DNA of 64,000 nt, taken from positions 186,001-250,000 of the forward strand of contig CAADGV010000033.1 in the NCBI GenBank assembly GCA_900696645.1, written 5' to 3'. The number at the start of each line of letters is the position of its first letter. Position 1 is the stretch's first letter. Shown here one piece after another: positions 1 through 64,000 of this stretch. Origin of the DNA: an uncultured Chlorobiota bacterium. GTDB taxonomy: Bacteria > Bacteroidota > Ignavibacteria > UBA10030 > UBA6906. A program made the translations under genes and the position numbers. The notes under the pieces are model-generated. The model saw only the letters and a program-made list of their open reading frames with translations. It had not been told where the DNA came from and ran no database searches.

Positions 1-51
1 TTGGTCGAACGTGATATCGAGCGGCTGTTGCGCACAGAGTCTTGCTCATAA
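1..51 (+). other. Window-edge fragment: gene tail or divergent gene start
   Basis: Two readings fit. On the plus strand the first 51 bases read as a 16-residue charged tail (LVERDIERLLRTESCS) ending in TAA, which would be the end of the gene before hypF. On the minus strand an ATG at 49 follows a strong ribosome-binding sequence (AGGGAGG, complement of about 53-60), which would be the start of a divergent gene. Too little is present to choose. The plus-strand peptide looks more protein-like. Confidence 0.3.
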
Positions 52-262
52 ATCCTCCCTGCAATCCTGCCACACTTCCAACTCCCAAATATGACAAAAG
101 GGAGGGGTTGGAGTCCCATTTGTGAGAAATCACGCCAGGAAAATACTCCAAAACCCGCTGAAAAAAGCATTTTAGAGGGCATGATTGTTGACTTATGCTA
201 CAGTAACCTCCAAAAGGCTGAACCATTTTGCCAACTCATTGAGCGCTATGCGTATTGCAAAC

Positions 263-2605
263 ATGTCCCGGCTAAGAGTTGTGATTCACGGTGCCGTGCA
301 AGGTGTGGGGTTCCGTCCGTTCATATTCAGGCTTGCGTCCGATTGTCATTTGAACGGCTGGATAGAAAACTCCCCGCAAGGAGTTTGCATTGAGGTTGAA
401 GGTGCCAAGGATTCGTTGGAGATGTTTCTTCTTCGTGTTGTGTCGGAGAAGCCGCAGCACGCTTTCATTCAAAGCTTGGAATCAACGTACCTTGATGCGG
501 TACACTACTCCGGGTTTGAAATTCGATCGAGCAATCATACAGGTAAGCAAACGGCTCTTGTTCTTCCCGACATCGCCATATGCCCTGAGTGTTTGAGCGA
601 GTTGTTCGATCCGTTGAATCGTCGGTATCTGTATCCCTTCATCAATTGTACACATTGCGGCCCGCGATTCAGCATTATTCAGTCGCTGCCGTACGATCGC
701 GTCAATACAACGATGAAGCAGTTCGATATGTGTGTGGAATGCCGGCGTGAGTACGACAATCCGGGTGACCGCCGGTTTCATGCGCAGCCGATTGCGTGCC
801 CGCAGTGCGGGCCGCATATTGAGTTGTGGAATGCCGACGGACAAATAGTCTCAAAGGGAAGTGAAGCAGTAACCGCTGTCGTGCAGCACATTCACGCAGG
901 CAGAATTGTTGCCGTGAAAGGTCTCGGCGGTTTTCACCTGCTCGTTGATGCAGCAAACGAAGATGCTGTAGTGAAGCTGCGATATAGAAAGCGTCGTGAG
1001 GCGAAGCCGTTTGCGGTGATGTTTCCTTCACTTTCGGAGATACGGATGGAATGTGAAGTATCCGCTTTGGAACGACAGGCCCTTCAATCCTCTGAAGCAC
1101 CGATCGTTCTGCTTCGGAAGCGATCAGACAACAATTCACACATTGCGCCCTCGGTAGCTCCCGCGAACCCGTACATTGGCGCAATGTTGCCGTATACTCC
1201 GCTTCATCATCTCTTAATGAAAGAATTCAGTAGCCCCGTTGTTGCTACGAGTGGAAATGTTTCCGATGAACCAATTTGCATTGATGAATATGAAGCGTTG
1301 CAAAGGCTTCAGGGAATTGCCGATCTGTTTCTTGTCCATAACCGTCCCATTCAACGGCATGTCGATGATTCGGTTGTAAGAGTCATGTTGGGTAGGGAAC
1401 AGGTGTTGCGGCGAGCCAGGGGCTACGCTCCGCTTCCGATTCGAGTAAAGAATGAAATACCGACGATGATTGCTGTCGGCGCCCATCAGAAGAACACGGT
1501 ATCAGTGTCAAGCGGAAGAAATGTGTTTGTGAGCCAACACATTGGCGATCTCGAAACACCGGAAGCACTCAGTGCATTTACGAATGTTACCGGCGACCTT
1601 CAGAGTCTTCTGGCGATTTCCCCGGAACTGGCTGTCACAGATTTGCATCCTGATTATCTTTCCACGCAATACGCACAGTCCACCGGCCTGCCTCTCACAC
1701 ACGTCCAGCATCACATTGCCCATGTGGCGGCTTGCATGGCTGAGAATGAACTTGATGACAATGTGCTTGGTGTGTCGTGGGATGGGACAGGGCTCGGATT
1801 TGACGGCACAATATGGGGAGGAGAGTTTTTTTTAGTGGATGGTTCAGAATTCCGACGCGTTGCTGCTTTCAAGGAGTTTAGTCTTCCCGGTGGTTCGCAG
1901 GCCGTCCGCGAGCCCAGGCGCGTTGCAATTGGTTTGCTTCATACGATGCTCGGTGATGATGTTTTTGTTATGAAGGATCTGTGGCCTGTTTCTGCGTTTA
2001 CACATACGGATTTGCGACTCATCCAGCGAATGATGGTTCAAGGCGTGAACTCTCCCCGAACGACAAGCGTCGGCCGCCTGTTTGACGCGGTTGCGTCGAT
2101 TGCGAATCTCGCGCACAAAGTGACCTTCGAAGGGCAGGCTGCGATGGCTCTGGAATATGCCATTGACAGTAATGAGCAGCAGTCATTCTACGATTATCAT
2201 ATTGAAACAACACAACATGATCCGCTGCGATTCAGCATCAACTGGGCTCCGATGATTGTTGGAATTATTCACGATGTGAATGTTGGAATACCCGTGTCAC
2301 TTATTTCGGCTAAATTCCATAACACTCTTGCCGAGATGATTGTCGGAGTTGCTCGTCTTCATGGTACGGGGCGAGTCGCTTTGACCGGAGGCTGCTTTCA
2401 AAACAGGTACCTCACCGAACGTACAGTGGAACGGCTTCGTCAAGAAGGCTTTACGCCTTACTGGCATCAACGAATTCCACCGAATGACGGCGGGATCTCG
2501 CTGGGGCAGGTCGTCTGTGCCGCGAAGATGAATGTTAGGGCTGATAACATGCCTGACCATGAGTTGTTGCACAATCCATTTGTGCTGATTCCATCGGATA
2601 ACTAA
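263..2605 (+). CDS. hypF: Carbamoyltransferase HypF, [NiFe]-hydrogenase maturation
   Basis: HypF converts carbamoyl phosphate and ATP into a carbamoyl-adenylate and passes the carbamoyl group to the C-terminal cysteine of HypE, where it becomes the cyanide ligand of the [NiFe] centre. The acylphosphatase domain is at the N-terminus (HGAVQGVGFRPF). It is followed by two paired CxxC zinc fingers (CPEC/CTHC and CVEC/CPQC), a YrdC-like domain, and a Kae1-like domain with HHIAHVAA. I chose the start at 263 because the family alignment begins just before the acylphosphatase motif; this gives 780 residues, close to the usual length. In-frame ATGs at 185 and 248 are alternatives. It heads a same-strand run with hypC and hypD, separated from hypC by 24 bases. 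Confidence 0.95.
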   Translation: MSRLRVVIHGAVQGVGFRPFIFRLASDCHLNGWIENSPQGVCIEVEGAKDSLEMFLLRVVSEKPQHAFIQSLESTYLDAVHYSGFEIRSSNHTGKQTALVLPDIAICPECLSELFDPLNRRYLYPFINCTHCGPRFSIIQSLPYDRVNTTMKQFDMCVECRREYDNPGDRRFHAQPIACPQCGPHIELWNADGQIVSKGSEAVTAVVQHIHAGRIVAVKGLGGFHLLVDAANEDAVVKLRYRKRREAKPFAVMFPSLSEIRMECEVSALERQALQSSEAPIVLLRKRSDNNSHIAPSVAPANPYIGAMLPYTPLHHLLMKEFSSPVVATSGNVSDEPICIDEYEALQRLQGIADLFLVHNRPIQRHVDDSVVRVMLGREQVLRRARGYAPLPIRVKNEIPTMIAVGAHQKNTVSVSSGRNVFVSQHIGDLETPEALSAFTNVTGDLQSLLAISPELAVTDLHPDYLSTQYAQSTGLPLTHVQHHIAHVAACMAENELDDNVLGVSWDGTGLGFDGTIWGGEFFLVDGSEFRRVAAFKEFSLPGGSQAVREPRRVAIGLLHTMLGDDVFVMKDLWPVSAFTHTDLRLIQRMMVQGVNSPRTTSVGRLFDAVASIANLAHKVTFEGQAAMALEYAIDSNEQQSFYDYHIETTQHDPLRFSINWAPMIVGIIHDVNVGIPVSLISAKFHNTLAEMIVGVARLHGTGRVALTGGCFQNRYLTERTVERLRQEGFTPYWHQRIPPNDGGISLGQVVCAAKMNVRADNMPDHELLHNPFVLIPSDN

Positions 2606-2629
2606 GACGTCTCGAAAAGGAGGCCCGCA

Positions 2630-2887
2630 ATGTGTCTTGCAATTCCCGGAAAGGTTTTGACGATAGAAAAGGATGCTCAACCTGTGATGGGGAATGTCAG
2701 CTTCGCCGGCATTCAGCGGCGTGTTTGCCTGGAATGGCTGCCCGACGTGAACGTGGGAGAGTATGTTCTTGTGCATGTGGGCTTTGCGTTGAGCAAGGTT
2801 GATGAAAAGGAGGCGAAGGAGACTCTGGATATTCTGCGAAAGATGGGTGAAGGGCTTGATGAGTTGAAACAAGACGGAGACGCGTAG
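2630..2887 (+). CDS. hypC: Hydrogenase maturation chaperone HypC
   Basis: An 85-residue HypC/HupF protein. The family starts with Met-Cys, and that cysteine holds the Fe(CN)2CO unit together with HypD before transfer to the hydrogenase large subunit. The protein begins MCLAIPGKV, the diagnostic motif, and has a clear AAAGGAGG ribosome-binding site about six bases upstream. It sits between hypF and hypD, which starts one base after its stop codon, so HypC and HypD, which form a complex, are probably made together. Confidence 0.95.
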
Positions 2888-2888
2888 C

Positions 2889-3995
2889 ATGAGATTCATC
2901 GATGAATATCGCGATGGTGAGATAGCCCGACGTTATGCAGAAGAAATCAAGAGGATCACGACACGTACGTGGACTCTCATGGAAATCTGCGGCGGACAAA
3001 CCCATTCGATTGTAAAAAGTGGAATTGAATCACTCTTGCCCGAAGAAATCCAGCTTGTTCACGGCCCCGGTTGCCCGGTGTGCGTAACGCCTCTTGAAAT
3101 TATCGACAAGGCGATAGCAATCGCCTCACGACCGGATGTTATCTTCACATCGTTTGGAGACATGCTGCGTGTACCCGGCTCACACAAGGATCTGCTTGCA
3201 GTCAAAGCCGAGGGTGGAGATGTACGGATGGTGTATTCACCCCTCGACGCATTGACTGTCGCGAAAAACAATCCCGACAAACGCGTAGTCTTCTTCGCGG
3301 TGGGCTTCGAGACAACAGCCCCTGCCAATGCAATGGCCGTGAAAGAAGCAAGAAGGCGGAACATTCTGAATTTCTCAATACTCAGTTCACATGTTTTGGT
3401 TCCGCCTGCTATCGCGGCAATTCTCTCATCTTCAACAAACAGGGTACAAGGATTGCTGGCAGCGGGACATGTTTGCACCGTGATGGGTTACGAAGAGTAC
3501 TTTCCTCTTGTTGAGAAGTACAAGGTCCCGATTGTTGTTACGGGTTTCGAGCCGGTTGATATCCTTCAGGGAATTTACATGACGGTGAAACAGCTTGAAG
3601 AAGGGCGATGTGAGGTGGAAAACCAGTATTCCCGCTCTGTGCGTAGAGAAGGAAATCTGGCCGCACGAGCATTGTTAAGAGAAGTGTTTGCTGTAATTGA
3701 TCGGAAATGGCGAGGGATCGGCGAAATTCCATCAAGCGGATTCGGCTTATCCGAACTGTACGCTGATTTTGACGCCGGGAAGATATTCGGAGTTGAATCA
3801 ATCGAGGTTCAAGAACCTGCTATGTGCATTGCAGGAGACGTGCTGCGAGGAATACGGAAACCTCACGAGTGCCCCGCATTTGGAAACGAGTGTAACCCGG
3901 AACACCCGCTCGGTGCCCCGATGGTGTCGTCCGAAGGCGCCTGTGCAGCATACTATCACTACGGAAAAATACGAAACCCCATATCAACACAATGA
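2889..3995 (+). CDS. hypD: Hydrogenase iron-sulfur assembly protein HypD
   Basis: HypD is the [4Fe-4S] scaffold on which the Fe(CN)2CO unit of [NiFe] hydrogenase is built. The 368 residues carry the family cysteine motifs CGGQTHSI near residue 35 and GPGCPVC near residue 60, and further conserved cysteines near the C-terminus (ECPAFGNEC). Length is normal. It starts one base after hypC, and its stop overlaps the ATG of the next gene (ATGA), so the glutamine-synthetase-like gene is translationally coupled to it. This is unexpected for a hyp cluster. Confidence 0.95.
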
Positions 3996-5536
3996 CTATG
4001 AACGCCAGCTACGCCCTGACCAATCCCATATCGTTACTTGTCGACAAGCGGCCGGAAGATTTCACACGCGAAGACATGATTGCGGTGATTGAGCAAAAGC
4101 GCATCGAGCGAATCACATTCCGGTATACCGCGCTCGACGGCAAACTCAAAGAACTGAAAATCCCGGTATCAAGTCGATATCAGGCCGAGCGTATTCTTGC
4201 GGATGGCGAGAGGGTTGACGGCTCATCGTTGTTCAAGGGAATGGTTGATACAGCGCTTTCCGACTTATATGTCGTTCCCGTCTATAAGACTGCATTCCTC
4301 AATCCATTTGATGAAAGCAGTCTGGACTTTATCTGTCGCTATCTTACGCGTGAGGGCCAGCTGGCCCCTTTTGCGCCTGATACCATTCTTCACAATGCAA
4401 GCAGGCTGTTCAAGGAACGAACGAAGCTGGAATTGTACGCCCTCGGTGAACTTGAGTTTTTCCTGTTAAGCGAGAATAAATCAAACATCTATCTTTCCTC
4501 AAAACAACGGGGGTATCATGCCGCCGGCCCGTTTGTGAAAAGCGGGTTAGTGTTGGATGAAATGGTTCGATACATCTCGCAGTGTACCGGCTCTGTGAAG
4601 TATGCACACAGCGAGGTGGGGTATGTTGAGAGTGTGCGCAGTGACGTGGAAGAAATTGCAGGAAAGCAGGCCGAGCAGTTGGAGGTGGAATTCCTTCCGC
4701 AGCCCATTGTAGATGCAGCGGATTCTCTCGTGCTTGCCCGGTGGCTGATTCGGAATGTTGCTTACAAACATGGCTGCGTGGCGACATTCACACCCAAACT
4801 CGAAGAAGGCGTTGCCGGAAACGGCCTGCACGTGCACATGGAAGTTCTTCGCAATGGAAAGAATATCATGACGGATGAGTCGGGAAAACTCTCCGCGACT
4901 GCAAAGAAAGTCATTGGCGGCCTGTGCACCTATGCAGATTCGTTAACCGCATTTGGAAACACCGTGTCTGCCGCGTATTTGCGACTTGTGCCAAACCAGG
5001 AGGCGCCGACAAGAATCTGCTGGAGCGACATGAATAGAAGCGCCATGATTCGTGTGCCGCTCGGGTGGGCAAGCCTGAACAATCTTGCTCAAGTCCTCAA
5101 TCCGCAGCAAAAGCAAAAACTGGAGCAGGGAGAGGGACGTCAGACAGTCGAACTCCGGAGTCCGGACGGAAGCGCCATGGTACATCTGATGATGGCCGGA
5201 ATCACGATGGCAGCGGAATGGGGTCTGACATCAGATGAGTCGACAGATATCGCGGAACGACTCTATGTTGCGGGAAATATTTTCAAAGATCACAAACTCC
5301 TTGGCACGTTGACTGCGCTTCCCAAAAGTTGCGTGGAGTCATCACGAATTCTTGTGGAAAAAAAGGACCTCTACGAAAGGGAGGGAATCTTCCCGCCGAG
5401 CATCATCAACTATGTTGCAAAGTTACTCGCACATGAAGATGACGAAGATATGAACCAGCGTTTGGTTGATTTGCCTGCTGACGACCGTCTGCATGAAACG
5501 AGGCGTATTATGCATCAGGACATTCATCGACACTAA
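3992..5536 (+). CDS. Glutamine synthetase family protein (GlnA-like ligase)
   Basis: A 514-residue member of the glutamine synthetase/guanido kinase superfamily. Visible hallmarks are the N-terminal beta-grasp motif DGSSLFKGM, the metal-ligand region LGELEFFL, the ATP/glutamate-binding segment GNGLHVHME (the GxGxHxH pattern), and the later NRSAMIRVP and VELRSPD motifs. The true substrate could be ammonia plus glutamate or another amine (gamma-glutamyl ligase); I cannot tell which. The ATG overlaps the hypD stop by four bases. A second in-frame ATG lies two codons later at 3998. No link with hydrogenase assembly is known to me, so the coupling may simply reflect a shared transcript. Confidence 0.85.
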
Positions 5537-5581
5537 ACTGGAGTGTAAACGTTACATTATTCACAATACAAAGGAAACTAT

Positions 5582-7597
5582 ATGATACAGAGATGCCTCC
5601 TCGGAGCGCTGCTCGTGATCATGTGTGTCGGGTACGTGCAAGCACAATCATTTGATCCGGCTCGAAAGGGAGCGGAATATTGTGCAGAGAAGAAGCAAAA
5701 CTCCATCCACCAATTTGATCGGCTTGCATTGTCGCCCGGAAGCCCGAAGCATTCCTTCGACGTTCTGGACTACAAGCTCGACCTTGATTTGTACAGTTGC
5801 TTCTTCACTCCGTATCCGAAATCGTTTACGGCCAGCAACGTGATCACGTTTCGCGTCGATTCAGTATTGTCCTCAATAGCGCTGAATGCGGTGAATACAT
5901 CAATGGTTATTGATTCTGTTGCGCTGGCGGGCGTTTCGTTTACGCATACGTCCAACATTCTCACAATCACGCTTGATTCGACATATCAGGAAGGGAGAAT
6001 TGTTCAGGTGAAGATTTATTATCGTCACCTGAATGTAAGTGATGGCGCGTTCTATGCAAGCAACGGCATGATATTCACAGACTGTGAGCCTGAAGGAGCA
6101 CGGAAGTGGTTTCCGTGCTGGGACAGGCCTTCTGACAAAGCGACATTGAATCTTACTACGAAAGTCCCGGCAACGGTGAAGCTCGGGTCAAACGGACGCC
6201 TTGCCGATTCCACGCGCATTGCCGATACTATCTGGTACAATTGGATCAGCCGCGACCCTATTGCAACATACTTGATGGTGATGTCGGGGAAAGTGAATTA
6301 CAATCTCGATATTATTCACTGGAAGAATCCACAGAGTCCCAATGACAGTATTCCGATCAGATTCTATTGGAATGCGGGAGAGAATCAGACCAATCTCAAC
6401 AATATCAAAACGAAAATCATCCCGATGACGACGGAGTTCTCCCGTCTTTTCGGCGATCATCCGTTTGAGAAAAATGGTTTTGCAACGCTCAATAGTCAGT
6501 TTACGTGGGGAGGAATGGAAAACCAGACATTAACCAGTCTGTGCCCGAACTGCTGGAGCGAAAACCTTGTTTCGCATGAGTATGCACATCAATGGTTCGG
6601 TGACATGATTTCGCCCGCAACATGGGCGGATATCTGGCTGAACGAAGGATTTGCAACGTACGGCGAGGCAATCTGGTTTGAGTATACAGGCGGGTACACA
6701 TCCTATAAAAATGATATCAACGCTGATGCAAGCTACTACCTGAGCAACAACCCGGGTTGGCCGATTTACAATCCGTCGTGGGCTGTCACAACTCCTCCGA
6801 CAAGTACGCTATTCAATACGGCAATCACGTACTATAAAGGCGCTTGTGTTCTTCACATGCTTCGCTATATGTTGGGCGATTCCACATTCTTTGCTGCAAT
6901 TAAAGCGTACGCAACAGATGCCGCATACTTCAAACACATGTCTGCTGCAACCGCGGATTTCATCACGAAGATCAATGATGCCACCGGACAAAACCTGACG
7001 TGGTTCTTCGATCAGTGGATCTATCAGCCCAATCATCCCGTCTATCAAAACGGGTATTATTTCACCTCGTTAGGCGGCGGTGAATGGCGTGCAACGTTTG
7101 TTGCGCGGCAGACACAAACTACTCCGCCATTCTTCCGGATGCCCATTGAACTGAAGTTTACATTCTCAACGGGTCCTGACACAACAATCAGGGTTATGAA
7201 TGATGTGAACAATCAGATCTTCACGTTTACATTCACTCGCCAGCCGACCGGTTTGACATTCGACCCGGGAAACAATATCGTATTGAAGCAGGGGACAACA
7301 GTAGTCGGAGTCCCGGCGGGAACAACGCTGCCCGACGAGTTTGCTCTGCATCAGAATTATCCGAACCCGTTCAATCCGGTAACAACCATCAAATACGATA
7401 TTCCGCAGCAGGCACAAGTTCGGTTAACGGTGTATGATCAACTGGGCAGACAAGTCGATCGGCTTGTCGACGAAGAGATGCCCGGCGGAAGTTACGCCGT
7501 ACAGTTCGACGGTTCGAAGTACAGTTCAGGCGTGTACTACTACAGATTGGAAGCGGGTAGGTTTGCCAAAACAATGTCGCTGGTGTTGGTGAAATAA
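5582..7597 (+). CDS. Secreted M1-family aminopeptidase with T9SS sorting domain
   Basis: A zinc metallopeptidase of the M1 family, predicted to be exported. The signal peptide covers about residues 1-22. The exopeptidase motif GGMEN lies near residue 310, and the zinc site HEYAHQWFGD near 331 with the third ligand in NEGFATYGEA, giving the HExxH-18-E spacing of active enzymes. The last ~75 residues form a T9SS type A sorting domain beginning NYPNPFNP, so the mature enzyme is probably on the cell surface or released. It lies 45 bases after the glutamine-synthetase-like gene, and its stop codon directly abuts the ATG of hypE, an odd place for a secreted peptidase. Confidence 0.93.
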   Translation: MIQRCLLGALLVIMCVGYVQAQSFDPARKGAEYCAEKKQNSIHQFDRLALSPGSPKHSFDVLDYKLDLDLYSCFFTPYPKSFTASNVITFRVDSVLSSIALNAVNTSMVIDSVALAGVSFTHTSNILTITLDSTYQEGRIVQVKIYYRHLNVSDGAFYASNGMIFTDCEPEGARKWFPCWDRPSDKATLNLTTKVPATVKLGSNGRLADSTRIADTIWYNWISRDPIATYLMVMSGKVNYNLDIIHWKNPQSPNDSIPIRFYWNAGENQTNLNNIKTKIIPMTTEFSRLFGDHPFEKNGFATLNSQFTWGGMENQTLTSLCPNCWSENLVSHEYAHQWFGDMISPATWADIWLNEGFATYGEAIWFEYTGGYTSYKNDINADASYYLSNNPGWPIYNPSWAVTTPPTSTLFNTAITYYKGACVLHMLRYMLGDSTFFAAIKAYATDAAYFKHMSAATADFITKINDATGQNLTWFFDQWIYQPNHPVYQNGYYFTSLGGGEWRATFVARQTQTTPPFFRMPIELKFTFSTGPDTTIRVMNDVNNQIFTFTFTRQPTGLTFDPGNNIVLKQGTTVVGVPAGTTLPDEFALHQNYPNPFNPVTTIKYDIPQQAQVRLTVYDQLGRQVDRLVDEEMPGGSYAVQFDGSKYSSGVYYYRLEAGRFAKTMSLVLVK

Positions 7598-8665
7598 ATG
7601 AATCAGAAACCCGAAATCAACATTAATGCAGGCATGTCGTGTCCGATTCCGTTGACGGACTACAAGAATGTCCTGCTCGCTCACGGAAGCGGAGGCAAGC
7701 TGACGCATCAGTTGATTCAGAAGGTGTTTCTGTCACAGTTCAAGAATGAGGCGCTTGAGCCATTGCATGACGGTGCAATGCTCAACATCAATGGCTCACG
7801 CGTCGCTTTTTCTACGGATTCATACGTTGTAAGCCCGATTTTCTTTCCCGGCGGCAGTATCGGCGAACTGGCCGTAAACGGAACTGTAAATGACCTTGCT
7901 GTTTGTGGCGCCAATCCGATGTTCATCTCTGCAGGTTTCATCATTGAAGAAGGTCTCCCAATGGAGGAGTTGTGGAGGATTGTTGTTTCGATGGAAGTAG
8001 CCGCGAAGAAAGCGGGCGTCATATTGGTAACGGGCGATACCAAAGTTGTTGACCGGGGAAAGGCAGATAAGATATTCATCAATACCTCAGGTATCGGGGT
8101 TGTTGATGACGATATCGATATCAGCCCGAAGAACATTAAACCGGGCGATGCTATTATCTTAAGCGGGACAATCGCCGATCATGGCATTGCGATCATGTCC
8201 GTTCGGGAAGGACTTGAGTTTGAGACGCGCATTGAAAGTGATACGGCTCCGTTGAACGGGCTTGTGCGTGAGATGCTTTCAGCAAGCAAACGCATTCGCG
8301 TGATGCGCGACGCAACACGAGGAGGTGTGGCCAGCGTACTCAATGAGCTTGCGGAGAGTTCACATGTCGGGTTGATGATTGTTGAGGAGAACATTCCTGT
8401 GAAGGAGGAAGTACGCGGTGCATGCGAGATTCTTGGATTCGATCCGTTGTATGTAGCGAACGAAGGGAAACTGCTGGCCGTTGTGCCGAAGGATGATGCG
8501 GAGGTTGTACTCAAGGCAATGCGATCCCATCCGTTGGGAATTGACGCCCAGATTATTGGTGAGGCGACATCTGAGCATCCCCGCATCGTTGTGATGAAAA
8601 GCAGAATCGGCGGCACGCGGGTTGTAGATATGCTTTCAGGTGAACAATTGCCCAGGATCTGCTGA
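7598..8665 (+). CDS. hypE: Carbamoyl dehydratase HypE, [NiFe]-hydrogenase maturation
   Basis: HypE uses ATP to dehydrate the thiocarbamate on its C-terminal cysteine to thiocyanate, the cyanide donor for the active site. The 355 residues show the AIR-synthase-like fold motifs LLAHGSGGKL and FSTDSYVVSP near the N-terminus and DATRGGVASVLNE in the second half. The protein ends in PRIC, the conserved tail with the carbamoylated cysteine, so it should be functional. It begins immediately after the M1 peptidase stop codon. hypA, hypB and the hydrogenase itself are not in the window and may lie upstream. Confidence 0.95.
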   Translation: MNQKPEININAGMSCPIPLTDYKNVLLAHGSGGKLTHQLIQKVFLSQFKNEALEPLHDGAMLNINGSRVAFSTDSYVVSPIFFPGGSIGELAVNGTVNDLAVCGANPMFISAGFIIEEGLPMEELWRIVVSMEVAAKKAGVILVTGDTKVVDRGKADKIFINTSGIGVVDDDIDISPKNIKPGDAIILSGTIADHGIAIMSVREGLEFETRIESDTAPLNGLVREMLSASKRIRVMRDATRGGVASVLNELAESSHVGLMIVEENIPVKEEVRGACEILGFDPLYVANEGKLLAVVPKDDAEVVLKAMRSHPLGIDAQIIGEATSEHPRIVVMKSRIGGTRVVDMLSGEQLPRIC

Positions 8666-8738
8666 AGGAATGTACCCCGAGTTCTTCCCGCGTTGTATTT
8701 CTACTCAATTCTCATATCTTCCTACCTACCGCTTCCTT

Positions 8739-8872
8739 TAGAGACGGGGAATGAAAACTCGGCAAAACAAATCTAACCACAGAGGCGCAGAGGACGCGGA
8801 GGAAATACCTTGAAATTGAGAACACAATAAAGGTTTCTTTCTCTGCGATCTCAGCGTTCCCTGCGGTTAAAG
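8739..8872. repeat. 134-bp direct repeat, left copy (CCACAGAGGCGCAGAG type)
   Basis: The segment from TAGAGACG to GCGGTTAAAG recurs at 9457-9590 with only scattered differences and the same length. Its core is itself an inverted repeat: TAACCACAGAGGCGCAGAG near the left and CTCAGCGTTCCCTGCGGTTA near the right, so RNA from it would fold into a long hairpin. It lies between hypE and the HD gene and ends about 30 bases before that gene's start codon. The rest of the 236-base gap (8666-8901) shows nothing else recognisable. Confidence 0.9.
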
Positions 8873-8901
8873 CTTTTCGACCAGATTTTTAGGGGCAATG
8901 A

Positions 8902-9459
8902 ATGGTTCCCGATCGTCAGCGATCTCTCGAACTGTTGTATGAATACACAAAAACAGACAGTCTGCGAAAACACGCTTTCGCCGTTGAATCTGCTATGCGT
9001 GCCTACGCCCGCAAATTCGGCGAAGATGAAGAGAAGTGGGGCACTGCCGGGCTACTGCACGATTTCGACTATGAAATGTACCCGCAAGTACCCGACCACC
9101 CCATGAAAGGCTCTGAGATACTGCGGGAGCATGGCTATTCAGATGAAATCCGGACAACTATCGTCAGTCACGTTCCGGCAATGCAGGTACCGCGTGAGTT
9201 GTTGATGGCAAAGACGCTTTTTGCGTGCGACGAACTTAGTGGATTTATCGTTGCGTGTGCTATGGTTCGTCCGAACAAACTTGCTGACCTGAAGGCTTCC
9301 TCAGTCAAGAAGAAGCTAAGGGACAAGGCGTTTGCCAGAACTGTTAGCAGGGAGGATATTCAGTTGGGGATCGAGGAGATGGGAGTTGATGTAGATGAGC
9401 ATATAGAATTTGTTATTTCTGCGCTTTCTAACGTGGCCAAGGATATTGGCTTAGACTAG
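8902..9459 (+). CDS. HD-domain (HDIG-like) metal-dependent hydrolase
   Basis: A 185-residue HD-domain protein. The HD pair is in AGLLHDFDYEM near residue 52, and downstream histidines in VPDHPMKGSEI and TIVSHVPAM complete a typical metal-binding set. Such stand-alone HD proteins hydrolyse phosphoester bonds in nucleotides, but the substrate here is unknown. No signal peptide or membrane segment is seen, so it is probably cytoplasmic. Its stop codon TAG is the first three bases of the right-hand 134-bp repeat and its start lies about 30 bases after the left-hand copy, so the gene is framed almost exactly by the repeats. Confidence 0.85.
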   Translation: MVPDRQRSLELLYEYTKTDSLRKHAFAVESAMRAYARKFGEDEEKWGTAGLLHDFDYEMYPQVPDHPMKGSEILREHGYSDEIRTTIVSHVPAMQVPRELLMAKTLFACDELSGFIVACAMVRPNKLADLKASSVKKKLRDKAFARTVSREDIQLGIEEMGVDVDEHIEFVISALSNVAKDIGLD

Positions 9460-9590
9460 AGACGCGGATGAAAACTCGGCAAAAAAAATCTAACCGCAGA
9501 GGCGCAGAGAACGCGGAGGAAATACCTTGAGATTGAGAACACCATTAAAGGTTTCCTTCTCTGCGATCTCAGCGTTCCCTGCGGTTAAAG
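9457..9590. repeat. 134-bp direct repeat, right copy
   Basis: Second copy of the repeat at 8739-8872, in the same orientation and of equal length, starting at the stop codon of the HD gene. It has the same internal inverted repeat (CCGCAGAGGCGCAGAG against CTCAGCGTTCCCTGCGG). Together the two copies make a composite-element-like frame around one gene. Confidence 0.9.
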
Positions 9591-9634
9591 ATTTTCATCT
9601 GTGATTCTCATCGACTTCATAAGAAGCATCCCTT

Positions 9635-10519
9635 CTACCAAAAATCAAAAGCAACACCTACCCCAAAATCCTCCCGCCGGAGGTCATAGTATTGGCTGAA
9701 AACATCAAGCCCGTTGTAATAGCTCAAGAATACCCGAAGGCCGGTGGACGACCATTCACCGAGTTTCATCCCCAATTCAGTATGATGGGTGGCGACGTAG
9801 GCGGGAATTCCTCGCAGCGTCATATTATACGCCAGATAGAGATTGAATGGCCTTCCGAAAACAGAGCTGACCAACTCTGGTGTATGGAATTCCGCTCCTC
9901 CATGACCCTCGATCCTCTTAATCTCAGTGGGACGAATCAGCGTGGCATAGCTGAATCCGCCATAAACTCTGCCCGAAACGAGGGATCCGCGGAAGTCGTA
10001 CATCCCCAGCAACTCGCCAAAATCTCTCGTGAACGGGATGGGAGCACGACCGTCTTTCCACGTTTGCGTTGAGTTATTGAAATGCCCGTCGAGAAAGTGG
10101 GCGCTAAGATGCAGAAGTCTGAGCCGTAATGTGAACCGGGAACTCGTTTCGAGTGTTGAAACGTATGTTACATGTCCGCCGAAAAAGCCGTCAACGGCGT
10201 CGATCTGAAGCCGTAGACCTTCGGAATTTGTAGAAAGAGCATACGTGAAGAAATCTATGCCAAGTCTAATGATATCAGTAGAATCCGCCGTTGCGCTGAA
10301 CTCCAACATATCAACGGATGCGCCTATGTCAACCTTCAGTCGTGACGTGCGAGTATCCTTGCAGAGCCCAACTCTTGGCTCCTGAAGTGATGCACGAAGG
10401 GGAGCCGTGAGAAGTCTGCCCGGAAGGAATGTGAATGGTGATGAATTTTCACCGGCGCACACGGGGGCGGCAGCTACCGCGAGTAGAAACAGAACGGGAA
10501 GGAAAGGGATGCAGCGCAT
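9635..10519 (-). CDS. Secreted/outer-membrane protein, possibly DUF1207-like
   Basis: A 294-residue protein with a signal peptide of about 22 residues (hydrophobic MRCIPFLPVLFLLAV, cleavage near VCAGE). The remainder is rich in alternating hydrophobic/polar strands and ends in an aromatic residue (VAFDFW), as outer-membrane beta-barrels do. The opening FLPGRLLTAPLRA resembles the start of DUF1207 proteins, but I am not certain of the family. It is divergent from the gene at 10656, and the 136 bases between them should hold both promoters. Function unknown. Confidence 0.65.
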   Translation of the reverse strand: MRCIPFLPVLFLLAVAAAPVCAGENSSPFTFLPGRLLTAPLRASLQEPRVGLCKDTRTSRLKVDIGASVDMLEFSATADSTDIIRLGIDFFTYALSTNSEGLRLQIDAVDGFFGGHVTYVSTLETSSRFTLRLRLLHLSAHFLDGHFNNSTQTWKDGRAPIPFTRDFGELLGMYDFRGSLVSGRVYGGFSYATLIRPTEIKRIEGHGGAEFHTPELVSSVFGRPFNLYLAYNMTLRGIPAYVATHHTELGMKLGEWSSTGLRVFLSYYNGLDVFSQYYDLRREDFGVGVAFDFW

Positions 10520-10655
10520 TAAGACTGTTGCTGGGTTAATAGAACGAACCCAATATATGCAAGTGATAAGGGAGTAGCAACGTTTGAATATCAGCGGAGA
10601 TTTGACTAACTTTTTGCCATTCCTTTGAGCATTTCATTCATATCGGAGAAAGATA

Positions 10656-11402
10656 ATGAAGCGTACGTTAGCTGCAATCGTGATACTTGCGACCATCGTT
10701 TCAATTTCATTCGCGCAGGAAGAACCGATTCCGCCGAAACGTTCGAAGGCTGCAAAGATTGGCGGGTTGGGCGGCTTTACGCCGAGTTGGCTATTTGTTG
10801 ACGTGAAGGAGATTAACACCTTCCTGCAGGCCGGCAAGGCTGCCCCGTTGAAGGATAACGGCGTATTCCTGACAGGCGGAGCAGGCGCAGCGTACATCAT
10901 GGTTGTTCCCAACCTGCGTGTCGGCGGCTTGGGTTTGAGCGGTTCGATCAGCAGCTCGTCGCTTGATGCTTCCGGCTTGCGGCGTGACGCGAAGCTTCAT
11001 GTAGGATTCGGCGGCGTGACGTTTGAATATGTTGTACCGATTGTTGAGAGATTTGACGTGGCGTTCGGCTCAATGTTCGGCGGCGGCGGGATTGATATCA
11101 CATTGAGGCAGAGTTCCGGCGGCCAGAACACATGGGGGGGTGAGCAAGGATACTTGGGCGGAGGCGGTGCTGTCCCAAACAACACCCGGGAACTGAATGG
11201 CTCGTTCTTTGTCATTGTACCTTCCATCAATTTCGAGTACAGTATTCTGAGTTGGGTAGGTTTGCGTGTCGGAGCAAGCTATGCTGCAATGGTTGCCCCG
11301 TCATGGAAGGTTGACGGAGAATATGATCTGATGGGAGTCCCGAGCGGCGTTAGCGGCAAAGGTTTCATGATTAACGCGGGCTTGTTTGTCGGGACGTTCT
11401 AA
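10656..11402 (+). CDS. Secreted glycine-rich outer-membrane beta-barrel-like protein
   Basis: A 248-residue protein with a signal peptide (MKRTLAAIVILATIV, cleavage after SFAQ). The mature part is rich in glycine and in alternating strand patterns and ends with GLFVGTF, consistent with a small outer-membrane beta-barrel. No family was recognised. The ribosome-binding sequence CGGAGA lies about ten bases before the ATG. It converges with the acyl-CoA ligase gene, 51 bases away; the gap holds an imperfect GGCGGCT/GGCAGCCG hairpin that might end transcription. Confidence 0.7.
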   Translation: MKRTLAAIVILATIVSISFAQEEPIPPKRSKAAKIGGLGGFTPSWLFVDVKEINTFLQAGKAAPLKDNGVFLTGGAGAAYIMVVPNLRVGGLGLSGSISSSSLDASGLRRDAKLHVGFGGVTFEYVVPIVERFDVAFGSMFGGGGIDITLRQSSGGQNTWGGEQGYLGGGGAVPNNTRELNGSFFVIVPSINFEYSILSWVGLRVGASYAAMVAPSWKVDGEYDLMGVPSGVSGKGFMINAGLFVGTF

Positions 11403-11453
11403 CCCGAAAGCAACCGGCCGAAAACAAGGCGGCGGCTCAGAAGGCAGCCGTTC

Positions 11454-13163
11454 CTATTTGTGTTCAGTGAACTGAATTGCTTTCCATTGCGTAAACAGGT
11501 CTTTGCAGCGGTTCCGCTGGTACTTGCCCGTTGAGGTAACAGGTACATCCTTCCCGAAAACGACCACCTTCGGGGATTTTGCGAATGGAAGATGCTTGCG
11601 GCAGTATGCTATCACCTCGGATTCTGCAAGCTCTATCCCATCCTTCGTCATGACGTATGCCCCGACTTCTTCGCCGTACCAGTCATTCTCGAAGGCAACT
11701 GCAAAGCCCGCGTGAACGCCCGGCATCTTCATCAACACTTCATCTATCTCGAATGGTGAGATGTTGACGCCGCCACGGATAATCAATTCTTTAATTCGTC
11801 CGGTGATGAAAAAGAACTTCCTGTTCTGCTCATCATATTTGAAGAATCCCTCATCTCCGCTGCGGAACCAATTGAACGCAAACGTCTTTTCGTTGGCTTC
11901 AGCATTCTGGAAATAGTACTTCATCACGTTGTGGCCGCGTATGACGATTTCGCCCTTCTCGCCTTCACCTAACTCATTGCCATTCTCGTCGTGAATGGCC
12001 ATTTCGTTGACCGGCAGCGGCACGCCGATCGACGGATAGCCGAAATCCGACATCCACATTTTATGCTCCTTCGGTGTCAGATCGATAGGGAGGAAACAAG
12101 AATAGCATGTCGTTTCCGAAAGTCCGTAGCCGTGAATGATGGGGATGTTGAATTGCTGCTCGAACTTCATGGCCAACTCGACCGTCAGCGGTCCGGCCCC
12201 GCAAATGATGTGGCGGAGGTGGGCGAGCTTGTAGGCGTCCATGTTCAACTTTGCGTGCAGCAGAAACTGCAGCAAGGTCGGCACGACACTGACTACGGTA
12301 ACCCGTTCGCTGCTGATGCGCTCGAAGAATTTATCGGGATGGAATTTCTGATTCAGTACAACTCCGCAGCCCGCATACAGGGGTGTCATGAGGGTGACGA
12401 CGGTGCCATTGACGTGATGAATCGGCAGCACACACATCATCCGCTGATCGTCCGAAATGCGGTGCCATTCGGCAATTGCCATCGCATCAACGAGAAGATT
12501 GTATTGAACGAGAACGACGCCCTTCGGAAGTCCCGTCGTTCCCGAGGTGTACACAATCAGCGCTTCATCAGTGAGAGAAGGTGGGGAAGCAGGTTTGAAT
12601 ACAGGTGAATGTTTGTCGATTTCTGTGGCAAAATGGGGAATGTTGGACTTGCTTGCTTTGCCTGTTTGAACAAGTAACTGAAGGGAAGGGACGTTTTCCG
12701 AAATCTTCTGAATGCGCTCAAGAAACTGGTCACGGACAAAAGCCAGTTTGGTGTTGGAGTTTTGTAGGATGTAAGCAATACGCTCATCATCTTCACCAAC
12801 ATTGATGGGAACGACAACCGCCCCCAACAAAAATGCGGCAAAGTACTGGATTACCGTATCCGAATGATTGAACGAGACTGTAGCGATGCGGTCGCCCTTC
12901 TTGATTCCGCAGGCCTGAAGGAAATTGGCAGTCCGGCACGCCTCTTCACAGAACTCATGATACACGTATTCCTTCCGGTATCCTTCGTCGCTGTAGAAGA
13001 TGAGAAACGGCTTGTGTTCGTACTGTTCGGCTTTCTCACGCAGAAGATCGCCGATGTTCTTGTACGGTACCATCGGGCTTGATGGCGGAATGCCCTCAAG
13101 AGTCTGGGCGTTCAGGATTTTTCCGGACACAGTTTCCGGAAGAGGATCAGCCGGGGATGTCAT
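11454..13163 (-). CDS. AMP-forming acyl-CoA synthetase/ligase
   Basis: A 569-residue adenylate-forming enzyme that would activate a carboxylic acid with ATP and join it to coenzyme A. Motifs in order are YTSGTTGLPKG (P-loop), GYGLSETTCYS (A5-like), RSGDEGFF, and the hinge GRIKELIIRGG. The C-terminal catalytic lysine is in STGKYQRNR. The gene starts 46 bases after the end of hmgA on the same strand, so the two probably share a transcript. The substrate may therefore be an acid from aromatic or fatty-acid breakdown, but the sequence alone does not say which. Confidence 0.9.
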   Translation of the reverse strand: MTSPADPLPETVSGKILNAQTLEGIPPSSPMVPYKNIGDLLREKAEQYEHKPFLIFYSDEGYRKEYVYHEFCEEACRTANFLQACGIKKGDRIATVSFNHSDTVIQYFAAFLLGAVVVPINVGEDDERIAYILQNSNTKLAFVRDQFLERIQKISENVPSLQLLVQTGKASKSNIPHFATEIDKHSPVFKPASPPSLTDEALIVYTSGTTGLPKGVVLVQYNLLVDAMAIAEWHRISDDQRMMCVLPIHHVNGTVVTLMTPLYAGCGVVLNQKFHPDKFFERISSERVTVVSVVPTLLQFLLHAKLNMDAYKLAHLRHIICGAGPLTVELAMKFEQQFNIPIIHGYGLSETTCYSCFLPIDLTPKEHKMWMSDFGYPSIGVPLPVNEMAIHDENGNELGEGEKGEIVIRGHNVMKYYFQNAEANEKTFAFNWFRSGDEGFFKYDEQNRKFFFITGRIKELIIRGGVNISPFEIDEVLMKMPGVHAGFAVAFENDWYGEEVGAYVMTKDGIELAESEVIAYCRKHLPFAKSPKVVVFGKDVPVTSTGKYQRNRCKDLFTQWKAIQFTEHK

Positions 13164-13209
13164 AGAACAGATCGATCAATCACTCAAGGATCGGGAAAAG
13201 TGCGTGTGG

Positions 13210-14313
13210 CTATTTTTTTTCCATCCAACTCGCCCAATACTCCTTCCATTCGGCTTCTTCACCGGCGGGGAGAACATGTATCGGGTTCAGGCCGTCAAGC
13301 ATTACTGCGTACTCATCCGTATGCGTTTTTGTTGCCTGTCCCTTCAGCGCTTTCGGATGCGGACCGTGATGAATACCGCGGGGATGTAACGTCACCATTC
13401 CGGCGGTGATATTATCGCGGCTGAAGAAGTTACCGTCATGATAGAAAATGAATTCGTCGTAATCCGTGTTGCGGTGGAAGAAGGGCACCTTCAGGGCTTC
13501 AGGGTCTTCTTCAAGGGGACGGGGAAGGAAACTGCATACGATCGCCCCTTGTGTAACGAACGTTGTGTGAGCGCTCGGCGGTAAATGTGCACGGTGGCTC
13601 ATGATCGGGCGGATATCCCTCATATTCAGCTTCCAGACTGTCAGGTCGCCTTTCCATCCAACAACATCAATCGGATTGAAGGGATACGTGACGGTTGTGA
13701 ACTCATCTTCCACTTTTATGCGAACGTCCCACTCATTCCTGTCATCGAGATTGGGTTGAGGGTCGGGCGTCACAATCACGCCGGGATCGTACAACGCGTG
13801 TTGTCCGATAAGTCCCTTTTCAGGCTGCTCAAATTCTGTTTTCGATTGGATGATGAGGAAGAAGTTATCTTTGGTTGAAGGAATGACTCTGTACGTGACC
13901 GCCCTCGGAATAACAATATAGTCGCCCCGCTCAAACGTCAGCGGCCCGAAGTCGGTTTCGATTGTGCCTTCACCGCGATGCACAAAATACAACTCGTCGC
14001 CATCGGCGTTGCGGTAGTAGAAGGGCATCGGCTCCGTTCTCCGCGAAATGTACAGCGTCACATCGTCGTTGCCGATGAACGCCACGGGCGCCCCGTTCGG
14101 ATCGTGCCGGTCGGTTGGTTTCAGTTTGTTGCAGTCGATACAATGAGGCCGGAGTTTCCCTTCAAACCGAATCCATCCTGTTGGCGGATTGGCATGATAC
14201 AAATGTGCTGCTTTTCCGGAGAAGCCTTTGCGTCCGTGTTCCTCTTCAAATGTCCCTTGCGGAAGTGCAACGTGTGCCTGATTTGTTGTGAGCCCTTTCT
14301 TGAGCGGATACAT
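13210..14313 (-). CDS. hmgA: Homogentisate 1,2-dioxygenase
   Basis: This iron enzyme opens the ring of homogentisate to maleylacetoacetate in tyrosine and phenylalanine catabolism. The 367 residues are cupin-like. HRGEGTIETDFG carries one iron-site glutamate region, and the HPRGIHHGPHP segment near the C-terminus supplies the histidine ligands and active-site histidine. The shorter length is typical of the bacterial homogentisate dioxygenase branch. A good AAGGAG site precedes the ATG. The preceding step (hpd) is encoded about 2 kb upstream on the same strand, separated by a T9SS protein gene and a terminator; maleylacetoacetate isomerase and fumarylacetoacetase are not in the window. Confidence 0.9.
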   Translation of the reverse strand: MYPLKKGLTTNQAHVALPQGTFEEEHGRKGFSGKAAHLYHANPPTGWIRFEGKLRPHCIDCNKLKPTDRHDPNGAPVAFIGNDDVTLYISRRTEPMPFYYRNADGDELYFVHRGEGTIETDFGPLTFERGDYIVIPRAVTYRVIPSTKDNFFLIIQSKTEFEQPEKGLIGQHALYDPGVIVTPDPQPNLDDRNEWDVRIKVEDEFTTVTYPFNPIDVVGWKGDLTVWKLNMRDIRPIMSHRAHLPPSAHTTFVTQGAIVCSFLPRPLEEDPEALKVPFFHRNTDYDEFIFYHDGNFFSRDNITAGMVTLHPRGIHHGPHPKALKGQATKTHTDEYAVMLDGLNPIHVLPAGEEAEWKEYWASWMEKK

Positions 14314-14436
14314 GCAATCTCCTTGATTAGTGAAAACGTGCCGGTTTGTACTGAGGGTTGACTGAAATCCACCCGCAATATAGTAGGTGTAGTGGTAATC
14401 AGCAAGCAGAATTTATACAGGGAGACCAAACAAAAA

Positions 14437-14462
14437 GGGGTTGCCCTTTTCAAGGCAACCCC
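14437..14462 (-). terminator. Intrinsic terminator of the T9SS cargo gene
   Basis: A perfect 9-bp stem (GGGGTTGCC with GGCAACCCC) around an 8-base loop. On the minus strand it is followed by TTTTTG. It lies 22 bases after the stop codon of the gene at 14485-16194, so transcription of that gene should end before hmgA. Confidence 0.9.
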
Positions 14463-14484
14463 AAGTCGGTTTGAAAGGCCGAAA

Positions 14485-16194
14485 TTACTTCAGCAGGACG
14501 AGTGATTTAGTTTGGGAGAAATTGCCTGCCTGCAAGCGGTAGAAGTACACGCCGCTTGCTGCACCTGAGGCATTCCACGTGGCCTCAAAGGAGCCTGCAT
14601 TGAGTTCGCCGTCATGAAGCGTCGAAACCAGTTGCCCAAGCGTGTTGTAAATCTGAAGCGTGACACGCTCTTTCACCGGAATCGCAAACTTGATAGTTGT
14701 GCTCGGGTTGAACGGGTTCGGGTAGTTCTGGGAAAGTGTGTAGCCTGCAGGAACTTCCGGACTTGATTCCTTCACATTTGTCAACATTTGACCGTAGAGA
14801 ATGAATGGCATGCCTTGGGGTTTTGTGCCGTCGAGGAGGTTAACCCAACCGGCAGCCCCGCGTTGACGGGCATTACCAGTGACTGTATCACCCGTGATGG
14901 TAATAGGCGGTGCAAAGCTCAAGCCGGTGATATTCCATTCAAGCCAATACGTACCCGGTGGAAGGGTAACTCCCGCGCTGGCGGTTGCAATTTTTAATGC
15001 GCGGGTAATACCGGGAGTGGTTTGTGAATGACGAACCTCGCGATCCCAACGGTTTGTGGTCAGCCTGTTCGTGGTCGTATCGCCGAATACGACGGTGCTT
15101 CCAGCATCATCCGGCACCCCATTCCAGATTCTGAAATTCAATGCAGTCGCGCCCGGAGGAACTGTGGTGTCCGCGCCCGTCGTATAGGCATTGACCCTAA
15201 TGGAGTCAATTCTCCAACCGCCGGAGCTTGTGACTGTGAAATCGTCTGCAAGTCTCACTGTGCCGGTGACGCCGAATCCCAAGATCGTCATGCCGAGTGT
15301 GCTGTTTTGCAGAATACTGGCATTGGTGCCATTAGGGCCGCCACCGGGATGTGTGACATACGGGCCGTTGTTGTAAATAATCGTGCTGGTCGGAGCGCTT
15401 TGACTGGTTCCAAACAGTGCGAAGTGGTTCGAGGGATTTGCCACACCGAGCGATGTAACCGTAGCCCACGGGAACGGCGGAATTCCAAACAAACCTGTGA
15501 AATCCTGAATATGAGCCGTCAAGCCTACTGCTGTCGGGCCGTTGTACCAGTTCCAGCGAGTCTGGGAAAGAACGGTTCCTGCATTGTATATCGCGTACAC
15601 GGAAAGCCAATACGTACCGCTGGTCAGAACAACCGGTGTGGGCAACTTCAACTTCAAACTATCGAATCTGGGAAGCCCGTTGGCAGGAATCAAAGCCCGG
15701 TAGTAGATGCGTGTGCCGGGCTTGTTTGCCGGATCGTTTGCATAGATTGCAACAGCATACGAATCCACGGCACCGGTGACAGTAGAGAAACCGCGTGCAT
15801 AGATGCTATCCACCGACCACTGAACACCCGGCGGCACGACGAAATCATCGGCTGTGTTGACCAGCGAAGAATCGGGATGGCGGCCGCGAAGGTCGTTAGA
15901 CACAATGCCCGACGTTGTTACGTTGATGTTGGTGTTGTCCCACAGCAAAACTGCGTTCGGACTCGTTCGCGGGGTCTCGGCATTCATAAAAGGTCCGGCC
16001 TGGATCAAATCCGGGAGAACGATATTTGCCGGGACTTGTTGTGCAGCCTGTCCGGCGGTCACTTGCTCGGATGTGGCAACGTGTTCAATGTCTGCAACGA
16101 TTTTGCTTCCGGGCTCGCCGGCGTTCATCGTAGCGACGAAGGAAAGCGCAAACACAACAACAAGAACAACTCGACCTAATTTCTCAAATGTCAT
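14485..16194 (-). CDS. Secreted T9SS cargo protein of unknown function
   Basis: A 569-residue protein with an N-terminal signal segment (GRVVLVVVFALSFVATMNA) and a C-terminal T9SS type A sorting domain starting NYPNPFNPSTTIKFAIP. The middle has two similar halves, each with a strand-rich module (for example AVLLWDNTNIN, IIYNNGPYVTHPGG, GTYWLSVYAI, GTYWLEWNITG), suggesting a duplicated jelly-roll-like domain. No catalytic motif was recognised. An AAAGGA site precedes the ATG. It has its own terminator and is probably monocistronic. Surface or extracellular location is inferred from the sorting domain. Confidence 0.85.
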   Translation of the reverse strand: MTFEKLGRVVLVVVFALSFVATMNAGEPGSKIVADIEHVATSEQVTAGQAAQQVPANIVLPDLIQAGPFMNAETPRTSPNAVLLWDNTNINVTTSGIVSNDLRGRHPDSSLVNTADDFVVPPGVQWSVDSIYARGFSTVTGAVDSYAVAIYANDPANKPGTRIYYRALIPANGLPRFDSLKLKLPTPVVLTSGTYWLSVYAIYNAGTVLSQTRWNWYNGPTAVGLTAHIQDFTGLFGIPPFPWATVTSLGVANPSNHFALFGTSQSAPTSTIIYNNGPYVTHPGGGPNGTNASILQNSTLGMTILGFGVTGTVRLADDFTVTSSGGWRIDSIRVNAYTTGADTTVPPGATALNFRIWNGVPDDAGSTVVFGDTTTNRLTTNRWDREVRHSQTTPGITRALKIATASAGVTLPPGTYWLEWNITGLSFAPPITITGDTVTGNARQRGAAGWVNLLDGTKPQGMPFILYGQMLTNVKESSPEVPAGYTLSQNYPNPFNPSTTIKFAIPVKERVTLQIYNTLGQLVSTLHDGELNAGSFEATWNASGAASGVYFYRLQAGNFSQTKSLVLLK

Positions 16195-16331
16195 GAGAAG
16201 GTCCTTTCGTTAAATGTGTGATGAATGAATTGGTTTTTGCCGCATAATGCGGCAATTGTAACAGATGTCCCGCGTACCATAAGCCCTTTCGATTAGTGAG
16301 TGTTCAGTTAGTTTGTAAATGAAATAGGAGA

Positions 16332-17459
16332 TTAAAGGTTTCCACGCAATGCCTGTTCCCGCTCAATAGCCTCAAACAACGCTTTGAAATTTCCCTTACC
16401 GAAACTCCGGCTCCCTTTGCGTTGAATGATCTCATAGAAGAGCGTAGGCCGATCTTCAACAGGCTTGGTAAAGATCTGCAGCATGTATCCCTCGTCGTCA
16501 CGATCGACAAGAATACCCAATTTGCTGAGTTGGTCAACCGGCTCATCGATTTTTCCGACGCGGGAGAGAAGAGTGTCGTAGTACGCTGTTGGAACACGCA
16601 GAAAGTCTATACCGTGTTCGTGCAATTTTGTCACCGTGTCAATAATGTTGTCGGTGGCCATGGCAATATGCTGAACGCCGGGGCCTTGATAGAAATCGAG
16701 ATATTCCTCGATCTGTGATTTGCGTTTACCGCGGGCCGGCTCGTTAATCGGAAACTTGATCCGTTCGTTGCCGTTCGACATGACTTTCGACATCAAGGCA
16801 GAATAATCGGTGCTGATATCCTTGTCGTCGAAATGCTTGAACATTTTGAATCCCATAACATCTTCATAGAACTTCACCCACACATTCATCTGGCCCCACC
16901 CGACATTGCCCACCATGTGGTCGATGTATTTCAGCCCGACAGGACGAGAGACAGTGTCGGCCCCCTCAACAGCTCTGTAACCTGGGAGGAAAACGCCTGA
17001 GTAGTTCTTTCGTTCAATGAATGTATGAACCGTATCGCCGTAAATGGCAATGGAAGATTTTCGTACCTCACCGAACTCATCTTTGAACAGTGTCGGCTCC
17101 ATTACGGCGCGGGCACCGCGCTTTGTCGTTTCACGATAAGCAGATTCCGCATCATCAACCCACAACGCAATATCTCGAACGCCGTCGCCGTGCATCTTCA
17201 CATGATCGCTCACGGGATGGTCGGGATGCAGCGCCGTTGTGAGCAACAGGCGAATCTTGTCTTGCTGAAGTACGTACGAAGCTCTGTCGCGTACCCCGGT
17301 TTCCGGTCCGCAATATGCAACCAGCCTGAAACCAAAAGCTGAACGATAAAAGTGAGCCGATTGTTTCGCGTTTCCGCAGAAGAACTCAACGTGATCCGTT
17401 CCGTTGATCGGAAGAAAATCAACGGCCGTCTCCGGCCGACTTTCCGTCATGGTTGCCAT
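16332..17459 (-). CDS. hpd: 4-hydroxyphenylpyruvate dioxygenase
   Basis: Converts 4-hydroxyphenylpyruvate to homogentisate, the substrate of the downstream hmgA product. The 375 residues form two VOC domains. The iron ligands are visible in the second half: histidines in IDHMVGN and GVQHIAMATDN, and the glutamate in LFYEIIQRKG. The FGKGNF and C-terminal LFEAIEREQ patterns are also typical. The gene follows the lipoprotein gene at 17497-18105 on the same strand (37 bases). The 137 bases between its stop and the T9SS gene show no obvious hairpin. Confidence 0.95.
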   Translation of the reverse strand: MATMTESRPETAVDFLPINGTDHVEFFCGNAKQSAHFYRSAFGFRLVAYCGPETGVRDRASYVLQQDKIRLLLTTALHPDHPVSDHVKMHGDGVRDIALWVDDAESAYRETTKRGARAVMEPTLFKDEFGEVRKSSIAIYGDTVHTFIERKNYSGVFLPGYRAVEGADTVSRPVGLKYIDHMVGNVGWGQMNVWVKFYEDVMGFKMFKHFDDKDISTDYSALMSKVMSNGNERIKFPINEPARGKRKSQIEEYLDFYQGPGVQHIAMATDNIIDTVTKLHEHGIDFLRVPTAYYDTLLSRVGKIDEPVDQLSKLGILVDRDDEGYMLQIFTKPVEDRPTLFYEIIQRKGSRSFGKGNFKALFEAIEREQALRGNL

Positions 17460-17496
17460 AAGCGTGTTCCTTACTTCACAATCACTAAGTTAATTA

Positions 17497-18105
17497 CTAT
17501 CTGAATTCCTTGTCGATAACGTCAATTTCGCCCTGGTAGGAGATGGGGCCGAAATCGGTTTGGATGGTCGGCTTGACACGCAACGTGATTCTACTTGTCG
17601 AACCGTTGGCTCCCCCTAACGCAAGGGCAAGGTTAAGAATGCTTTCGTAACCCTTGTCCCTAAAGAACTTCAAAAGATCCAGATTAATTTGCAAGGGAAT
17701 AATTGTTTGTTGCCCTGTTCCCGGTATTTTGATAGGGTCTTTGATGTTCCCGTTGACCGTCAGTGTTGTATCAAGAATGAGCGTCCATGCGAGACTTGTC
17801 AGGGTTGAGGTTGCCTGGGTTGTGCCGCCGGTGCCGTCATTCGGGTTAAAAGCGGCAATATTGAGCGTAAAAGCGGCAGGCAACTCATTACGATTGTATG
17901 CGGTGAGCAACTTTGCCCCGTCGAGAACGCTGAAACTCGATTTGCCGGACAGTGAGATTCCGGCAAGCTGAAAGCCATCGACCGTGTCGAGCTTGAATTT
18001 GGTTCGGGAGAGATTTGTCATCGTCCCAGACATTTCCTTGAGCGCGGAACAGGATAGGGCGGAGAGCGACAGAAGTACGACAATGAGTAGGGTATTTGTT
18101 TTCAT
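17497..18105 (-). CDS. Lipoprotein, LEA14/WHy-like
   Basis: A 202-residue protein starting at the ATG at 18105; a longer frame reaches 18210, but only the internal start gives a proper export signal (MKTNTLLIVVLLSLSALSC). The cysteine at residue 19 would be lipidated. The lipobox is slightly non-canonical because Ala rather than Leu is at -3. The rest is strand-rich with repeated hydrophobic alternation, reminiscent of LEA14/WHy domains, but I am unsure of the family. It begins about 100 bases after the nucleotidyltransferase gene. Confidence 0.6.
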   Translation of the reverse strand: MKTNTLLIVVLLSLSALSCSALKEMSGTMTNLSRTKFKLDTVDGFQLAGISLSGKSSFSVLDGAKLLTAYNRNELPAAFTLNIAAFNPNDGTGGTTQATSTLTSLAWTLILDTTLTVNGNIKDPIKIPGTGQQTIIPLQINLDLLKFFRDKGYESILNLALALGGANGSTSRITLRVKPTIQTDFGPISYQGEIDVIDKEFR

Positions 18106-18206
18106 CTTAGTAACCTGTTTGAAGTTCTGAATCGTTCGAGAGCGAAATGCAGCAGGTGTCTTCAGACTTTGAGAAAGACGCCTGTTGCCTACATAAGTAA
18201 GGTACC

Positions 18207-18770
18207 TCATTTTCCAATACCGGCTGCAAATAGTAGTTTCCTTAGGAGTTCGTCAACATCAAGTTCCTTGGCCCACTGATGCAAGTATGCAAAATTCAGA
18301 CTGTCGCGCTGATGCTTTATGATGTTCAGTGCATCTTCCATTTGCCGTTCGGAAGGATTCTCCTTTGTCCATTCAAGCTTGGCGAGAATCGTGTCCTCCG
18401 GAGACGAAAACCAGACAGGCTTCTCGTGATACGTAGCTCGTGAACGACGCGAAAGGCTCATGCGGTCATACACACGAGGTTTTCTGATAATCAGATCAAT
18501 CTTGTGCCCCGTGTCGCTGTGAATGACATTGAACATATGGCCCTTGTCCAAAGCTTCAAGAGCCATTGCTTCGTCTGCATAGAAATCATTCTCCAGCGTA
18601 CGGATCAACAGTTGCAATGAATTCTTGTCCGGGTCAATTACAATATCCGCATCGTATGTTGTTCGGAGCATGCCATGAAAACTGCTTGCTATCGAGCCAA
18701 CAACCATGTATGGTATCTCAAGCTGGTCAAGCCGATTTGTGACTAACGTGAGAACCGTTTCAAGAGTCAC
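18207..18770 (-). CDS. MenT/AbiEii-like nucleotidyltransferase, probable toxin
   Basis: A 187-residue nucleotidyltransferase-fold protein. The signature is VVGSIASSFHG followed by RTTYDADIVID, i.e. GS...DxD with the two catalytic aspartates, and a later DLIIRKPRVYD. Its ATG overlaps the stop of the preceding 87-residue gene by four bases (ATGA). That small protein resembles Rv0078B-related antitoxins. In the mycobacterial MenAT1 pair such a nucleotidyltransferase modifies tRNA acceptor ends, so toxin activity is the leading inference. An alternative is a housekeeping nucleotidyltransferase of unknown substrate. Confidence 0.75.
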   Translation of the reverse strand: MTLETVLTLVTNRLDQLEIPYMVVGSIASSFHGMLRTTYDADIVIDPDKNSLQLLIRTLENDFYADEAMALEALDKGHMFNVIHSDTGHKIDLIIRKPRVYDRMSLSRRSRATYHEKPVWFSSPEDTILAKLEWTKENPSERQMEDALNIIKHQRDSLNFAYLHQWAKELDVDELLRKLLFAAGIGK

Positions 18771-19030
18771 GGGGCAAAGAGTCGCTCGTTCGGGTATACC
18801 TTTTTGAAAAGTTCATCTCCCAGTCGGGCACGAATTGATGCCAGCCGTACTTCCTCATGCGTGTACTCCGGGTGACGGTTGCGAATTCCCTCCTCCATCA
18901 GTTTGAAACCGCTTTCTATGAATTCAAAAAGGAGTTGCAAACGTTTTTCGGGAGGCATTTTCCGGATGATCCTGAATTGCAGATTATCGGCCTCTTCCGA
19001 AGTATCCAGTGGTCGCGGTAGAATCGTCAT
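18767..19030 (-). CDS. Small protein resembling Rv0078B-type antitoxins
   Basis: An 87-residue charged protein. The core MPPEKRLQLLFEFIESG, then EEGIRNRHPEYTHEEV and a final LGDELFKKV, matches the layout of Rv0078B-related antitoxins (helix, GIRxRHP, EEV, LG). Its ATG shares one base with the hisC stop codon (TAATG), and its stop overlaps the next gene's ATG by four bases. All three genes are therefore translationally coupled. Antitoxin role is inferred from resemblance and gene order; regulation through hisC transcription is likely. Confidence 0.65.
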   Translation of the reverse strand: MTILPRPLDTSEEADNLQFRIIRKMPPEKRLQLLFEFIESGFKLMEEGIRNRHPEYTHEEVRLASIRARLGDELFKKVYPNERLFAP

Positions 19031-20127
19031 TATGCCAAAACGGATGATTTGATGGTCTTGAGAGATCGAATCAGCCTTTCATTCTCCGGCATCGTGCCGA
19101 TGGTAATCCGGATGCAATGCGGCAATCTGAACGCAGGTAACGGCCGGATAATAACGCCCAACTTCAGCAATTCGTTATACAATTCTGTCACCGCAGCCGG
19201 ACTCTCCATCGGACACATGACGAAGTTGGCATCCGAAGGGAGAACGGTGAATCCGAGATTTTTGAGCTCGGGAACCAGATATTTTATTCCTTCTGCATTT
19301 ACTTCAAGCGAGCGGTGAACGAATGCGCCGTCGCGCAGAGCGCCGATGCCGGCTGCCTGGGCGAGCGTACTTGGCTCGAAGGGGAGTTTCACTTTCAGAA
19401 GATTTGTGACAAGCGCATCGTGTGCAAACCCGTAGCCGATACGAATCCCTGCAAGTCCGTACACCTTGGAAAATGTGCGGAGCGTGATCACGTTATCGTA
19501 CCTGTAGTGCATCGAGTCGGGATACTTGGGGTTGTCCTTAGCATACTCGAAGTACGCCTCATCGAGAATGATCAAGATATGCGGCGGAACATGCTTCATG
19601 AATTCGTCGAATTCATGTTTGGTGAAGATCGTGCCCGTCGGGTTGTTGGGATTGGCGAGGTAGATGATTTTTGTATGCGGATTGATTGCCGCCGCGATAG
19701 CCTGCAGGTCGAAATGGTAATCTTTCAGAGGAACAGTCACGAGCTTTACGCCCCGTGAGTTGACAAGAACATACAGCCCGACAAACGTTCCCTCTGAAGT
19801 CAGAACTTCATCATCGTCGCAGAGAAACGTTCTGATGATGCTCGACATGATGCCTTCCGAGCCGGCGTCGACAATCACGTTTCCCAGCTTTACATCAAAC
19901 CGTCCCGCAAGTACTTCCCGCAAATCCAATCCGCCGTTCGGGTAATAATGCAGCTCATGCATCACCTTCTTCATCTCCTCAAGTGCAAGGGGAGAAGGGC
20001 CGAGCGGATTCTCATTTGAAGCAAGTTTGATGATGTCTGTGAGGCCGAGTTCACGCTTCAATTCGGAAATCGGTTTGCCCGCTTTATAGGGCTCTAACGT
20101 CTCAATATAGGGAGGAACAAGTGACAT
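19030..20127 (-). CDS. hisC: Histidinol-phosphate aminotransferase
   Basis: A PLP-dependent class I/II aminotransferase of 365 residues that converts histidinol phosphate and 2-oxoglutarate to imidazole acetol phosphate and glutamate. Diagnostic segments are KLASNENPLGPSP near the N-terminus, NPNNPTGT, DEAYFEY, and the Schiff-base lysine in RTFSKVYGLAGIRIGYG. No other histidine genes are present, so the exact substrate (histidinol phosphate or an aromatic amino acid) is less certain than the fold. The next two genes, a putative toxin-antitoxin pair, overlap it. Confidence 0.88.
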   Translation of the reverse strand: MSLVPPYIETLEPYKAGKPISELKRELGLTDIIKLASNENPLGPSPLALEEMKKVMHELHYYPNGGLDLREVLAGRFDVKLGNVIVDAGSEGIMSSIIRTFLCDDDEVLTSEGTFVGLYVLVNSRGVKLVTVPLKDYHFDLQAIAAAINPHTKIIYLANPNNPTGTIFTKHEFDEFMKHVPPHILIILDEAYFEYAKDNPKYPDSMHYRYDNVITLRTFSKVYGLAGIRIGYGFAHDALVTNLLKVKLPFEPSTLAQAAGIGALRDGAFVHRSLEVNAEGIKYLVPELKNLGFTVLPSDANFVMCPMESPAAVTELYNELLKLGVIIRPLPAFRLPHCIRITIGTMPENERLIRSLKTIKSSVLA

Positions 20128-20269
20128 TTTCAGCGCAAGATGTGACTTTCATGATCAACGATAGACTGGAAGAAAGATAGGAAAGCCCCGTCTGAAAGGC
20201 AACGAGTTGAAAAAATCATGAATGTTGTTAGATTGACGCTCGATCACAATCAACATCAAGGAGTTGAAT

Positions 20270-20665
20270 ATGAAATTCGCCAGGTATGTCTTCCTTTCAG
20301 CAGGCATCTACGGGATTCTTCTGATTGCACCGATGTACTTCATGGAAGCCCAAGTCGGCGCCGACTATCCGCCGCCGATAACACATCCCGAACACTTCTA
20401 CGGGTTCATCGGTGTAACGCTTGCGTGGCAGGTGCTGTTCATTATGCTTTCCCGTGATCCCGTTCGCTACCGAATGATGATGTTGCCTTCAGTTCTCGAG
20501 AAATTCAGCTTTGCCATTGCCGTGTTGTGGCTGTTTGCGCAGAACCGGATTGCTGCGCCGCTTGTCGGGTTCGGACTTGTTGACGCTGTACTGGGAGTTC
20601 TGTTTATCGTGTCGTTTGTGAAAACGAGAGGGGCGGAAGCAACAATTCCGGTTGCGGCATCGTAG
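20270..20665 (+). CDS. Small four-helix membrane protein
   Basis: I take the ATG at 20270, preceded by AAGGAG six bases upstream; a TTG six bases earlier is also in frame. The ~131-residue product has four predicted membrane helices (around YVFLSAGIYGILLIAP, FYGFIGVTLAWQVLFIM, FSFAIAVLWLFA and VDAVLGVLFIVSFV). No family was recognised. It is divergent from hisC and lies 55 bases before the intradiol dioxygenase gene. Confidence 0.65.
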   Translation: MKFARYVFLSAGIYGILLIAPMYFMEAQVGADYPPPITHPEHFYGFIGVTLAWQVLFIMLSRDPVRYRMMMLPSVLEKFSFAIAVLWLFAQNRIAAPLVGFGLVDAVLGVLFIVSFVKTRGAEATIPVAAS

Positions 20666-20720
20666 CAGGACATGTAAATCGGGTGAATGGTGATTTCATT
20701 TAACAAAGGAGGGTAGTATT

Positions 20721-21275
20721 ATGAGAGTGCAGATTGTGTTTCTTGCTTTCCTGCTTGTTGCCACATCTTCTTTCTCCCAGGAAGTAGCGCCATATCCCCC
20801 CGCCCCGGCCGGCGTTTCCTCTGTAACAACCTTGGTTACGAAGGATGAACCCGGAGAAAAGCTTGTCATCACCGGCACAGCGTACAAAGCGGACGGCAAG
20901 ACTGTGTACGCCGGCTTGGTGATCTACCTGTATCAAACCGATGCAACAGGCGTGTACAATACGGCAGATGGCAACTGGCAACGCCCGCGCATTCGCGGCT
21001 GGATCAAAACGGATGACAAGGGGAGATACGAAATCCGGACAATCAAGCCCGGCTCATATCCCCGCAGCAGGAATCCGGCGCATATTCACGCCATCGTCCG
21101 GCTTCCGGGCGAAAAGCCGAAATGGATAGATGATTTTCTTTTTGAAGGGGATGAGTTCTTGTCCGAGCGTGACGTGCAGCGAGCGGCCAACTCAGGAAGA
21201 TTTTCCAACATCATGAAAGCAACAGTTGATAGGGACGGAACGCTTCGATGCACGCGTGATATTGTGATGCAGTAA
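20721..21275 (+). CDS. Secreted intradiol ring-cleavage dioxygenase-like protein
   Basis: A 184-residue protein with a signal peptide (MRVQIVFLAFLLVATSSFSQ) and an intradiol dioxygenase core. The family pattern is clear: RGWIKTDDKGRYEIRTIKPG, then a tyrosine (GSYPRS) and the iron-binding HIH in NPAHIHAIVRL. An upstream tyrosine in GVYNTAD fits the second tyrosine ligand. Relatives cleave catechols with non-haem Fe(III). Exported small members of the family are widespread and their substrates are mostly unknown. A strong AAAGGAGG site precedes the ATG. Confidence 0.85.
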   Translation: MRVQIVFLAFLLVATSSFSQEVAPYPPAPAGVSSVTTLVTKDEPGEKLVITGTAYKADGKTVYAGLVIYLYQTDATGVYNTADGNWQRPRIRGWIKTDDKGRYEIRTIKPGSYPRSRNPAHIHAIVRLPGEKPKWIDDFLFEGDEFLSERDVQRAANSGRFSNIMKATVDRDGTLRCTRDIVMQ

Positions 21276-21406
21276 CCTCAGCCTTCCTCTAAGATCAAGA
21301 TGTGTCGGACTTCCGGCACGTCTTGCTTCTCTTTACCATACAACGTACTTTCAAACACCTCATCCGGTAACATCACTATTTGTATCATACAATGAAAGGG
21401 GCGTTC

Positions 21407-24295
21407 ATGGCTCGTCGTGTCAGTACATTTCTGCTCGTGTTGCTTGCTGCAAGCGTTGCGATTTCGGCGGTGAAACCGAATCGCCAGCAGAGAATCTTTA
21501 ATCCGGAAGATGAAGTGATACCGGGAGTTGTCATTGTTAAATTCCTGCCCGGCGTTGATGTGTTCGAAGGCTCGAATCGGACGACTTCATTGGAAATCAA
21601 CAGGCAACTTATCGAAGAAGGCGTCCTTTCGCTTAAGAGAACAGTCGGCTTTGTTCCGCAAATCGATGCTGCCCGCATCGCCGAAGGCTGGGTTGATGTG
21701 TCGAGAATCTACACAGCGGAAATCGCTTCTGCTGCCGATCCCCGTCTCATCGCAAGCCGCCTCGGCATTATCGAAGGCATAGAATACGCCGAGCCGAAAT
21801 TCATGAACTACATCAACGACACGCCTAACGATCCCCTTCTCTCCAATCAAAACAATATGTTCACACGCATGAATACCTACAACGGCTGGACGATTGCAAA
21901 AGGAGATACAGGCGTCTACATCGCCGTCGTGGACGGCGGTACGTATTGGCTGCATGAAGATCTTCAGCCCAACTACCGTTTCGGTTGGAATTTCGCAAAC
22001 AACACGAATAATCCTCAGGGACTTCCGAACACTCCCAACAGTGCGGCACACGGTACGGCGACTGCAAGCCATTTCGGTGCACGCACCAACAACGGGATCG
22101 GTATGGCGGGCTCAAGCTGGAATTGCAGCATCATCGCTATCAATGCCGCATCGCCTACAACGGATAACGCTATTGCATTCGGATATGAGGGAATTGCTTA
22201 CGCATACGCCAACGGCGCGAAGGTGATCAATTGCAGTTGGGGAAGAACCGGTGGATACTCGCAGTTTGAGCAGGACTTGATTACCGCGGCTACGCAAGCG
22301 GGAGCGCTTGTTGTCTGTGCAGCCGGAAACGGTACAAACAACAACGGAGTCGGCAAATTGAACGACTCAAGTCCCGATTTCCCGCCGAGCTACAGGAACG
22401 TTCTTGCCGTCGGCGCTACAAACTCAACATCCGATGCGAGGGCGAGCTTCTCGAACTACGGCCGGACTGTGCCTGTTTATGCTCCCGGGGTAAGCATCTT
22501 CAGCGCGTTTCATGGCGGCGGTTACGGCAATGGCGGAAACGGTACGTCGTATTCGAGTCCGCTGGTTGCCGGACTCGCAGGCATCATCAAATCACTTCAC
22601 CCGACATGGACGCCGCGTCAGATTGCGTTGCAGATCAAGACAACATGTGACTCTATTGACGGGGCGAATCCTGCGCTTGCAGGCAACCTCGGACGCGGCA
22701 GGGTAAATTTTGCAAGGGCGCTTTCCGAATCACATGCAGGAATCGAAATTCTTTCCGCAAACATTCGAACGCCCGGCGGCAGAACTCTCTTTCTGCAAAA
22801 TGATACGATCCTCATGACCTTGTCGGTGCAGAACATTCTCTTTGTTCCTGCAAACAATCTCGTGTTTACCGCAACGTCATCAAGTGGTTCGGTGACGGTT
22901 CTGCAGGGAACGGGAAATGCCGGAACTGTTGCGCCGGGACAAACGGTGGAAGTCCCGACGTTTCAATTCAGAGTCGGAACATTGAGTTCTTCGCAGGATG
23001 TTGTGCTGCGCCTTGATTGGGTTTCGAACACGAATGAACGCGACAGTTGGGCGTACAAAGTGACTGTCTTCCCCTCAATACCGCAATGGGAAACGCAGCC
23101 AAGTCCGACAACACTCAGTCTGTACAGCGTCAAGGCTGTTGATCAGAACATCGTCTGGGCGTCAGGCGGCAACGGAAGCGGAACGGCTCCGGTCGTGATC
23201 AGGACATCAAATGCCGGAACGAACTGGCACAATGCCACTGGTAATCTTGCCGGAGTGGATTTGTACTGCATCACTGCCGTCGATGCAGATCGTGCGTGGG
23301 TTGGTACAGGGAACGGCCGAATCTACGCAACAACAAACGGCGGCACAACATGGAATCAGCAAGCATATCCGGGCACGCAATCGCCGTTTATCAATGCGGT
23401 GTGGATGTTCAGCAGCGGGACGGGATATTCACAAGGCGATCCGGCAAGCGGCGGCAGATTTGTTGTTCTGAAAACAACCGACTTCGGAGCAACGTGGGCA
23501 CATCTTGCAAATGAACCCGTCGGCGGAGCCAGCGAAGCGGGCTGGAATAACTCTTTCGCAATGACGGATGAGAACAATATCTGGTTCGGAACGAATGCCA
23601 GCAGAGTGTGGCGCTCGTCCGATGGCGGCGGTACGTGGACTTCGGCCGCATCGGGTGCCACGAACAGTTATGCCGTATCGTTCAAAGATAATCTGAACGG
23701 CATTGTTGCACACTCGACAGGCGCCATCAGAGTTACAGTGAACGGCGGCGCAACGTGGACCGCGGCATCAAGTCCGACAACTGCAGCGATTCTTGGCTTG
23801 TCATTCCCCTCAGGGGCAAACTTCGCCTGGACGATCGCAGGGGCAATTCCGTATCGTTCAACCAACAACGGATCCAATTGGTCGTCTCAAACCGTGTACC
23901 CCATTAGCGGGACGTTGAATCATATTTCATTCATCGACACATCCAACGGATGGGGCGTAACATCAAGCGGTGAGGTTATCCGGTACAGGCCGCCGGGAAC
24001 AACCGGCGTTGCCGGACAAGCTGATGTACCGGGCGAATTTGTGTTGGAACAGAACTATCCTAATCCGTTCAATCCGTCAACAGAGGTCAGATATCAGACA
24101 TCAGAAGTCAGTCACGTTCTGCTGACAGTATATGATGTCCTTGGGAGGGAAGTGGCGACACTTGTGAATGAAGTGAAACCAGCCGGAAGATATTCTGTTA
24201 CATTTAACGCAGATGGAATCTCCAGCGGCGTCTATTACTACAAAATGAGATCCGGGAATTTCGCAGAAACGAAGAAGATGCTGCTTCTGCGTTGA
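21407..24295 (+). CDS. Secreted S8 subtilisin-like protease with beta-propeller and T9SS domain
   Basis: About 962 residues from the ATG at 21407, chosen because GAAAGGGG lies just upstream and a signal peptide follows (RRVSTFLLVLLAASVAIS). The catalytic triad is visible: Asp in YIAVVDGGTYW, His in NSAAHGTATASH and Ser in GNGTSYSSPLVAG, so it should be active. A propeptide-like region precedes it. After the protease come repeated units with the TTNGGTTW and RSSDGGGTWTS patterns of Ycf48/sialidase-type beta-propellers, and the last ~75 residues are a T9SS type A sorting domain (NYPNPFNPSTEVRY). A cell-surface or secreted protease is inferred. Confidence 0.92.
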   Translation: MARRVSTFLLVLLAASVAISAVKPNRQQRIFNPEDEVIPGVVIVKFLPGVDVFEGSNRTTSLEINRQLIEEGVLSLKRTVGFVPQIDAARIAEGWVDVSRIYTAEIASAADPRLIASRLGIIEGIEYAEPKFMNYINDTPNDPLLSNQNNMFTRMNTYNGWTIAKGDTGVYIAVVDGGTYWLHEDLQPNYRFGWNFANNTNNPQGLPNTPNSAAHGTATASHFGARTNNGIGMAGSSWNCSIIAINAASPTTDNAIAFGYEGIAYAYANGAKVINCSWGRTGGYSQFEQDLITAATQAGALVVCAAGNGTNNNGVGKLNDSSPDFPPSYRNVLAVGATNSTSDARASFSNYGRTVPVYAPGVSIFSAFHGGGYGNGGNGTSYSSPLVAGLAGIIKSLHPTWTPRQIALQIKTTCDSIDGANPALAGNLGRGRVNFARALSESHAGIEILSANIRTPGGRTLFLQNDTILMTLSVQNILFVPANNLVFTATSSSGSVTVLQGTGNAGTVAPGQTVEVPTFQFRVGTLSSSQDVVLRLDWVSNTNERDSWAYKVTVFPSIPQWETQPSPTTLSLYSVKAVDQNIVWASGGNGSGTAPVVIRTSNAGTNWHNATGNLAGVDLYCITAVDADRAWVGTGNGRIYATTNGGTTWNQQAYPGTQSPFINAVWMFSSGTGYSQGDPASGGRFVVLKTTDFGATWAHLANEPVGGASEAGWNNSFAMTDENNIWFGTNASRVWRSSDGGGTWTSAASGATNSYAVSFKDNLNGIVAHSTGAIRVTVNGGATWTAASSPTTAAILGLSFPSGANFAWTIAGAIPYRSTNNGSNWSSQTVYPISGTLNHISFIDTSNGWGVTSSGEVIRYRPPGTTGVAGQADVPGEFVLEQNYPNPFNPSTEVRYQTSEVSHVLLTVYDVLGREVATLVNEVKPAGRYSVTFNADGISSGVYYYKMRSGNFAETKKMLLLR

Positions 24296-24301
24296 AATCT
24301 G

Positions 24302-25303
24302 ATGAACACACCAGACTCCCCTGAACGCGTTACGACAAAGCTCCAACGGCGGGCATTTCAGACGTTCTTTGTCATGCTCGCGTTGCTTGTCGTTTCTGCG
24401 ACGCTTACGCTGATTTCTGTCGAGCATCCGGGTAATGTCGTCGTTGCTTCAGAGAACCCGACACCGTTCGGCTACACTGTGAGCCTTCTTCTGTTTCTTA
24501 TGCCGTTGGGCGTTCTGGCATGGTGGTTCTTACGAAACCCGACGCTGCAGTTCCCGAGAAAGGCATTCTGGTGGACGATTGGCGTACTTGTTCCGAGCGG
24601 ACTCGTACTTGATGTTCTGTTCGGAACGACCTTCTTCACTTTTGAAAATAGCGGCGCCCATCTCGGTATTCTGATTCCTGCCCTCGGCGGATCGGTTCCG
24701 GTAGAGGAGTTCGTTTTCTACATAACAGGATTTGCCCTCATTCTCCTGATGTATGTCTGGTGTGATGAATATTGGCTGAAGGCGTACAATGTTCCATCGT
24801 ACGAGGAAGAAGCCAAAAGCATCGCACGCATCGTCCGGTTTCATCCGGCATCGCTGATTCTCGGAGGCGTGCTGCTTGCGGCCGCGTTCGTTTACAAGAA
24901 GCTCGTCGGTCCATCTCCAGAAGGCATGCCGTGGTATTTCACATACCTTGTGCTTGTAGCGATTATTCCGGCGGCGGGATTTTTCGAGACGGCGAAACCG
25001 TTCATCAACTGGCGGGCATTCGGCTTCACCTTCTTCCCGATACTCCTCATCAGTCTTTTGTGGGAAGTCACGCTGGCCATTCCGTATCAATGGTGGGGAT
25101 ACAGAGAAGAGGCTCTCATCGGGATCAGTGTCGGGGCATGGTCACGTTTGCCCATTGAGGCGGTATGTGTATGGCTTGCCGTAACGTTCACGACGGTGAT
25201 TATCTACGAAGTGATGAAGGTGTGGAAAGCAACAGGCAAGAAGGCGCGTGAGGCGTTTCTCGGAATGCAAACAAAGCAGGCTGCAACAGCATGCCCGACC
25301 TGA
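24302..25303 (+). CDS. Multi-pass membrane protein, lycopene-cyclase-domain-like
   Basis: A 333-residue protein with about eight membrane helices. The motif GSVPVEEFVFYI in the first half resembles the PxEE signature of CrtYc/CrtYd-type lycopene cyclase domains, and the second half has a comparable layout ending with WSRLPIEAVCVWL. A carotenoid cyclase or a relative is the best guess, but no other carotenoid genes are in the window. It begins six bases after the protease stop codon and overlaps the PspC gene by 13 bases, so all three may be co-transcribed. Confidence 0.55.
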   Translation: MNTPDSPERVTTKLQRRAFQTFFVMLALLVVSATLTLISVEHPGNVVVASENPTPFGYTVSLLLFLMPLGVLAWWFLRNPTLQFPRKAFWWTIGVLVPSGLVLDVLFGTTFFTFENSGAHLGILIPALGGSVPVEEFVFYITGFALILLMYVWCDEYWLKAYNVPSYEEEAKSIARIVRFHPASLILGGVLLAAAFVYKKLVGPSPEGMPWYFTYLVLVAIIPAAGFFETAKPFINWRAFGFTFFPILLISLLWEVTLAIPYQWWGYREEALIGISVGAWSRLPIEAVCVWLAVTFTTVIIYEVMKVWKATGKKAREAFLGMQTKQAATACPT

Positions 25304-25485
25304 AACGCCTTCGCCGTTCGAACCGCAACAAGATGATTGCGGGAGTCTGTGCAGGGTTGGCGTCATGGCTCGGCTGGGATGTTACGCTTGTGCGGGTATT
25401 CTTCGTTGTTGGATCGTTTGTGCCTGTGATACCGGGCTTTCTGGTGTATATCGTGTTGTGGATTGTTGTGCCTGCTGAGCGGTAG
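25291..25485 (+). CDS. PspC-domain envelope-stress protein
   Basis: A 64-residue protein that is almost entirely one PspC domain: a basic start (RLRRSNRNK), the conserved MIAGVCAGLASWLGWD, then two hydrophobic stretches (RVFFVVGSFVPVIPGF and LVYIVLWIVVPAE). PspC proteins are inner-membrane components of phage-shock or envelope-stress responses. It overlaps the 3' end of the lycopene-cyclase-like gene. Confidence 0.88.
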   Translation: MPDLKRLRRSNRNKMIAGVCAGLASWLGWDVTLVRVFFVVGSFVPVIPGFLVYIVLWIVVPAER

Positions 25486-25539
25486 TTACTTAGTTGCTGT
25501 ATGTAGTTCTTTCTCATTCATTTATTCAGGAGGTTCGTC

Positions 25540-26397
25540 ATGTCTCACTCGTTACTCAAACAGGCGGCGGTTGCATTCATCCTTGCCTTCACGGCGCAGG
25601 AAGTAACAGCCCAGCTTGAAACACCGCAACCGAGCCCGAAAGGGAAGATCGAGCAAAAAGTCGGAGTCATGAATGTCACCGTCTCGTATTCGCGTCCCGG
25701 CGTGAAGGGACGGAAGATCTTCGGCGATCTTGTTCCGTTCGGGCAGGAATGGCGGACAGGCGCCAACGAGCCGACAACAATCACGTTCAGCGATCCCGTT
25801 AAGATCGAAGGACAGGATTTGCCCGCGGGCACATATTCCCTCTACACCATTCCGCAAGAGCACGAGTGGACGGTCATCATCAACAAGAAAACATCCGGCC
25901 CGCCGCGTGACGCAAAAGAAGATGCCGTCAGCTTCAAGGTGAAGCCCTCGCGTGCGGCGAATCTCGTCGAAACCTTCACCATCAACATCGCCGATATTTC
26001 AACAAACGCCGCGAATCTTGAGATCGCCTGGGAGAACACCGTGGTGAAGTTCGGGATGGAGTTTGATGTTGATACGAAAGTGATGGCTGCGATCAAGCGT
26101 ACGATGGAAAACCCGCTTGCGGCAGCCGCGAACAACTACTATCAATCAGCCTCGTACTACTTTGCGACAAACAGGGAGTTGAAAACTGCGCTCGAATGGG
26201 TGAACAAATCCCTTGAGATCAACAAGAATCCGTACTGGGTATGGCGGCTGAAGTCGGAAATCCAGGCGGCGTTGAAGGATTATAAAGGCGCAATCGCTTC
26301 GGCCGAGATGAGCAAAGAGCGTGCAAAAACCGCCGGCAACGAACAGTTTGTGAAGATCAACGAAGCCGCCATTGCGCAGTGGAAGGGAATGAAGTAA
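25540..26397 (+). CDS. Secreted DUF2911 protein
   Basis: A 285-residue exported protein with a signal peptide (LLKQAAVAFILAFTAQEVTAQ). The DUF2911 core is clear: KIEQKVGVMNVTVSYSRPGV, then GRKIFGDLVPFGQEWRTGAN, PAGTYSLYTIP and EWTVIINK. The C-terminal third is helical with a TPR-like pattern (ALEWVNKSLEINKNPYWV). DUF2911 proteins are common in this phylum and have no assigned function. The AGGAGG ribosome-binding site is about nine bases before the ATG. Probably periplasmic. Confidence 0.88.
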   Translation: MSHSLLKQAAVAFILAFTAQEVTAQLETPQPSPKGKIEQKVGVMNVTVSYSRPGVKGRKIFGDLVPFGQEWRTGANEPTTITFSDPVKIEGQDLPAGTYSLYTIPQEHEWTVIINKKTSGPPRDAKEDAVSFKVKPSRAANLVETFTINIADISTNAANLEIAWENTVVKFGMEFDVDTKVMAAIKRTMENPLAAAANNYYQSASYYFATNRELKTALEWVNKSLEINKNPYWVWRLKSEIQAALKDYKGAIASAEMSKERAKTAGNEQFVKINEAAIAQWKGMK

Positions 26398-26633
26398 GCG
26401 GGAGAGGAGGGATTAGCTGACCGGAGACTACGCAGTTTCGACTACGAACGACGTAGCTGCCGGGGATGTTCCTGAGCGAAGCAGGTACGAACCGGCAGCG
26501 AACAAGGTACGAACCAGGTGCGGCGTGGCGGCAATTCAACAGCGTACGCAGTGTTGCGTACCGGTGACGGGAGGAAGTAACTACTCTCGCGAGAAAACTC
26601 CGGCGTTCAATCCGGGAGGAGTAAACGCCATTC
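26398..26633. other. Intergenic region with a chain of hairpins
   Basis: No gene is seen. Several inverted repeats follow each other: CTACG/CGTAG near 26440-26455, GCTGCCGG against CCGGCAGC enclosing CCTGAGCGAAGCAGG, GTACGCA/TGCGTAC with a 4-base loop near 26542-26560, and CTCTCGCGAGA. The short word GGTACGAACC occurs twice. This could be a structured RNA or a cluster of small palindromic repeats. Confidence 0.4.
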
Positions 26634-27167
26634 ATGAAAACTTGGGTTTACATAGCAACGAGTCTCGACGGCTACATTGCGCGGGAAAACGGCGACATCG
26701 ATTGGCTGATGAGTATCGAGAACCCGACGGACGACGATTTCGGGTACAAGGATTTTATCAGCTCGATTGACGGCATCGTCATCGGCAGGGGAACGTACGA
26801 AAAAGTGCTGACGTTCCCCTCCTGGCCGTACGACAGAAAGGTGTACGTCCTGAGTACCACACTGAAGTCTGTACCGGAGCCTCTGAAAGACAAGATCACG
26901 CTGCTCTCGATGAAGCCAAAGGAAGTTCTCGCTTACCTGTCATCTCAGAGGCATGCAGGTCTCTATATCGATGGCGGCATGGTGATACAGGGTTTTCTGC
27001 GTGATGATTGTATTGATGAAATGATCATCACGAAGATACCCGTTCTGATCGGCAGCGGCATTCCTCTCTTCGGCAATCTGCCCGCCGACATGCAATTCAA
27101 ACATCTTCACACACAAGTCTACCCCAACGGACTTGTGAAAAGCCATTACAGGAGGCTGAGGGGGTAG
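26634..27167 (+). CDS. Dihydrofolate reductase/RibD-C-like reductase
   Basis: A 177-residue protein of the RibD C-terminal/dihydrofolate-reductase superfamily. Visible markers are the N-terminal TWVYIATSLDGYIAR, the segment GIVIGRGTYEKVLTFPSWP, the nucleotide-binding LYIDGGMVIQGFL, and IPVLIGSGIPLFG near the end. The fold binds NAD(P)H. The substrate of these stand-alone members is generally unknown and not necessarily folate. No export signal is seen, so it is cytoplasmic. A GGGAGGAG sequence lies about 11 bases upstream. Confidence 0.88.
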   Translation: MKTWVYIATSLDGYIARENGDIDWLMSIENPTDDDFGYKDFISSIDGIVIGRGTYEKVLTFPSWPYDRKVYVLSTTLKSVPEPLKDKITLLSMKPKEVLAYLSSQRHAGLYIDGGMVIQGFLRDDCIDEMIITKIPVLIGSGIPLFGNLPADMQFKHLHTQVYPNGLVKSHYRRLRG

Positions 27168-27367
27168 GGCGGCGAACCCGCTAAATTGGATGCGTTCCTG
27201 CCGGGTATGTTGATTCGGCGTTCAAGGGTGGGTGGTGAGCGCTTCACTCTTCGAAGTAACATCAACATGAACCGGTGTCGCCCCTGCGTGCCTTCCCGGG
27301 TCACCGCGCCAGGAGAATACAGTCTGCCCCCCTTTTTGCGGGCTGGCGTAACAACCGAGGTACGAAC

Positions 27368-28501
27368 ATGAAAAGCACTTTACTCTTCCTCATCTGCTCC
27401 ACGGCCTTGGCGCAAACAGGACCATGGAATAATCCGTTGATGATGGCGACCTCAACCGATGGACGATTCTTCTCCACGCCGTCGACGTTTCAGGATTCAT
27501 CAGGAGTTCCTTCCGCAATCCGCTGGAAGGGTGATACGCTTGTCTGCGCGTTCCAGTGGTTCAGGCAACCGATCGGGTCTGCCACGTGGGACAGGGTTGC
27601 GGTGAAATTCTCGTACGACGACGGGCTCTCATGGACAACCCCCGTACCAATTGTCATCGATGCGCTGCCGGCAGGGTATCAGCGGCCGTTCGATCCCACG
27701 CTTGTTGTGACTTCAGGGGACAGCTTCCGCATCTACTTTTCATCAAGTGCAGGTATGCCGGGTCCCGGACAGGATTCCATGATCAATACGTACTCCGCCA
27801 TCGGTGCCGATGGCATTCACTACAGGTTCGAGCCCGGTCCCCGTGTTGACCATCCGATACGTCGGGTTATTGATCCGGCGGTAATCTTCTTCAACGGCAT
27901 GTGGCACTACAGTTCGCCCATCGGCGCTCCGCAGGAAGGCGCGTTCCATTACACGTCGCCGGACGGACTGGTGTTCCAGCAGCAGGCCAACCAACCTTCC
28001 GACAATATGCACAACTGGACGGGCAACTATGTTGTGGACGACTCCGTATTGCGGTTCTACGGCAGCGGTCCGCAAATCTGGTACAACACATCCGCTGACG
28101 GGTTTTCATGGAGCGGCTATCTGAGCACGAATGTACAGGGTGGTGATCCCACCGTGGTACGACGATCAGCCACAAATTATCTCATGATCTTCGTCGGGCC
28201 GCCGTATCAAACGGGTGTTGAACTGCAGGATGGGGGGGAATTATTCGTGCTTCTTGATAACGTTCCCAATCCCTTCAACCCTGCCACTGTGATCAGGTAT
28301 CGAACGCCGCAAGCATGCCGCGTAACGTTGAAGATATATGACCTGATGGGAAGAGAGATTGAAGTGCTTGTTGCAGAAACCGTATCTGCCGGCATGCATG
28401 AAGCGCGCTGGGATGCATCGGGTTTCGGCAGCGGTGTGTACTTTTATGGGATTACCGCAGGAGAATTCCGCCAAGTGAAGCGGATGATGATGATGAAATG
28501 A
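27368..28501 (+). CDS. Secreted propeller-like protein with T9SS sorting domain
   Basis: I place the start at 27368, where the signal peptide MKSTLLFLICSTALAQ begins; the longer upstream frame has no export signal. The ~377-residue product looks like a sialidase- or glycosidase-type beta-propeller (SYDDGLSWTTPVPIV, FDPTLVVTSGDSFRIY, RVIDPAVIFFNGMWHY, DPTVVRRS). It ends in a T9SS type A sorting domain starting NVPNPFNPATVIRYR. The blade pattern with repeated Asp-Pro and Trp resembles enzymes that bind sugars, but no catalytic assignment is possible. The 200 bases upstream hold no other feature I can name. Confidence 0.8.
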   Translation: MKSTLLFLICSTALAQTGPWNNPLMMATSTDGRFFSTPSTFQDSSGVPSAIRWKGDTLVCAFQWFRQPIGSATWDRVAVKFSYDDGLSWTTPVPIVIDALPAGYQRPFDPTLVVTSGDSFRIYFSSSAGMPGPGQDSMINTYSAIGADGIHYRFEPGPRVDHPIRRVIDPAVIFFNGMWHYSSPIGAPQEGAFHYTSPDGLVFQQQANQPSDNMHNWTGNYVVDDSVLRFYGSGPQIWYNTSADGFSWSGYLSTNVQGGDPTVVRRSATNYLMIFVGPPYQTGVELQDGGELFVLLDNVPNPFNPATVIRYRTPQACRVTLKIYDLMGREIEVLVAETVSAGMHEARWDASGFGSGVYFYGITAGEFRQVKRMMMMK

Positions 28502-28821
28502 GAAAGTGGCTGACTAGCCTGCCGCAACCGCCACTCCCACTTGCAACTTTCGGCAGCATTTGCTACTGTTAATACAGTTTGGCTCATCTGCTGCATACCG
28601 TCTGCGCTGTCAGGGGCGCGGACAACAATATCTACAAGTGTTACCCACCTCGAACCAGGAACGAGGTGCCGTACGCTGACGCGTACATGCGTTCTTTTTT
28701 TGACCGTGCGTTATCACGGTCGTTGATTTGGCACAAGAACCTGAACCAGGGGAATGGTCTGCGAATACACACACAAGCTTCCGGCTATCCTTGACGGCTT
28801 CGATCACGCTTACATTCGGCC
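28502..28821. other. Intergenic region at left edge of the defence island
   Basis: About 320 bases with no convincing gene, terminator or repeat family. It separates the T9SS cargo gene from hsdR and marks the left edge of the accessory island. The hsdR promoter should be here. Confidence 0.4.
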
Positions 28822-31575
28822 ATGAACCAAAACGCAGAGCAAATAGCCCGCGATAAGATCGACACCCAGCTTACCGCCTGTGGCTGGACTGTCCAGAAAC
28901 GGACGGAGTTGAATCTCTCCGCCTCCGTTGGCGTTGCGGTACGGGAGTACATCACGGACGTCGGCCCCGCGGACTATATTCTCTTCGTCGACAAGAAACC
29001 CGTCGGACTCATTGAAGCCAAACGCGCTGAAGAGGGCGTTCGACTGACTGTACATGAAGAGCAGTCCTCCGAGTACGCGCAGAGCAAACTGAAGTACCTC
29101 AACAACGAGCCGCTCCCCTTCGTCTACGAAAGCACGGGCGAGCTGACCCGCTTCACCGATCACCGCGACCCCAAGCCCCGCTCACGTCCCGTTTTCACAT
29201 TCCACAAGCCGGAGACGTTCCGCGAATGGCTGAGACAATCAAAATCTCTCCGTACCAGATTGCATGACTTGCCTGCACTGAGGACAGAAGGTCTGCGCGA
29301 GTGCCAGATCAAAGCCATCAACAAGCTCGATATTTCATTCAAGGAGAACCGTCCGAAGGCGCTGATGCAAATGGCAACCGGCTCGGGCAAGACCTACACG
29401 GCAATCACGTTCATCTACCGGTTGCTGAAGTTTGCCGGCGCAAAGCGCGTCCTGTTTCTCGTGGACACGAAGAACTTGGGCGAGCAGGCGGAGCAGGAGT
29501 TCATGGCGTACGTCCCCAACGACGACAACCGCAAGTTTACCGAACTCTACAGCGTAAACCGGTTACGCTCCAGCTACGTTCCTCACGACTCGCAGGTCTG
29601 CATCAGCACCATCCAGCGGCTCTATTCGATATTGCAGGAGAAGGAGCTTGAGGAATCCGCGGAGGAGGAGAACCCGGCGGAAAAGAAATGGCAGCCCGCG
29701 ACTCCATTGCCCGTGGCGTACAATCCAAAGATCCCCATTGAGTTCTTCGACTTCGTGGTGGTGGACGAGTGCCACCGCAGCATCTACAATCTCTGGAAGC
29801 AGGTGCTCGACTACTACGATGCGTTCCTCATCGGGCTCACGGCAACCCCCGACAACCGCACGTTCGGGTTCTTCAACCAGAACATCGTGAGCGAGTACAC
29901 GCATGAGCAGGCCGTTGCCGATGGCGTGAACGTCGGCTTCAACACGTACCTGATCGAAACTAACATCTCGAAGAAAGGCGGCGTCGTGTGGAAGGGCGAG
30001 TACGTGGACTTCCGCGAGAAGCTCACACGTAAAAAACGCTGGCAGCAAACGGACGAGGACGTCGCCTACTCTGCCAAGCAATTGGACGACGAGGTCGTGA
30101 ACCCGAACCAGATCAGGGCAATCATCCGCACGTTCAAGGAGCGGCTCCCCGAAATCTTCCCGCACAGGGAGGAAGTCCCCAAGACGCTCATCTTTGCCAA
30201 AACCGACAGCCACGCCGACGACATCATCCAGATCGTCCGGGAGGAGTTTGCCGAAGGGAACAACTTCTGCAAGAAGATCACCTACACGGCGGACGACCCC
30301 AAGTCCGTGCTCGCGCAGTTCCGCAACGACTATTATCCCCGCATCGCCGTTACCGTGGACATGATCGCCACCGGCACGGATGTGCGGCCGTTGGAGTGTT
30401 TGATATTCATGCGTGACGTGAAGAGCCGCAACTACTTCGAGCAGATGAAGGGGCGCGGCACACGCATCATTGCGCTGGACGATCTCCGGAAGGTGACCCC
30501 CTCCGCGCAGTACACCAAGGATCATTTCGTGATTGTGGATGCGGTGGGGGTGAGCACGTCGCTCAAGACCGACAGCCGTCCGTTGGAGCGCAAACCGGGC
30601 GTGCCGCTCAAGGACCTGCTTGCCGCCGTGGCGGTTGGCGCGAGGGATGAAGACCTCTTTACGACGCTCGCAAACCGGCTGGTGCGACTGGAGAAGCAGA
30701 TTACGCCGAAGGAACATGCGCTCTTTGTTGAAAAGACAAAGGGCAAATCCATCCCGCAGGTGGCAAAGGAACTCCTCAACGCCTACAACGTCGACACGTT
30801 AGAGGAGATCAGGGAAAAGGTGGAGAAGGAAATGCCCGGCGCTTCGCCCGATGCAATCCAGTCCGCAATCCACAATTCGCATTCCGAAATTATCGAAGCC
30901 GCCGCCGGGACATTCACCGGCGACCTTAACACGTTTATTGAAAACGTGCGCAAAACACACGAGCAGATGATTGACGCCGTGAACCCGGACAAGGTGGAGT
31001 ATGCCGGATGGCAGGAGCAATCGAAGGAACACTCCGCAGCGTTGGTCAAGGACTTTGCCGCGTGGATTGAGAAGCACAAGAACGAGATTACCGCGCTGCA
31101 GATCTTCTACGACCAGCCCTACCGCCGGCGCGAGCTGACGTATGCGATGGTGCGACAGTTAGTGGATGCATTGCTTGTGGACAAGCCCGCACTTGCACCA
31201 TTGCGTCTATGGCATGCATACGAGCAATTAGGGCAGGCGAGCGGCCAACCCAAGAACGAGCTGATTGCCCTCGTCTCACTCGTGCGGCATGTCTGCGGCA
31301 TTGACACTTCGCTCACCTCGTACGATAAAACCGTGGACAAGAACTTCCAGGCGTGGGCGTTTAAGAAGCAAGCCGGAGCGCTGAAGTTCACCGAAGAGCA
31401 GATGCAATGGCTGAGGATGATTAAGGATTATGTTGCGGCTTCGTTTCATGTAAGCAAGGATGACTTCGACCTCGCTCCGTTCAATGCCGTGGGAGGACTT
31501 GGCAAGTTCTACCAGTTGTTCAAACATGACTACGAGAAGATATTGGACGAGTTGAATGAAGCGCTGGCAGCATGA
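28822..31575 (+). CDS. hsdR: Type I restriction enzyme, motor/nuclease subunit HsdR
   Basis: The 917-residue R subunit translocates and cuts unmodified DNA when joined to HsdM and HsdS. The N-terminal PD-(D/E)xK nuclease core is visible (GPADYILFVDKKPVGLIEAK). The SF2 helicase motifs are in order: ATGSGKT near residue 185, VVVDECHRS near 315, GLTATPDN, and TVDMIATGTDVRP followed by MKGRGTR. The C-terminal domain ends YEKILDELNEALAA. Length and motifs look intact. Copies of its last ~50-230 bases recur three times downstream. hsdS and hsdM follow after an OLD-nuclease gene and two mobile clusters. Confidence 0.95.
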   Translation: MNQNAEQIARDKIDTQLTACGWTVQKRTELNLSASVGVAVREYITDVGPADYILFVDKKPVGLIEAKRAEEGVRLTVHEEQSSEYAQSKLKYLNNEPLPFVYESTGELTRFTDHRDPKPRSRPVFTFHKPETFREWLRQSKSLRTRLHDLPALRTEGLRECQIKAINKLDISFKENRPKALMQMATGSGKTYTAITFIYRLLKFAGAKRVLFLVDTKNLGEQAEQEFMAYVPNDDNRKFTELYSVNRLRSSYVPHDSQVCISTIQRLYSILQEKELEESAEEENPAEKKWQPATPLPVAYNPKIPIEFFDFVVVDECHRSIYNLWKQVLDYYDAFLIGLTATPDNRTFGFFNQNIVSEYTHEQAVADGVNVGFNTYLIETNISKKGGVVWKGEYVDFREKLTRKKRWQQTDEDVAYSAKQLDDEVVNPNQIRAIIRTFKERLPEIFPHREEVPKTLIFAKTDSHADDIIQIVREEFAEGNNFCKKITYTADDPKSVLAQFRNDYYPRIAVTVDMIATGTDVRPLECLIFMRDVKSRNYFEQMKGRGTRIIALDDLRKVTPSAQYTKDHFVIVDAVGVSTSLKTDSRPLERKPGVPLKDLLAAVAVGARDEDLFTTLANRLVRLEKQITPKEHALFVEKTKGKSIPQVAKELLNAYNVDTLEEIREKVEKEMPGASPDAIQSAIHNSHSEIIEAAAGTFTGDLNTFIENVRKTHEQMIDAVNPDKVEYAGWQEQSKEHSAALVKDFAAWIEKHKNEITALQIFYDQPYRRRELTYAMVRQLVDALLVDKPALAPLRLWHAYEQLGQASGQPKNELIALVSLVRHVCGIDTSLTSYDKTVDKNFQAWAFKKQAGALKFTEEQMQWLRMIKDYVAASFHVSKDDFDLAPFNAVGGLGKFYQLFKHDYEKILDELNEALAA

Positions 31576-31609
31576 TGACCGAGGTAGATACGCATATCGG
31601 CACACCTAA

Positions 31610-31695
31610 GCCAATATGCACAACTTTAGTTGTGTGGGAGCGGAAACAAACGGCGCGTCCAAACAGTGGCCAATACCCACAACTTTAGTTGTGGG
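31610..31695. repeat. Two REP palindromes left of transposase gene 1
   Basis: Two copies of a unit beginning GCCAATA and ending in a palindrome around ACTTTAGT: CACAACTTTAGTTGTG at 31619-31634 and CCCACAACTTTAGTTGTGGG at 31676-31695. They precede the REP-associated transposase gene, and an opposite-oriented partner lies after it. Confidence 0.85.
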
Positions 31696-31754
31696 ACAAA
31701 GAAACGAGAACACAAACAGCCAGTCGTTTTAACGACTTCCGGAAAGGAAGACCA

Positions 31755-32222
31755 GTGGCACACGCGCTAACCAAAGTCTACGTGCACTTTGTCTGGACAA
31801 CGAAGGACAGAGAGCGACTGCTTTTTAATGACTCACGTCAGGCACTCAGGGACCACGTCGCGCAAAACGCACTCGGTAATGGTATCGATGTGCTCGCACT
31901 TGCCGTTCAGCCGGAACATGTACACCTCCTTTCGGAGCTCGGTCGTTCGCAGCGAATCGAGGACATTGCGAAGCTCCTCAAGGGCGAGTCGTCGCACTGG
32001 GTGAACCAGAACAACATCATCGCGCCGAAGTTCTCCTGGCAGCGGGGATACTGGGCCGGGTCGGTCTGCTATCAACACGTTGATGTTGTGAAGGCGTACA
32101 TTGATGGACAGGAAGAACACCATCGTGTCAAAACGTTTGTGGAGGAGTTTGAGACTCTGTTGCGTGAACACGGCTACTCGGAAGCGGAGATCGCCGTTCT
32201 GCTGCGCTTGGAAAGCCGATGA
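31755..32222 (+). CDS. REP-associated Y1 (IS200-like) transposase, copy 1
   Basis: A single-strand HUH-type transposase of about 155 residues. The paired histidines are in QPEHVHLLSEL, and the catalytic tyrosine is in VKAYIDGQEEHH, as in IS200/RAYT proteins; KVYVHFVWTTKDR is the typical N-terminus. I take the GTG at 31755, preceded by GGAAAGGAAG, because the frame upstream (to 31689) runs through REP sequence and is not conserved-looking. It is flanked by ACTTTAGT-type palindromes in opposite orientation. It lies directly behind hsdR and is followed by a diverged copy of the hsdR 3' end. Confidence 0.9.
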   Translation: MAHALTKVYVHFVWTTKDRERLLFNDSRQALRDHVAQNALGNGIDVLALAVQPEHVHLLSELGRSQRIEDIAKLLKGESSHWVNQNNIIAPKFSWQRGYWAGSVCYQHVDVVKAYIDGQEEHHRVKTFVEEFETLLREHGYSEAEIAVLLRLESR

Positions 32223-32238
32223 ATCGGCTGCTTTTTTT
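32214..32238 (+). terminator. Terminator at the end of transposase gene 1
   Basis: AGCCG and CGGCT (extendable to AGCCGAT/ATCGGCT) overlap the stop codon and are followed by GCTTTTTTT. This should end the transposase transcript. Confidence 0.75.
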
Positions 32239-32254
32239 GGTTGGGCACGGGAAA

Positions 32255-32274
32255 CCCACGACTAAAGTCGTGGG
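32255..32274. repeat. REP palindrome right of transposase gene 1
   Basis: CCCACGACTAAAGTCGTGGG, a 20-base palindrome whose centre (ACTAAAGT) is the reverse complement of the left-hand REP centres. The opposite orientation is the usual REP arrangement around these transposases. Confidence 0.85.
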
Positions 32275-32289
32275 AATGCGCTCATGGGG

Positions 32290-32516
32290 CAGTGGCTGAC
32301 AATCTCAGCAGTACTACATCCAGCGGCTAAGCCTGCCTGCCGGTTTACCCGCCGTTTGTTTGGCGGCCAGGCAGGGACGACTTCGACCTCGCACCGTTCA
32401 ATGCGGTGGGAGGGCTGGGCAAGTTCTACCAGTTGTTCAAGGACGATTACGAGAAGATATTGGCCTGCCCGCCGTCTTTGTGGCGGGATGAACTGAACGA
32501 GGCGTTGGCGGCATAG
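32290..32516 (+). pseudogene. hsdR 3'-end copy 2 with two inserted mini-palindromes
   Basis: This stretch is a diverged copy of the last ~65 codons of hsdR. From 32376 it reads DDFDLAPFNAVGGLGKF and YQLFKDDYEKI, nearly the same as the hsdR tail, and it ends DELNEALAA plus TAG. Two short palindromes interrupt it: 32332-32375 (CCTGCCTG...CCAGGCAGG) and 32464-32487 (CCTGCCC...GGCGGG). It has no start and is a relic of another hsdR allele or of a duplication. Confidence 0.85.
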
Positions 32517-32518
32517 TT

Positions 32519-33053
32519 GTCTGAATCGCGGATTTGGCGGATTACACGGATTCCACGGATTGAAGATGTTAACGGAACTGAAGTACAAAGATATCACAGA
32601 GAAGATTATTGGAGGTGCGTTTGAAGTGCACAAGTTTCTCGGTAACGGGTTCCAGGAGGTCATCTATCAACGGGCACTTGCGTATGAGATGAGTTTGGCT
32701 GGTCTCGCATTTGCCCGTGAAATCGAGCAGGATATCTACTACAAGGATCTTCCGGAGCCGATAGGCACACGGAGGGCAGATTTTGTTGTTGAAGGCAAGG
32801 TGTTGGTTGAGTTGAAAGCGCTCGTGCAACTTGAGGACGTGCATGTCGCGCAGGTGCTCAACTATCTGCGGGCATACAAGCTGGAGGTTGGTTTGCTGAT
32901 AAACTTCGGCGCCAAGAGTCTTGAGTTCAGGCGGCTGATTTTAACACAATAAATGTCTGAATCACGGATTGGGCTGATTACACTGATTACGCAGATGGAT
33001 GAGAGAACTAACTCCGTGAAATCCCATAATCCGTGTCTATCCGCGATTCAGAC
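32519..33053 (+). mobile_element. Putative GxxExxY mobile unit with 15-bp terminal inverted repeats
   Basis: GTCTGAATCGCGGAT at 32519-32533 is an exact inverted match of ATCCGCGATTCAGAC at 33039-33053. Between them lies one gene, a GxxExxY protein, and then a 99-base palindrome-ended repeat (32955-33053). A 99-base unit without the gene recurs at 33138-33236 with only two differences. The unit is bounded on both sides by hsdR 3'-end sequence. Mobility is inferred from the ends and copies; no transposase of a known family is encoded. Confidence 0.6.
32560..32952 (+). CDS. GxxExxY protein, copy 1
   Basis: A 130-residue member of the GxxExxY family. The naming motif is GNGFQEVIYQRAL. A later GTRRADFVVEGKVLVELKA gives an Asp, then Glu-x-Lys, so with the motif glutamate it has the residue layout of PD-(D/E)xK nucleases. 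That nuclease reading is inference; the family has no confirmed function. I kept the start at 32560 (TTG/ATG region, first ATG 32566). It sits in a small unit with terminal inverted repeats behind the hsdR copy. A homologue lies at 37981. Confidence 0.9.
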   Translation: MKMLTELKYKDITEKIIGGAFEVHKFLGNGFQEVIYQRALAYEMSLAGLAFAREIEQDIYYKDLPEPIGTRRADFVVEGKVLVELKALVQLEDVHVAQVLNYLRAYKLEVGLLINFGAKSLEFRRLILTQ

Positions 33054-33060
33054 GGTTGTG

Positions 33061-33126
33061 GATGATTACGAGAAGATACTGGCCTGCCCGCAGTTTTCCT
33101 GGCGGGATGCACTCAATGAGAAGTAG
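33061..33126 (+). pseudogene. hsdR 3'-end copy 3
   Basis: About 20 codons of the hsdR tail (DDYEKI...) with the same CCTGCCC...GGCGGG palindrome (33083-33106) at exactly the place where it interrupts copy 2, then a shortened end and TAG. The shared insertion shows that copies 2 and 3 are more closely related to each other than to intact hsdR. Confidence 0.8.
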
Positions 33127-33137
33127 CCGTAGTAAAT

Positions 33138-33236
33138 GTCTGAATCACGGATTGGGCTGATTACACTGATTACGCAGATGGATGAGAGAACTGACTCCGT
33201 GAAATCCCTTAATCCGTGTCTATCCGCGATTCAGAC
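33138..33236. repeat. 99-bp palindrome-ended repeat (MITE-like)
   Basis: Begins GTCTGAATCACGGAT and ends ATCCGCGATTCAGAC. It differs from 32955-33053 at two positions. It carries no gene and looks like a non-autonomous form of the GxxExxY unit. The repeat plus the adjoining hsdR tail is tandemly arranged with a 183-base period. The gap up to 33334 otherwise holds only repeat and tail sequence. Confidence 0.85.
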
Positions 33237-33243
33237 GGTTATG

Positions 33244-33294
33244 GATGATTACGAGAAGATTTTAGATGAATTGAATGAGGAGCTGGCGGCGTAG
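33244..33294 (+). pseudogene. hsdR 3'-end copy 4
   Basis: A clean copy of the last 16 codons of hsdR (DDYEKILDELNEELAA plus TAG) without the mini-palindrome seen in copies 2 and 3. It follows the 99-bp repeat and lies 40 bases before the OLD-nuclease gene. It may be the original 3' end of a locally older hsdR allele. Confidence 0.85.
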
Positions 33295-33334
33295 CTACGC
33301 AAAAGTAGGCGGCAGTTGATTAGAGGAAAACGAA

Positions 33335-35014
33335 ATGGCCAGAGTGACCAAACTACAAATCGAGGGCTTCAGATCAATTAGAGACCCAATCGAGATTAGG
33401 TTTCCTGAGAACATTCCGGTGGTGCTCATCGGCGAGAACAATGCAGGTAAGTCGAACATCATCCGTGCAATTGATCTTCTATTGGGTGAATGGTGGCCTG
33501 GTACTCATCAGCCAGAGGATCATGAGTACTGGGACAGGAGCCCTTCAAATGGTCCTATCAAGATTCGAGCCTCATTCACGGGTATGATGGGATATGATCA
33601 GCCCGTCAACGAACTATATTGGGAGGTTCGTGAAAACGAGGATCCTGTCTTCAAGTGTTTACAGCAAGATGGGAGCGACAGATACGTGAAGAAGGAAATG
33701 CGTGAACAGTGCATGTGTTTCTCTGTCAGCGCCGATAGAAGGTTACCGTATCAGCTTAGCTACACGAGCAAGTTCACGCTCTTGGCTAAACTAATGCGCA
33801 AGTTCCATTCAATTCTTACGGAGGATGAGGCCCGCGTTGAACGGCTAAGAGAAAAGTTCGGCGAAATCAGAGACATCTTTGATGAGGTTGCCGAGTTCGG
33901 AAATTTCCAGACAGAACTTCGCAACCAGTTTGGTGAGATGTTCGGTGGCATGTCATACGGCCTGCAGGTTGACTTCTCTGCTTACGATCCGAGCAATTTC
34001 TTTCACTCACTTCGGATGCAAGCAGTTGAAGGCGAGAGAATTCGTTCACTTGAAGAATTGGGAACCGGCCAAGAGCAACTTCTTGCGTTGGCGTTTGCCC
34101 ATGCGTATGCGAAGGCGTTCTTTGGTGGAATCTTTCTCGCCATCGAAGAACCCGAGGCGCACCTACACCCGCTTGCTCAGGAATGGCTTTCAAAGAAAGT
34201 GAGTCATATGTGCTCTGATGGGCTGCAGCTAATGCTCACAACACACAGCCCGGCGTTCGTCGATCTTTTGGGTCTAGACGGATGCGTCTTGGTCAAGAAG
34301 GTGGAGGGTGCAACTTCAGTTCGTCAACTCACGAAACAGAAATTGGCAGATTATTGTCTTGAACACCGATCACACCCCGATCGCACGCAAGCCGATACGA
34401 TCCTGCCGTTCTATGAGGGCTCTGCAACTCAAGGTATCAAAGCAGGTCTTTTTGCAAAGAAGGTTGTCCTGGTTGAGGGTATGACCGAATATCTTGCATT
34501 GCCAATCTACTTCAGCAAAGCAGGGCTTGATGTAACAAAGGAGGGAATTGCAATTATTCCGGTGATGGGCAAGGGAAATCTGGGAAAGTGGTGGCGTCTC
34601 TTCACAGCGTTCGAGATTCCTACCTATGTCTCGTTCGACAACGATGTAAAAAACGATCAGCATGCCAACAAGCGGACGGATGTTCTCAAAGCCATCAGTG
34701 TTGACGATGAAGAAATTGAAGTTGCTATCGGGCAGGACAATTGGACTGTCTCTGGTTGTTACTCGGTCTTTGGCACGAACTTCGAGACAGTGATGCGTGC
34801 ATCCTTCGATGGTTACGAAGCTATTGAACAAGAGGGTAGGGAAGAACTTGGGGAATCTAAACCGCTGGTTGCAAGGTTTGTTGCTGAACATCTTGCAATG
34901 ACTGATACCCAAATTGGTTGGCAAAGAATTGTTGCCATGGTGGAAGCATTGCGGAATCTCTCAATCGAGAACTCCAACATCGAGAATGGCGAAGATGTTG
35001 ACCTACCTTTTTGA
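33335..35014 (+). CDS. OLD-family ATP-dependent nuclease (ATPase + TOPRIM)
   Basis: A 559-residue overcoming-lysogeny-defect-type protein. The N-terminal SMC-like ATPase has Walker A GENNAGKS at residues 33-40, a signature region LGTGQEQLLALAF, Walker B IFLAIEEPEAHLHP and a switch histidine in TTHSP. A TOPRIM nuclease domain follows: the acidic residue is in VVLVEGMTEYLAL near residue 378 and the acidic pair in YVSFDNDVKND. Such proteins are DNA nucleases used in phage defence (GajA is a relative), and R-linked ORFs of this general kind are known inside type I loci. Its stop overlaps a possible TTG start of hsdS, so it is coupled to the restriction genes. Confidence 0.88.
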   Translation: MARVTKLQIEGFRSIRDPIEIRFPENIPVVLIGENNAGKSNIIRAIDLLLGEWWPGTHQPEDHEYWDRSPSNGPIKIRASFTGMMGYDQPVNELYWEVRENEDPVFKCLQQDGSDRYVKKEMREQCMCFSVSADRRLPYQLSYTSKFTLLAKLMRKFHSILTEDEARVERLREKFGEIRDIFDEVAEFGNFQTELRNQFGEMFGGMSYGLQVDFSAYDPSNFFHSLRMQAVEGERIRSLEELGTGQEQLLALAFAHAYAKAFFGGIFLAIEEPEAHLHPLAQEWLSKKVSHMCSDGLQLMLTTHSPAFVDLLGLDGCVLVKKVEGATSVRQLTKQKLADYCLEHRSHPDRTQADTILPFYEGSATQGIKAGLFAKKVVLVEGMTEYLALPIYFSKAGLDVTKEGIAIIPVMGKGNLGKWWRLFTAFEIPTYVSFDNDVKNDQHANKRTDVLKAISVDDEEIEVAIGQDNWTVSGCYSVFGTNFETVMRASFDGYEAIEQEGREELGESKPLVARFVAEHLAMTDTQIGWQRIVAMVEALRNLSIENSNIENGEDVDLPF

Positions 35015-36729
35015 CACACCTAGCAACGGATATGACTCGGACTAATCACATCCCAGGTTGGACAATCGTTCCTATCGAGGAAGTCTTGACGCCTCTGCCC
35101 AACGGGAACGTGCTGGGCCAAGGATGGAGCCCTCAGTGCGAGAAGGAGCCTTCGCCAGCAGAAAACGAATGGGGTGTATTGAGAACCACGGCCATTCAAG
35201 CTGGGTCCTTTCTTGAAAGGGAAAACAAGCGCCTTCCCAAAACACTTGAACCACGGCCTCACCTTGAAGTCAAAGCGGGAGACCTTCTTATCACTTGTGC
35301 AGGCCCAAGAAGTCGATGCGGGGTTGCATGTTTGGTCAGGAAGACGAGAAGGAGATTGATGATCTCCGGCAAGATGTACCGCTTTAGAACGCGACCGGAG
35401 ATTGCCGCCTCAGAGTTCATTGAGGTGTATTTGCAGAGTCGTGAGGCTTGGGATGCAATAGACAAGATGAAAACCGGTGGAAGCGACAGTGGCTTAAACC
35501 TGACCCATGAGCGGTTTAAGAAACTCCCAATTCCCCTTCCCCCGCTCCCCGAGCAGCACCGCATTGTGGAGAAGATCGAGGCGCTCTTCAGCGAGTTGGA
35601 CAAGGGGGTGGAGCAGCTCAAAACCGCCGCCCAGCAACTCAAAGTCTACCGCCAGTCCGTGCTCAAGTGGGCGTTTGAGGGGAAGCTCACCGCCGAGTGG
35701 CGGAGGAATGTCATTCTGAGCGGAACGAAGTGGAGCGAAGAATCTGAATACCGGATGGTTGCCGAGAGTGGTGCCAGCTATGGCACCAAAGACGAATCAG
35801 ATTCTTCGTCCCGTCAAACAGCGACGGGACTCAGAATGACAAGCGCACGTGAGTTGCTTGATCGCATCAAACAAGAGCGCGAGGCGCTCGCACAGACGAC
35901 CGGCAAGCGCCTCAAGCCCATCCCACCGCTCACGGAAAAGGAACTCGCCGAACCCGCCAAACAGACGGCGGGCAGGCTCCCGGCGTTGCCGGTAGGGTGG
36001 GCGTGGGGAACATTGGAGGAACTTGCTGCCAATGAGCCAAACTCGATTACAGATGGACCCTTCGGTTCCAATCTCAAGACTTCTCACTACACGAATGAGG
36101 GACCGAGGGTTGTACGCCTGCAAAATATCGGCGATGGACAATTCATCGACGAGGACGCTCATATCTCGCGGGAACACTTTGAGAAGCTCAAGAAGCATCG
36201 GGTCCATTCCGGTGACATTGTTATCGCCTCTCTCGGTTCCGATCCCCCACGATCATGCATTGTTCCAGAATCTCTTGGGCTGGCTATTGTGAAAGCTGAT
36301 TGCATTCGTTTCAAGGCACATCCACAACTCAATGCAAAATGGATCAACTTTGTCATCAACAGCGAACCAACGAAGAAGTGGGGTGCAGACATTGTTCATG
36401 GTGTCGGGCGGCCTAGACTAAATTTACGCAACATTAAGAATATCAGAATTCCTGTTCCATCGCGTCCCGAGCAAGATTTTATCGTCCAGGAAATCGAAAG
36501 CCGTCTGAGTGTGTGCGACAAGTTGGAGGAAACCATTGCCGCAAGTCTGCAACAGGCCGAGGCGTTGCGGCAGAGCATTTTGAAGAAGGCGTTTGAGGGG
36601 AGGCTGGTGGAGCAGGATCCGAACGACCCGCCTGCGTCGCAACTTCTTGAGCAAATCAAACGGCAAAAACAAGAGGACAACACGGGGATTGCCAAGAGGA
36701 CAAAGAAAGCGACTTCGGCGGGCAGGTGA
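35011..36729 (+). CDS. hsdS: Type I restriction enzyme specificity subunit HsdS
   Basis: HsdS has two target-recognition domains, each followed by a conserved coiled-coil; it sets the DNA target for HsdM and HsdR. The first conserved helix is PLPPLPEQHRIVEKIEALF and the second VPSRPEQDFIVQEIESRL. The start is TTG at 35011 (four-base overlap with the OLD gene) or ATG at 35032. Between the two halves a 133-base palindromic repeat (35709-35841) is read through in frame. At the 3' end the +1 frame continues with EPASVLLERIKAEKQ, the usual end of such proteins, so the last ~15 residues appear to have been lost to a small indel. Confidence 0.9.
   Translation: MTHLATDMTRTNHIPGWTIVPIEEVLTPLPNGNVLGQGWSPQCEKEPSPAENEWGVLRTTAIQAGSFLERENKRLPKTLEPRPHLEVKAGDLLITCAGPRSRCGVACLVRKTRRRLMISGKMYRFRTRPEIAASEFIEVYLQSREAWDAIDKMKTGGSDSGLNLTHERFKKLPIPLPPLPEQHRIVEKIEALFSELDKGVEQLKTAAQQLKVYRQSVLKWAFEGKLTAEWRRNVILSGTKWSEESEYRMVAESGASYGTKDESDSSSRQTATGLRMTSARELLDRIKQEREALAQTTGKRLKPIPPLTEKELAEPAKQTAGRLPALPVGWAWGTLEELAANEPNSITDGPFGSNLKTSHYTNEGPRVVRLQNIGDGQFIDEDAHISREHFEKLKKHRVHSGDIVIASLGSDPPRSCIVPESLGLAIVKADCIRFKAHPQLNAKWINFVINSEPTKKWGADIVHGVGRPRLNLRNIKNIRIPVPSRPEQDFIVQEIESRLSVCDKLEETIAASLQQAEALRQSILKKAFEGRLVEQDPNDPPASQLLEQIKRQKQEDNTGIAKRTKKATSAGR
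35709..35841. repeat. Palindromic repeat inserted in frame in hsdS
   Basis: The ends TGTCATTCTGAG (35709-35720) and CTCAGAATGACA (35830-35841) are exact inverted repeats. Inner arms AAGAATCTGA and TCAGATTCTT also pair. It encodes about 44 residues of serine-rich, low-complexity linker between the first HsdS half and its second recognition domain, without stopping the frame. Confidence 0.88.
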
Positions 36730-36760
36730 GCCTGCGAGCGTGTTGTTGGAACGCATCAAG

Positions 36761-37079
36761 GCAGAGAAACAGAATCACCCGAGCCAAGCCCGAAGGGCTG
36801 AGATGATTATAGACCGAAGACGAAAACGCAAACCCCGAACTCCGAAGGAGTGAAATGATCACAGCGGTTTATATCACCCCTTCGGGGTTGGAATGGTTTA
36901 TTGGCTTGGATTATTCTATAATCATGACACGCCTTCGGCGTTCGTGGAGCGGGTGAAACAATGTCCACAAATCTGCAACAGTCCGGAAGCAGAGAAACAG
37001 AATCACCCAAGCCCGAAGGACTGATATGATTATAGCACGAAAAAGAAAACGGAGAACCAGAACTCCGAAGGAGTGATAT
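36761..37079. repeat. REPIN pair and short direct repeats between hsdS and transposase gene 2
   Basis: A REP (GCCCGAAGGGCTGAGATG and ATTATAG, 36788-36812) and its inverted partner (CTATAATCATGACACGCC, about 36916-36940) form one complete gene-less REPIN. The 20-base stretch at 36761-36780 recurs at 36989-37008. A second forward REP follows at 37011-37035. ACTCCGAAGGAGTGA hairpins occur near 36840 and 37062. A scrap resembling the hsdS coding sequence (ATCTGCAACAGTCCGGAAGC) lies at about 36971-36990. Confidence 0.8.
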
Positions 37080-37541
37080 ATGCCCGGCACCTTCACGCAA
37101 ATCTACATTCAGGTTGTCTTTGCTGTCAAAGGAAGGGAAAACCTGATTGCCAAACAGTGGAAAGACGAATTGCACAAATACATTGCCGGCATTATCAAAG
37201 GCAAGGATCAAAAGCCCATTATCGTTAACGGCATGCCCGACCACATCCACGCATTCATAGGGTTGCGCCCGGCGATGGCATTGTCGGATCTGGTACGTGA
37301 CATCAAGAACAATTCATCCAACTTCATCAACGGAAAGAAATGGGTGAGGGGAAAATTCTCCTGGCAGGAAGGATACGGCGCGTTTTCCTATTCACACTCA
37401 CAGATTGACGCGGTCTACAAATACATCCTGAACCAGGAAGAACATCACAGGAAGAAGACGTTTCGTGAAGAATACTTGAACTTCTTAAAGGAATTCGACG
37501 TGCCGTATGACGAACGTTACCTGTTTGATTGGGTGGATTGA
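37080..37541 (+). CDS. REP-associated Y1 (IS200-like) transposase, copy 2
   Basis: A 153-residue HUH transposase. TQIYIQVVFAVKGR is the typical start, the HUH pair is in MPDHIHAFIGL, and the catalytic tyrosine is in VYKYILNQEEHH. It differs clearly from copy 1 and uses a different REP family (CCGAAGG/TGATTATAG), so the two arrived separately. The ATG follows the REP hairpin AACTCCGAAGGAGTGATAT, which also supplies a GGAG ribosome-binding sequence. It sits directly behind hsdS, as copy 1 sits behind hsdR. Confidence 0.92.
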   Translation: MPGTFTQIYIQVVFAVKGRENLIAKQWKDELHKYIAGIIKGKDQKPIIVNGMPDHIHAFIGLRPAMALSDLVRDIKNNSSNFINGKKWVRGKFSWQEGYGAFSYSHSQIDAVYKYILNQEEHHRKKTFREEYLNFLKEFDVPYDERYLFDWVD

Positions 37542-37544
37542 TAT

Positions 37545-37612
37545 TTCACCCCTTCGGGGTTCACCGGGTTCATGGTTTGAATTTTTCTATAATCATTTCA
37601 CGCCTTCGGCGT
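37545..37612. repeat. Inverted REPs right of transposase gene 2
   Basis: The hairpin ACCCCTTCGGGGTT near 37550-37562, then CTATAATCATTTCACGCC and CCTTCGGCG ending near 37611, which is the inverse of the REP at 37011-37035. This closes the REP frame around the transposase. Confidence 0.85.
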
Positions 37613-37636
37613 TGTGGTGGGGACCACGCGTAACAA

Positions 37637-37946
37637 GATCGAAAGCCGTCTGAGTGCCTGCCGACAAGCAGGTGTGCGATCCGCCTTCGGCGGAGAGGAA
37701 ACCATCGCCGCAAGTCTGCAACAATCCGAAGCGCTGCGGCAGAGCATATTGAAGAAGACGCCTGCCCGTCGTAGGCGGGTTTGAAGGGAAGCTGGTGGAG
37801 CAGGATGCGAACGATCCGCCTGCGTCGCAACTTCTTGAGCAAATCAAACGGCAGAAACAAGAGGACAACACGGGGATTGCCAAGAGGACAAAGAAAGCGA
37901 CTTCGGCGGGCAGGTGAGCCGGCGAGCGTGTTGTTGGAGAGAATCA
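37637..37946 (+). pseudogene. hsdS 3'-end copy with three inserted mini-palindromes
   Basis: A diverged copy of hsdS from about 36491 to 36750: it begins ATCGAAAGCCGTCTGAGTG and runs through the same SQLLEQIKRQKQEDN-coding region to GCGAGCGTGTTGTTGGA. Three short palindromes interrupt it where intact hsdS has none: 37657-37672 (CCTGCcgacaaGCAGG), 37680-37694 (TCCGCCttcGGCGGA) and 37761-37779 (CCTGCCC...GGCGGG). It shares the GGCAGGTGA stop context with hsdS. It cannot encode a protein. Confidence 0.88.
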
Positions 37947-37980
37947 AAAAAAGGTCTTGAACTGTGATTGGAATGATTGA

Positions 37981-38391
37981 ATGAAGACTGTGATTAAAGA
38001 AGAGTACCCTGAAAGTGAGTTGACAGGAAAGATCATCGGATGCGCAATGGAAGTCCATAGAGTGCTGGGCAATGGATTTCAGGAAGTTATTTATCAACGA
38101 GCCCTGGCTATTGAAATGATGCATCAAGGCATTTCATTTGTCAGAGAGCAAGAAATGAAGATATCGTACAAAGGAGAATCCATCGGTACACGCAGGGTGG
38201 ACTTCTTTGTCGAAGGGAAAATCATGGTTGAGCTAAAGGCAGTCATAGAATTGGAAGACGTACATTTGGCGCAGGCTATCAACTACCTGGAAGCATACGG
38301 CATGGAAATCGGGCTGTTAGTCAACTTTGGCAGTACGAGCCTGCAATTCAAACGAGTCATGAAACCGAATCGAAAGCGTGCCCCTCACTGA
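37981..38391 (+). CDS. GxxExxY protein, copy 2
   Basis: A 136-residue homologue of the gene at 32560. It has the same GNGFQEVIYQRAL motif and the GTRRVDFFVEGKIMVELKA segment with Asp and Glu-x-Lys, again matching a PD-(D/E)xK layout. It follows the hsdS relic, exactly as copy 1 follows the hsdR relic. The flanking GAACTGTGATTGGAATGATT is related in style to the repeats around copy 1, but no perfect terminal inverted repeat was found. It ends 59 bases before the preferred hsdM start. Confidence 0.9.
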   Translation: MKTVIKEEYPESELTGKIIGCAMEVHRVLGNGFQEVIYQRALAIEMMHQGISFVREQEMKISYKGESIGTRRVDFFVEGKIMVELKAVIELEDVHLAQAINYLEAYGMEIGLLVNFGSTSLQFKRVMKPNRKRAPH

Positions 38392-38450
38392 CGGCTTTCT
38401 CTTCATCATAGTCCCTCATGAAATCAGAAAAATCACAGTTCAAGACAAGA

Positions 38451-39941
38451 ATGAGCAATCAAACCTCAACCATCGTCTCCAAAGTCTGGAGCTTCTGCAA
38501 CACACTCCGCGATGATGGCGTGGGCTACGGCGATTACCTTGAACAGCTCACCTATCTGCTGTTTCTGAAGATGGCGGATGAATACTCCAAGCCACCGTAC
38601 AATAGGAAGCTCCCTGTTCCCAAGGAATACAACTGGGAGAGCCTCGTCTCAAGACGAGGTGCTGAGCTTGAGCTTCATTACAGCAATCTGCTCCGGGAAC
38701 TCGGCAAGCAGAAAGGCATTCTCGGACAGATCTTCACCAAGAGCCAGAACAAGATACAAGACCCCGCCAAGCTCTACAAGCTGATCGACATGATCAACTT
38801 AGAAAGCTGGGTCGTGATGGGTGCCGATGTGAAGGGCGACATCTACGAAGGTCTGCTTGAGAAAAACGCCGAAGACACCAAGAGCGGTGCAGGACAATAC
38901 TTCACGCCACGGGCGCTCATCAAGGCAATGGTGGAATGCATCCGTCCCGAGCCGATGAAAACCATCGCCGATCCGGCATGCGGTACGGGCGGGTTCTTTC
39001 TTGCGGCATACGATCATATCGTGAAGAACAATCAACTGGATAAAGCGCAGAACCAGTTTCTCAAATTCAAGACGTTCTTCGGAAATGAAATCGTCGCGAG
39101 CACACGCCGACTTGCGCTGATGAATCTCTTCCTTCACAACATCGGCGACATTGACAGCGAGAACCCGGTTTCACCCGCCGACGCCCTGGTTGCAGACTCA
39201 GGCCAGCGCTTCGATTACGTGCTTGCAAATCCCCCCTTCGGCAAGAAGAGCAGTATGACGTTTACCAACGAGGAAGGCGAGCAGGAAAAAGAAGAACTCA
39301 CCTACAACCGTCAGGACTTCTGGGCTACGACGAGCAACAAGCAGCTCAACTTCGTTCAGCATATCCGCACGATGCTTAAGACGACAGGCAAAGCCGCAGT
39401 CGTCGTGCCTGACAATGTGCTCTTTGAAGGCGGCGCCGGTGAGACGGTGAGGAAGAAGCTTCTGGAAACGACCGACCTTCATACGATCCTGCGGCTACCG
39501 ACGGGCATATTTTATTCACAGGGTGTCAAGGCAAACGTGATCTTCTTCGATGCCAAGCCCGCATCCAAAGAACCTTGGACAAAGGAAATCTGGTACTACG
39601 ACTACCGCACCAACGTCCACCACACGCAGAAGAAGAACCCGATGCGTTTGGAGGATCTCAAGGACTTCATCGAATGCTATAATCCTAAGAACAGACACAA
39701 GCGAAAAGCAACCTTCGACGGCGATAAGAATCCGGACGGTCGCTGGCGCAAGTACACCTACGACGAAATCGTCAGCCGGGACAAAACGAGTCTCGACATC
39801 ACCTGGCTGAAGGACAAGAGTCTGACCGACTTGGATTCGCTGCCTGATCCAGATGTCCTCGCCGAAGACATCATCGAGAACCTTGAAGCGGGGTTGGAGA
39901 GCTTCCGGGCAATCATGGTGGAGATCAATGGGAAGAAGTAG
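38451..39941 (+). CDS. hsdM: Type I DNA adenine methyltransferase HsdM
   Basis: The modification subunit that protects host DNA by N6-adenine methylation and is needed for restriction. From the ATG at 38451 (38418 is an alternative) it has about 496 residues. The HsdM N-terminal helical domain starts with TSTIVSKVWSFCNTLRD. The S-adenosylmethionine motif is ADPACGTGGFF near residue 173 and the catalytic motif NPPFGKKS near 260. Both are intact. It is unusual for hsdM to be last and separated from hsdS by more than 1.7 kb of mobile and relic sequence. Confidence 0.95.
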   Translation: MSNQTSTIVSKVWSFCNTLRDDGVGYGDYLEQLTYLLFLKMADEYSKPPYNRKLPVPKEYNWESLVSRRGAELELHYSNLLRELGKQKGILGQIFTKSQNKIQDPAKLYKLIDMINLESWVVMGADVKGDIYEGLLEKNAEDTKSGAGQYFTPRALIKAMVECIRPEPMKTIADPACGTGGFFLAAYDHIVKNNQLDKAQNQFLKFKTFFGNEIVASTRRLALMNLFLHNIGDIDSENPVSPADALVADSGQRFDYVLANPPFGKKSSMTFTNEEGEQEKEELTYNRQDFWATTSNKQLNFVQHIRTMLKTTGKAAVVVPDNVLFEGGAGETVRKKLLETTDLHTILRLPTGIFYSQGVKANVIFFDAKPASKEPWTKEIWYYDYRTNVHHTQKKNPMRLEDLKDFIECYNPKNRHKRKATFDGDKNPDGRWRKYTYDEIVSRDKTSLDITWLKDKSLTDLDSLPDPDVLAEDIIENLEAGLESFRAIMVEINGKK

Positions 39942-40423
39942 AAGAACCACGCATCGCTTCAAGCTCAGGTTCCCCGAACGTGACATTGCAACGTGGGCTT
40001 CCCGCTATGACTACCCACCCGACCCAACCATTGAGAAGGAGATTGTTCCTCGCGTCAAGGAAGCCCGATACTTGACAAAACCCGATTTCCTGACTCTCTG
40101 CCGCTGGAAAACTCCGCGCTCGCAGCCTCGCTGTGCCAGCAACTCAGAGGAATTCATCGAAGCGGTAAGCAGAGTTGCTCTCTCAACTCCGAACGAGCGG
40201 TTGCGCATCGAGATCTGGACACTCCTGAATGGCGTGAACTGGCCGACCGCAAGCACGCTCTTGTTCTGGCTTCACACAGAAGAATATCCCATTCTCGACT
40301 TCCGGGCATTGTGGTCCTTGGGATACGCCAAGCCGCCAAAGTATGATTTTTCCTTTTTGGTCCGCATACGTCGATTTCTGTCGAACACTTGCATGCAAGT
40401 GTGGCGTTAAGGAGGGCACATGA
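39928..40423 (+). pseudogene. Frameshifted gene of an unknown family downstream of hsdM
   Basis: From the ATG at 39928 the frame encodes FKLRFPERDIATWASRYDYP, LTKPDFLTLCRWKTPRS, and LNGVNWPTASTLLFWLHTEE, then ILDFRALWSLGYAKPPKYDF. At a run of five T (40346-40351 or 40354-40358) the natural continuation shifts: removing one T gives FWSAYVDFCRTLACKCGVKEGT and a TGA that overlaps the next ATG (ATGA). As it stands the frame ends at 40410 with an unrelated tail. I recall relatives of about 200 residues of unknown function; even restored, this one is shorter at the C-terminus. A sequencing error in the T run is possible. It overlaps the end of hsdM by 14 bases. Confidence 0.65.
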
Positions 40424-40971
40424 AACTCAAGGAAGTGAAAGCAGCGGGCGGGAAACTCACCCGCAGCAAACAACTTCTCTTGCAGAAGATGGCAAAGGGT
40501 ATTGGGAAACGTTCGAACTGCTTTGTACTGTTTTCCGGTGAGAATCGACAGGGCAAGATGACTGCCGCAGCAGTGATGGCGAAGGAACGGGACATGAATG
40601 TCTTTCGCGTGGACACCTCGTCTGTCGTAAGCAAGTACATCGGTGAAACGGAGAAGAACCTTCGAAGACTGTTCGATCAGGCGGAAAGGAGCGGAGCGAT
40701 CCTCTTCTTTGATGAAGCCGATGCGCTGTTCGGCAAAAGAACCACCGTGAAGGATAGTCACGATCGGTACGCCAACATGGAGATCAACTATCTGCTGAAG
40801 CGGATGGAATCGTTTAGGGGAGTGGCGATCCTTGCGACAAACAGCAAAAGCAATATCGACCCTGCGTTTCTCCGGCGTTTCCGCTTTGTGGTGGAGTTCA
40901 GGAAGTTGAAGAAACGGAAGGTCGCTGCTCGCACCGCACGGGCGCCAGTAATTCCCCTCTCCGGAAGGTGA
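40420..40971 (+). CDS. Short AAA-type ATPase
   Basis: A 183-residue protein with a single AAA core. Walker B is AILFFDEADALFGKRT, followed by NYLLKRMESFRGVAILATN (sensor 1) and the arginine-finger region FLRRFRFVVEF. The Walker A region reads SGENRQGKMTAA, keeping Gly-Lys but with Met where Thr is usual, so ATP binding or hydrolysis may be altered. It stops where other AAA proteins continue into the lid domain, so it may be truncated. It is coupled to the preceding frameshifted gene. Function unknown; membership in the defence island is positional only. Confidence 0.75.
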   Translation: MKLKEVKAAGGKLTRSKQLLLQKMAKGIGKRSNCFVLFSGENRQGKMTAAAVMAKERDMNVFRVDTSSVVSKYIGETEKNLRRLFDQAERSGAILFFDEADALFGKRTTVKDSHDRYANMEINYLLKRMESFRGVAILATNSKSNIDPAFLRRFRFVVEFRKLKKRKVAARTARAPVIPLSGR

Positions 40972-41380
40972 ACTTCGATTTGTTTGTCCCGGTTGCAGTT
41001 CCGCCCAGATAATATCACGGAGACCCTGATCGCGTTCCGCGGTCCACAATCGTTGGCAGGATCCGTGTCACCCTACGATGTTACTTTCTTTCCGTTTCGC
41101 CGGTACATGCAGGCTTCTATTTGCCACCTGCCCAATATTGCACACCGCTGTAGCAGTTGTTGTAAACCCGCCATGCAAAATCTTACCGCTTCTACGAACG
41201 AGTTTACGGCGAAGACGTTGGCACACCTTCTGATTATGATGAAACAGCAGTAACACTTGTTCTTTGAACACGAAGTAGAGCGGGGGAGAGAGGTATTGTA
41301 GCGGAAGTTGGAAATATTGAATACCCGGCAACGGGTTATAACTAACCAACAAACAAACAACAATACAAAGGGGGTGCCCA
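40972..41380. other. Intergenic region right of the defence island
   Basis: About 410 bases with no convincing gene or known repeat. One short plus-strand frame (40984-41253) has a cysteine/histidine-rich, unlikely composition. It marks the right edge of the restriction-modification island. Confidence 0.35.
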
Positions 41381-41944
41381 ATGGCACAACTCAAGTTACA
41401 CGCAGTGGTTGAGAGTCTCCGCGGTGGAATCGGAGACCTCGTGTTCAAATCCGTGAACGGCAGGGCGTACGTTGCCCGAAAGTCGGGCAAGACGCCAAAG
41501 CCGCCTACGACAGCCCAGCAGCAACAACGCGACGAGTTCACGCTCGCGACCGCGTACGGCAAAGCCGTCCTTGCCGATCCTCAGGCGCACGCGGACTACA
41601 AGTCGGTCGCTGCTGCCAAAGGAATTCCCACCTACAGCTTCGCCGTTGGCGACTACATGAACGCTCCAAAGGTCCACGAGATCGATCTGAGCCAATACAA
41701 CCGTCAGACGGGGGACAAGATTTATGTCCGTGCGACCGACGAGCTTGAGGTGACAGCGGTAGAGGTGACGATCAGGAACGGGCAGGTTGTCGAGAGCGGC
41801 GCTGCTGTGAAGTCCGGCGATGCACTCGGTCGGTGGGTGTACACGGCAACAGCGAACGTCGATCCCGGTGCAACGCTGACCGTTGAAGCGACAGCAACGG
41901 GTCGTCCCGGCAACAAGGGAACGAAAACGGAAACCGTGCAGTAG
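41381..41944 (+). CDS. Small protein of unknown function, possibly phage-structural-like
   Basis: A 187-residue protein without signal peptide or membrane helix. The N-terminal half has RGGIGDLVFKSVNGRAYVAR and a TTAQQQQRDEFTLATAYG helix, a layout reminiscent of phage-derived structural proteins such as DUF6266-like ones. The C-terminal half is a strand-rich Ig-like module (DELEVTAVEVTIRNGQVVES, ATANVDPGATLTVEATA). I do not recognise the family with confidence. A strong AAAGGGGG site precedes the ATG. Confidence 0.55.
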   Translation: MAQLKLHAVVESLRGGIGDLVFKSVNGRAYVARKSGKTPKPPTTAQQQQRDEFTLATAYGKAVLADPQAHADYKSVAAAKGIPTYSFAVGDYMNAPKVHEIDLSQYNRQTGDKIYVRATDELEVTAVEVTIRNGQVVESGAAVKSGDALGRWVYTATANVDPGATLTVEATATGRPGNKGTKTETVQ

Positions 41945-42284
41945 GTTCAGCGCGGCGTACCACTGTGCACACAACGCCGCGATAGCTGAGTCCAAAACAC
42001 AAGAACACATAGACGTAACACAATGCAAACGGCGCCATGAAATGCCCTGTCTTCGTACGGGGCATTTCTCTTTGCGGGACAACGAGATGCAGTTTTATAT
42101 TTGGGGTGTGCAGTAAGCCGGGCTACAGATTGGCTTTGTCGGCCCTTCTTAGGCAAGACCTTGCTTGAATTGTCAGGAAAACCGAAGTCCCGTGTAAGGA
42201 ATTTCGAAGTCCAAAATCAGGGATTTCCCTACAGACAAGCATGAAGGGATTCTGTATATTGGGCGCACATTCGAGCGCTCGCCG

Positions 42285-42607
42285 CGAGACGTGAACGGGA
42301 CAAATACCTGTGCCCGACGTTCACCTGTCACGCATCAATTCTTGTTCAAAGCTTCCATTGATGAATCGGGATCTCGTTCGCGTCTCTTGCGCCTCCGGGG
42401 GAGTGTGGACCGATTCATGATGGCGAAGTTAGACTATCGGGTATAGGAAGCAGATATGAGTAATCGGCACAATTGACAGATATTACGGACGTTTTCCGTA
42501 CTGCACAATGTGTGACAAGCCCGATAGCTTTCCGCGTGATTATTGAGTATACTGGCCTGAGTTCATTCTCAGAGGCCGTTCATCCAGCAGGATGAGCGGC
42601 CTTTTTG
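42285..42607 (+). ncRNA. Candidate structured RNA ending in an intrinsic terminator
   Basis: Within a 690-base gene-free region (41945-42635) several inverted repeats occur in order: GTGAACGGG (42291-42299) with CCCGACGTTCAC (42313-42324), ATGAATCGG with CCGATTCAT (about 42361-42418), TACGGA/TCCGTA near 42484-42500, and a terminator at 42574-42601. GAGACGTGAACG (42286-42297) can pair alternatively with CGTTCGCGTCTC (42375-42386). I could not match it to tmRNA, RNase P RNA, SRP RNA or 6S RNA. It may instead be several unrelated hairpins. Confidence 0.35.
42574..42607 (+). terminator. Intrinsic terminator upstream of the T9SS propeller gene
   Basis: GGCCGTTCATCC pairs with GGATGAGCGGCC (one G-U) around AGCA, followed by TTTTTGTTTT. 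No coding gene ends nearby (the last stop is at 41944), which suggests a non-coding transcript or an attenuator in the leader of the gene at 42636. Confidence 0.85.
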
Positions 42608-42635
42608 TTTTCAGGTACAAGAGAAGAGCATTCGT

Positions 42636-44171
42636 ATGAAGACGACATTATTAGCGTTACTGTTTTGCTTAACAAACATAGTCTACTCACAATGGGAGCA
42701 GGTCAACAACGGGTTGTCGAGCTTGAATGTGTCGGCACTTGCTGTTGGCCCGAACGGGAGCGGCGGCACTCATTTGTATGCCTGCGGCTACCGGGTTTCA
42801 CTTTCAACAGACAATGGCCTGAACTGGGCGACGGTGAACACGGGATTACCGGACTTCCCGCAGCGTGCGATTGTGATAGCAGGCTCAACCGTTTTTGTCG
42901 GAACCGGAGGGGGGGTCTACCGTTCGACCGACAATGGGGGGAGTTGGACTATTGCCAATTCCGGTCTGGAGGGAAGCCACGTGTACAATTTCGCCGTGAG
43001 CGGGACTCTTGTATTTGCCGGCACAAATGGCAACGGGATCTTTCGTTCCACAAACAACGGCACGAGTTGGACGGCAATGAACTCCGGGTTAACGCATACA
43101 GGTGTTACAGGTATTGCTGTAAGGCAGAACGGTACGGGGGGAATAGACCTCTTCGCAGCAACAGTTGGGGGTGTTTTCTATTCTGCCGACAGCGGCGCAA
43201 ACTGGACGGCCGTGAATACTGGCTTGACCACTCCCTATATCAGGTCGATTGCGATTTGCGGGACCAACATCTTTGCAGGTACTGATGCCAACGGCGTCTT
43301 TCTTTCGACCAACACCGGCTCAAGTTGGACGGAAGCCAATACAGGATTGCCGGCGTCTGCGCGTGTGTTTGCACTCACTGTCAATGGCTCAAACATCTTT
43401 GCCGGACTGTACGGGGCTGGGGTCTTTTTTTCCACCGACAACGGAGCGAACTGGACTGTCTGCAATACGGGTCTGGGAGGGACTCCGGGAAAACTCATCA
43501 ATTGCGGAACATATCTTTATCTCGCTGACGCAGGCGCTTTTCCAACCGGTGTTTGGCGCAGGTTGGTGTCTGATGCACTTCCTGTTCAGCTCGCCATGTT
43601 TACAGGATCGCTGGTTCCTCCGAATGGGGTTCGCTTGGATTGGACGACTCTCTCCGAGATCAATAACTATGGATTTGAGGTACAGAAATCCACGTCAGCG
43701 CAAGAAGGCTACAGCACGCTGCACAACAGCTTCATTCCCGGGCATGGCACAACGAACGAACCGCGGCACTACACATGGACAGATTCATCGGCCACCGCGG
43801 GATCATGGTACTATCGGCTGAAACAGATCGATCTTGACGGCACAGTACACTACAGCGAGGGCATCAGAGTTGATGTTCTCACGAGTGTCGAGGAAAACAC
43901 TTTACCGAGGGCGTTCAGTTTGTTACAGAACTATCCCAACCCGTTCAATCCGACGACAACTATCAAATTCCAAATCCCAAGCACCAGCCATGTGACGCTG
44001 AAGGTGTATGATGTTCTTGGACGTGAGGTAGCGACGCTGGCAGATGAGGTTCAGGAGGCGGGATACAAGTCGGTAACGTTTGATGCTTCCGGACTCTCGA
44101 GCGGCGTGTATGTGTACCGGTTGCAGGCGGGAGGATTTGCATCAGTGAGAAGAATGATCGTGTTGCGGTAG
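42636..44171 (+). CDS. Secreted beta-propeller protein with T9SS sorting domain
   Basis: A 511-residue exported protein. The signal peptide is MKTTLLALLFCLTNIVYSQ. Six to seven repeats of about 45 residues follow, each with the pattern STDNG-x-x-WT-x-x-NTGL, typical of Ycf48/sialidase-like propeller blades. A connecting domain (LDWTTLSEINNYGFEVQ) of the kind found before sorting domains follows, then a T9SS type A domain beginning NYPNPFNPTTTIKFQIP. No enzymatic residues are obvious, so adhesion or binding is more likely than catalysis. The hicBA remnant converges with it, only two bases from its stop codon. Confidence 0.88.
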   Translation: MKTTLLALLFCLTNIVYSQWEQVNNGLSSLNVSALAVGPNGSGGTHLYACGYRVSLSTDNGLNWATVNTGLPDFPQRAIVIAGSTVFVGTGGGVYRSTDNGGSWTIANSGLEGSHVYNFAVSGTLVFAGTNGNGIFRSTNNGTSWTAMNSGLTHTGVTGIAVRQNGTGGIDLFAATVGGVFYSADSGANWTAVNTGLTTPYIRSIAICGTNIFAGTDANGVFLSTNTGSSWTEANTGLPASARVFALTVNGSNIFAGLYGAGVFFSTDNGANWTVCNTGLGGTPGKLINCGTYLYLADAGAFPTGVWRRLVSDALPVQLAMFTGSLVPPNGVRLDWTTLSEINNYGFEVQKSTSAQEGYSTLHNSFIPGHGTTNEPRHYTWTDSSATAGSWYYRLKQIDLDGTVHYSEGIRVDVLTSVEENTLPRAFSLLQNYPNPFNPTTTIKFQIPSTSHVTLKVYDVLGREVATLADEVQEAGYKSVTFDASGLSSGVYVYRLQAGGFASVRRMIVLR

Positions 44172-44173
44172 AG

Positions 44174-44409
44174 CTAAACGAAGAAGAACGGTCGTAATTC
44201 ATCTTCGGGGACGTATTGGCTTGCTTGCCGAAAGATTGCTCGTACGGTACCTGCGTCGAGTTCTTTGTGTCGAGGGACCGTGAGTGTTTGGCGTTGTCCG
44301 CCGGTTGTGAGACGACGGAGTTTTACATGCGAGCCGCGTTGGGAGTGAAAGGCGAAACCGAAGGAGGCGAAATGATGTCGTTGCCCGAAAGTCTCTTCGG
44401 CTTAGACAT
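44174..44409 (-). pseudogene. hicA: Frameshifted HicA toxin gene
   Basis: On the minus strand an ATG at 44409 encodes MSKPKRLSGNDII, the HicA N-terminus. A second frame then continues with FGFAFHSQRGSHVKLRR, the RNA-binding GSH motif of HicA, then TLTVPRHKELDAGTVRAIFR and a stop at 44174. The frames are offset, and the motif spacing suggests a net loss of about 7 bases near 44365-44373. The product would be cut off before the catalytic histidine, so the toxin should be dead. Its start overlaps the hicB 3' end by eight bases. Confidence 0.82.
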
Positions 44410-44635
44410 AGGAAGGTTCGAATTCCATTGTTATCAGCAGCGTAGGATTCGGGGCGAGACCAAACTCGCTAAGGTCCTCTCCCTCTAAGTGTAAGGTAAC
44501 GGCCTCGTTGAGGTTGCTGATGGTTTCATCCACGGTGGTTCCTTGAGTGACAACGTTGATTTCTTTGCACTCGGCAATGTAGTAGTCATCCCCCTTGCGG
44601 ATGAATGCTTTTATCGTACGTTGGAGTTGTGCCAT
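44402..44635 (-). CDS. hicB: HicB-family antitoxin
   Basis: A 77-residue HicB-type protein from the ATG at 44635, which has GGAG six bases upstream; a longer form starts at 44650. Typical features are FIRKGDDYYIAECKEINV, then QGTTVDETISNLNEAVTLHL. HicB partners bind HicA and repress their own operon. Here no DNA-binding extension is visible and the adjoining hicA is frameshifted, so this antitoxin is an orphan in function. It is intact and may persist as an anti-addiction gene. Confidence 0.88.
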   Translation of the reverse strand: MAQLQRTIKAFIRKGDDYYIAECKEINVVTQGTTVDETISNLNEAVTLHLEGEDLSEFGLAPNPTLLITMEFEPSYV

Positions 44636-44704
44636 TGAGACTCCGGCCATGAATGATGAATCTGATTCTGCATCATACTATCGAATTGATGAGAAATAGT
44701 CAAG

Positions 44705-44872
44705 GTGTTCGATCTTCTCGATCGCGAAGTGGCAACGTTGGTAGATGAGGTTCAGGAGGCGGGATACAAGTCAGTGCAATGGGACGCGTCGGGCGTTTCG
44801 AGCGGCGTGTATTTGTACCAGATGAAATCCGGCAGTTTAGTCCAAACACGAAAACTCATGCTGATGAAGTAA
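44705..44872 (+). pseudogene. Relic T9SS sorting domain
   Basis: Reads VFDLLDREVATLVDEVQEAG, then SGVSSGVYLYQMKSG and RKLMLMK plus TAA, the C-terminal half of a T9SS type A domain with no gene upstream. Thirty bases (44743-44772) are identical to 44042-44071 inside the intact gene at 42636. The hicBA pair lies between the two copies. The downstream hairpin GGGGCGA/TCGCCCC at 44884-44907 may be its old terminator. Confidence 0.85.
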
Positions 44873-45261
44873 GGGTCTTCGAAGGGGCGAACCCATCGGG
44901 TCGCCCCCGGTTCCGGCTTGCACCTTCACTTCCTATTCTGTATCTTTCTGCCAGCTTGATACATATCTCAACCGGTAGAGGAAGCGGAAACAGCCAACCA
45001 ACCCCGCTGGAATCGCCGGTATTGCTTCACAAACATTCATTGGTGGTTTGGTCGCAACGGCAGATTGAACCTGCCGGCAATCCATTTCAGCGTTCTCAGA
45101 ATAAAAATAAACCGCAATTGCGGATAATTCGTCATCTCAAGCCATTTTTTGGAAGGAGGTGGGGTACGTAAACTGCTGCATAGCGTGTTGACTGTTATGA
45201 GCACGTCAACGTGCATGTTTGATCATCTAACTACCACACACAAACACATTTGGAGTATGTT
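44873..45261. other. Intergenic region before the glycine-rich gene
   Basis: About 390 bases. Besides the GGGGCGA/TCGCCCC hairpin it holds GCACGT/ACGTGC near 45204 and an AAGGAGGTGGGG sequence near 45151 that is not followed by a convincing gene. A 130-codon frame across 44779-45171 has unlikely composition and overlaps the relic domain. Confidence 0.35.
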
Positions 45262-45555
45262 ATGGAAGGTATTCTCCCCTTACTTATCCAGGTCGTGAGC
45301 GGCGCAGTCGGCGGCAATGTCGCCGGTAACATGATGAAGAAAAGTTCGTTGGGCACGCTCGGCAATTCCATTGCCGGAATTGTTGGCGGCGGATTGGGCG
45401 GTCAACTCTTAGGAATGTTGACAGGTGGTGCAGCCCCCGAAGCGAGCGGAATGGACCTCGGAGGCATTATCAGCAGTATCGCCGGCGGAGGTGTCGGTGG
45501 CGGCGTTCTGATGGCCATCATTGGCCTCATCAAGCAGGCAATGGCAAAGAAGTAA
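45262..45555 (+). CDS. Small glycine-zipper membrane-associated protein
   Basis: A 97-residue protein from the ATG at 45262, with TTGGAG about seven bases upstream. It is nearly all glycine-zipper repeats (VVSGAVGGNVAGNMM, IAGIVGGGLGGQLLG, ISSIAGGGVGGGVLMAI) and ends in a short basic tail. Such sequences insert in or associate with membranes, and similar small proteins occur in many bacteria without known role. A terminator-like hairpin follows it. Confidence 0.7.
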   Translation: MEGILPLLIQVVSGAVGGNVAGNMMKKSSLGTLGNSIAGIVGGGLGGQLLGMLTGGAAPEASGMDLGGIISSIAGGGVGGGVLMAIIGLIKQAMAKK

Positions 45556-45580
45556 GAAACCAGGATTTGTACGAAACCAA

Positions 45581-45609
45581 CCGCCTGTCCGTTGCATACG
45601 GGCAGGCGG
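45581..45609 (+). terminator. Terminator-like hairpin after the glycine-zipper gene
   Basis: CCGCCTGTCCGT pairs with ACGGGCAGGCGG (one G-U) around TGCAT, followed by ATTTGTGTTTTTTG. The CCTG/CAGG-rich stem also resembles the mini-palindromes of the restriction island. Confidence 0.75.
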
Positions 45610-45667
45610 ATTTGTGTTTTTTGATACTCAACAAACGAACCGTCAACTATCGACCAACACCCACCAA

Positions 45668-46345
45668 CTAATCGGGACGTCCGTTCCGGTCGTTGTCTTT
45701 GAAGCCTGCCGAGAACGAAGCCTTGATTGCGTCGTCAATTGTCTGTGCATTGCCCGGCACAGTCGGGTCGAGGGCCTGCCCGTTGCGGACAAACCACGAG
45801 TCCGGATTGACAACAAGCGTGACGTTTACGATTTCGTCATTCGTGACGGAAAGGGGAGTTGAAAGCCTGATTTCCTGACTGGCATTCTGCCGTGATTTGT
45901 ACACGAAGGACTGCCCGTTGTACGTCCCACGAACTATTACCGAATATCGAAGCTGTCCGCCTTCTCCATCACGAAACTCCTGATCAGGAATCGGCTCGAA
46001 ATCCTCGGGTTTGTGCAGGCGGAAGCGGATGCGGTCGTACTTCCCGATCGGCACGTTCGAGGCTGCAACCTGGTTGACAGAGCCGTTCAAGTTCAGCGTA
46101 ACTGCAAACGGCCCCACCTTCACATCAACTCCGTTATCCGACGGGAATTGATGGAACCTGATGTTCTTCAAGAGAATCTTTGCCGACTCGATGGTGAGTG
46201 TGCCTCCCGTTTTCTGAACCGGAGACTGGCTTGCTATGCTGAACGAGAAGTTCGCCGGGTCTGTCGGCGACGTGACATTCTCCTTGCTGCAACCTGTGAA
46301 CGCAATTGCTGCAAGCACGAGGGCGGAAACGATCTGCTTTTTCAT
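45668..46345 (-). CDS. Lipoprotein, DUF4382-like
   Basis: A 225-residue lipoprotein: signal MKKQIVSALVLAAIAFTGC with lipobox FTGC at cysteine 19. The strand-rich mature part (ILLKNIRFHQFPSD, GPFAVTLNLNGS, VPIGKYDRIRFRLHKPE, TPLSVTNDEIVNVTLVVNP) resembles DUF4382-type domains, where a carbohydrate-binding-like fold has been proposed. It ends in FKDNDRNGRPD, an Asp-rich tail that may bind calcium. A good AAAGGAG site precedes the ATG. Probably anchored in the envelope. Confidence 0.7.
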   Translation of the reverse strand: MKKQIVSALVLAAIAFTGCSKENVTSPTDPANFSFSIASQSPVQKTGGTLTIESAKILLKNIRFHQFPSDNGVDVKVGPFAVTLNLNGSVNQVAASNVPIGKYDRIRFRLHKPEDFEPIPDQEFRDGEGGQLRYSVIVRGTYNGQSFVYKSRQNASQEIRLSTPLSVTNDEIVNVTLVVNPDSWFVRNGQALDPTVPGNAQTIDDAIKASFSAGFKDNDRNGRPD

Positions 46346-46580
46346 GAGATGCTCCTTTATGATATGAGTGATGGTTGATTAGAATTGGTTGTGATCATCT
46401 CGTGTCTAATGTCGTGCCACCGTGTTCACATGAATTTCTTTGGAAAAAGCGGGAAAAAAGTGTTGAAGAAATCAACCGTGGGGCAGGATGGGGACGCTAC
46501 TGCGTGGATTCGTAAGGGTAGATGTTGCGATGCCGGGTCAGTTTGCCTGGCGGATCTATGCTCGGGGTGGGAACAAAGAA

Positions 46581-46604
46581 AGCGAGGGGAGGAATCCCCC
46601 CGCT
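46581..46604 (-). terminator. Terminator of the NTF2-like lipoprotein gene
   Basis: AGCGAGGGG pairs with CCCCCCGCT (one mismatch) around AGGAAT, and on the minus strand is followed by TTCTTTGTT. It lies 15 bases after the stop at 46619. Confidence 0.7.
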
Positions 46605-46618
46605 CTTGTTAGCACGAA

Positions 46619-47089
46619 TTAACCACCGGCTGAAGGCGGAGGCATCGGTATGGAGGCATGATCCATGAGGAACACCATTTTCCCGTCTCGATTTGCCTTG
46701 ACATCGGTGTATCTCCCCTCAATAACCATCTCAGGCTCAGTCATCGTGTATCGCCATTTACCCCACGTGATAACGACGTCGCCGGCCACTCTGTAGTTCG
46801 CGTCAGTCATTTCCAGCTTTCCTCTTACCGGAGAGGAAAAGTCCTTCACAAAACCTTCCTTCACAGCATCCCATCCCCGAAGTTCCATTTCTCCCGGTGG
46901 GAAGGAGATAACCTCCGGGCTGTTCCAATATGTTGAACTTGCCATCTCGACATCCCCGTTATTGTATGCGTCAAGCCACTTCGCATCCAACGCCTTCGCT
47001 TCGGCGATCATTTGCTCGGGAGATTCTCCCGGCGCTGCACATCCGATGAGCAGAGAGAAGAAGAAACTGCAAAGCAGAATCCGTTTCAT
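46619..47089 (-). CDS. SnoaL/NTF2-like (DUF4440-type) lipoprotein
   Basis: A 156-residue protein with a lipoprotein signal (MKRILLCSFFFSLLIGC, cysteine 17) followed by an NTF2-like fold: EQMIAEAKALDAKWLDAYNN, then MASSTYWNSPEVISFPPG and GWDAVKEGFVKDF. The latter resembles DUF4440/SnoaL domains of small calcium/calmodulin-kinase-association type. Such secreted relatives have no fixed activity. A GGAGG ribosome-binding site is present. It has its own terminator. Confidence 0.78.
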   Translation of the reverse strand: MKRILLCSFFFSLLIGCAAPGESPEQMIAEAKALDAKWLDAYNNGDVEMASSTYWNSPEVISFPPGEMELRGWDAVKEGFVKDFSSPVRGKLEMTDANYRVAGDVVITWGKWRYTMTEPEMVIEGRYTDVKANRDGKMVFLMDHASIPMPPPSAGG

Positions 47090-47323
47090 TGGTTTTCCTC
47101 CAATAGTAGTTGAGAAAAGGTAAAGCAGTGAGTTAGTTATGAATCAGCAGCAATGATGAAGAATGCGGAAACGGTAATGACGAGTAGTTGAGAGTGCCAA
47201 CAACGAAATAAGAGTTCTTTCGACGAAAGTCAAGCTTTTTCGTATTGAACTCTCCGCAGAACATGAATGTTGACTCATCAGAGAGATGTTTGTACCTTTT
47301 GGTACAAAAAATGGAGATTGCTG

Positions 47324-48805
47324 ATGAGGTATGTTGTTCTTTGTGCGTGCGTTGCACTCACAGTAGCCGGATGTACAGTCAACCACAACGAAGTTATCGT
47401 CGATCCTTCTCAAATACCGGGTGGCGAGTATTCGTCGACAATTCAACCGATCTTCGACCGTGAGTGTGGCGGGTCGAGTTGCCACGGCGGCGGGCCGAGA
47501 GGATTTGCTGCAGGACTTGATCTGACGTCGTATGATGCAGTGATGCGTGGTTCCCGATTTGGGGCTGTGGTAGTTTCGGGGATGCCGTACATGAGCCATC
47601 TTGTTCAGACGATCAATCCGAACGATACTGTTTTGAGTCCCGTCTCTTCCGTTCAAATGCCCGCAAGCCGGAATCCACTTCCGTATGGTGACGTTCAGAC
47701 GATTGTCCGTTGGATCCGAAATGGAGCGAGAAACGACAGGGGTGAGTTGCCTTTTGCCGATCCGCGTCCGAGAGGCAAAGTCTTTTTCACAAGCCAATTT
47801 GTTGATCTTCTCGGCGTGCTCGATAGGGAAACACACCTCGTTACCCGCTACGTTTCTGTAGGGAGAACGCTTCCGATAACAGGCGTGTTGGAAGCCCCTC
47901 ACAATGTTGCGGTAGATGAGCAGGGAGTATACTACTACGTGACGATGATTCAGGGCGGGAAGCTGAAGAAATTCGAGGTTGCAACCAACCGGTTTGTCGG
48001 CGAAGTAAACGTGCCGGTGGCTCCAGCACACATCGTTCTGACGTCGGATGGGGCGAAGGCATACGTAACAGATTTTGATGTGTCGCAGGCCTCGGTCGGG
48101 CAGGTGTACGTCGTCAACACGGCTGCGATGTCCGTGACGAAAGTGATTCGCGGAGGTACGACGATGAAATCCACACACGCGGCCCGTCTCTCGCATGACG
48201 AGAAGTATCTCTACGTTGCCAGCAACGGGCGGGATATGCTTCATGTTATCAGCGTTGAGCGGGATTCTGTTGTTGCGGATATCCCGATTGCGTCGGATGT
48301 TCCGCCGTTCGGGTCGAATGTTCACAAGCCGTATCAGATTGCCGTCCGCAACGACGATCAGTTCATCTACACAACCCTAAACGGAACTGGCAGGGTAAGC
48401 ATTATCCGCAGAACGGGTGATACGTTTTCGTTGGTGAGTGACACGATTCGGGTCGGCACAAATCCCCTGCAATGCGAAGTGACGAGAGACCAGCGGTTTT
48501 TGTATGTCTGCAACAGAGGATCGGGTACTGTATCGGTAATTGATGCACAGACGAACCAATTCTTCACCACTATTGTCGATGTTGGCCCGCAGCCGCACGG
48601 AATTGATATTTCCGAGGATAGCCGCACGGTGTATGTAACATGCGAGAACGTCAATGCCTCGGAGCCGCCTCATCATCCTGTTACAGGAAGTACAGCACCG
48701 GGATTCATAGCAATTATCGATGTGGGCCTGCAATCCGTAGTCAAGAAAGTAGAAGTCGGGGGATTTGCCGCAGGCGTCGCAGTCTATCCGGGGAAGGGGA
48801 ATTGA
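47324..48805 (+). CDS. YVTN-type beta-propeller lipoprotein with a CX4CH haem-like motif
   Basis: From the ATG at 47324 (GGAG upstream) the protein has about 493 residues. It starts with a lipoprotein signal (VVLCACVALTVAGC). The N-terminal ~100 residues carry RECGGSSCHGGG, a CX4CH motif like the haem-binding segment of planctomycete-type c cytochromes, then RWIRNGA. The rest is a beta-propeller of YVTN/YNCE type (HNVAVDEQGVYYY, GAKAYVTDFDVSQ, RFLYVCNRGSGTVSVIDA, SRTVYVTCENV). An extracytoplasmic redox or binding function is possible, but haem attachment is not shown. The next lipoprotein gene follows one base later. Confidence 0.8.
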   Translation: MRYVVLCACVALTVAGCTVNHNEVIVDPSQIPGGEYSSTIQPIFDRECGGSSCHGGGPRGFAAGLDLTSYDAVMRGSRFGAVVVSGMPYMSHLVQTINPNDTVLSPVSSVQMPASRNPLPYGDVQTIVRWIRNGARNDRGELPFADPRPRGKVFFTSQFVDLLGVLDRETHLVTRYVSVGRTLPITGVLEAPHNVAVDEQGVYYYVTMIQGGKLKKFEVATNRFVGEVNVPVAPAHIVLTSDGAKAYVTDFDVSQASVGQVYVVNTAAMSVTKVIRGGTTMKSTHAARLSHDEKYLYVASNGRDMLHVISVERDSVVADIPIASDVPPFGSNVHKPYQIAVRNDDQFIYTTLNGTGRVSIIRRTGDTFSLVSDTIRVGTNPLQCEVTRDQRFLYVCNRGSGTVSVIDAQTNQFFTTIVDVGPQPHGIDISEDSRTVYVTCENVNASEPPHHPVTGSTAPGFIAIIDVGLQSVVKKVEVGGFAAGVAVYPGKGN

Positions 48806-48806
48806 C

Positions 48807-49781
48807 ATGAAGAAGATTGCCTTGTTCGCCGTTTTTTTATTAGCGATTTCTTGCAACGAAACGAACCATGTTGTAGCACCATTTGTGTCGCGAGTGTCAC
48901 TCACAGTTGGAAACCTTCCACCAGTTGAGAACGCCCACTATGCGTTATGGGGAACATTTTTCAATTTCAGCAATTCAAACGGCGGTGATGGACCGCAGCA
49001 CGAGGGTGAATTCGAGTTGTTCGGGGAGTTTACCGTTATGCCAGACGGCAGCTTGCGAAACTGGAATACGGGCAACGTACTGTTCGCTGTGCCCGAAGGA
49101 CGAGACCCGCAACTGTTGAAGGACATTGTTGTTACGATTCAAAGCGGCCACCATCATACACTTGCCAAGGCAAGTGAGGACGAGCCCGGCCCCGTTATCA
49201 TGGGGGGCGCATTCTACGGAACGGAATCCCATGCCTACGCCGACCTGTCAATGTCATATGCCGATGCCTTCAAATCCAATTTCTCTTTAGTGACGGGAAG
49301 GGCCACCATCGTTTGTCCGACATCGCCGTTGGATACCAATTCCGGAGTCTGGTTTGTTGAACCGGGCCCGCCGTACTCAGCAGGAATCAGAAACCTTCCG
49401 GCATTGCCGTCCGGTTGGCGATACCAGGGTTGGGTAATGCGTCCTGACATCGTAACGGGCATTTTCACATATTGGTCAACAGGCAGATTTTCGAGAGCCG
49501 ATAGCGCCGATTTTGACGGCGCCGGGCCGAATAGCGGACTGGCCCCGCCGCTCAATTTTCCCGGTCAGGACTTCGTGCAAGGCTCGACAGTCTTCACGAA
49601 CCTTCGATCAGGCGAATACTCGTTCATGGTGACCATTGAGCCCGTGCCCGATAATTCGCATGATCCGTTTTTCCTGAAGCTTCTTACGTCGGGCGCAAAT
49701 GCCCCTGTCGGGCGAACGTACACGATGCAAAATGTCATTGCCACGAGCGCCCCGACAGGAAGAGTTGTTATCATCAGATAA
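48807..49781 (+). CDS. Lipoprotein of unknown family, paired with the propeller gene
   Basis: A 324-residue lipoprotein (KKIALFAVFLLAISC, cysteine 16) starting one base after the propeller gene's stop codon. It has two similar strand-rich units (LPPVENAHYALWGTFFNF and LPALPSGWRYQGWVM, then SRADSADFDGAGPNSG), suggesting an internal duplication of a small beta-domain that reads like a measurement- or anchor-type domain. No enzyme motif is seen. The pairing suggests that the two proteins act together in the envelope. Confidence 0.65.
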   Translation: MKKIALFAVFLLAISCNETNHVVAPFVSRVSLTVGNLPPVENAHYALWGTFFNFSNSNGGDGPQHEGEFELFGEFTVMPDGSLRNWNTGNVLFAVPEGRDPQLLKDIVVTIQSGHHHTLAKASEDEPGPVIMGGAFYGTESHAYADLSMSYADAFKSNFSLVTGRATIVCPTSPLDTNSGVWFVEPGPPYSAGIRNLPALPSGWRYQGWVMRPDIVTGIFTYWSTGRFSRADSADFDGAGPNSGLAPPLNFPGQDFVQGSTVFTNLRSGEYSFMVTIEPVPDNSHDPFFLKLLTSGANAPVGRTYTMQNVIATSAPTGRVVIIR

Positions 49782-49785
49782 ATGA

Positions 49786-50559
49786 ATGCAGGTAGCACAA
49801 TCTATAATGAAGAACATCTCGAGTTACGGATTTTTCCCTCAACGTCAACACTTTCCGATTCATCACAAAGCAAAGATACTCGCAGGGGCAATTTTTGCAT
49901 CTTTTGTCATTGCGGCAAAGGCTGACGCCCAGTTCGAGGGAGTGGTGGAAAGCAAGAACATTTCAACAAACGAATTCGGCAGTCCGCAGGAATTTGTGAT
50001 GACGATGTGGATCAAGAAAGATATGGTGAAGATCGAAACCCGAAGCGAAACTTTCAGCTCGACTATGATCTATCGGACGGACAAGCGGCGTATCTGGATG
50101 CTCAATGCCGACGACAAGTCGTATTTTGAGATTTCACAGGATGAGAAGCCTCAGGAAATGATCGCCCCCGGCGGCACAACGGCGAAGTATTCCATTGACC
50201 GGACAGGCAAAACCAGAACCATTGCGGGCTTTCGATGCGAGCAGTTCATTATCGAGAGGGAAACCGAGCGGACGGAATTGTGGGGGACGAAGAGTTTGAG
50301 CCATCTCGTCACTACTCTTTCGAAAGCGCTGGGTCAGGAGCATGCCGAGGCAACCGAAGGCGCTACCGCAGAAGTGATGAAAATGGGAATCTACCCCCTC
50401 GCTTCGGCCACGAAAATCGACGGCGTTCTGGCCGAATCGCAGGAAGTGACCCGAATAGAAGAGAAGAAACTCGACCCCTCAATCTTTGATTTGCCTGCCG
50501 GCTACAAGAAGCAGAAATCCGTTGAGTTTTTCGACCCGGGGGGAGAGGAGAAGAAATAG
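49786..50559 (+). CDS. Secreted DUF4412 protein
   Basis: A protein of up to 257 residues; an ATG at 49807 is an alternative start. The first ~48 residues end in a hydrophobic segment (LAGAIFASFVIAAKADA) that looks like a signal peptide after a long basic lead. The DUF4412 pattern follows: FEGVVESKNIST, then EFVMTMWIKKDMVKIETRS, MIYRTDKRRIWMLNADDKSY and GFRCEQFIIE. The family is periplasmic and of unknown function. It is closely downstream of the lipoprotein gene and has a terminator after it. Confidence 0.78.
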   Translation: MQVAQSIMKNISSYGFFPQRQHFPIHHKAKILAGAIFASFVIAAKADAQFEGVVESKNISTNEFGSPQEFVMTMWIKKDMVKIETRSETFSSTMIYRTDKRRIWMLNADDKSYFEISQDEKPQEMIAPGGTTAKYSIDRTGKTRTIAGFRCEQFIIERETERTELWGTKSLSHLVTTLSKALGQEHAEATEGATAEVMKMGIYPLASATKIDGVLAESQEVTRIEEKKLDPSIFDLPAGYKKQKSVEFFDPGGEEKK

Positions 50560-50560
50560 A

Positions 50561-50586
50561 AAAGGCTAACAAGACTGTTAGCCTTT
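50561..50586 (+). terminator. Hairpin after the DUF4412 gene
   Basis: A perfect 10-bp stem AAAGGCTAAC/GTTAGCCTTT with loop AAGACT directly after the stop codon. Its last bases overlap the first of the two 24-bp tRNA-derived repeats. Confidence 0.8.
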
Positions 50587-50606
50587 CTGTACCAAAGGAG
50601 GGACTC
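50583..50606. repeat. 24-bp copy of the tRNA-Leu 3' end
   Basis: Identical over 24 bases to 51007-51030, which covers the 3' part of the tRNA-Leu gene and its trailer. The distance between the copies is 424 bases. It looks like one end (att-like) of a small element inserted at the tRNA gene, with the GIY-YIG gene inside. It is followed by the perfect hairpin CCCCGAACGC/GCGTTCGGGG. Confidence 0.85.
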
Positions 50607-50669
50607 CCCGAACGCGGAGCGTTCGGGGTAAACGAACCTTTACCCCGACTTTGTCGGGGCTCACCCGGT

Positions 50670-50930
50670 TTAGGATGTTTTTGATAAGATGACCTGATCG
50701 AGAAACCTGTGGCCGGGGCCGCTTTTTAGGCATCGCTCTCTCTGTCTGGCTTCGGAACGTGTTGGGACTTGTTCAGAGTAGACAAGTATAAAAGGGCGGC
50801 GGTGACGGGTAGAAAACGTTTTTCCGGAATCGTGCTCATTGATCCGACGCTCAATATCTGATGTCATTCCGATGTAGAGTTTATTGTCCCTAAGCGATCG
50901 AAGAACGTAGACGGTATAGAGGGCTGTCAT
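50670..50930 (-). CDS. Small GIY-YIG nuclease
   Basis: An 86-residue stand-alone GIY-YIG domain protein. The motif is TVYVLRS (GIY part) and KLYIGMTSD (YIG part), followed by the conserved arginine in IERRINEHDSG and a later glutamate in ARQRERCLKSG. All catalytic positions look present. Related stand-alone proteins cut DNA, and some are mobile. The gene lies between the two 24-bp tRNA-Leu repeats, so it is the only cargo of the presumed insertion. Confidence 0.9.
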   Translation of the reverse strand: MTALYTVYVLRSLRDNKLYIGMTSDIERRINEHDSGKTFSTRHRRPFILVYSEQVPTRSEARQRERCLKSGPGHRFLDQVILSKTS

Positions 50931-51013
50931 CTGCGGGTTGCTGAGAGGGATTGGGTCTTGCCACGACGACGCTCCGTCCCGACGTTGGTCGGGAGGGCTT
51001 CTCGAACTTTCTG

Positions 51014-51099
51014 TACCAAAGGAGGGACTCGAACCCTCACCCGGTGTAAGCCGGACTGGATTTTGAGTCCAGCGCGTCTACCAATTCCGCCACTTTGGC
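51014..51099 (-). tRNA. tRNA-Leu (anticodon CAA)
   Basis: The minus strand folds as a class II tRNA: acceptor GCCAAAG/CTTTGGT (one G-U), D-arm with GGTAGACGC, anticodon stem CTGGA/TCCAG with loop CTCAAAA (anticodon CAA), and a long variable arm (CCGGCTTACACCGG). The T arm is GAGGGTTCGAGTCCCTC. The discriminator is A and CCA is not encoded. The 3' end is the source of the 24-bp repeat at 50583. Confidence 0.95.
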
Positions 51100-51189
51100 A
51101 TTGAGTTGAACACAATATAAACTTTTCGGCCGGGAAAAACAATTTGCTCGTCTTTGCTACGAAACCTCTTTCATGTATATTTCTTCACG

Positions 51190-54100
51190 ATGAGCAAACG
51201 GTTTCCCATAATTCCGGTGGCAATCTTCCTCGCTGCAGCATCGTTTGCTCAAGAAGCTTCCGCACCGGCTCTTCCCACTGCTGTACACTCGTTTAGTCTC
51301 ACGCCATCCAACAGGGATTCCGTCTTTCAACTTCCGCATCAGTTCATTACAACATTCGGCGACAGCGTTGTGCTGGATTCAACCCGGACGCTTGTCAGAG
51401 ATGTTGAGTATAGAATTGATAATCGATACGGACGAATCGCGTTCGATTCGACATTTGTCAGCTCCCTTGAACCGGATGCTTCCTACACGATCACGGTGTA
51501 TTACGGCTATTTGCCATTCCGATTTCAGGATTCGTACTACCGGCGTAAGTTGGTTGTTTTGAAGGATTCGGTTGGAAGGGACACGTTGCGGATTTCCCGA
51601 CCGCGTTCGTCGTTCGGACTTGACGACATTTTCGGGCAGAATCTGCAAAAAAGCGGGAGCATCGTGCGTGGATTTACAGTCGGCTCGAATCGTGATTTCT
51701 CGCTAAATAGCGGGCTCCGCCTACAACTTGCCGGCAAACTCACCGACGATATCGAAGTCGTTGCGGCCCTGACCGACGAGAACACGCCAATCCAGCCCGA
51801 AGGAACAACGCAGACACTGCAGGAATTTGATAAAGTGTTTGTTGAACTACGCAGCAACGACGCGTCTGCAACACTCGGTGATTTCAACCTCGAACTTGCC
51901 GGAACGGAATTTGCGCGCCTGAGTCGCAAGTTGCAGGGTGCCAAGGTGGATGCAAACTATCGTCTCGGATTTGCTGGTGGGTCGTCACTTCTCTCCGCCG
52001 CAACAACACGCGGCAAATTCAATACAAATCAATTTCAGGGACTTGAAGCGGTTCAAGGTCCGTACCGGTTGGTGGGAAAGAACAACGAACGGCAAATCAT
52101 CATAATAGCCGGAACCGAGCGTGTGTACATCAACGGCGAGTTGCAAACCCGCGGGGAAACCAATGATTACACAATCGATTATTCCAACGGAGAAGTCACA
52201 TTCACACCGCGCCGGCTCATCACTTCTGCCTCACGCATAACAATTGACTTTGAGTATTCTGACAGGCAATACTCCCGATCGCTTCTTGCCGGACAAAATT
52301 CATCACGATTCTTCAACGATAAGGCAACATTCACGTTTTCGTATCTCCGTGAAGCAGATGATCCCGACTCTCCGATTGACTTCTCGCTGACAGACAGTTC
52401 ACGGGCCATTCTTCAAGCTGCCGGTGATGATCAGTCGAAAGCAGTTCTCAGCGGTGTTACACAGGTGGATTCCAACGGATATTATGTGCCTGACAGTACC
52501 CTCATCGGTGGTACGTTGTATCACCATTTCAGATATGCGCCCGGACGGGATGCGCAGTATGTAATCACCTTCTCTCGTGTCGGAGCAGGGCAGGGAGAAT
52601 ACGTCAGACAGTCAGTCGGTGTGTTTGAATGGCGGGGACCGGGACTTGGCGATTATCTTCCGGTCAGGTTTCTTGCGTTGCCGACTTCCTCGCAGGTAAT
52701 CGACTTTCAGCTTGAGGTTGCTCCAACATCGGATTTCCGGATTACTGGAGAATACGGCGCAAGCAGCTACGATGCGAACCGGCTTTCGACGCTCGGTGAC
52801 GGAGACAATGCAGGCCACGCACTGAAGTTCGAAGCGGCCTATGCTCCGAAAGATGTGACTATCGGAGGATCGAACATCGGCTCGTTTGACATGCGTGTTC
52901 GGGAACGGTATGTGAACAGAAGATTCGTTCCGGTTGACAGGGCAAACGACATCGAATTCAACAGAAAATGGGGTATCGAATCTCTCACCCAATCAAATGA
53001 GGAGATTCAGGAAGGATTTCTTCGCTATTCTCCAACAAACGCAGTTTCGGTCGGGACAGGATACGGGAAGATCGTGCGAGGCGAAGCATTACGAACAATT
53101 CGGAATGATGCGACTTTTTCGATGCGGGGAGATTCGCTGCCGACGGTTCAGTATTTCCTCGAAAGTGTGCGGACAAGGGAAGCACCTACAGACAACTACA
53201 GTTCCTGGCTGAGACAAAACGGAAGTTTCGAATACAAGTGGAACGGCATCATTCCCACATTCAGATATGAAAATGAGAACAGGAAAATCAAGTACTTGTC
53301 AAGAGACTCGCTCAAAGCGGGAAGCTTTGCATTTAATGTTTTCGCTCCCGGCTTTCGGATTCCGGATTTGTGGAAGATGTCTTTGTCGACTCAGTTTGAG
53401 TGGCGGAATGAGGATGCGTTCAGTGCAGGCAGTCTGATTCGGGAATCGAGGTCATTTACACACTCATATGCGTGGAAGCTTTCGGAATGGAACTCGCTTT
53501 CTTCTTCGCTTGATGTAACTTTCAGAAACAAGAAATACACTCCGACCTTTAAGTCATTGGGAAACAACGACATAAGCACAGTTCTCGTCCGCAATCAAAG
53601 CCGTTTCACGCCATTCAACAGAGGAATCGAAACCGACCTCTTTTATGAAGTGGCAACCCAGCGGTCATCACGTCTTGAGCGCGTGTTCGTCAGGGTAGCG
53701 GTCGGAACAGGAAACTATAAGTATCTCGGCGATCTGAACAACAATGGCGTTGCAGATGAAAGCGAGTTTGTGCTGACACGATTCGACGGCGACTACATAG
53801 CCATTACAGTCCCATCCGACCAACTCTATCCTGTCATTGATCTGAAGACAAGCGTCAGGCTTCGCATCACGCCCGCCCGATTCATCTCTTCTTCAGGAAC
53901 GGTTTGGGGTGATCTGTTGAATGCCGTTACAAGCGAGACTTACGTGCGTGTTGAAGAAAAAAGCAGTGAACCTGACCTGAAGAAAATCTATCTTCTCCAT
54001 TTCAGCCGATTTCAATCCGATTCCACGATTGCGGGATCGACATATTTTACTGAAGATGTAAACTTCTTCGAAGGACGCCCCGAGTTCAATGCGCGTCTCC

Positions 54101-54693
54101 GATTCTCGCAACGCAAAGGTTTGGCGAAGTTTGCTTCAAGCAGTTCAAGCGGAATACAAGAGCGTAATTTTACACGAGAGCGTTCACTGCGTCTGCGATG
54201 GCAACTTGTTGCGGAAATCGCCAATCAAATTGACCTTGTAAACCGCAATGACCGTGTGAGCAGCACGGAAGGCAGCAGCAGGTTGAGAGATATCGAGTCG
54301 AACACAATGGCATTCGATCTGTCGTACCGGCCGTACCAGCATGTCGAGACAGGCATGAAGTTCGAGGTTGGAAAATCCACTGATAAGCATCTTTCACCGG
54401 CGGTGAATGCGAACCTGAATACCCAGTCAATGCGTCTTGTGTATGCGTTTCAAGGAGCAGGACAGGCTCGCGTTGAAGCGTCGCGTGAAGAAATTCTGTT
54501 AAGCAGAACAACCGACATACTCCCGTTTGAACTGACGGGCGGACGTGTTCCCGGAAAAACATATCTGTGGCGGGCAGCGTTCGATTATCGTGTGACACAT
54601 TTCATTCAAGCGACGTTGAACTATGATGGTCGGACGGGAGGAGGGAGACCTCCCGTTCACACGGCGCGTGCCGAAGTACGCGCATTCTTCTGA
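51190..54693 (+). CDS. Large outer-membrane beta-barrel protein of unknown family
   Basis: About 1167 residues from the ATG at 51190, where a signal peptide (RFPIIPVAIFLAAASFAQ) begins. The N-terminal region has strand-rich sandwich domains; around residues 240-370 the pattern GPYRLVGKNNERQIIIIAGT, VYINGELQTRGETNDYTIDY and FTPRRLITSASRITIDFEY resembles domains in large surface proteins of this phylum and of Gemmatimonadota. The C-terminal ~600 residues are alternating strands, consistent with a big barrel, ending RAEVRAFF. No TonB box was identified. It is divergent from tRNA-Leu. Confidence 0.7.
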   Translation: MSKRFPIIPVAIFLAAASFAQEASAPALPTAVHSFSLTPSNRDSVFQLPHQFITTFGDSVVLDSTRTLVRDVEYRIDNRYGRIAFDSTFVSSLEPDASYTITVYYGYLPFRFQDSYYRRKLVVLKDSVGRDTLRISRPRSSFGLDDIFGQNLQKSGSIVRGFTVGSNRDFSLNSGLRLQLAGKLTDDIEVVAALTDENTPIQPEGTTQTLQEFDKVFVELRSNDASATLGDFNLELAGTEFARLSRKLQGAKVDANYRLGFAGGSSLLSAATTRGKFNTNQFQGLEAVQGPYRLVGKNNERQIIIIAGTERVYINGELQTRGETNDYTIDYSNGEVTFTPRRLITSASRITIDFEYSDRQYSRSLLAGQNSSRFFNDKATFTFSYLREADDPDSPIDFSLTDSSRAILQAAGDDQSKAVLSGVTQVDSNGYYVPDSTLIGGTLYHHFRYAPGRDAQYVITFSRVGAGQGEYVRQSVGVFEWRGPGLGDYLPVRFLALPTSSQVIDFQLEVAPTSDFRITGEYGASSYDANRLSTLGDGDNAGHALKFEAAYAPKDVTIGGSNIGSFDMRVRERYVNRRFVPVDRANDIEFNRKWGIESLTQSNEEIQEGFLRYSPTNAVSVGTGYGKIVRGEALRTIRNDATFSMRGDSLPTVQYFLESVRTREAPTDNYSSWLRQNGSFEYKWNGIIPTFRYENENRKIKYLSRDSLKAGSFAFNVFAPGFRIPDLWKMSLSTQFEWRNEDAFSAGSLIRESRSFTHSYAWKLSEWNSLSSSLDVTFRNKKYTPTFKSLGNNDISTVLVRNQSRFTPFNRGIETDLFYEVATQRSSRLERVFVRVAVGTGNYKYLGDLNNNGVADESEFVLTRFDGDYIAITVPSDQLYPVIDLKTSVRLRITPARFISSSGTVWGDLLNAVTSETYVRVEEKSSEPDLKKIYLLHFSRFQSDSTIAGSTYFTEDVNFFEGRPEFNARLRFSQRKGLAKFASSSSSGIQERNFTRERSLRLRWQLVAEIANQIDLVNRNDRVSSTEGSSRLRDIESNTMAFDLSYRPYQHVETGMKFEVGKSTDKHLSPAVNANLNTQSMRLVYAFQGAGQARVEASREEILLSRTTDILPFELTGGRVPGKTYLWRAAFDYRVTHFIQATLNYDGRTGGGRPPVHTARAEVRAFF

Positions 54694-54830
54694 TTCAAAA
54701 TGTTTTTTGAGTGAACACGAAAGAATCAGAATTTCTTCTTGCATTTTTTGAAAGCCTTCGTTATACTCAATTCGCATCTTCTGAACCCGGTGCCCTCACG
54801 TTCCCCAACAATTCAACGCTACTGCTCCTC

Positions 54831-55334
54831 ATGGTATATTGCACATCCTTTGAATCCAAAATTGGACTCATTTACGTCGCTTCGACGGAAAAGGGGACGT
54901 GCAAGATCAGTGTGCCGCGGCAAAACAGGAAAGATTTCTTCGGCTGGTTGCACGAGAATTTCGACAACAATGAAGTGCTCGATAACAAGTCACGCAACAA
55001 AGAAGCCATCGACCAACTGAACCGGTACTTCAATGGCAAGCTCGCAAAGTTCACGCTCCCCATCGACCTGCTCGGCTCGCCGTTCCAGCTTCGTGTGTGG
55101 AAAGAACTCAACAAGATACCCTATGGCACGACAATAACATACAAGCAGCTTGCGAAACGGATCGGCACAAGCCGCGGCTTTCAGGCCGTGGGTCGCGCAA
55201 ACGCAGCGAACCCGCTTCCCATAGTGATCCCGTGTCATCGCGTTGTCGGAGCAGACGGTTCGCTCGTTGGTTACTCTGCGGGAGTCAAGACGAAAGAATT
55301 TCTCCTCAAGCTTGAAGGGGCATTGATGATCTGA
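54831..55334 (+). CDS. ogt: Methylated-DNA--protein-cysteine methyltransferase
   Basis: Removes methyl groups from O6-methylguanine by irreversible transfer to its own cysteine. I place the start at 54831 (VYCTSFESKIGLIYVAS), giving about 167 residues, a normal length; a GTG at 54711 would add a non-conserved lead. The DNA-binding helix is IPYGTTITYKQLAKRIG followed by FQAVGRANAANP. The active-site motif is IPCHRVVG, followed by GYSAGVKTKEFLLKLEG. A perfect terminator follows. Confidence 0.93.
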   Translation: MVYCTSFESKIGLIYVASTEKGTCKISVPRQNRKDFFGWLHENFDNNEVLDNKSRNKEAIDQLNRYFNGKLAKFTLPIDLLGSPFQLRVWKELNKIPYGTTITYKQLAKRIGTSRGFQAVGRANAANPLPIVIPCHRVVGADGSLVGYSAGVKTKEFLLKLEGALMI

Positions 55335-55358
55335 CGAATGCGTTGATCAACGACAGGC

Positions 55359-55385
55359 AAAGGGAACTGCAACAGAGTTCCCTTT
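55359..55385 (+). terminator. Intrinsic terminator after ogt
   Basis: A perfect 10-bp stem AAAGGGAACT/AGTTCCCTTT with loop GCAACAG, followed by TTCTTTTT. It separates ogt from the helicase gene. Confidence 0.92.
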
Positions 55386-55524
55386 TTCTTTTTCTGCTAC
55401 CCATGACTCTGATTGATTACAGCGTTGAATTTCGTTATCATCTCTAAGAAAGTTCAGCCACGGAGTCACAGAGACATCTCTGCAACGAGTCTCGTTACAG
55501 TACGTATCTATTGATTGTTGTCGG

Positions 55525-57756
55525 ATGCAAGCATTTCTCGAAGCACTTAATCCCGTTCAACGCGAGGCGGCTACCACCATTGACGGCCCGGTGATGATTG
55601 TTGCCGGCGCCGGCAGCGGAAAGACACGTGTCTTGACATATCGTACCGCATACATCCTTTCGCAAGGCAAACGTGCCGAGTCTATTCTCGCCCTCACGTT
55701 CACCAACAAAGCTGCGAACGAAATGAAGGAGCGAATCATTTCGTTGGTGGGTCCCGAAAGCCGCGGCATCTGGATGGGAACGTTCCATTCGATTTTTGCG
55801 CGCATTCTTCGCTTCGAGGCCGAGCATCTCGGCTACGAGCGCAACTTCTCCATCTATGACACGGACGATTCGCAGCAGATGGTGAAGAGTATCATGAATT
55901 CGCTCAACATCTCCCAACAGCAATATCCCCCGAACGGCATCCGGTCGCGCATCAGCAATGCAAAAAATCAAATGATGACGGCGAAGCAATTCAAAGCGGC
56001 TGCCGCTGATCCGCTGCTGGAGAAAACTGCTTTTGTGTATGAAGAGTATGAAAAGCGCTTGCGGCAAAACAATGCAATGGACTTCGACGATTTGTTGCTG
56101 AAGCCGTTGGAGCTGTTTCAGAGACACAAGGAAATTCTTCAACGCTATCAGTGGAGATTCCGTTATTTGATGGTTGACGAGTACCAGGATACGAACCGTG
56201 TGCAGTACATGCTCATCAACGAGCTGGCGAGTCTCGGGAGAAACGTCTGCGTTGTCGGGGATGATGCGCAAAGCATCTATGCATTCCGCGGCGCCGATAT
56301 CAGGAACATTCTCGATTTCGAAAAAGATTATCCCGAAGCAAAGGTGTTCCGGCTTGAGCAGAATTACCGCTCGACGAAAACGATTCTTGCCGCTGCGGAT
56401 TCGGTTATCAAAAGAAACGTTGACCAGATCGAGAAAACTCTTTGGACTGATAACGATGAGGGAGAGCCTGTCACACTCATTATTGCCGACGACGACAGGG
56501 AAGAGGGCTTCAAGGTTGTTCAAAAGATAGAGGAAGAAAGCCATAAACGTAAGCTTGATTTGAAGGATTTTGCCGTTTTGTACCGCACGAATGCGCAATC
56601 CCGCTCTATCGAAGATGCCCTGCGACGCAACGGAATTCCCTACATAATAGTAGGAGGTGTCGCCTTCTATAAACGCAAGGAAATCAAGGACGTCCTTGCG
56701 TATCTGAGGGTTGTTGCCAACCCGAAGGATTCGGAGAGCATCCTACGTATCATCAATTATCCGGGCCGCGGTATTGGCGAGACGACAGTCGAAAAGATCC
56801 AGGCGTTTTGCCGGGAACATTCACTTTCGCTGTTTGACGCATTGGCTTCAGAGAGTCTTGGCGATGCAGTTCCCGAGCGAACCCTGAAGTCCGTGCGCAA
56901 GTTTTCCGAGATGCTGAGAAAGTATATTGCACTGAAAGACGAGCTTAGCGTAAGCGAGTTGGCTCGCATGCTTGTCGATGAGATAGGCATTCTTCAAGAC
57001 TTCAAAGATGAGAATACGGTGGAATCCCTTGCACGGCGCGAGAACGTGCTGGAACTCCTATCGGCGCTGACCGAGTTCAACGACCTGCGACCTGATGCGG
57101 GACTTGATGGATTTTTAGAGGAGGTGTCACTCGTGTCCGATGTCGATCAGGCTGAGTTCGGGCGAAATGCCGTGACGATCATGACGCTGCACGCGGCAAA
57201 GGGATTGGAGTTTCCCGTTGTGTTCATTACAGGATTGGAAGAAGGATTGTTCCCGTTGTCCAACTCGATGCTCGATAAAAAGGAATTGGAAGAAGAACGC
57301 AGATTGTTCTATGTCGGCATTACCCGCTCGATGAAGAAACTGTCTCTTCTGTATGCGCTGACCCGGTACCGGTTCGGCGAGTTCAGCTATTCGGTCAGGT
57401 CGAGGTTCCTGGATGAGATTGATGAGGCGCTTGTCGTGACGGAAGGGAATTCACGCCTTGCATCCTTGTCGCCTTCCGCACCTCGTGAAGTACGCAAGCC
57501 GTTTACGCAATTCAAGAAGAAGAACGACGACGTGAACAAATACTTTACCGACACGATGCCGGATTATGAAAACGAGTCCCAGATAGGCCCGGCAGCAAGG
57601 CATAAGGTTGGTTCCCGCGTAATTCATGAAGCATTCGGGAAGGGCCGCATTCTTGCTATCGACGGACGCGGCGACAATGCACGGGCCGTTGTTGATTTCG
57701 AGTCAGTCGGCAAAAAGAACCTGATGCTGAAGTTCGCGAACCTGCGGTCTGCGTGA
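55525..57756 (+). CDS. pcrA: UvrD/PcrA-type DNA helicase
   Basis: A 743-residue superfamily 1A 3'-5' helicase of DNA repair and replication. Motifs in order are VAGAGSGKTRVLT (Walker A), LALTFTNKAANEM, VDEYQDTNRVQY (motif II), VGDDAQSIYAFRGA (motif III), RLEQNYRST (motif IV), TLHAAKGLEFPVVF (motif V) and LFYVGITR (motif VI). The C-terminus has the Tudor-like segment HEAFGKGRIL typical of PcrA. Length is normal. I cannot distinguish UvrD from PcrA with certainty. Confidence 0.95.
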   Translation: MQAFLEALNPVQREAATTIDGPVMIVAGAGSGKTRVLTYRTAYILSQGKRAESILALTFTNKAANEMKERIISLVGPESRGIWMGTFHSIFARILRFEAEHLGYERNFSIYDTDDSQQMVKSIMNSLNISQQQYPPNGIRSRISNAKNQMMTAKQFKAAAADPLLEKTAFVYEEYEKRLRQNNAMDFDDLLLKPLELFQRHKEILQRYQWRFRYLMVDEYQDTNRVQYMLINELASLGRNVCVVGDDAQSIYAFRGADIRNILDFEKDYPEAKVFRLEQNYRSTKTILAAADSVIKRNVDQIEKTLWTDNDEGEPVTLIIADDDREEGFKVVQKIEEESHKRKLDLKDFAVLYRTNAQSRSIEDALRRNGIPYIIVGGVAFYKRKEIKDVLAYLRVVANPKDSESILRIINYPGRGIGETTVEKIQAFCREHSLSLFDALASESLGDAVPERTLKSVRKFSEMLRKYIALKDELSVSELARMLVDEIGILQDFKDENTVESLARRENVLELLSALTEFNDLRPDAGLDGFLEEVSLVSDVDQAEFGRNAVTIMTLHAAKGLEFPVVFITGLEEGLFPLSNSMLDKKELEEERRLFYVGITRSMKKLSLLYALTRYRFGEFSYSVRSRFLDEIDEALVVTEGNSRLASLSPSAPREVRKPFTQFKKKNDDVNKYFTDTMPDYENESQIGPAARHKVGSRVIHEAFGKGRILAIDGRGDNARAVVDFESVGKKNLMLKFANLRSA

Positions 57757-57787
57757 GATCGGCTCCTCTCACGATGAGGACAACACA

Positions 57788-58720
57788 ATGGTAGAATCCG
57801 TCATCAAGGTTGTCAAATTCTTCCTGCGCTATCTTGAAACCGCCTGGTTTTACACGCGGCGCATCGGCAAGAAATTGTTCGGCGAAGACATTCTGTTTCT
57901 TGCTTCCGGTCTGGCGTTCAACGGCATACTTACCATGATTCCGCTGATGCTGCTGACCGCTTCTGCTCTCGGTGTTTTCCTGAGTTCCTCTCAAGTGGCA
58001 ATAGGACAACTCAACGATATTCTCGATGCCATATTCCCGCCCCAGCCGTTTGCAATCAGCATCAAGCAATCCATTCTTGCTGTTATCGAAGACATTGTTG
58101 CATACCGGCGTTCGATTGGAATTTTCGGAGCGATCGTATTGCTGTGGACAGCCACGTCGCTGTTTGATGCGTTGCGAAGCGTCCTCCATCGCATATTTCA
58201 CCTGAAGCGAACGAGGGGACTCCTTGTCAGTCTTCTGCACGATGTCGTGTTTGTATTTCTGGTGTTTCTCCTTTTCGTAACGTCGAACGTTTTCATCTGG
58301 ATGCTCTCGTTTATCAAAACAATCGGAGAAACGGTGCCTGCCCTTCATGCGCTTGCCCGGATTGATCTTGGCACAACGCTTCCGACTATTGTTGTTGTGT
58401 TACTCACGGCGGTGATGTTCTACATTATCTATCGCTACATACCTGACACGAAGCCTCCCCGGCTTGCGGGCATCATCGCAACAATCACCACAACGTTACT
58501 GTGGGTTGTGTCGGGGAAACTGTTTGCCCTCTACCTCTCCCAATTCTCGGCAATCGGTACAATCTACGGTCCGTATGCGTTCATTCTCGTGCTGCTCATC
58601 TGGATTTACTATTCAAGCATCATTTTCGTTATTGGGGCTATTGTGGGGCAGGCGTATTGGGAGAGGGCAAAGCTGAAAGAAGCCGGAAAACTTCGCCGCT
58701 GGGTGGACATCGAGGAATAG
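57788..58720 (+). CDS. YihY/BrkB-family inner-membrane protein
   Basis: A 310-residue protein of the YihY/virulence factor BrkB family with about six membrane helices. Characteristic are FLASGLAFNGILTMIPLMLL, FGAIVLLWTATSLFDALRSV, and the late GTIYGPYAFILVLLIWIYYS. The transported substrate or precise role is not established for the family. It follows the helicase by 31 bases and is probably in the same transcript. A weak hairpin (AATAGG/CCTATT, 58716-58733, then TTTG) overlaps its stop. Confidence 0.9.
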   Translation: MVESVIKVVKFFLRYLETAWFYTRRIGKKLFGEDILFLASGLAFNGILTMIPLMLLTASALGVFLSSSQVAIGQLNDILDAIFPPQPFAISIKQSILAVIEDIVAYRRSIGIFGAIVLLWTATSLFDALRSVLHRIFHLKRTRGLLVSLLHDVVFVFLVFLLFVTSNVFIWMLSFIKTIGETVPALHALARIDLGTTLPTIVVVLLTAVMFYIIYRYIPDTKPPRLAGIIATITTTLLWVVSGKLFALYLSQFSAIGTIYGPYAFILVLLIWIYYSSIIFVIGAIVGQAYWERAKLKEAGKLRRWVDIEE

Positions 58721-58845
58721 GTGCCGGCCTATTTTTGTTGACATTCTACGCAGTCTTCTTTATATTCGTCACAGGTTCCTGCGCTGGTTAAGCATGGAAC
58801 TTCCAGTTCTCAGATTCCCACTCCCAAACATAGAACGCATCTGCA

Positions 58846-59358
58846 ATGAAGACCATGAGTCGTTGTCAGATAGTTTGTCTGTTGCTTGTTGTACTTCTGT
58901 TCACGCCAAAGGCTTACACGCAATCGAGCGCCATTACTCAACTCAAGCTTGACGGGTTGGATGGCTCGCGCTCGGTTCTTTCGGAATATCTGAAGAAGGG
59001 GCCCATTTACATGAACTTCTGGGCTCTATGGTGTGAACCCTGCAAACTCGAACTCCGCGCCTTGAAGAACTTCGCGAAGGAGCACGAAGGCGCACCGTTT
59101 ACCATTCTTGCCGTAAACCTCGACAGCCCGAAGAGTCTTGCAAAAGTGAAATCGTACGTTCGATCGCAGAGTTATCCTTTTCCGGTAATGGTCGATCCGA
59201 ACTCACAGGTGTTTCAGGCGCTGAACGGCCAGAATCTTCCGTTCGCGGTCTTGATCGACAAGTCGGGGAAGGTTGTTTCAACACGCACCGGTTTTCTGCC
59301 CGGTGATGAAAAGGAAATTGCAGACGAGATTCTCAAACTCAGTATGATGAAAGAATAA
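58846..59358 (+). CDS. TlpA/ResA-like thioredoxin-fold protein
   Basis: A 170-residue exported thioredoxin-like protein. After a signal peptide (QIVCLLLVVLLFTPKAYTQ) comes the active site NFWALWCEPCKLELRAL (WCxxC near residue 67), then FTILAVNLDSPKS and the cis-proline region QNLPFAVLIDKSGKV. Such proteins reduce disulfides in the periplasm, often for cytochrome c maturation or redox defence. The DUF6029-like gene follows at 13 bases, so the two are probably co-transcribed. Confidence 0.9.
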   Translation: MKTMSRCQIVCLLLVVLLFTPKAYTQSSAITQLKLDGLDGSRSVLSEYLKKGPIYMNFWALWCEPCKLELRALKNFAKEHEGAPFTILAVNLDSPKSLAKVKSYVRSQSYPFPVMVDPNSQVFQALNGQNLPFAVLIDKSGKVVSTRTGFLPGDEKEIADEILKLSMMKE

Positions 59359-59370
59359 TGGAGCCATTTA

Positions 59371-61011
59371 TTGCGTAAACTGTTACTACTGCTATTTCTT
59401 CCGGCTTCACTGACAGCACAATCAAATCTCGACTATTCGGTAAGTAACTATCTCCGCTACGGAAGCGGCGATGAACGTGTAGGCACTGTTTCCCAGCGGC
59501 GTGACTATTTCGAGAACCTGACCGAGGCGAAGATTTCGATGTCCGATTTCCTTATCGGTTTCCGGCTGTTGCACGATGCGCCGCCTGAGTTCGGTTCCGA
59601 ATTCTCGGGAATCAAGAAGCGCTACCTCGAATTCAGGAAGGATGATTTCTACATCCGAGCCGGTGATTCCTATACGCTGTACGGGCGGGGACTCGCGTTG
59701 AACTTGTTCGAAAGCAGGCCGCTTGCCTATGATACGGGACTTGATGGTGTGAAGATGGAATATTCCAACGACAAGATAAAAGCCGGTATCACTGCGGGCG
59801 ATGTCCGCTATCTCGACATTCTGGATCTGAGTCGCGTTGAAGAGTATCGTTTGCGAGCGGGGACGGTTGAGGTGAATCCGTTCCCGTATCTTGGATTCGG
59901 GTTTACTGTTGCATCAGGAAAATCGAGATTTCCGCCGCCGGCGTTTCCCGATATGTATGCGCAGTTTGACATACCTGAATACTCGGTCAAAGGCTCGTAT
60001 GCCGGCTTCGATTTCTATGCCTCGTATGCTGAGAAGCGAACCACCGTGTACGGCGACACAAACGGCACGCATCGGGGGACAGGATTCTACGGATCGCTTT
60101 CCTATTCGGAAGAATCCTTCGGTGTGACGGTAGAGTACAAAGACTACAGGTTCGGCATTACCGACCCGATCAACCGCGACAACCGCAACCGGGCACATAA
60201 AGCCTTTGCCTTCCAGAATGCGCCGATTGTGCACAAGGAGCATACATTCACACTTCTCTCCCGCTATCCTCATGTTATTGATTTCAACGACGAAGTCGGA
60301 TTTCAAGTGGATGTGTTCTACACGCCACTTGAGCGGTTGACTGGCTCATTGAATTTCTCCGCTTCCAGCCGGCATTACAGTTTTGATTCGGTTGGCGTAC
60401 GAAGTATCTTCGGCGTTCCGTTTCCCTTGTACGGGTCGATGCCGAGAAACACCTCATTCCTGCCGAGCTTCGACAGGCAATACTCTCCGTTCTGGGAAGT
60501 GTACACGGACGTTCAGTACTATCTTGATGAAGGAGGAACAGACTACGTGCTGGTCGGTTTGAACCGGAGGTCGGAAGATTTGGCCGAACTGTATCCACTA
60601 CCCGGAAACCGGAAAGGCGTTATCGAGTCCCGGCGGCTGACGGCAATTCCTGTTTCGGTACAGTACACTGTAGCGGATGAATGGGTGTTGAAGTTTGTTT
60701 CCGAGCGGCAATGGGTGTATGACGATGCAAACCCGTCGAAGCGGAGATTCTACAACCATTTGCTTTCGCTCGGCGTTGCCCGGTCTCCGGATTTCGCCGT
60801 AACGGTTCGCTACGAATTCACAACAGACGAAAAGACCAACGACGGACGAAAGAACTGGACAGCTATTGACGCTTCGTACAGATACAGCAATAATCATACT
60901 CTAACACTTACAGTTGGGGGAGACCGGGGAGGGCAAATCTGTGCGAACGGAGTATGCCGCGTTGTGAACCCGTTTTATGGGGTTAGGGCAACGATACTAA
61001 GTTATATATAG
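59371..61011 (+). CDS. Outer-membrane barrel protein, DUF6029-like
   Basis: A 546-residue protein starting with TTG at 59371; GGAG lies about seven bases upstream and no ATG fits. The signal peptide is LLLLLFLPASLTAQ. The body is alternating beta-strands of a large barrel. The end GGDRGGQICANGVCRVVNPF is strikingly like the last segment of DUF6029 proteins (GGIxCxxGVCRxVP). The paired cysteines there and the thioredoxin-like gene just upstream fit a disulfide link. Function unknown; porin-like location is inferred. Confidence 0.75.
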   Translation: MRKLLLLLFLPASLTAQSNLDYSVSNYLRYGSGDERVGTVSQRRDYFENLTEAKISMSDFLIGFRLLHDAPPEFGSEFSGIKKRYLEFRKDDFYIRAGDSYTLYGRGLALNLFESRPLAYDTGLDGVKMEYSNDKIKAGITAGDVRYLDILDLSRVEEYRLRAGTVEVNPFPYLGFGFTVASGKSRFPPPAFPDMYAQFDIPEYSVKGSYAGFDFYASYAEKRTTVYGDTNGTHRGTGFYGSLSYSEESFGVTVEYKDYRFGITDPINRDNRNRAHKAFAFQNAPIVHKEHTFTLLSRYPHVIDFNDEVGFQVDVFYTPLERLTGSLNFSASSRHYSFDSVGVRSIFGVPFPLYGSMPRNTSFLPSFDRQYSPFWEVYTDVQYYLDEGGTDYVLVGLNRRSEDLAELYPLPGNRKGVIESRRLTAIPVSVQYTVADEWVLKFVSERQWVYDDANPSKRRFYNHLLSLGVARSPDFAVTVRYEFTTDEKTNDGRKNWTAIDASYRYSNNHTLTLTVGGDRGGQICANGVCRVVNPFYGVRATILSYI

Positions 61012-61056
61012 GGCGTGTGCTTTTCACTGCATTACTTACAAATCTATGGAGGCCTT

Positions 61057-61542
61057 ATGATAGTAAGGAAATCCATTGTCGCAATTTTTCTTTGTTTTTT
61101 TGTCTCGCTCAGTTGCAGTATCAATGAGAATGATGTGGTCGCGCCCGTGCCAGAACCCATCCAGGAAACCCTTGGGAAAGGTAACGACGATCCGGAATGT
61201 CACGGAGAAATTTGGGGATTCAACTTGACAGACGCGGCCCGCATCGAGGGGGGGTATCCAAATGTTCAGTTCAACATGTGGTGGGTAATTGGCTGCGACG
61301 TAGGGCTAATCTATGGATATACATTCGACATAGAGAGAATCAGTCCAGACCCTGCATCAATTCTGGTTGAAGAATTTGTAGTCCCCCATGGTCGTTGCGA
61401 TCCATGCCTCTATTTTCATTCTTTTGTTCTGCCAATTCAGGATCCCAACCCGAAGATGGTTGAGACTTATAGGATCAGACTTATTCAGACTTGGTTAAGC
61501 GGCCAACAAGATGTGACCGACTGGATTCAATTCACTCTTTAG
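61057..61542 (+). CDS. Lipoprotein of unknown function
   Basis: A 161-residue lipoprotein from the ATG at 61057, with TGGAGG upstream: signal MIVRKSIVAIFLCFFVSLSC, cysteine 20. The mature part has a CHGEIWGFNLTD start, a GCDVGLIYGYTFDIERIS segment, and GRCDPCLYFHSFVLPI with a CxxC pair near the middle. A small beta-domain is likely; no family was recognised. It precedes the Omp28-like gene by 29 bases and may be co-transcribed with it. Confidence 0.7.
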   Translation: MIVRKSIVAIFLCFFVSLSCSINENDVVAPVPEPIQETLGKGNDDPECHGEIWGFNLTDAARIEGGYPNVQFNMWWVIGCDVGLIYGYTFDIERISPDPASILVEEFVVPHGRCDPCLYFHSFVLPIQDPNPKMVETYRIRLIQTWLSGQQDVTDWIQFTL

Positions 61543-61571
61543 AAAAAGAATCAATAAAAAGGGAGGTAGCT

Positions 61572-62645
61572 ATGTTCATAAGAAATCTAATTGCTTTCTG
61601 CATAGTGTCTGTCTTTGTCTTGTCAAGCGCAGCCAATGCAGGCCCGCGGAAGGTCCTTGCAGAGCTCATGACAAGTACAACTTGTTCTCCATGCTATGCC
61701 CCGGATGTCTTTTACTTCCAGCAATGGCTTCCTAATTACGGTGGAAGTTCGATGATTGCCACGATTGCATACCATACTTGGATTCCGTCCGTTGGAGACC
61801 CTATGTATGGCGCAAATCCCACGCCTGTACAGAATAGGTACGCGTATTATTCAAGCCAGTTCTATGCTCCCCGGATGTTTGTTGATGGATTTATTGATGC
61901 AACCCAAAATTATCCGACTTGGCCTGGGACGATCGAACCACGATTTCTCGACTTTAGTCCCATTAGTATCACACTCACTGGAACACGCTCGGGGAATACG
62001 CTTCAAATGAATGCGGCAATTATGGCTGAGCAAAATGTAAATTCGTCCAATTGGCGTGTGCATTGGGTTATCGTTGAATCTGGAATCAGCGCGCCCCAAA
62101 ATTCGCCGAACGGATATGTCCCATTCGTTCATGAGTACGCGTTCCGGGAATTCTATCCTGGTGTAAATGGCACGCCGATTACCATTTCGCAGGGACAGAC
62201 GGTGAATATGCCACAGACGATCGCTCTGAACGCAAATTGGAATGCCTCGCATTGCCGCGTGATCGTATTCGTTCAGGATAATACGAACAAGAAAGTCCAG
62301 AACGTCGAGTACATGGAAGTCCCCGAAATTCCGACCAGTGTGGGCAATCCGTCAAATCAAATCCCGACGCCATTCGCCATCTCCCAAAATTATCCCAATC
62401 CGTTTAACCCGACGACACAGTTTGACTATGCGGTGAGCAGCCGTTCATTCGTCTCGATCACTGTGTACGACCTGCTCGGCCGTGAAGTGAAATCACTTGT
62501 GTCGGATGAGAAAGCCGCCGGCGTGTACAAAGCGGAATGGGACGGAACGGATAATGCAGGCACAGTACTGCCCAGCGGCATGTATCTCTACCGCATGACG
62601 GCGGGCAATTTTGCCGAGACCAAAAAGATGATTCTCATGAAGTAA
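61572..62645 (+). CDS. Omp28-related secreted protein with T9SS sorting domain
   Basis: A 357-residue protein from the ATG at 61572, with GGGAGGTAG upstream. The signal peptide is FIRNLIAFCIVSVFVLSSAANA. It has an Omp28-like thioredoxin-type domain: KVLAELMTSTTCSPCYAPDV (CxxC), then AYHTWIPSVGDPMYGAN and QFYAPRMFVDGFIDA. It ends in a T9SS type A domain beginning NYPNPFNPTTQFDYAV. A surface thiol-disulfide role is possible. In related proteins the CxxC region binds or oxidises thiols, but that is not established here. Confidence 0.88.
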   Translation: MFIRNLIAFCIVSVFVLSSAANAGPRKVLAELMTSTTCSPCYAPDVFYFQQWLPNYGGSSMIATIAYHTWIPSVGDPMYGANPTPVQNRYAYYSSQFYAPRMFVDGFIDATQNYPTWPGTIEPRFLDFSPISITLTGTRSGNTLQMNAAIMAEQNVNSSNWRVHWVIVESGISAPQNSPNGYVPFVHEYAFREFYPGVNGTPITISQGQTVNMPQTIALNANWNASHCRVIVFVQDNTNKKVQNVEYMEVPEIPTSVGNPSNQIPTPFAISQNYPNPFNPTTQFDYAVSSRSFVSITVYDLLGREVKSLVSDEKAAGVYKAEWDGTDNAGTVLPSGMYLYRMTAGNFAETKKMILMK

Positions 62646-62651
62646 CGGAAG

Positions 62652-62669
62652 TTGTTCCGGCCGGAACAA
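62652..62669. terminator. Perfect 18-base palindrome, possible terminator
   Basis: TTGTTCCGGCCGGAACAA lies seven bases after the stop of the Omp28-like gene. A second hairpin follows at 62689-62708 (GGCCTGTG/CACGGGCC, loop CGTG). Either could end transcription, but neither has a strong T run. Confidence 0.4.
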
Positions 62670-62815
62670 TGAACACGATAGCTGCACGGGCCTGTGCGTG
62701 CACGGGCCTCTGTCGGCGAGGTTGAGCCACTCGTGTTGTTCTTTGTCATGCTTTGCTGTACCATTCACATCACACAAATCACACTCACAAACCACATACA
62801 CTAAAAGGAGGTTGT

Positions 62816-64000
62816 ATGATGCGTACTATTACTGCTGCGGTGTTCCTGCTGTTAGCACTGCCTGCGTTGTTGTTGGGTGGAGTAGATGGGCAGAATATGC
62901 AGCCGGTGCCTGCAAGCCCGGACACTGTAGGCCCCGATGCCTGGGGATACACGGCAGTCCGGCATAACGAGCCCGGCGGTCCGGCGTTCAACTGGGTTGA
63001 CATTACAACCCGCGGAACGCAGGTAACGGGCCTGGGCGACGACAACTTCGTCGGGCCGTTCCCGATGCAGTTGCAGTTCCCCTACTATTGGTACACTGTC
63101 GACAGGTTCTATGTCGGCTCGAACGGGTATATCAACTTCTCGGCGCCCGGCAACTTTGCTCCCCCGTTTGCCGCGCTGCCCAATACGACTAACCCGAACG
63201 ACATGCTTGCCATTTGCGTCGGTGATCTTGTTCTTAGCGGACAAGCAGGCGCGGGCGGCCAGGTGTACTACTGGACGAACGCAGTCGATTCGGTCGTTGT
63301 CAGCTTCATTAACGTGACGGAATGGGAGCAAACCATCAATCCCAATACCCGCCATACCTTCCAGGTGGTTTTGAACAAAGCAGACAGCTCGATTACCTAT
63401 CAATACGGACGGCAGGAGGGACGTTACAATTCCACCAATAATACCCGCCTGTGCATCGGTATTGAAAACGCTACCGGACAGATCGGCGTAAACTATGTTT
63501 ACTCTACCGCGCCTCCGCATGCAGCATTGCCCGATAGCGGTCACGCCATCAGGTTCAAGAGAACAGTCAACACAGGCTTGCAGATTACGGATGCCGGTAT
63601 TGTCGGCGGATTTAACGCAGGTAACATTGGTAAAGTCGTCAATCAAGGCGTAGCAGACACGATCAAGACAATTGCAAAGAACTTCGGAACGGCGACATTA
63701 TCAAACGTTCGTATTACATACCAAATTTCACGTGCACTCGAAACCTATCGTGATACGGTATTCATCGCGTCAATGCCTCCGAGTTCCGAGCAAACCGTTG
63801 TATTCCCGCGGTTGTTCACTCCGACAGTTACCGGTTCTTATACCGCGCGGTTTGACGCATTCGTAACGGGTGACGTCGGTCCCGGCAACAACACAAAGAC
63901 GGCGGAGATTTACTCTGCCCCGTTTGCTGTTGGCCAAAGCACGCGCCTGCAATTTGAAGGCGGAACGGCTTCCGGTTCCATCAACTGGATAGGCGGCGGC
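62816..64000 (+). CDS. Secreted beta-rich protein, C-terminus beyond the window
   Basis: An open frame from the ATG at 62816 runs without a stop to the last base (395 codons). A strong AAGGAGG site is 4-5 bases upstream. The signal peptide is RTITAAVFLLLALPALLLGG. A first domain (DDNFVGPFPMQLQFPYYWYT, FYVGSNGYINFSAPGNF, HTFQVVLNKADSSITYQYG, LCIGIENATG) looks like the beta-sandwich domain found at the start of many secreted proteins of this phylum. An Ig-like CARDB-type domain follows (VVNQGVADTIKTIAKNFGTA). A T9SS tail would be expected beyond the edge. Confidence 0.85.
   Translation, partial: MMRTITAAVFLLLALPALLLGGVDGQNMQPVPASPDTVGPDAWGYTAVRHNEPGGPAFNWVDITTRGTQVTGLGDDNFVGPFPMQLQFPYYWYTVDRFYVGSNGYINFSAPGNFAPPFAALPNTTNPNDMLAICVGDLVLSGQAGAGGQVYYWTNAVDSVVVSFINVTEWEQTINPNTRHTFQVVLNKADSSITYQYGRQEGRYNSTNNTRLCIGIENATGQIGVNYVYSTAPPHAALPDSGHAIRFKRTVNTGLQITDAGIVGGFNAGNIGKVVNQGVADTIKTIAKNFGTATLSNVRITYQISRALETYRDTVFIASMPPSSEQTVVFPRLFTPTVTGSYTARFDAFVTGDVGPGNNTKTAEIYSAPFAVGQSTRLQFEGGTASGSINWIGGG

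Follow-up and report, generated by a model that had tools for sequence, protein, structure and literature searches.

In the window, by which we mean the whole 64,000-nucleotide stretch of DNA that was analyzed, a GIY-YIG nuclease gene was found to lie between an intact tRNA gene and a damaged remnant of that tRNA. All of these features are encoded on the minus strand, where they are arranged in the order tRNA-Leu(CAA), a 6-nt flank, a hairpin-bearing leader, the nuclease gene, the tRNA remnant, and a terminator-like hairpin. The target gene, an intact tRNA-Leu(CAA) at 51013-51099, was identified by ARAGORN and by a match to the Rfam tRNA model in the whole genome. Its final 18 nt, starting at R57 in the T loop, form together with the 6 nt of flank the proximal copy (51007-51030) of a 24-bp repeat; the distal copy (50583-50606) consists of the T arm, the 3′ side of the acceptor stem, and the flank of the remnant. 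The leader between the tRNA and the nuclease gene (50931-51006) contains the hairpin TCCCGACGTTGGTCGGGA at 50977-50994. The nuclease gene (50670-50930) encodes 86 aa with intact catalytic residues (PF01541, E 2e-16), and its stop codon is a TAA that belongs to the tRNA remnant. The remnant spans about 50583-50675, with the distal repeat as its end, and includes (i) a copy of the variable arm, TAAACCGGGTGAG, at 50660-50672, with one mismatch to 51036-51048; (ii) hairpin inserts at 50606-50659, which read CCCCGACAAAGTCGGGG-TAAA, GGTTC, and GTTTA-CCCCGAACGCTCCGCGTTCGGGG; and (iii) after the second hairpin, GAGTCCCTCCTTTGGTACAGAAAG. This second hairpin starts exactly past GGTTC (C56|R57), while the other insert is placed just before the T loop. 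The inverted repeat at 50561-50586, found in the sequence and arranged in the same way in L010, is probably the original terminator of the tRNA-Leu; since it lies beyond the distal copy, the insert-free host order would be tRNA then terminator. The flanking genes are ordinary and were annotated in the window as encoding a DUF4412 protein and an O6-methylguanine methyltransferase.

The original prediction for this locus was that a GIY-YIG gene had been inserted at the tRNA 3′ end, leaving an exact 24-base duplication of that end and no integrase. The direct repeat is real (start-to-start 424; 18 bases of tRNA and 6 of 3′ flank) and was ruled out as a chance match, for which the expectation was estimated at ~1e-8 per 3 kb. 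The GIY-YIG open reading frame is the sole gene between the two repeats, and no integrase is encoded within the unit. That the 3′ end of the tRNA is duplicated also holds, but a length of 24 bp falls short of the duplication, as the repeat is part of the hairpin-loaded tRNA remnant. Likewise, the position at the tRNA 3′ end is correct for the window but not for the family at large, the elements of which can also precede the tRNA and be accompanied by a duplicated 5′ part.

Loci for comparison were picked by protein similarity alone, from strong to weak matches, and were supplemented by a phylum-wide profile search and one candidate-phylum genome. In the window's genome, seven relatives of the nuclease were detected, six of which have a tRNA gene within their 1.5-kb flanks. 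Matches were present in 45 of 60 related genomes (up to 13 per genome) and, in the phylum-wide search, in 154 of 247 genomes at E 1e-10; in the genome of the candidate-phylum bacterium, three of the four nuclease copies were located just upstream of a tRNA. When distinct copies were considered, 122 of 172 were observed within 250 bp of a tRNA gene, directly after or directly before it, and all 122 were on the same strand as the tRNA; the positional expectation for such proximity is about 1% (roughly 44 tRNAs in 4.2 Mb). The hosts of the tRNA-linked copies are Bacteroidota and a candidate-phylum bacterium, and the linked genes include many different tRNAs of about twelve isotypes. Copy number ranged from 0 to 20 per genome, presence was patchy even inside one genus, and some copies were broken by stops. 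The remainder of the 172 were mostly further units of tandem arrays, copies at contig ends, and members of separate clades; when non-coding RNA targets were sought for the tRNA-less copies, none were found apart from a single truncated tRNA at the end of a contig. Within the same nuclease family, one clade with strong support (99) has no nearby tRNA and mostly lacks clear flanking repeats (L063, L159, L038, L049, L050, L054, and L181). Another small GIY-YIG clade without a nearby tRNA (L102, L106, L110, L111, and L007) resides inside arrays of other dispersed palindromic repeats (e.g., GTCATTCTGAAGGAGCGAAGCGACTGAAGAATCC), with direct repeats flanking the GIY-YIG gene on both sides.

Duplication of the tRNA was observed on either side of the target. 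In the tree set, 71 copies come after the tRNA, with its 3′ part duplicated beyond the gene, and 59 come before it, with its 5′ part duplicated. By gapped alignment, a damaged second copy of the same tRNA was detected on the far side of 106 of the 125 tRNA-adjacent copies, compared with 8 of 625 for other isotypes and 0 of 125 for shuffled sequence. The expectation in the original prediction that the same GIY-YIG family would recur beside other tRNA genes with duplicated ends was thereby fulfilled at many tRNAs. For three loci (L004, L090, and L100), the duplication extends 30-100 nt beyond the tRNA and takes in the host flank and terminator. Judged from sequence alone, the element would be composed of one GIY-YIG gene and a duplicate of some or all of the target tRNA gene. 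When genome G000 was compared with its sister species G001, with flanking synteny kept, five elements were found to occur in just one of the two, namely (i) those at tRNA-Asp, tRNA-Gly, and tRNA-Val, which were detected only in G000; and (ii) those at tRNA-Cys and tRNA-Pro, which were detected only in G001. The window's element is common to both. Empty sites in relatives, which had also been anticipated, were obtained for these five elements but not for the window's own element, as the corresponding site in a third species (G002) has no nuclease gene but carries a remnant of tRNA-Leu in which a double hairpin occupies C56|R57. Hairpin-loaded tRNA remnants without a GIY-YIG gene were also noted at L123, L125, L126, L127, L129, L134, L135, L202, L207, L210, and L211; it is possible that such gene-less remnants are non-autonomous or gene-lost forms.

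In a tree of 158 nuclease domains, tRNA isotype was accounted for by 26 changes (76 when shuffled, with a minimum of 69), while host family took 71 changes compared with 88 when shuffled. The tree is weakened by few columns and many poorly supported forks; nonetheless, it follows tRNA isotype and so indicates that the lineages are target-specific, and single-isotype lineages were found in different host families. The catalytic Tyr and Arg were conserved in 193 of 193 domains and the Glu in 191 of 193. Values of dN/dS were about 0.1 (0.06-0.22), including the window pair L001/L010, with 0.11 for the window nuclease against the orthologous copy in G001; by this measure the nuclease is under strong purifying selection. 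Near-exact tandem arrays of three to five units were identified in single-contig genomes (L168, L169, and L170), in which each unit is about 320-450 bp in length and holds a tRNA fragment, not a whole tRNA. The unit terminator of L169 is unlike that at the far end of the array, which suggests that the tRNA half is carried by the element.

The inserts in the tRNA remnants were found to be hairpins concentrated at a few sites. Before restriction to in-tRNA positions (n = 139), their mean folding energy was −13.2 compared with −6.4 for shuffled sequences. After restriction (n = 125), 24 were placed exactly at C56|R57 and another 6 in the rest of the T loop; the D loop (positions 14-24) accounted for 38 and the anticodon loop for 21. 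Double hairpins, either 22 or 30 nt long, are frequent among the inserts and show compensatory changes in the stems (covariation 0.33 and 0.49 versus 0.10 and 0.15 when shuffled) and complementarity at 181 of 188 unconstrained positions. A pattern for the 30-nt double hairpin was matched in 23 of 60 genomes with up to 23 copies (control, zero); the pattern for the 22-nt form, which was tied to GTTC...GA, was overly strict and gave 2 matches. Only 11 of 47 hairpin places checked were within 600 bp of a tRNA, the context often being TTC|GAA-like. The copies far from tRNA rule out the hairpin as a tRNA-only feature and identify it as a dispersed palindromic repeat. In L235 (G021:C9:42419-43008), five double hairpins with a spacing of 140 bp occur in T-loop remnants beside a tRNA-Val. 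Elsewhere in the window, a Y1 (IS200-like) transposase gene at 31689-32222 is flanked by ACAACTTTAGTTGT and CCCACGACTAAAGTCGTGGG palindromes (31619-32274), and a second Y1 gene is located at 37080-37541.

We consider it probable, with considerable room for doubt, that the window element is a copy of a very small selfish family that parasitizes tRNA genes and is driven by its nuclease; cleavage, mobility, and mechanism are inferred. The original proposal of a mobile unit is supported to this extent, while it has not been shown that the nuclease itself drives insertion. As the nuclease gene is on the tRNA strand, it could be transcribed from the tRNA promoter. The nuclease would then cut its cognate tRNA gene at a loop, whether the T loop (C56|R57), the D loop, or the anticodon loop, and host recombination repair would copy in both the element and a stretch of the tRNA; the cutting, the cut site, and the repair route are our inferences, as is horizontal spread. 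One copy of the tRNA would be kept whole, so that the host survives, and the other would become the far-side remnant. Repeated rounds, or recombination between the repeats, may generate the tandem arrays. Freed from selection on the tRNA, the remnant would acquire, at these same loops, palindromes of the dispersed double-hairpin kind, an entry that is also presumed and not observed. Counting against a parasite are the hairpins that occur far from tRNA and the remnants that are gene-less; moreover, the low dN/dS at the one shared site (L001/L010) would also fit a host function.

The closest precedent is SegB of phage T6, a GIY-YIG nuclease encoded among tRNA genes, for which nuclease activity and phage recombination genes are both required for tandem amplification of the tRNA and segB unit (PMC13096335), and segB is widely co-localized with tRNAs in phages (PMC2988022, PMC13096335). 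The free-standing GIY-YIG homing endonucleases of T-even phages, including SegB, resemble the window family in having a lone gene set among tRNAs, tandem tRNA-nuclease units, and a patchy presence (PMC2988022, PMC13096335). Features of a homing endonuclease are indeed present, namely the GIY-YIG domain with intact catalytic residues and the gene-free alleles at five loci between the sister species. However, the window family differs in its location in bacterial chromosomes, its nuclease of about 85 aa that consists of the catalytic domain alone, its hairpin-loaded tRNA remnant, and its lineages tied to tRNA isotype, SegB having no reported isotype preference. It was not placed in the phage seg family because a separate DNA-binding domain is missing, Pfam detecting only the catalytic domain in the 86 aa. 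A local amplifier similar to SegB, in which a resident nuclease cuts tRNA loci and recombination duplicates tRNA and nuclease in place with little true insertion at new sites, is nevertheless the alternative that we take most seriously, though we judge it somewhat unlikely. The tandem arrays, the host's own flank and terminator within the duplications of L004, L090, and L100, the gene-less tandem tRNA remnants, and the SegB experiments (PMC13096335) are all in keeping with it, but it does not readily account for sister species that differ at individual tRNA loci in whether the gene is present, for one-isotype lineages in different host families, or for the terminator mismatch of L169, which fits an incoming unit. 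Integrative elements that target tRNAs are similar to the window family in preserving an intact target tRNA and in carrying a duplicate of part of that tRNA at their opposite end. The duplication of tRNA ends and the sites in the T and anticodon loops resemble the attachment sites of tRNA-targeting integrases, and it could be argued from this likeness that the units are decayed integrase-borne elements that have lost all genes but one. We regard this as highly improbable, since neither the window unit nor any unit that was read through completely contains an integrase, the same lone gene, which is under purifying selection, is seen with tRNAs of about twelve isotypes, and duplication affects the 5′ part about as frequently as the 3′ part.

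A host function, such as tRNA supply, repair, or defense, with the nuclease merely kept beside the tRNA and the duplication a side effect, would be consistent with a dN/dS of about 0.1 that extends to orthologous copies at one site and with a nuclease that is invariably on the tRNA strand. Such a role is very doubtful given a presence that is patchy even within a genus, the many genomes without any copy, the wide range in copy number, a linked tRNA that varies from copy to copy, and the stop-interrupted copies. It is also conceivable, although improbable, that mobilization of the hairpins and the form of the remnants are due to Y1 (IS200-like/RAYT) transposases, with the GIY-YIG gene as a passenger. 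The double hairpins are dispersed, mostly away from tRNA; Y1 genes are common in these genomes, including the two in the window; and G021 has double hairpins with no GIY-YIG match in the related-genome protein search. Yet the number of hairpins rises with that of GIY-YIG genes (rho 0.70, or 0.53 when Y1 is controlled for), whereas Y1 shows no such relation once GIY-YIG is taken into account (0.06), and Y1 as the better correlate of hairpin number was thus unsupported; these values are uncorrected for host kinship, and 23 genomes with GIY-YIG have no match to the 30-nt pattern. The strand bias and isotype lineages would also be left unexplained by Y1.

No paper was found that links chromosomal GIY-YIG genes in bacteria to tRNA remnants, but subscription journals were mostly outside the search and a prior description is not excluded. 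The parts of the element are known from phage GIY-YIG nucleases among tRNA genes and from mitochondrial palindromic elements; the combination in bacterial chromosomes of target-specific lineages and hairpin-loaded remnants is apparently undescribed, though widespread. The mitochondrial double-hairpin and GC-cluster elements, for which endonucleases have been proposed as movers, share with the window family two back-to-back hairpins, conserved stems, and dispersed copies (PMC4478555, PMC2800124), whereas the hairpins of the window family are bacterial, are placed at tRNA loops in remnants, and are physically linked to a GIY-YIG gene. If the selfish-element reading is right, the family would (i) be among the smallest self-contained mobile units, with one gene of about 260 bp; (ii) illustrate how essential genes can harbor a nuclease that keeps them intact; (iii) account for the recurrence of short GIY-YIG genes beside tRNA genes; and (iv) offer ready-made pairs of occupied and empty sites as well as a bacterial system for the long-standing question of how double-hairpin palindromes spread.

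The closest solved structures to the nuclease are 1zg2 and 1ywl (E about 1e-15), which are UPF0213/COG2827-like, followed by the SLX1 structure-specific nucleases. The UPF0213/COG2827-like small GIY-YIG proteins are of the same size and domain; 1zg2 and 1ywl are annotated as hypothetical single-gene proteins, and the association with tRNA is new in the window family. Without the separate DNA-binding domain of known homing nucleases, a choice of one isotype by the nuclease is hard to explain. The relationship of the bare 86-aa domain to UPF0213 and then SLX1 suggests, although as inference only, that the nuclease may recognize structure, with isotype fidelity arising from repair homology. A broader possibility, which we put forward as speculative and more likely wrong than right, is that small GIY-YIG nucleases are a general engine of bacterial dispersed hairpin repeats, cutting the loops of hairpin DNA, leaving duplications and double hairpins, and radiating into isotype-tied lineages and lineages tied to other palindromic repeats. 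The tRNA genes would then be the most conserved of the loop-bearing hairpin sites, and the system would parallel, in bacteria, the hairpin elements of mitochondria, the mover of which is unknown. Under the proposed mechanism for the selfish element, a restored tRNA would retain the cut site, which leaves self-protection unexplained. Differences in the intact tRNA between occupied and gene-free sites might bear on this, in very few cases: the tRNA-Asp of the nuclease-occupied L004 and L090 differs from that of L130 by one acceptor-stem pair, and the tRNA-Leu of the nuclease-occupied L001 and L010 differs from that of L123 at position 57 at the junction (G versus A).
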